The notes beneath the pieces were generated by a model. It worked only from the letters and a program-made list of their open reading frames with translations. It was not told the origin of the DNA and ran no database searches. Both the position numbers and the translations under genes were made by a program. A DNA stretch of 21,209 nucleotides from an uncultured Lysobacterales bacterium (GTDB lineage Bacteria; Pseudomonadota; Gammaproteobacteria; Xanthomonadales; Xanthomonadaceae). The stretch spans positions 1-21,209 of the forward strand of contig CAMPJI010000038.1 in NCBI GenBank assembly GCA_946886865.1, in the 5' to 3' direction. Shown here piece after piece: positions 1 to 21,209 of the stretch; the first letter of the stretch is position 1; every line of letters begins with the position of its first letter.

Positions 1-3000
1 CGTTGAGCAGGATCTTGATGTTCACCTCGTGGTCGGAGGTGTCCACGCCCGCGGAGTTGTCGATGAAGTCGGTGTTGAGCAGCACCCCGTGCTGGGCCGC
101 CTCGATGCGGCCCAGCTGGGTCAGGCCCAGGTTGCCGCCCTCGCCCACCACTTTGCAGCGCAGGTCACGGCCGTCGACGCGCAGCGCATTGTTGGCGCGG
201 TCGCCGACATCGGCATGCGTCTCCGACGACGCCTTGACGTAGGTGCCGATGCCGCCGTTCCACAGCAGGTCGACGGGGGCCTTGAGGATGGCGCTCATCA
301 GCTGGTTCGGGCTCAAGGCGTTGACGCTGCCCTCGATACCCAGCGCCTCGCGCACCTCGGCGGACACGGGGATCGACTTGAGCGTGCGCGGGTACACGCC
401 GCCGCCCTTGCTGATCAGCGCGCTGTCGTAGTCCTCCCAGCTCGAACGCGGCAGCTTGAACATCCGCTGGCGCTCCTTGAAGGTGCGCGCCGCATCCGGG
501 TTCGGGTCCAGGAAGATGTGGCGGTGGTCGAACGCCGCCACCAGGCGGATGTGCTTGCTGAGCAGCATGCCGTTGCCGAACACGTCGCCGGACATGTCGC
601 CGATGCCGACCGCGGTGAAGTCCTGTTTCTGGCTGTCGCGGCCCATCGCGCGGAAGTGGCGCTTGACCGACTCCCACGCGCCCTTGGCCGTGATGCCCAT
701 GCCCTTGTGGTCGTACCCCACCGAGCCACCGGAGGCAAAGGCGTCGTCCAGCCAGTAGCCGTGTTCGCGGGCGATGCCGTTGGCGATGTCCGAGAACGTG
801 GCCGTGCCCTTGTCCGCGGCGACCACCAGGTACGGGTCATCGAGGTCGTGACGCACGACGTTGGCCGGCGGCACGACCTTGCCGTCGACCAGGTTGTCGG
901 TGATGTCCAGCAGGCCGTTGATGAACATGCGGTAGCACGCCACGCCCTCGGCCCAGACGGCGTCGCGGTCGCCACCGGCCGGCGGCCGCTTGCTGATGAA
1001 CCCGCCCTTGGAGCCGACCGGCACGATCACCGTGTTCTTCACCATCTGTGCCTTCACCAGGCCCAGCACCTCGGTGCGGAAGTCCTCGCGGCGGTCCGAC
1101 CAGCGCAGGCCGCCGCGCGCGACCGGGCCGAAGCGCAGGTGGATGCCTTCCACGCGCGGGCCGTAGACGAAGATCTCGCGGTACGGACGCGGCTTGGGCA
1201 GGTCCGGTACCTGGGCGGAATCGAACTTGTAGCTGACGTAGCCCTTGCCCGCACCGCCGGCGCCGGCCTGGTAGTAGCTGGTGCGCAGCGTCGCATCGAT
1301 CACGCCGATGTAGCTGCGCAGGATGCGGTCCTCGTCCAGGCTCGACACGTTATCGATGAGCTTGGACAGCGCCTTGCGGGTCGCCTCGACCTGCGCCTCG
1401 CGGTTGCCGGTACGCGAGGTCACCACGTGCTCCAGCACCGCCAGCGCGGCCTCGTCGCCCCCCGCCAGGGCCTGGAACTGCTGCTGCAGCACGGCCATGC
1501 CCGCCTTGACCTCGGCCTTGCTCTCCTTGCCGGTGGCCGGGTCGAAACGCGCCTCGAACAGTTCGACCAGCAGGCGCGCCAACAGCGGATAGCGCGTCAG
1601 GGTCTCCTCGACATACGCCTGGGAGAACGGCACGCCCACCTGCTGCAGGTACTTGCAGTACGCCCGCAACATGGCGACCTGCCGCCACGACAGCCCGGCG
1701 GCGATGATCAGGCGGTTGAAGCCGTCGTTCTCGGCATCGCCCCGCCAGATGCGGGCAAAGGCTTCTTCGAAGTTCTCGTCCAGCGACTCGACATCGAAGT
1801 CGACCGTGGTCTCGACCTCGAAGTCCTGGATGTACATCAGCATGCCATTGGCATACAGCCGGTACGGATGCTCGGTGATCACCCGCAGGCCCATGTTTTC
1901 CATCATCGGCAGCGCGTCCGACAGCGGGATGTCGTCGTGCTGGCGGTAGAACTTGAAGCGCAGCCCACCCGTGCCCTGGTGCGCGCGGAACAGGCTCAGG
2001 CCGAGGTCCTGCGGGCCTTCCAGCGCGGCGAGGTGTTCCACGTCGGTCGCGGCGACCTTGGCGGAGATGTTTTCGATGTAGCCGGCCGGCAGCGCACGTC
2101 CGTAGAGGCTGGCCAGGTGCAGGCCGCGCTCCTCGCCGTTGCGCTCGACCAGCTGCTCGCGCAGGTCGTCCTGCCAGTTGCGCACGATCTCGGCCAGCTC
2201 GGCCTCGATGGCCGCGTTGTCGACCTGGATCGCCTCGCCCGACTTCGGCCGCACCAGCAGGTGCAGCTGCGCCAGCGGCGACTCGCCCAGCACCACTGTG
2301 GTGTCCACGTGCTCGCCGTGCAGCACGCGCTTGAGCATCGCCTCGATGCGCAGGCGAACGTCGGTGTTGAACCGGTCGCGCGGGATGTAGACCAGGCCGG
2401 AGAAGAAGCGGCCGTAGCGGTCGCGGCGCAGGAACAGGCGGCTGCGCACGCGCTCCTGGAGGCCCAGGATGCCGGTCGCGGTCCGCAGCAGCTCCTCGCC
2501 GCTGGACTGGAACAGCTCGTCGCGCGGCAGCGTCTCCAGGATGTGGCGCAGCGCCTTGCCGCTGTGGCTGTTGGCGGGCAGCCCCGACTTCTCCATCACG
2601 AACTCGTGCCGCTGGCGGACCACCGGGATGTCCCACGGGCGGCGGCTGTAGGCGCTGGAGGTGTAGAGGCCGAGGAAGCGGTGCTCGCGCACCGGCGTGC
2701 CGCCGGTGTCGAATTCGAGCACGCCGATGTAGTCCATGTAGCCCGGGCGGTGGACGGTCGAGCGTGCATTGGTCTTGGTCAGGATCAGCGCATCGACCGC
2801 GCCCGACTGCGGCATGTAATGCGCCGCCAGCGAGGTGAGCAGGCGCGGCGTCCCCGCGTCCTTGCCGCGCAGCAGGCCCAGCCCGGTTCCCTTGACGGCG
2901 CAGAGCACTTCGTTGCCGCCCTTGTCGGTGACTTCGTACTCGCGGTACCCCAGGAACGTGAAGTGGTCGCCTGCCGCCCAGCGCAGGAACTCCTGCGCCT

Positions 3001-3712
3001 CGGACCGCCCGGCCTCGGTTCCCGGCAGCGGCTGGCTCGACAAGCCATCGGCCACCTCGAACATCCGCCCGCGCATCTCCGACCAGTCCCGGACGATCGA
3101 CCGAACGTCCGACAGCACGGCCTGCACGGCGGTCTCGATCTGCGGCATCGCCTCCGGCGCCTGGCGGTCGATCTCCAGGTGCATCAGTGACTCGGCCTTG
3201 CCCTGCCCCACGGCCTGCAGCCGCCCGGCCTTGTCGCGCTCCATCGCCACCACCGGGTGACCCAGGACGTGCACGCCGATGCCCAGCTCGGCCAGCGCCA
3301 TCGTCACCGAGTCGACCAGGAACGGCATGTCGTCATTGACGATCTGCAGCACCGTGTGCGGCGACTCCCAGCCGTGCGACTTCAGACCGGGCGTGAACAG
3401 ACGGACGCGCGCCGTGCCGGACTTGCGCGTGCGTGCGAACTCCAGGAAGTCCGCCGCCAGTGCGGCCCAGCTGTCGGCGCTGTGCTGCGGCAGTTCGTCA
3501 TCGCCCATGCGCTGGTAGAACGCCCGGGCGAATGCCTCCGCTTCGGCATGGCGCGCCGCCGGCACGCGCTTGCGCATGGCCGCGATGATGGGCGACAGCG
3601 ATACGGTGCCCGCCTGGCGCGCGCGCGATGCCGGCGCCTCTACCTGGGGGGTATGGGATGTTCCGGCGACCGGGCGGCTGCTCTTCTTCGGGGACTTGCG
3701 TGCAGTGCTCAT
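1..3712 (-). CDS. gdhB: NAD-dependent glutamate dehydrogenase, large (~1600 aa) type; C-terminus cut by window edge
   Basis: Oxidatively deaminates glutamate to 2-oxoglutarate and ammonia with NAD in the cytoplasm, linking amino-acid catabolism to the TCA cycle. About 1237 codons are present from the ATG at 3712, reading leftward with no stop; the family is usually about 1600 residues, so roughly the last quarter is missing. The N-terminal part reads as ACT-like regulatory segments (for example the stretch with SPHTVLQIVNDDMPFLVDS near residues 115-135). The catalytic core is clear: YGPRVEGIHLRFGPVARGG (about 850-868), GLRWSDRREDFRTEVLGL (about 868-885), then the active-site lysine in VGSKGGF, K902. 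The acyl-CoA dehydrogenase gene lies upstream on the same strand, 155 bases away. No good Shine-Dalgarno precedes the ATG. The symbol follows the Pseudomonas usage gdhB. Family assignment is secure; the exact N-terminus is less so. Confidence 0.95.
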   Translation of the reverse strand, partial: MSTARKSPKKSSRPVAGTSHTPQVEAPASRARQAGTVSLSPIIAAMRKRVPAARHAEAEAFARAFYQRMGDDELPQHSADSWAALAADFLEFARTRKSGTARVRLFTPGLKSHGWESPHTVLQIVNDDMPFLVDSVTMALAELGIGVHVLGHPVVAMERDKAGRLQAVGQGKAESLMHLEIDRQAPEAMPQIETAVQAVLSDVRSIVRDWSEMRGRMFEVADGLSSQPLPGTEAGRSEAQEFLRWAAGDHFTFLGYREYEVTDKGGNEVLCAVKGTGLGLLRGKDAGTPRLLTSLAAHYMPQSGAVDALILTKTNARSTVHRPGYMDYIGVLEFDTGGTPVREHRFLGLYTSSAYSRRPWDIPVVRQRHEFVMEKSGLPANSHSGKALRHILETLPRDELFQSSGEELLRTATGILGLQERVRSRLFLRRDRYGRFFSGLVYIPRDRFNTDVRLRIEAMLKRVLHGEHVDTTVVLGESPLAQLHLLVRPKSGEAIQVDNAAIEAELAEIVRNWQDDLREQLVERNGEERGLHLASLYGRALPAGYIENISAKVAATDVEHLAALEGPQDLGLSLFRAHQGTGGLRFKFYRQHDDIPLSDALPMMENMGLRVITEHPYRLYANGMLMYIQDFEVETTVDFDVESLDENFEEAFARIWRGDAENDGFNRLIIAAGLSWRQVAMLRAYCKYLQQVGVPFSQAYVEETLTRYPLLARLLVELFEARFDPATGKESKAEVKAGMAVLQQQFQALAGGDEAALAVLEHVVTSRTGNREAQVEATRKALSKLIDNVSSLDEDRILRSYIGVIDATLRTSYYQAGAGGAGKGYVSYKFDSAQVPDLPKPRPYREIFVYGPRVEGIHLRFGPVARGGLRWSDRREDFRTEVLGLVKAQMVKNTVIVPVGSKGGFISKRPPAGGDRDAVWAEGVACYRMFINGLLDITDNLVDGKVVPPANVVRHDLDDPYLVVAADKGTATFSDIANGIAREHGYWLDDAFASGGSVGYDHKGMGITAKGAWESVKRHFRAMGRDSQKQDFTAVGIGDMSGDVFGNGMLLSKHIRLVAAFDHRHIFLDPNPDAARTFKERQRMFKLPRSSWEDYDSALISKGGGVYPRTLKSIPVSAEVREALGIEGSVNALSPNQLMSAILKAPVDLLWNGGIGTYVKASSETHADVGDRANNALRVDGRDLRCKVVGEGGNLGLTQLGRIEAAQHGVLLNTDFIDNSAGVDTSDHEVNIKILLN

Positions 3713-3737
3713 GGAATCGTGGGATCCGATGCAATGA

Positions 3738-3759
3738 GGCCCGCACTTGCGCACGGGCC
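3738..3759 (-). other. Leader hairpin 26 bases before gdhB
   Basis: On the minus strand GGCCCGTGC pairs with GTGCGGGCC around a GCAA (GNRA-type) tetraloop, a 9-bp stem with two G-U wobbles. On the plus strand the wobbles become A-C mismatches, so the structure suits the gdhB-sense RNA. No T-run follows, so an intrinsic terminator is unlikely. It may be a leader structure or simply chance in GC-rich DNA. Confidence 0.4.
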
Positions 3760-3815
3760 ATGGGACGGTTCAGGACGTGATGGACTTCGCATTCGGGGCG
3801 GCCGCACGCGGGCAT

Positions 3816-3835
3816 GGCGCACCGCATGGCGCGCC
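3816..3835 (-). terminator. Hairpin downstream of the acyl-CoA dehydrogenase gene
   Basis: On the minus strand GGCGCGCC pairs with GGTGCGCC around an ATGC loop, an 8-bp stem with one G-U pair. It begins about 33 bases after the dehydrogenase stop codon. There is no T-tract, so termination would have to be Rho-assisted; it could equally be an mRNA 3'-end stabiliser. The G-U pair makes it weaker in the plus-strand transcript. Confidence 0.3.
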
Positions 3836-3867
3836 ACCCCGCAGCCGGCGACCCGGGCCGCGCATGG

Positions 3868-5028
<1,161 letters not shown>

Positions 5029-5067
5029 GTCGGCACCCTCGGTCGGTCAGTTTCGGACAAGACGCGA

Positions 5068-5073
5068 ATTGTA
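5068..5073 (-). promoter_or_regulatory. Candidate -10 box for the acyl-CoA dehydrogenase gene
   Basis: The minus strand reads TACAAT, five of six matches to the sigma70 -10 consensus, in otherwise very GC-rich DNA and about 40 bases before the GTG start. I found no good -35 box at the expected distance, so this is only a candidate. Confidence 0.3.
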
Positions 5074-5155
5074 GCCCCGGGCGCGCCGGAACCCCACTCC
5101 ATTGCAATCGCACGTGGGCGGCGGGGTTGACCCCCACTGGATGCCGGAGGAGACT

Positions 5156-5181
5156 TATCGCTGTATCGCGATACGTCGATA
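5156..5181. promoter_or_regulatory. 26-bp dyad operator upstream of the ArsR/methyltransferase gene
   Basis: A 26-bp near-perfect inverted repeat: the reverse complement matches at 22 of 26 positions. The centre is GTATCGCGATAC and the outer arms are TATCG and CGATA. It ends 14 bases before the ATG at 5196 and overlaps the place where the ribosome site and promoter of that gene should be. A TTGACC at 5127-5132 could be a -35 element. Dyads of this size suit dimeric ArsR-family repressors, so autoregulation by the adjacent gene is the simplest reading; that part is inference. Confidence 0.7.
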
Positions 5182-5195
5182 AAAGGCAGGTTTGA

Positions 5196-6134
5196 ATGGA
5201 TCTGGAAGGCTGGTCGTCACGCCTGAAAATGTTTGCCGATGCCACCCGCGTGCGGCTGCTGGCATTGCTCGAGCACGAGGAGCTGACCGTGGCCGAGCTG
5301 TCGGCCATCACCCGCCTGGCGCAGCCGCGCGTCTCCACCCACCTGTCCAAGCTGAAGGACGCCGGCCTGGTCCGCGACCGGCGCTCCGGCGTGTCGGCCT
5401 ACTACCGGTTCGACGATGCCGCGCTCGACGCCCCGCAGCGGTCGTTGTGGCAGACGCTTCGCGAGGGCAGCGACGACCCGCTGCTGCGCCAGGACGCAGA
5501 GCGCGTCCCCGGGGTGCTGGCGATGCGTGCGGCCGACCAGAACTGGGCCGATTCGGTGGCCGGCGACATGGAGCGCCACTACTCGCCGGGCCGCACCTGG
5601 GAGGCGATGGCGCGGTCCGCCCTGCCCCTGCTGGAACCGGGCGACGTGCTGGACATCGCATCCGGCGACGGCGTGCTGGCCGAACTGATGGCGCCGCACT
5701 CCAAGCGCTACGTCTGCCTGGATGCGAGTTCCAAGGTCGTGGCCGCCGCGACCGAGCGCCTGCGTCGACTGCCCAACGTCGACGTGCGCGAGGGCGACAT
5801 GCACGCGCTGCCACTGGACGACGCCAGTTTCGACCTGGTCGCGCTGATGCACGCCCTGACCTACGCCGCCCACCCCGAGAAAGCCGTCGCCGAGGCCGCG
5901 CGCGTGTTGCGCCCCGGCGGGCGCCTGCTGCTGACCAGCCTGGCGCGCCACGAGCATCGCGCGGTGGTCGAGTCGTTCGGGCACGTGAACCTCGGCTTTG
6001 CCGAAAAGGACCTGCGCCGTTTCGTCACCAGGGCCGGCTTGGAGATCCTCAGTTGCGGCACGGTGACGCGCGAACGCCGTCCGCCCCATTTCGAAGTGAT
6101 CGCGTTGATCGGCCGGAAGCCGCCGGCGCGCTGA
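5196..6134 (+). CDS. sahR: ArsR-family HTH regulator fused to a SAM-methyltransferase-like domain (SahR-like)
   Basis: 312 residues with two parts. Residues 8-75 form an ArsR-type winged helix ([14 protein letters not shown], then the recognition region [18 protein letters not shown] at 42-59). Residues about 125-290 form a class I methyltransferase fold with motif [10 protein letters not shown] at 151-159, an acidic residue D176 at the end of strand 2 (VCLDAS), and [15 protein letters not shown] at 235-249. There is no cysteine cluster for metal sensing. ArsR/methyltransferase fusions beside methionine-cycle genes are known as SahR, proposed to sense S-adenosylhomocysteine. Here the gene stands directly upstream of metH, which supports that role. 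The domain may bind SAH or SAM as a ligand instead of catalysing methylation; sequence does not decide. Its start has a purine-rich AAAAGGCAGG site. Fusion call is firm, the sahR name is inference. Confidence 0.88.
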
Positions 6135-6189
6135 GGCGTCGTCGCGACAGAAGACGGGTATCGGCAGGCCACGGTCCGCCCCCTCACGC

Positions 6190-6205
6190 AGCGTCTTCAG
6201 ACGCT
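6190..6205 (+). other. Hairpin 1 in the metH leader
   Basis: AGCGTC and GACGCT form a perfect 6-bp stem around TTCA, in the 113-base gap between the SahR-like gene and metH. No T-run follows. It sits one base before a second hairpin, so the two may stack. Confidence 0.45.
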
Positions 6206-6206
6206 C

Positions 6207-6226
6207 GTCCCGCCCCAGGTCGGGAC
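6207..6226 (+). other. Hairpin 2 in the metH leader
   Basis: GTCCCG and CGGGAC form a perfect 6-bp stem around an 8-base loop CCCCAGGT. It ends about 10 bases before the AGGAG ribosome site of metH. The loop and the ribosome-site region share a 10-base repeat (see the repeat entry). It does not match the SAH or cobalamin riboswitch consensus as I know them. Confidence 0.45.
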
Positions 6227-6239
6227 ATACCGCCCCAGG
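6210..6239 (+). repeat. Direct repeat CCGCCCCAGG, two copies 20 bases apart
   Basis: Copies at 6210-6219 and 6230-6239. The first lies partly in the stem and loop of hairpin 2; the second runs into the AGGAG ribosome site of the homocysteine-domain metH gene. It could be chance or part of a translation-control element. Confidence 0.4.
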
Positions 6240-6247
6240 AGTCCTCG

Positions 6248-7317
6248 ATGCACCGCCTCCCCTGGCTCCACCCCGATCGCACTGCGGCGCTGCAGCGCGC
6301 CCTCGCCGACCGCATCCTCGTGATCGATGGCGCGATGGGCACGATGATCCAGCAGCACGGGCTGGAGGAGGCCGACTACCGCGGCGCCCGCTTTGCCGGT
6401 GGTTACGACAGCGAGCATCCGGGCGGCCGCGCCGCCCACGACCAGCGCGGCAACAACGACCTGCTCAGCCTCACGCGGCCCGACCTCATCGCCGGAATCC
6501 ACGCCGAATACCTCGCCGCTGGCGCCGATCTGGTCGAGACCAACACGTTCAATTCGACGTCGATTGCGTTGACCGACTATGGCCTGCAGCACCTCGCACG
6601 CGAACTCAACCACGCCGGTGCGCGGCTGGCGCGCCACGCGTGCGACGAAGCCACCGCAGGCGACCCGTCGCGCCCGCGGTTCGTCATCGGCGTGCTCGGG
6701 CCCACCAACCGCACCGCCTCGCTCAGCCCGGACGTGAACCGCCCCGGCTTCAGGGCGGTCACGTTCGACCAGTTGCGCGCGGCCTACGGCGAGTCGGCCG
6801 AGGGCCTGATCGATGGCGGCGCCGACGTGCTCATGGTCGAGACGGTGTTCGACACGCTCAATGCCAAGGCGGCGCTGTTCGCGATCGAGGAGGCGTTCGA
6901 CGCGCGCGGTGCGCGCCTGCCGGTCATGGTGTCGGGCACGATCACCGATGCCTCGGGACGCACGCTGTCCGGGCAGACGGCCGAGGCGTTCTGGTACTCG
7001 GTCCGCCATGCCGCCCCGCTTGCCATCGGCCTGAACTGCGCACTGGGTGCGCGCGAGCTGCGGCAGCATGTGGACGTGCTGGCGCAGGTCGCGGACACGC
7101 ATGTCAGCGCGCACCCCAATGCGGGGCTGCCCAACGCATTCGGCGGCTACGACGAGACACCGGAGGACATGGCCGGCGTGCTCCGCGAATTCGCCCAGGC
7201 TGGCCTGCTCAACCTGGTCGGTGGCTGCTGCGGCACCACGCCGGCGCATATCGCCGCGATCGCCGATGCGATGCGCGACATGACGCCGCGGCGCCTGCCG
7301 CAAATGGAGGTCGCGGC

Positions 7318-7321
<4 letters not shown>
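6248..7321 (+). CDS. metH: Methionine synthase, homocysteine-binding half (split MetH, part 1)
   Basis: 357 residues equivalent to the N-terminal homocysteine domain of cobalamin-dependent methionine synthase. It binds homocysteine through zinc so that the thiolate can take the methyl group from methylcobalamin. The zinc ligands are visible: C264 in GLNCALGA, and C327 and C328 in GGCCGTTP, with the same spacing as C247, C310 and C311 in E. coli MetH. The N-terminus [14 protein letters not shown] (22-35) is typical. The ATG at 6248 has AGGAG seven bases upstream. Its stop overlaps the start of the next gene as ATGA, so the two halves are translationally coupled and should act as a complex. An unlinked betaine- or SMM-type homocysteine methyltransferase is the alternative, but the neighbour makes MetH near certain. 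Confidence 0.95.
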
Positions 7322-10008
<2,687 letters not shown>

Positions 10009-10079
10009 GCCGTCAGCAGGCCGAACCGGACCCGCGTGTGGCAGCGGCTTCCGGCGCAAACCGCGCCCGGCCCGGGCGG

Positions 10080-10682
10080 TCACCACACGAGGTCGTCGGG
10101 CACCTGGTACTTCGGGTCGGCGTAAGGGTCATCCCCCGCGGGCGCATCGGGGTCGACCTTCAGCGCGACGCAGTCCGGGAAGATCGCCTCGGCCTGCGCC
10201 AGCACGTCCGCGGTCACCACCTTGTAATGCCCGTTGAGCTGCAGCACGCCCAGTGCAGCGGCGTTGACCGCCTTCAACTGCTCCGCGGTCACGTACACGC
10301 GCTTGATCTTGCCGCCGTACGGGAAGTGCCGTGCGATATCCGCGTCCGCGACGTTGAGTGCCTTGTCCTTGACGAGCGCTTCGACCTTCGCCTTGGCTTC
10401 ACGACGCTGGCGCGCGGCTTCCTGTTTGGCCTGCTCGGCCTTGATGCGGTCGTCCTTTTCCTTCTGCGCGCGAATCGCATAGGCCTTGGCCAGGTCGATG
10501 TCCTCGCGGGATCGCGGGCCCGCCTGGTGCCCGCCCGGGTTGCGCTGCGGCGCCTTGCGACCCGCAGGCGGCCCCTCGCGTCGCGGCTTCGCGCCGCGCT
10601 TGCCGGCATCGGACGGACGCTCGGGTTTGGGGGCGGGCTTGAAGCCCAGCCCCATCAGCTGGTTGCGCAGTGTGTCGCTCAT
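10080..10682 (-). CDS. DUF2058 (YaiL-type) protein
   Basis: 200 residues starting MSDTLRNQLMGLGFK, the usual N-terminus of the DUF2058 family. There is a long basic, proline/lysine/arginine-rich segment (about 15-60), then a charged helical, probably coiled-coil stretch (about 60-105, DIDLAKAYAIRAQKEKDDRI and on). A compact C-terminal domain follows and ends in DPKYQVPDDLVW, also family-typical. E. coli YaiL is described as nucleic-acid associated but has no firm function. The ATG at 10682 begins 4 bases after the slyX stop, so the two are co-transcribed. An in-frame extension up to 10835 exists but lies inside slyX and lacks family similarity, so I reject it. The basic segment could contact RNA or DNA; that is inference. 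Confidence 0.88.
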   Translation of the reverse strand: MSDTLRNQLMGLGFKPAPKPERPSDAGKRGAKPRREGPPAGRKAPQRNPGGHQAGPRSREDIDLAKAYAIRAQKEKDDRIKAEQAKQEAARQRREAKAKVEALVKDKALNVADADIARHFPYGGKIKRVYVTAEQLKAVNAAALGVLQLNGHYKVVTADVLAQAEAIFPDCVALKVDPDAPAGDDPYADPKYQVPDDLVW

Positions 10683-10686
10683 CGGC

Positions 10687-10938
10687 TCAGTAGTGTGGAG
10701 GTGGCGGTTCGCTGGACGGGTCGGCTGCCAGCGGGTTGGACGACATGGACAGACGCAGCTGCCGAAGCTCGTCCAGTGCACGGTGCAGCACAAGCGCATT
10801 GCGGGCTTCCTCGTCCCGCGCAGCCGCCAGGGCATCGCTCAGCGTATTAATCGCGTGCTCCTGGAAAGCCAGGCGCAACTCCAGTTCCGCTACGCGGTCT
10901 TCAAGCGCCTGCATGGTGGACCCGTCGGACGGCATCAT
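10687..10938 (-). CDS. slyX: SlyX family protein
   Basis: A small protein, 83 residues from ATG 10938 or 75 from ATG 10914. The core [20 protein letters not shown] with INTLSDAL and on is a predicted coiled coil, and the C-terminus ends PPPPHY, the characteristic SlyX ending. Function of SlyX is unknown. The start at 10938 overlaps the ugd stop as ATGA, suggesting translational coupling, while the start at 10914 better matches the usual SlyX N-terminus; neither has a strong ribosome site. It is followed 4 bases later by the DUF2058 gene. Family call is firm, start is not. Confidence 0.88.
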
Positions 10939-12281
10939 GCCCCGCGTACCACCGACCGGCCGCGACCGATGCCGTAGTACGCCAGCCCGGCCTCCTCGAC
11001 CTGCTCCGGCGGGTACAGGTTGCGTCCGTCGAAGATCACGCGGTCCGCCAACGACTGGCGCAGACGCGCGAAGTCCGGACTGCGGAACTGCTTCCACTCG
11101 GTCACGATGACCAGCGCGTCGGCACCTTCGGCCGCCGCGTGCTCGGAGTCGCAGAGCACCAGGTCGTCCCGCTCGCCGAAAATACGGCGGGTCTCGTCCA
11201 TCGCCTCCGGATCGAATGCCCGCACGGTCGCGCCGGCTTCCCAGAGTTGTCCGATCAAACGGCGGCTGGATGCCTCGCGCATGTCATCGGTGTTGGGCTT
11301 GAACGCCAGCCCCCATATCGCAAACGTCTTGCCTGCGAGCGCGCCGTCGGCGTAATGCCGCTGGACCAGCTCGAACAGGTGCCCCTTCTGGCGGTGATTG
11401 ACCGACTCGACGGCGTCCAGCAGCTCCGGTGCGACGCCGTGGGCTTGCGCGATGCGCGCCAGCGCCTGCACGTCCTTGGGAAAGCACGAGCCGCCATACC
11501 CGGCGCCGGGATAGATGAAGTGCCAGCCGATCCGGGGGTCCGAACCGATGCCCAGCCGGACCATCTCGACATCGGCCCCGACGCGTTCCGCAACGTTCGC
11601 GATTTCGTTCATGAAGCTGATCTTGGTCGCGAGCATCGCATTGGCTGCGTACTTGGTCAGCTCGGCGGAGCGGACATCCATACACACGAAGCGGTCATGG
11701 TTGCGCACGAAGGGGCCATACAGGCGGCGCAGCTGTTCGATCGACGCCGGGTCCGATGCGCCGATGACGATCCGGTCCGGCCGCATGCAGTCGTTGACCG
11801 CATCCCCTTCCTTCAGGAACTCGGGGTTGGACACGACGTCGAATGCGATGTCCACGCCGCGCGTGGCGAGTTCGTCCGTGATAGCGGCGCGCACCCTGTC
11901 GGCCGTGCCCACCGGCACGGTCGACTTGCTGACGACGATCGACGGGCGATCGATATGGCGGCCGATGGTGCGCGCCACCTCCAGCACGTACGTGAGGTCG
12001 GCACTGCCGTCCTCGTCGGGCGGCGTGCCGACCGCGATGAAGATGATGTCGCTGGCGGCGATGCCCTCGCCCGCGTCGGTCGTAAAGACGATCCGGCCGG
12101 CGCCGATGTTGCGCTCCGCGAGCTCTTCAAGACCGGGCTCGAAAATCGGGATCTCCCCTTCTCGCAGTCGATCGACCTTCGCTGCGTCGACGTCAACGCA
12201 GACGATATCGTGGCCGATCTCGGCCAGGCATACGCCTGTGACCAGGCCGACGTAGCCGGTACCAAAAATCGTGGCATGCAT
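10935..12281 (-). CDS. ugd: UDP-glucose 6-dehydrogenase
   Basis: Oxidises UDP-glucose twice with NAD to UDP-glucuronate, a cytoplasmic precursor for exopolysaccharide and LPS sugars. 448 residues, normal length. The N-terminal Rossmann motif is [12 protein letters not shown] (5-16). The catalytic cysteine is C266 in [10 protein letters not shown], with the helper residues K210 and N214 in ELTKYAANA. The substrate loop [10 protein letters not shown] and the C-terminal NAD/UDP domain with [14 protein letters not shown] follow. ATG at 12281 has AAGGA about 11 bases upstream. The FKBP lipoprotein gene lies 84 bases upstream in the same direction and slyX overlaps its stop. UDP-mannose or UDP-GlcNAc dehydrogenases are relatives, but the motif set favours UDP-glucose. 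Confidence 0.95.
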
Positions 12282-12307
12282 CTTTGAAGCTTTCCTTGTG
12301 GGACGGG

Positions 12308-12339
12308 GTCGCCCCGGACCTCTCGGCCGGCCTGGCGAC
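12308..12339 (-). other. Compound hairpin between the FKBP lipoprotein gene and ugd
   Basis: On the minus strand an outer 6-bp stem GTCGCC/GGCGAC encloses an inner stem, CCGGCC paired to GGTCCGG with one bulged T, closed by a GAGA loop (GNRA type). It lies 26 bases before ugd and 26 after the FKBP stop. No T-tract follows. It could be a weak terminator, an RNA processing site or a ugd leader structure. Confidence 0.45.
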
Positions 12340-12365
12340 GATCCGGCGCAGGGACCCGATCCTTG

Positions 12366-13151
12366 TTACTTGACGATGTCCAGCAACTCGACCTCGAACA
12401 CCAGCGTGGCGTTCGGCCCGATCGGCCCGCCCGGCGTACCGCGCTCGCCGTAGCCCAGGTTGGACGGGATCCAGAAGGTGTACTTGCTGCCGACCGGCAT
12501 CAGCGCGATGCCTTCCTGCCAGCCCGGCACCACCTGGGACAACGGGAACGTCACCGGCTCGCCGCGCTCGTAGGAATCATCGAACGACGTGCCGTCCAGC
12601 AAGGTGCCCTTGTAATGCACCTTCACCGCGTCCTCAGCCGACGGGCGCGGGCCGTCACCGGCCGTCACCACCTTGTACTGCAGGCCCGATTCGGTGGTTT
12701 CAACGCCCGGCTTCTTGGCGTTCTCCGCCAGGAATACAGCGCCCGCCTCGGCGTTCTTCTTGGCCTTGGCCATCATGTCGGCGATCTGCTTGGCCTGCAT
12801 CTTCTGGCCGAAGGTCTCGCCGACCTGCTTGGCCTGCTCCTCGGTCATCAACGGCGTCTCGCCGGCAATGACCGTCTTCATCGCCTTGGTCAGCGTGTCG
12901 AGATCGACCTCGTCCTTCACCGGCTCCAGCGACTTGGCCATCTCCATGCCGATCATGTAGCTGACCTGTGCCTTCTCGCCCTCGAGCCCGGCGATTTCCA
13001 GCGCCGCGCCCTCGGCGGCGTCGGCCTCTTCGCCCGTCTTGGCGGTCTCGGCCGGCGTGGTGGCGTCACCATCGGGCTTGCAGCCCGCGGCCAGCAGGGT
13101 CAGCGAACCCAGAACCAGGGCGGTGGCGGTGGAGCGGACGAATCGGGACAT
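12366..13151 (-). CDS. FKBP-type peptidyl-prolyl isomerase lipoprotein (Mip/FkpA type)
   Basis: 261 residues. A lipoprotein signal ends with LAAGC, lipidated C24, followed by Lys so outer-membrane sorting is expected. A low-complexity linker (25-58) precedes an FKBP_N dimerisation domain (about 60-150, AQVSYMIGMEMAKSLEPVKD and on) and a C-terminal FKBP domain (155-261). Residues of the proline-binding pocket are kept: Y180, F190, D191, W211 and Y234, with LGYGERGTPGGPIGPNATL. It should act as a dimeric periplasm-facing folding catalyst. ATG 13151 is preceded by CCGGAGT. It is the second of two adjacent FKBP genes; the C-terminal halves are strikingly similar, so a tandem duplication is likely. 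Confidence 0.95.
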   Translation of the reverse strand: MSRFVRSTATALVLGSLTLLAAGCKPDGDATTPAETAKTGEEADAAEGAALEIAGLEGEKAQVSYMIGMEMAKSLEPVKDEVDLDTLTKAMKTVIAGETPLMTEEQAKQVGETFGQKMQAKQIADMMAKAKKNAEAGAVFLAENAKKPGVETTESGLQYKVVTAGDGPRPSAEDAVKVHYKGTLLDGTSFDDSYERGEPVTFPLSQVVPGWQEGIALMPVGSKYTFWIPSNLGYGERGTPGGPIGPNATLVFEVELLDIVK

Positions 13152-13169
13152 CGGGGGAACTCCGGATCA

Positions 13170-13178
13170 GAAGTGGCG
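13170..13178 (-). repeat. Leader element CGCCACTTC, copy 1 (FKBP lipoprotein gene)
   Basis: CGCCACTTC on the minus strand, 18 bases before the ATG at 13151. The same nine bases stand 20 bases before the ATG of the neighbouring FKBP gene. Probably a remnant of the duplication or a shared translation-initiation element. Confidence 0.4.
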
Positions 13179-13271
13179 GCAGGCTGGACCTGGCAGGCAG
13201 GCCCCAGCACGGAACACGATCACGCCGGTCGGCCGGCGACGGCGGCCCCGGACGGTGGCACGCAACAGCTG

Positions 13272-13292
13272 ACCGCCGGCCCAACCGGCGGC
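13272..13292 (-). terminator. Hairpin just after the duplicated-domain FKBP gene
   Basis: On the minus strand GCCGCCGG pairs with CCGGCGGT around TTGGG, an 8-bp stem with a terminal G-U pair, starting 9 bases after the stop codon. The sequence after it (CAGCTGTTGCG) is only slightly T-containing, so this is a weak intrinsic terminator candidate. Confidence 0.4.
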
Positions 13293-13300
13293 CTGCACGA

Positions 13301-14236
13301 TCAGAGGATCGCCTGCAATTCCACGTCGAACACGAGCGTGGCATTGGGACCGATGGGGCCGCCCGGCGTACCGCGTGCGCCATACGCCAGGTCCCCGGGG
13401 ATCCAGAAGCGGTACTTGGCGCCCACCGGCATCAGGCCGACGCCCTCGGTCCACCCCGGGATGACCTGGTTCAGGCCGAATTCCGTGGGCTCGCCGCGGT
13501 CGTAGGAGCTGTCGAACACCGTGCCATCCAGCAGCGTGCCGTGATAGTGGACACGGACGCGGTCGGTGGCACGCGGCATGGCACCGGACCCTTGGCGCAG
13601 CACCATGTACTGCAGGCCGGAGCCGGTGGTGAACACGCCCTTGACCTGCTTGTTCTTGGCCAGGAAGGCCTCGCCCTCGGCGCGGTTGGCCTCCGCGGTC
13701 GCCTGCGCCTTCTGCGCCATGCCGGCCTGCAGCCGGGTGGAGAACGACTGCCGCACCGCGTTGAGTGCGGTCTCGTCCATCAGCAGTTCGCCGTCGCGCA
13801 GCACGGTGCGCACGGCCTGCATCACGACGGGCATGTCGAGCTCGTCCTTGATCGGCGCCAGCGAGCGGCCGACGTTGCCACCGATCAGGTAGCCGACGTG
13901 GGCGGTGTTGATGTCGGGCACCTTGGCGTCGGCGGGCAGGCGACCGGCGCGCGATTCGACACGTTGCATGAGCGCCTGCGATGTCGCCTGCGCTTCGGCT
14001 TCCGACAGCAGCGGCTCACCGCCGGTGAAGGCCTGGTCCAGCGCACGCCCGAATGCATCCACGTCGAGGTCGGGGCCCGCTGGGCCGATCGAGCGGCCGA
14101 CGTCGTAGCCCACCATGTAGCTGGCCTTCTCGCGGTCGGTGGTCAACACGGTCTTCTCCTGGGCCATGGCAGCCGTACCCAGCAGCGCCACGGCGGTGGT
14201 CAACATCACGGCCGCGCCGCGTACGAAAGCCTTCAT
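13301..14236 (-). CDS. FKBP-type peptidyl-prolyl isomerase with two FKBP_N domains, periplasmic
   Basis: 311 residues from ATG 14236, which has AGGAG nine bases upstream; longer in-frame starts lack a signal peptide at their N-terminus. Signal peptide with cleavage after AMA (about 25). Two successive FKBP_N-like units follow: residues 36-97 (EKASYMVGYDVGRSIGP) and 113-195 (HVGYLIGGNVGRSLAPIKDE). One FKBP catalytic domain comes last (205-311) with Y231, F241, D242, W262 and AYGARGTPGGPIGPNATL. The family normally has one N-domain of this type, so the length excess is explained by an internal duplication. Unlike its downstream neighbour it has no lipobox, so it should be soluble in the periplasm. 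It sits between the glutathione peroxidase-like gene and the FKBP lipoprotein gene on the same strand. Confidence 0.93.
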   Translation of the reverse strand: MKAFVRGAAVMLTTAVALLGTAAMAQEKTVLTTDREKASYMVGYDVGRSIGPAGPDLDVDAFGRALDQAFTGGEPLLSEAEAQATSQALMQRVESRAGRLPADAKVPDINTAHVGYLIGGNVGRSLAPIKDELDMPVVMQAVRTVLRDGELLMDETALNAVRQSFSTRLQAGMAQKAQATAEANRAEGEAFLAKNKQVKGVFTTGSGLQYMVLRQGSGAMPRATDRVRVHYHGTLLDGTVFDSSYDRGEPTEFGLNQVIPGWTEGVGLMPVGAKYRFWIPGDLAYGARGTPGGPIGPNATLVFDVELQAIL

Positions 14237-14256
14237 CCGGTCCTGCTCCTGTGATT

Positions 14257-14265
14257 GAAGTGGCG
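14257..14265 (-). repeat. Leader element CGCCACTTC, copy 2 (duplicated-domain FKBP gene)
   Basis: CGCCACTTC on the minus strand, 20 bases before the ATG at 14236, matching the copy at 13170-13178 in the paralogous gene's leader. Confidence 0.4.
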
Positions 14266-14290
14266 TCATGGTGCGACGCCGGCATGCAGC

Positions 14291-14311
14291 GCCGGGTACT
14301 GGAGGCCCGGC
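14291..14311 (-). other. Possible 5'-end stem-loop of the duplicated-domain FKBP mRNA
   Basis: GCCGGG and CCCGGC form a perfect 6-bp stem with a 9-base loop. It begins about where a transcript from the candidate promoter at 14321-14349 would start, so it may cap that mRNA. It could also be a 3'-hairpin of the peroxidase transcript. Speculative. Confidence 0.3.
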
Positions 14312-14320
14312 AAGCCGCCT

Positions 14321-14349
14321 ATTGTCGCGGGCGGGACGCCGCCGGGCAA
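14321..14349 (-). promoter_or_regulatory. Candidate sigma70 promoter for the FKBP pair
   Basis: Minus strand: TTGCCC, a 17-base spacer, then GACAAT, each four of six matches to consensus at optimal spacing. The predicted start lies about 77 bases before the ATG at 14236. It would allow the FKBP genes to be expressed apart from the peroxidase-like gene. Confidence 0.35.
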
Positions 14350-14378
14350 ACACCACGGCCGCCCGACGCCTGCCGGGT

Positions 14379-14984
14379 TCAGCGCGGGGGACGCGGCGAC
14401 GCCAGTGCCCGCTCGATCGCGGCCACCAGCTGCGCGTCGTCCGGGACGGTCTTGCTGCCATAGCTGGCGATGAGCCGCCCGTCGCGCCCCACCAGATACT
14501 TGTGGAAGTTCCACTTGGGCGCCTCGCCGGCCGCGCGGGCCAGGCCGCGGTAGAGGCCGGACGCGTCGGCGCCGACGACGTGGGACTTCTCGAACATCGG
14601 GAACTTCACGCCATACGTGAGCGTGCAGAACTCGCGGATGTCGGTCTCGTCCTCGAATTCCTGCTCCTTGAAATCGCCGGACGGGAAGCCGAGCACCGCG
14701 AACCCGCGGTCCTTGTACGTCGCGTGCAACGCCTCGAGCCCTTCGAACTGCGGGGTGAAGCCGCATTTGCTGGCGGTGTTGACCACCAGCACCACCTGGC
14801 CGCCGTATTCGGCCTGGAGGTCCACCGGGGTTTTGCCGGCCAGGGGTCGGAACACGTGCCCGGAGAGCAGCCCCTGCGCGGCGAAGGCAGCGGCCGACGC
14901 CACCAGAACCGCGCACGCCAGTGCGAAGCGCCCGAGGGGGCGGGCCGGCCGGGAGGTCTGGAAACACCGCTGGATGAGGGGCAT
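14379..14984 (-). CDS. Glutathione peroxidase-family thiol peroxidase, exported
   Basis: 201 residues from ATG 14984, chosen because it gives an N-terminal signal: basic start, hydrophobic 20-36, AFAA cleavage region near 36, and GGAG ten bases upstream. The GPx fold begins at about 40. The peroxidatic cysteine is C74 in NTASKCGFTPQF. The usual NQF glutamine site reads GDF (D104) in GFPSGDFKEQE. A second cysteine, C120, lies in REFCTLTYGVKFPMF, and W158-N159 in KWNFHKYLVGRDG complete the tetrad region. It reduces hydroperoxides, probably with a periplasmic thiol partner and not glutathione, which is inference from the export signal. The gene leads a minus-strand series ahead of the FKBP genes and is divergent from the ABC operon. 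A perfect palindrome ACTCCGGAGT contains its ribosome site. Confidence 0.9.
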   Translation of the reverse strand: MPLIQRCFQTSRPARPLGRFALACAVLVASAAAFAAQGLLSGHVFRPLAGKTPVDLQAEYGGQVVLVVNTASKCGFTPQFEGLEALHATYKDRGFAVLGFPSGDFKEQEFEDETDIREFCTLTYGVKFPMFEKSHVVGADASGLYRGLARAAGEAPKWNFHKYLVGRDGRLIASYGSKTVPDDAQLVAAIERALASPRPPR

Positions 14985-14990
14985 GCGCGG

Positions 14991-15000
14991 ACTCCGGAGT
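14991..15000. repeat. Palindrome over the ribosome site of the peroxidase gene
   Basis: ACTCCGGAGT is a perfect 10-bp palindrome whose GGAG is the ribosome site for the gene starting at 14984. Likely coincidental, but it could reduce access of the ribosome in a dimeric or folded RNA. Confidence 0.25.
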
Positions 15001-15052
15001 AGGCGGCGGGCCAGTATGACTTCAGTTGGGGTGCCCCGGAGACGCCGACCCG

Positions 15053-15080
15053 TTGACATGGGGGAAACTGGTGTTATAGT
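15053..15080 (+). promoter_or_regulatory. Strong sigma70-type promoter of the GntR/ABC operon
   Basis: TTGACA (perfect -35, 15053-15058), a 16-base spacer, then TATAGT (five of six for -10, 15075-15080). It is the best promoter-like sequence in the window. Predicted start is near 15087, about 34 bases before the ATG at 15121. The -10 box lies inside the operator dyad at 15070-15093, so repressor binding would block RNA polymerase. Confidence 0.8.
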
Positions 15081-15093
15081 CACCTACAACACC
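15070..15093. promoter_or_regulatory. YtrA-type GntR operator overlapping the -10 box
   Basis: A 24-bp inverted repeat: GGTGTT and AACACC as outer arms, TAG and CTA as inner arms, with 9 of 10 arm positions pairing. The layout GT..TA...TA..AC is the pattern described for YtrA-subfamily GntR repressors. A gene for just such a repressor is second in the operon (15468-15842), so autorepression is expected. Confidence 0.75.
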
Positions 15094-15120
15094 GGTCTAC
15101 CAACGAGCAGGACGGACCCC

Positions 15121-15465
15121 ATGAACCGCAAGCTGCAGAACACGATCTCCGCCCTCATGACCAGCGGCGCCCTGCTGGTCCTGGGGCTGGTGGCGTCCAG
15201 CCAGGCGATGCCGATGATGGCCAGCCCGGGTGACGCCTACGGCGCGGCCCCGATGGACGCGGCCCTGAACCGGGCCGGCGAACTGAACGCGCTCGCCGGC
15301 CCGGCAGGACTGACCGAACTGGCCACCGCCGCCGCGCTTGCCGCAGCGCTGGAACCCGCCACCGACGATTCGGATGCAGGTACACGCACCGAGCGCTCGT
15401 CGCGTCCGACGGCCCGCCGCCAGGCGTTGGCCATGCCCTATTTCTCCTTCGCACCCCGGGGTTGA
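15121..15465 (+). CDS. Small secreted or membrane-anchored protein of unknown family, first gene of the GntR/ABC operon
   Basis: 114 residues. I do not recognise a family. A basic start and hydrophobic stretch (10-27) end at SSQA, a likely signal-peptidase site before M30, although an uncleaved anchor is possible. The mature part is alanine-rich (40-80), then acidic-to-basic (81-101, with DDSD and then RSSRPTARR), and ends MPYFSFAPRG. The ribosome site is AGGA about eight bases upstream. It is the first gene after the regulated promoter, and the GntR gene starts two bases after its stop. A role as substrate, sensor or partner of the transporter is a guess. Codon use and GC look like the neighbours, so it is probably a real gene. 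Confidence 0.75.
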   Translation: MNRKLQNTISALMTSGALLVLGLVASSQAMPMMASPGDAYGAAPMDAALNRAGELNALAGPAGLTELATAAALAAALEPATDDSDAGTRTERSSRPTARRQALAMPYFSFAPRG

Positions 15466-15467
15466 CC

Positions 15468-15842
15468 ATGACCGCCATCCAGTGGAGCGACGGCGCTCCC
15501 ATCTACCGCCAGCTGAAGGAGCGCGTCGTCGCGATGATGCTCGACGGCGTGCTCAAGCCCGGCGACGCCCTGCCTTCTGTCCGGCAGGTGGCCGCCGAGT
15601 ACCAGCTGAATCCCATCACCGTCTCGCGCGCCTACCAGGAGTTGGCGGACGAGGCCCTTGTCGAAAAACGTAGGGGACTGGGCATGTACGTGACCGAAGA
15701 AGCCGCAAGGAAGCTGCTGGTGAACGAGCGCGAGCGCTTCCTCACCGAGGAGTGGCCGCTCGTGCTGGAGCGCATCCTCCGCCTTGGGCTGGACATGGAC
15801 GAGCTGATGAAAGCCGCCCCCGCCACGGGAGGTGCACGATGA
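15468..15842 (+). CDS. GntR-family transcriptional regulator, YtrA subfamily
   Basis: 124 residues. An N-terminal GntR winged helix covers about 10-75 (PIYRQLKERVVAMMLDG, then LPSVRQVAAEYQLNPITVSR at 36-55 and YQELADEALVEKRRGLGMYV). A short helical tail of about 50 residues serves dimerisation, too short for a ligand-binding domain, which defines the YtrA type. The ATG at 15468 is two bases after the preceding stop; a TTG at 15462 would overlap it and is less likely. Its stop overlaps the ATPase start as ATGA. Repressors of this type usually control the ABC genes beside them, and a matching operator lies at 15070-15093. The inducing signal is not visible; in relatives it is cell-envelope stress or antimicrobial peptides. 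Confidence 0.93.
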   Translation: MTAIQWSDGAPIYRQLKERVVAMMLDGVLKPGDALPSVRQVAAEYQLNPITVSRAYQELADEALVEKRRGLGMYVTEEAARKLLVNERERFLTEEWPLVLERILRLGLDMDELMKAAPATGGAR

Positions 15843-16729
15843 ACGCCGTCCTCGACACCGCGACCACCACTGCCCCGGTCGTCAGCGCCCGCCGCCTCCG
15901 CAAGCAGTACAAGAACAAGCTCGCGCTGGCCGACACCGCGTTCGAAATCCCGGCCGGCCGCATCGTCGGGCTGATCGGCCCCAACGGCGCCGGCAAGACC
16001 ACCGCGCTCAAGGCCATCCTCGGGTTGATCCCGTTCGACGGCGAGCTGAGCGTCCTGGGCCGCGACCCGCGCACCGAGCGCGACGAGCTGATGCGTGATG
16101 TCTGCTTCATCGCCGACGTCGCCGTGCTGCCGCGCTGGATGAAGGTCCGCGAGGCCATCGAGTTCGTCGCCGGCGTGCACCCGCGCTTCGATCGTGCCCG
16201 CTGCGAGCGCTTCCTCGCCGGCACCCAACTCAAGCCCGGCATGCGGGTGCGCGAGATGTCCAAGGGCATGATCGTGCAGCTGCACCTGGCGCTGGTCATG
16301 GCGATCGACGCCCGCCTGCTGGTGCTCGACGAGCCCACGCTCGGCCTGGACATCCTGTACCGCAAGCAGTTCTACCAGCGCCTGCTGGAGGACTACTTCG
16401 ACGAACAGAAGACCATCCTGGTCACGACCCACCAGGTCGAGGAGATCGAACACATCCTCACCGACGTGATGTTCATCCAGGACGGCAAGATCGTGCTCGA
16501 CACCGAGATGGACACGCTGGGCGAGCGCTTCACCGAAGTGCTGGTCAACGCCGACCACCTCGAGGCCGCCCGCGCACTCAAGCCGCTGGACGAGCGCGCC
16601 CTGCCCTTCGGCAAGACGGTGATGCTCTTCGACGGCGTGCCCGCCTCCCAACTGGCCACGCTGGGCGAGATCCGCACGCCCGGGCTGGCCGACCTGTTCG
16701 TCGCCACCATGAAGGGGACCTACGCATGA
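15839..16729 (+). CDS. ABC transporter ATP-binding protein (YtrB-like)
   Basis: 296 residues from ATG 15839, with GGGAGGTG just upstream and ATGA overlap with the repressor gene. Walker A is GPNGAGKT (47-54, K53). Walker B is LLVLDEPTLGLD (160-171, D164, E165). The H-loop histidine is H198 in TTHQVEE. Two motifs deviate: the signature reads MSKGM (140-144) instead of LSGGQ, and the Q-loop region reads FIADVAVLPRW (90-100) with no glutamine where one normally stands. Substitution of these in the YtrB-like group may be typical of the group. It powers the ABC-2 permease encoded next; the ATPase is cytoplasmic and membrane associated. The C-terminal part (about 225-296) is a divergent extension found in this group. 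Confidence 0.95.
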   Translation: MNAVLDTATTTAPVVSARRLRKQYKNKLALADTAFEIPAGRIVGLIGPNGAGKTTALKAILGLIPFDGELSVLGRDPRTERDELMRDVCFIADVAVLPRWMKVREAIEFVAGVHPRFDRARCERFLAGTQLKPGMRVREMSKGMIVQLHLALVMAIDARLLVLDEPTLGLDILYRKQFYQRLLEDYFDEQKTILVTTHQVEEIEHILTDVMFIQDGKIVLDTEMDTLGERFTEVLVNADHLEAARALKPLDERALPFGKTVMLFDGVPASQLATLGEIRTPGLADLFVATMKGTYA

Positions 16730-17784
16730 ACGCCCTCGACACCCGCATCGACGGTGGCAGCCCGGCCGCGCCACGCGCGGTGGCGCACGCCACCCACCCG
16801 ACGCACACTTTCAAACTGCTGCTCAAGCGCGAGTTCTGGGAACACAAGGGCGGCTTCCTCTGGGCGCCGCTGGTCGCCGGCGGCATCTCGCTGCTGCTGA
16901 CGCTCATGGCGATCGTGGTCGGGCTGATCGCCGCCCGCCGCGCCATCGCCGACGGCGACATGGAAATCGACGGCGTGCAGGTCAACGGCCTGGACATCGG
17001 CCAGCTGACCAGTCGCATGAGCGCACAGGACATGGCCGAGATGGCGCAGGGCCTGGACCTGACGCTGCTGCTGAGCTCCTCGTGGCCCTTCATCGTCCTG
17101 GGCTTCGTGGTGTTCTTCTACTGCCTCGGTGCGTTGTACGACGAGCGCAAGGACCGCAGCGTGCTGTTCTGGAAGTCGCTTCCGATCTCCGACACGCAGA
17201 CGGTCCTGTCGAAGGTCGCCAGTGCCGCCGTGGTCGCCCCGATCATCGCCATCGGTGCGTCGATCGTGACCATGATCGTCTTCATGCTGATGATCAGCAC
17301 GGTCGTCCTGATGCACGGCGGCAACCCCGTGGAGCTGCTCTGGGGCCCGGCCAACCCGCTGACGCTGATCGGTGGCCACATCGCCTGGATTCCGGTGTAC
17401 GCCCTGTGGGCCCTGCCGACCATTGGCTGGCTGCTGCTCTGCTCGGCCTGGGCGCGCAGCAAGCCCTTCCTCTGGGCCATCATGGTCCCGCTGTTTGCCG
17501 GCATCTTCGTCAGCTGGTTCGACCTGATGGAGCTGTTCAACCTCGACAGCTCGTGGTTCTGGGCCAACGCGGTGGGTCGCCTGCTGCTGGGCACCTTCCC
17601 CCTGGTTGATGCGGCCTACCGCGACGGGTTCGACGGCAATGGCATCGAGAACATCTCGCACGAGCTCTCTGCGGCCAGCCAGCTTCAGACCCTGGCCATG
17701 CCCGAGTTGTGGATCGGCGCGGTCGTCGGCGCGGCCATGATCTTCGGCGCGATCCGGCTGCGCCGCTGGCGCGACGAAGGCTGA
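16726..17784 (+). CDS. ABC-2 type transporter permease
   Basis: 352 residues, ATGA overlap with the ATPase gene. A hydrophilic N-terminus of 28 residues precedes about six membrane segments (roughly 47-70, 115-138, 165-195, 220-241, 248-265, 327-345). A large loop lies between the first two (71-114), and the cytoplasmic coupling stretch YDERKDRSVLFWKSLPISD is at 138-156, characteristic of ABC-2 permeases of bacteriocin or antibiotic type. With the ATPase it should form a homodimeric exporter or an envelope-lipid/peptide-handling complex. No substrate can be deduced. Its downstream neighbours are secreted DUF2884 proteins. Confidence 0.93.
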   Translation: MNALDTRIDGGSPAAPRAVAHATHPTHTFKLLLKREFWEHKGGFLWAPLVAGGISLLLTLMAIVVGLIAARRAIADGDMEIDGVQVNGLDIGQLTSRMSAQDMAEMAQGLDLTLLLSSSWPFIVLGFVVFFYCLGALYDERKDRSVLFWKSLPISDTQTVLSKVASAAVVAPIIAIGASIVTMIVFMLMISTVVLMHGGNPVELLWGPANPLTLIGGHIAWIPVYALWALPTIGWLLLCSAWARSKPFLWAIMVPLFAGIFVSWFDLMELFNLDSSWFWANAVGRLLLGTFPLVDAAYRDGFDGNGIENISHELSAASQLQTLAMPELWIGAVVGAAMIFGAIRLRRWRDEG

Positions 17785-17817
17785 TACCCGCCCGCTCCCA
17801 CGGACAAGGACCTGCAC

Positions 17818-18471
17818 ATGACCATCCACAAAGCCGCCCTCGCCCTGTGCCTGCTGTCTCCCTGGGCCGCCCAGGCCGGCGAGCCCGCACCGGCCGGTAT
17901 CAACGCCGAAATCCGGCAGGAAATGAGCGCCGCCCGCAAGGAAGTCCGCGCCGACCTCGACGAGGCGCGACGGGACATGCGCACCGGCAACCTGCGCATC
18001 GACAACGGCCTGCGATTCGGCGACCGCGATGACGCGGCGCCTTCCGACCTGCCCCGTGCGGAAATCACCCCCGAAGGTGACCTGTTGATCGAAGGCCAGG
18101 CCCAGGCCATCGATGCCGGGCAGCGCGCCCAGTTGTTGGCCTACCGCCGCCAGGTGGTGGCCATCGCCCTGGCCGGCATCGACGCCGGGGAGCAGACGGC
18201 CAACGCCGCACTGGACGCGGTGGGCGACAGCTCGTGGATCGGCCTGGTGTTCAGCGCGATGACCGGCCGACTGGAACGCGATGTCGAGCGTACGGTCCAG
18301 CAGAACCTCGGGCCGGCCATGCGGGACATCTGCCGACAACTGCCGACGGTGATGTCCACGCAACAGCAATTGGCGTCCAGCCTTCCGCAGTTCCAGCCAT
18401 ACGCCAACCTCGAGCCTGCCGACATCGAGGAGTGCGAAACCACGATCCGGCATGAACTCGCCACGATCTGA
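17818..18471 (+). CDS. DUF2884 (YggN-like) periplasmic protein
   Basis: 217 residues. Signal peptide with cleavage after AQA (about 20). The DUF2884 core runs from about 75 to 207: LPRAEITPEGDLLIEGQA (78-95), an amphipathic helical middle, then ICRQLPTVMSTQQQLASSLP (171-190) and FQPYANLEPADIEEC. Cysteines C172 and C206 are in positions shared with the next gene and may form a disulphide. Function of the family is unknown. AAGGA lies upstream of the ATG at 17818, 33 bases after the permease stop. It is a paralogue of the downstream lipoprotein, and both follow the ABC genes, so a periplasmic accessory role is inferred. Confidence 0.88.
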   Translation: MTIHKAALALCLLSPWAAQAGEPAPAGINAEIRQEMSAARKEVRADLDEARRDMRTGNLRIDNGLRFGDRDDAAPSDLPRAEITPEGDLLIEGQAQAIDAGQRAQLLAYRRQVVAIALAGIDAGEQTANAALDAVGDSSWIGLVFSAMTGRLERDVERTVQQNLGPAMRDICRQLPTVMSTQQQLASSLPQFQPYANLEPADIEECETTIRHELATI

Positions 18472-18483
18472 TCCGAGGCCCCA

Positions 18484-19314
18484 ATGAACAACACCCGCCG
18501 ACTCGCCCTCGTTGCCTGCCTCGCCGTCGCCCCGGCCCTGGCTGCCTGCAGCACCGACTCCACGCCCGCGTCCAGCAAGGACACTGCGGCAGCCGCCGAC
18601 GAGCCCCGCACCGCGCTGGGTCGCACCGTCGCCAATGCGCTCGAGGAGGCCCGCCAGGAAATGGCGACCGAGAACATCAGCGTCAGCGGCGACATGGACA
18701 TCCAGGTGGGTGACACCCACATCAACCGCGACCAGCCGCGCGATGCCGACGGCAATCCGCTGCCCAAGGCCGAGATCAGCCCGCAGGGCGACCTGCTGAT
18801 CGACGGCAAGACGGTTGCCGTCACGCCGGAGCAGCGGACGATGCTGCTCGACTACCGCGGCCACATCGTGGACGTGATCGGCACCGGCATGACGCTGGGC
18901 GCCAAGGGCGCGGACCTGGGGATGGAAGCGGCCGGCGGTGCGATCAAGAGCATCTTCACCGGCGAGATGGACGCGTTCGAGCAGCGTATCGAAGCGCAGG
19001 CGGCCGCCATCGAGACCGAGGCGCTCAAGATCTGCGACCGGCTCCCGGCCATGCTGGCCAGCCAGCAGGCGCTGGCGGCGTCGCTGCCGGAGTTCCGCCC
19101 CTACGCGACGATGACCGAACAGGATGTCGACGACTGCGGGAACGACTCGGGCAACCGCACCGTGAAGCAGGAAGCCGTGCGCGAAACCATCCGCGAAGAA
19201 ATCCGCGACACGATCCGTGGTGCGACAGGCGCCGCAAACGAGCGCTCGCAGGCGGATGACGCAGGGTCCGAAAAGTTGTCCGCCGCCGAGGAAGCCGAGG
19301 CCGCCGGCCGCTGA
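18484..19314 (+). CDS. DUF2884 (YggN-like) lipoprotein with charged C-terminal tail
   Basis: 276 residues. Lipoprotein signal ending LAAC, lipidated C22, no Asp at +2, so outer-membrane localisation is expected. The DUF2884 core is about 45-220: LPKAEISPQGDLLIDGKT (93-110), then ICDRLPAMLASQQALAASLP (183-202), FRPYATMTEQDVDDC. C184 and C218 match the two cysteines of the preceding gene. A tail of about 55 residues (222-276) is unique to this copy, with an alternating charged repeat (RETIREEIRDTIRG, 233-246) and then acidic-alanine sequence. It begins 12 bases after the preceding gene and ends 13 bases from the convergent fumC stop. It closes the operon; role unknown. Confidence 0.88.
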   Translation: MNNTRRLALVACLAVAPALAACSTDSTPASSKDTAAAADEPRTALGRTVANALEEARQEMATENISVSGDMDIQVGDTHINRDQPRDADGNPLPKAEISPQGDLLIDGKTVAVTPEQRTMLLDYRGHIVDVIGTGMTLGAKGADLGMEAAGGAIKSIFTGEMDAFEQRIEAQAAAIETEALKICDRLPAMLASQQALAASLPEFRPYATMTEQDVDDCGNDSGNRTVKQEAVRETIREEIRDTIRGATGAANERSQADDAGSEKLSAAEEAEAAGR

Positions 19315-19327
19315 GCCCGGTTGCCCC

Positions 19328-20725
19328 TCAACCCGCGCCGGACTGGATCCCGCCCCGCGTCAGCGCCGCGGGGTCCAGCAGCTTTTCCAGCGTGCGCCGA
19401 TCCAGCCCGCTCTCTTCCAGCGCGACGTCCAGCACGGGGCGCTGCTCGCGATACGCGCGCTTCGCAATCGCCGCGGCCTTTTCGTAGCCGATCACCGGGT
19501 TCAACGCCGTCACCAGGATCGGATTGCGCGCGAGCGCATCATCCAGCCGGTCGCGGCGCGCCTTCATGCCGCCTATCGCGCTGTCGGCCAACAGGCGCGC
19601 ACTGGCGGCCATCAGGCCGATCGAATCCAGCAGGTTGTCGGCCACCAGCGGCAGCATGACGTTGAGCTGGAAGTTGCCGCTCTGGCCTGCCACGGTGATT
19701 GCGACGTGGTGGCCCATCACCTGCGCGCAGGCCATGGCCACCGCTTCGGGCACCACCGGGTTCACCTTGCCCGGCATGATCGAGCTGCCCGGCTGCAACG
19801 CCGGCAACTCCACCTCGCCCAGTCCGGCCAACGGCCCGGAGTTCATCCAGCGCAGGTCGTTGGCGATCTTCATCAGGGCCACCGCCAGCGCGTTGAGCTG
19901 GCCCGACAGTTCGACGGCGTCGTCCTGGCTGGCAATCCCCTCGAACAGGTTGGCGGCCGATGCGAAGCGCGCGCCCGAGCGGCGCGACAGCGCCCGCACC
20001 ACGGCCTTGGCGAACCGCGGGTCGGCGTTGATCCCGGTGCCGATGGCCGTACCGCCGATGGGCAGCCGCTTCAGCCGCCCCAGTGCGTCCCCGATTCGTG
20101 CCTCGGCCGAGGTCAGTTGAGCCGACCAGGTCCGCAACTCCTGGCCCAGCGTCAACGGCATCGCGTCCATCAGGTGCGTGCGGCCGGTCTTGACCACCTT
20201 GTCGAGCGACTTAGCCTTCCGATCGATGGTCCGGCGCAGGTGGCGCAAGGCCGGCTGCAGGTCTTCAGCGACGGCCAGCACGGCGCTCACGCGGATCGTC
20301 GTGGGGATGACGTCGTTGGAGCTCTGGCCGAGGTTGACGTGGTCGTTGGGGTGCACGCGCCGCCGGCTCGTGGACGCTAGCGTCGCGACCACCTCGTTGG
20401 CGTTCATGTTGCTCGACGTCCCCGACCCCGTCTGGAAGACATCGACGGGAAACTGGCCGTCATGCCCGCCGCCGGCGACGGCCTCGGCCGCCCTGATGAT
20501 GGCGGCGGCGGTCGCGTCGGGCAGCAGGCCGAGGCTGGCGTTGGCCTCGGCGGATGCCGCCTTGACCAGCCCCAGCGCCCGGATGAAGCCGCGGCGCATC
20601 GGCCGGCCGGACATCGGGAAGTTCTCGACGGCTCGCTGGGTCTGCGCGCCCCACAGCGCGTCGGCGGGGACGCGCAGTTCGCCCATGCTGTCGTGCTCGA
20701 TACGGGTTGCGGACGTGTCTGCCAT
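19328..20725 (-). CDS. fumC: Fumarate hydratase, class II
   Basis: Reversibly hydrates fumarate to L-malate in the TCA cycle. 465 residues, iron-independent class II type. The start ATG 20725 has AGGAG seven bases before it and gives a normal N-terminus (IEHDSMGELRVPADALWGAQ); upstream in-frame extension to 20809 lacks similarity. Active-site regions are GSGTSSNMNANEV (100-112), the catalytic histidine H184 in TGRTHLMDAMP, and the signature GSSIMPGKVNP (313-323) with S314 and S315, the catalytic loop. Homologous lyases (aspartase, argininosuccinate lyase) are excluded by the fumarase-type N- and C-termini. Convergent with the DUF2884 lipoprotein gene and divergent from purB. Confidence 0.96.
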   Translation of the reverse strand: MADTSATRIEHDSMGELRVPADALWGAQTQRAVENFPMSGRPMRRGFIRALGLVKAASAEANASLGLLPDATAAAIIRAAEAVAGGGHDGQFPVDVFQTGSGTSSNMNANEVVATLASTSRRRVHPNDHVNLGQSSNDVIPTTIRVSAVLAVAEDLQPALRHLRRTIDRKAKSLDKVVKTGRTHLMDAMPLTLGQELRTWSAQLTSAEARIGDALGRLKRLPIGGTAIGTGINADPRFAKAVVRALSRRSGARFASAANLFEGIASQDDAVELSGQLNALAVALMKIANDLRWMNSGPLAGLGEVELPALQPGSSIMPGKVNPVVPEAVAMACAQVMGHHVAITVAGQSGNFQLNVMLPLVADNLLDSIGLMAASARLLADSAIGGMKARRDRLDDALARNPILVTALNPVIGYEKAAAIAKRAYREQRPVLDVALEESGLDRRTLEKLLDPAALTRGGIQSGAG

Positions 20726-20820
20726 GGCCGGTCTCCTGGTTGCAGCGGGATCGGTATCGCGGACCGACGCCGCGAACTCGTGATCGCGAGGATAGTCCGT
20801 CGGCGCCACGCGTCCCGTGA

Positions 20821-21209
<389 letters not shown>

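What the first reader, a model, noticed from the sequence alone, without database searches (positions are those of the whole stretch)
15053..19314. Six-gene YtrA-controlled operon joining an ABC exporter to two secreted DUF2884 proteins and an unknown secreted protein
Seen: a strong promoter, a small secreted protein gene, GntR/YtrA repressor, ATPase, permease and two DUF2884 genes, all on the plus strand with gaps of 2 to 33 bases or ATGA overlaps. Known: YtrA-type operons usually consist of a repressor and ABC genes and answer envelope stress. Inference: the DUF2884 pair and the small protein form a periplasmic part of the same machine, giving a poorly understood protein family a plausible context.
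Basis: partly seen in the sequence, partly recalled or inferred. Interest (0 to 1): 0.72.

Follow-up and report, generated by a model that had tools for sequence, protein, structure and literature searches.

The report
Stress exporter operon with uncharacterised small protein
A bacterial export-pump operon with its own repressor begins, in the relatives examined, with a tiny apparently exported protein of unknown function that varies almost everywhere except for one short motif near its end; the pump's link to DUF2884 proteins was already in print, but no description of this small partner was found.

Summary
The six-gene operon is real and as described: promoter 15053-15080, genes 15121-19314, gaps of 2, 33 and 12 bases and two ATGA overlaps. 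The -10 box lies inside an operator, GGTG-N16-CACC, the motif cited for Xanthomonas citri YtrA. The operator occurs in 184 of 198 family genomes, once in 175. The DUF2884/ABC/GntR link is already in print (PMC11237479, passage), there with a Toastrack gene that the window lacks. DUF2884 is not generally ABC-linked: of 42 genomes, 31 have operon copies, 19 a separate copy. The apparently new part is gene 1. A small ORF with a hydrophobic N-terminus precedes ytrA in 100 of 100 family loci where ytrA was read. Its middle is hypervariable; a C-terminal module, R-x-x-L-A-M-P-[YF]-F-S-F, is conserved as peptide (core motif in 131 of 135 unique proteins). Best reading: an autorepressed ABC-2 exporter with periplasmic partners, gene 1 being a periplasmic arm or sensor of the core. 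A nascent-chain arrest role is possible but less likely. In some genomes a second operator precedes an efflux adaptor gene.

The parts
15053..15080 (+). sigma-70-type promoter TTGACA-16-TATAGT
   Evidence: 11 of 12 matches, the only promoter-like site in 14900-19500; a TTGAC or TTGCA-type hexamer at this place in most relatives
15070..15093 (+). operator GGTGTTATAGTCACCTACAACACC (GGTG-N16-CACC), overlapping the -10 box
   Evidence: inverted repeat (arms 15062-15079 / 15084-15101); one match in the window, 0.01 expected; 184 of 198 family genomes, reversed control 0
15121..15465 (+). gene 1: small protein, 114 aa; N-terminal hydrophobic segment, variable linker, conserved C-terminal module
   Evidence: no Pfam or NCBIfam family for the window protein
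15415..15450 (+). codons of the conserved module RRQALAMPYFSF of gene 1
   Evidence: (131 proteins with the motif): P 131, S 130, last F 123, R at -5 109; synonymous codons vary (69 loci)
15451..15467 (+). tail of gene 1 (APRG-stop) whose last codons carry a Shine-Dalgarno-like stretch for ytrA
   Evidence: CGGGGTTGA, CGGAGCTGA, AGGAGCTGA or AAGGAATAA at this place in many relatives; the reading as ribosome-binding site is inference
15468..15842 (+). ytrA: YtrA-type GntR regulator, 124 aa
   Evidence: PF00392 55 bits; one search matches 3tqn over 4-115 and 2du9/2ek5 over 10-101; one copy per genome in 27 of 27
15839..16729 (+). ABC ATPase, 296 aa
   Evidence: PF00005 70.5 bits; best model PmtA 136.3 bits (cut-off 350)
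16726..17784 (+). ABC-2 type permease, 352 aa
17818..18471 (+). DUF2884-like protein, Sec-type N-terminus, 217 aa
   Evidence: 24.9 bits (cut-off 30.6); 36% identical to the next gene; model
18484..19314 (+). DUF2884 lipoprotein, 276 aa
   Evidence: 49.8 bits (cut-off 30.6); LAAC lipobox read by eye

Best explanation
This is a single autorepressed envelope-stress operon. YtrA binds the GGTG-N16-CACC operator over the -10 box and shuts off its own operon until an unknown envelope signal releases it. The operon then makes an ABC-2 exporter (PmtCD/NosFY-like), two DUF2884 proteins in the periplasm (one soluble, one a lipoprotein), and gene 1. Gene 1 is a membrane-inserted or membrane-tethered small protein whose basic and aromatic C-terminal module (R-x-x-L-A-M-P-Y-F-S-F), on a flexible linker, works in the periplasm as a docking or sensing arm of the core repressor-transporter unit. 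Shown here: anatomy, operator, conservation, usually one operator per genome, the constant small gene-ytrA-ATPase-permease core, and peptide-level conservation of the module. Inferred: repression, the inducer, export direction and substrate, topology, and what the module touches.
For: Operator overlaps the promoter and is present in 184 of 198 family genomes, once in 175. One YtrA match per genome at E 1e-20 or better in 27 of 27. Small gene between operator and ytrA in 100 of 100 family loci with ytrA (86 with the strict motif, 14 variant); in the 89 of these taken by the script the N-terminus is hydrophobic in all, in the other 11 it was read by eye. In 22 of 22 genomes the only matches better than E 2e-4 to the small-protein profile lie at the operator (in 10 of the 22 only 150 of the first-look candidates were scored). 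Module conserved as peptide with free synonymous codons. The permease model ranks NosY and PmtCD chains first. Published: GGTG-N16-CACC for X. citri YtrA (passage of PMC6746942); in the X. campestris hpaR1 mutant XC_2740 rises 13.84-fold, the largest rise in a table limited to genes shared with Clp (PMC6430473); hpaR1 is XC_2736 by the mutant's name 2736nk (PMC4730234), so XC_2740 may belong to the same operon (inference). The gumB HpaR1 site fits the operator at 14 of 18 positions (2 of 20000 shuffles). A second operator precedes HlyD-type adaptor genes in 6 loci, pointing to efflux or stress.
Confidence: 0.5

Rival explanations
1. Gene 1 is a nascent-chain monitor, like SecM, MifM or VemP. 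The N-terminal segment engages the membrane, the C-terminal module stalls the ribosome next to the ytrA start, and membrane insertion or export relieves the stall, so the envelope's state tunes how much repressor is made.
For: Hydrophobic N-terminus, hypervariable linker, short conserved C-terminal module just before the stop, first gene of the operon, and a ytrA SD-like stretch inside the last codons. The shortest linker between segment and module is 29 residues, about a ribosome tunnel length (the tunnel figure is recalled).
Against: No clear RNA structure hiding the ytrA start: SD region unpaired 0.376 against 0.408 in shuffles, lower than the shuffle mean in 86 of 148 loci, MFE z -0.10. 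The tail after the module varies from 4 to 11 residues, so spacing to the ytrA start is not fixed. The motif is unlike known arrest sequences (recalled).
Confidence: 0.15
2. Gene 1 is the exporter's cargo or inducer: a peptide that is carried by the ABC pump or that releases YtrA, as phenol-soluble modulins do with Pmt and PmtR (that analogy is recalled).
For: The best NCBIfam model of the ATPase is PmtA and the second-best of the regulator is PmtR, both far below cut-off; a PmtCD chain is among the first permease matches; gene 1 is in the same operon.
Against: Gene 1 carries its own Sec-type or membrane-anchor N-terminus, so it would not need this pump; the part expected to vary in a cargo family (the end) is the conserved part.
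Confidence: 0.12
3. The DUF2884 pair and gene 1 form one periplasmic complex with the exporter.
For: Same operon in many relatives; the closest permease structures include NosY of the NosDFY complex, in which an ABC-2 exporter works with periplasmic partners (recalled).
Against: Gene 1 persists in loci where no DUF2884 gene was found near (for example L135, L136, L176, L177, L183; a detection limit is possible).
Confidence: 0.2

Closest known systems
GntR - ABC ATPase - permease - Toastrack - DUF2884 lipoprotein operons (PMC11237479, passage read)
   Same: Same core and the DUF2884 lipoprotein; Toastrack (PF13349) confirmed in one relative's locus (L034)
   Different: The window has no Toastrack gene, has two DUF2884 genes, and begins with the small protein, which the passage does not mention; the paper's supplement was not seen
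Xanthomonas HpaR1 / YtrA
   Same: YtrA-type GntR; operator GGTG-N16-CACC as cited in PMC6746942; the gumB site fits the operator
   Different: HpaR1 is described as a global regulator, while the strict operator pattern is found once or twice per family genome. Sequence identity not tested
Staphylococcal PmtR / PmtABCD
   Different: One ATPase-permease pair, far below the PmtA, PmtC and PmtR cut-offs; periplasmic partners; small protein
E. coli YggN (DUF2884)
   Same: Same Pfam family for the second protein (49.8 bits)
   Different: Model NF007913 (PRK10626) not met, 13 of 279 bits; that this model is YggN's is recalled. The separate copies in relatives are the high-scoring full-length ones
Bacillus subtilis YtrA operon
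   Same: YtrA regulator responsive to cell-wall antibiotics (passage of PMC6746942), with ABC genes
   Different: No DUF2884 and no such small protein (recalled)

Membership tests
YtrA subfamily of GntR | N-terminal GntR winged helix | tested here: met
   PF00392 55 bits over cut-off 27
YtrA subfamily of GntR | short protein with small C-terminal domain, no large ligand domain | tested here: met
   124 aa; matches 3tqn over 4-115 and 2du9/2ek5 over 10-101; 2EK5 is called a C. glutamicum YtrA in PMC6746942
YtrA subfamily of GntR | widely spaced palindromic operator in front of its own ABC operon | tested here: met
   same as GGTG-N16-CACC cited in PMC6746942
YtrA subfamily of GntR | repression released by envelope stress | not testable with these tools
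   needs expression data
HpaR1 orthologue | sequence orthology to XC_2736 | not tested
   HpaR1 sequence not in hand; one YtrA match per genome (27 of 27) makes it likely
Pmt exporter | PmtA / PmtC / PmtR model cut-offs | tested here: not met
   136.3 of 350, 74.9 of 375, 56.6 of 200 bits
Pmt exporter | two ATPase-permease pairs | tested here: not met
   one pair only
ABC-2 type exporter | ABC-2 permease fold | tested here: inconclusive
DUF2884 (PF11101) | Pfam gathering score, second protein | tested here: met
   49.8 over 30.6 bits
DUF2884 (PF11101) | Pfam gathering score, first protein | tested here: not met
   24.9 under 30.6 bits; homologous to the second, and many near relatives carry PF11101
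Toastrack-DUF2884-ABC-GntR operon of PMC11237479 | Toastrack gene present | tested here: not met
   no such gene between permease and the end of the operon in the window; present in many relatives
Translation arrest peptide (SecM class) | membrane-targeting N-terminus and short conserved C-terminal segment before a downstream gene | tested here: met
Translation arrest peptide (SecM class) | mRNA structure masking the downstream start | tested here: not met
   148 loci
Translation arrest peptide (SecM class) | ribosome stalling at the segment | not testable with these tools
   needs toeprinting

The most novel reading that the evidence does not exclude
Gene 1 is a new kind of secretion or membrane-insertion monitor. 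The module R-x-x-L-A-M-P-[YF]-F-S-F acts on the translating ribosome beside the ytrA start (or on YtrA itself when export fails), so that failure to insert gene 1 into the membrane directly lowers repressor output and switches on the exporter.
Probability: 0.13. Interest if true: 0.8.

Novelty: new variant of a known kind. Interest (0 to 1): 0.5.

Why it matters
HpaR1/YtrA has broad phenotypes in Xanthomonas, but the passages read here do not describe the operon it heads. This work shows a family-wide, usually single-site operator and a constant small protein in front of the repressor, with one short motif conserved as peptide. That gives a clean handle (one motif, one gene, usually one operator per genome) on how Gram-negative YtrA systems sense the envelope. 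It also shows that DUF2884 splits into an ABC-linked branch and a separate full-length branch, so function should not be carried from one to the other.

Tried and rejected

Papers: MPYFSF in none; DUF2884 in 4, 3 of them read in passages. Searches on YtrA with Xanthomonas, GntR with ChIP-exo and X. citri, YtrA with RND and efflux, arrest peptide terms, hpaR1 with ABC transporter and YtrA with Stenotrophomonas showed no description of the small protein in the titles, abstract starts or passages seen. The library holds open-licence papers only, Zhou 2017 (X. citri YtrA) is not in it, and no supplement was read.

In one search ATPase hits under 60 bits and ytrA hits under 30 were not printed; 5 of 79 loci have no ytrA (L020, L052, L069, L070, L071) and 5 of the 74 with ytrA lack the strict motif (L004, L005, L072, L073, L076). 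In one search, 10 of 110 loci have no ytrA: 9 are second or alternative sites of two-site genomes and L138 is cut short; L080-L109 are too short to show DUF2884. Not every match was listed by the tool, and only 110 sites were read. The script found the small protein in 148 of 189 loci (59 of 79 and 89 of 110) and preferred frames with the motif where there was a choice, which favours the motif count. Pfam and NCBIfam were run on 40 representatives of the small protein, not on all. Of 8 ytrA loci in genomes without the operator, 4 (L200, L205, L206, L207) gave no usable reading.
Full report
WHAT IS THERE. The only promoter-like site in 14900-19500 is TTGACA-16-TATAGT at 15053-15080, 11 of 12 matches with 0.1 expected. 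Over its -10 box lies an inverted repeat with core GGTGTT-N12-AACACC, found once in the window with 0.01 expected. The operon ends 13 bases before a convergent fumarase-type gene, and a glutathione-peroxidase-type gene lies upstream on the other strand.

CONSERVATION OF THE OPERON. A scan of genome contigs with an alignment of the first DUF2884 protein gave 79 loci, the best of 107 confirmed. Most show ytrA, ATPase, permease, DUF2884 and, where the contig reaches, fumC on the other strand; 69 of the 74 with ytrA have the strict motif upstream. These loci were chosen by DUF2884, so they cannot test linkage on their own. The operator pattern can: it occurs in 184 of 198 genomes drawn from the family of one relative, once in 175 and twice in 9, reversed control 0. 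Of 110 loci taken from those matches, 100 have ytrA, each from a different genome. All 100 have a small ORF between operator and ytrA: 86 with the strict motif and 14 with a variant such as AMPYVSM, TLPYVP, AMPFFDY, ALPYFSI or FFSLLPRS. For 89 of the 100 a script extracted the protein and the N-terminus is hydrophobic in every one; the other 11 were read by eye. Of the 14 genomes without the operator, 8 have ytrA; 4 of these could be read and have the small ORF with the motif (L201-L204). From that output, L202 and L204 have an operator one base off the pattern and L203 one three bases off; none was recognised for L201.

ACCESSORY GENES. After the permease, relatives carry DUF2884 genes and Toastrack-like GSGD-repeat genes in varying number and order; one representative is PF13349 (L034). 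The window has two DUF2884 genes and no Toastrack gene. In 42 genomes searched for PF11101, 39 matched: 31 within 8 kb of the operator, 19 elsewhere, 11 with both, 8 only elsewhere, 3 none. Copies elsewhere score 102-133 bits over nearly the whole profile, save one of 51 bits; copies in the operon score 21-49 bits per stretch, more when stretches are summed. Of 14 control genomes only E. coli rings.

GENE 1. Across 135 unique proteins the most hydrophobic 17-residue stretch lies near the N-terminus in all (it starts at residue 17 at the latest in the 148 loci), with mean hydropathy 1.6 or more in 134. The middle varies in length and sequence. 131 have the C-terminal motif. In those 131: P in 131, S in 130, Y or F in 131 at the next place and F, Y or V in 131 after it, last F in 123, M in 104, and R five residues before M in 109. 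Codons at the motif vary among synonyms (69 loci), so conservation is of the peptide. By contrast the last codons plus stop read CGGGGTTGA, CGGAGCTGA, AGGAGCTGA or AAGGAATAA in many rows, which looks like the ytrA ribosome-binding site, so the terminal RG, RS or KE residues are probably an RNA constraint (inference). In 22 of 22 genomes the only matches to the small-protein profile better than E 2e-4 lie at the operator. YtrA is 75-100% identical to the window's in the 25 family genomes searched and 59-64% in two from the class sample. In the class sample 8 of 274 genomes have the operator, 3 of them already in the family set. In the other 5, whose kinship is not told, four ytrA operons were read: two have no small ORF, and two have another exported-looking ORF, one of which (L192) also ends in a basic stretch and aromatic residues. 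Gene 1 may thus be an addition typical of Lysobacterales; that is inference from few outside cases.

REGULON. Two-site family genomes (9) were read at their second site: 3 sit before an HlyD-type adaptor followed by an RND-type pump (adaptors by Pfam; pumps by eye), 4 lie 226-301 bases before a cytochrome c pair (Pfam on one, L089; the rest by eye), 2 are unassigned. In the class sample 3 more sit before HlyD-type adaptors; a pump is seen by eye in one (L199), the other two loci end too soon or show a second adaptor. Five genomes in all (three in the family, two in the class sample) carry both an operator-headed ytrA operon and an operator-headed adaptor gene. This suggests, without proof, that some YtrA regulons pair the ABC exporter with an efflux pump.

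PUBLISHED LINKS. The motif GGTG-N16-CACC is cited for an X. citri YtrA-like regulator (passage of PMC6746942; the original was not available). PMC7831014 treats HpaR1 and YtrA together (passage). In PMC6430473, Table 1 (section 5 read), which lists only genes shared with the Clp regulon, XC_2740 rises 13.84-fold in the hpaR1 mutant, the largest rise listed; hpaR1 is XC_2736 by the mutant's name (PMC4730234, passages). That XC_2740 lies in the same operon is inference from numbering. The gumB HpaR1 site in that table fits the operator at 14 of 18 positions; 2 of 20000 shuffles do so. PMC11237479 (passages) already reports GntR, ABC ATPase, permease, Toastrack and a DUF2884 lipoprotein in one operon and suggests a solute-binding role.

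MECHANISM. Best reading: an autorepressed ABC-2 exporter with periplasmic helpers, gene 1 being a periplasmic arm of the core. The core (small gene, ytrA, ATPase, permease) is constant while DUF2884 and Toastrack come and go, which argues that gene 1's partner is in the core. The monitor (arrest peptide) reading fits the anatomy but not the RNA test nor the variable tail. Cargo is possible, but gene 1 seems to have its own export signal.

VERDICT. Observation confirmed. Interpretation partly right: the operon is conserved, the DUF2884 context was already in print and holds for one branch of that family, and the more interesting and apparently undescribed part is gene 1.

Noticed in passing
L118, L119, L121 (family); L191, L194, L199 (class sample): The YtrA-type operator sits directly before HlyD-type adaptor genes (Pfam), with an RND-type pump next in L118, L119, L121 and L199 by eye; five genomes also have an operator-headed ytrA operon.
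   Followed up: partly
L089, L090, L110, L123: Second operator-like sites lie 226-301 bases before a pair of cytochrome c genes in four genomes (Pfam on L089 only).
   Followed up: no
window 15455-15467 and relatives: The terminal residues RG, RS or KE of gene 1 appear to be dictated by the ytrA ribosome-binding site rather than by the protein.
   Followed up: partly
L004, L005, L073, L126: A group of short versions of gene 1 (58-72 aa) in which the motif has become FTLIPRS or FFSLLPRS, running into the ytrA start.
   Followed up: partly
L192: A different exported-looking 104-aa ORF before ytrA ends in a basic stretch and SSLFHF, possibly a distant version of gene 1.
   Followed up: no
L050 (CP060419.1): Several operon and flanking genes are split into partial ORFs, which may be assembly errors or real decay.
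   Followed up: no
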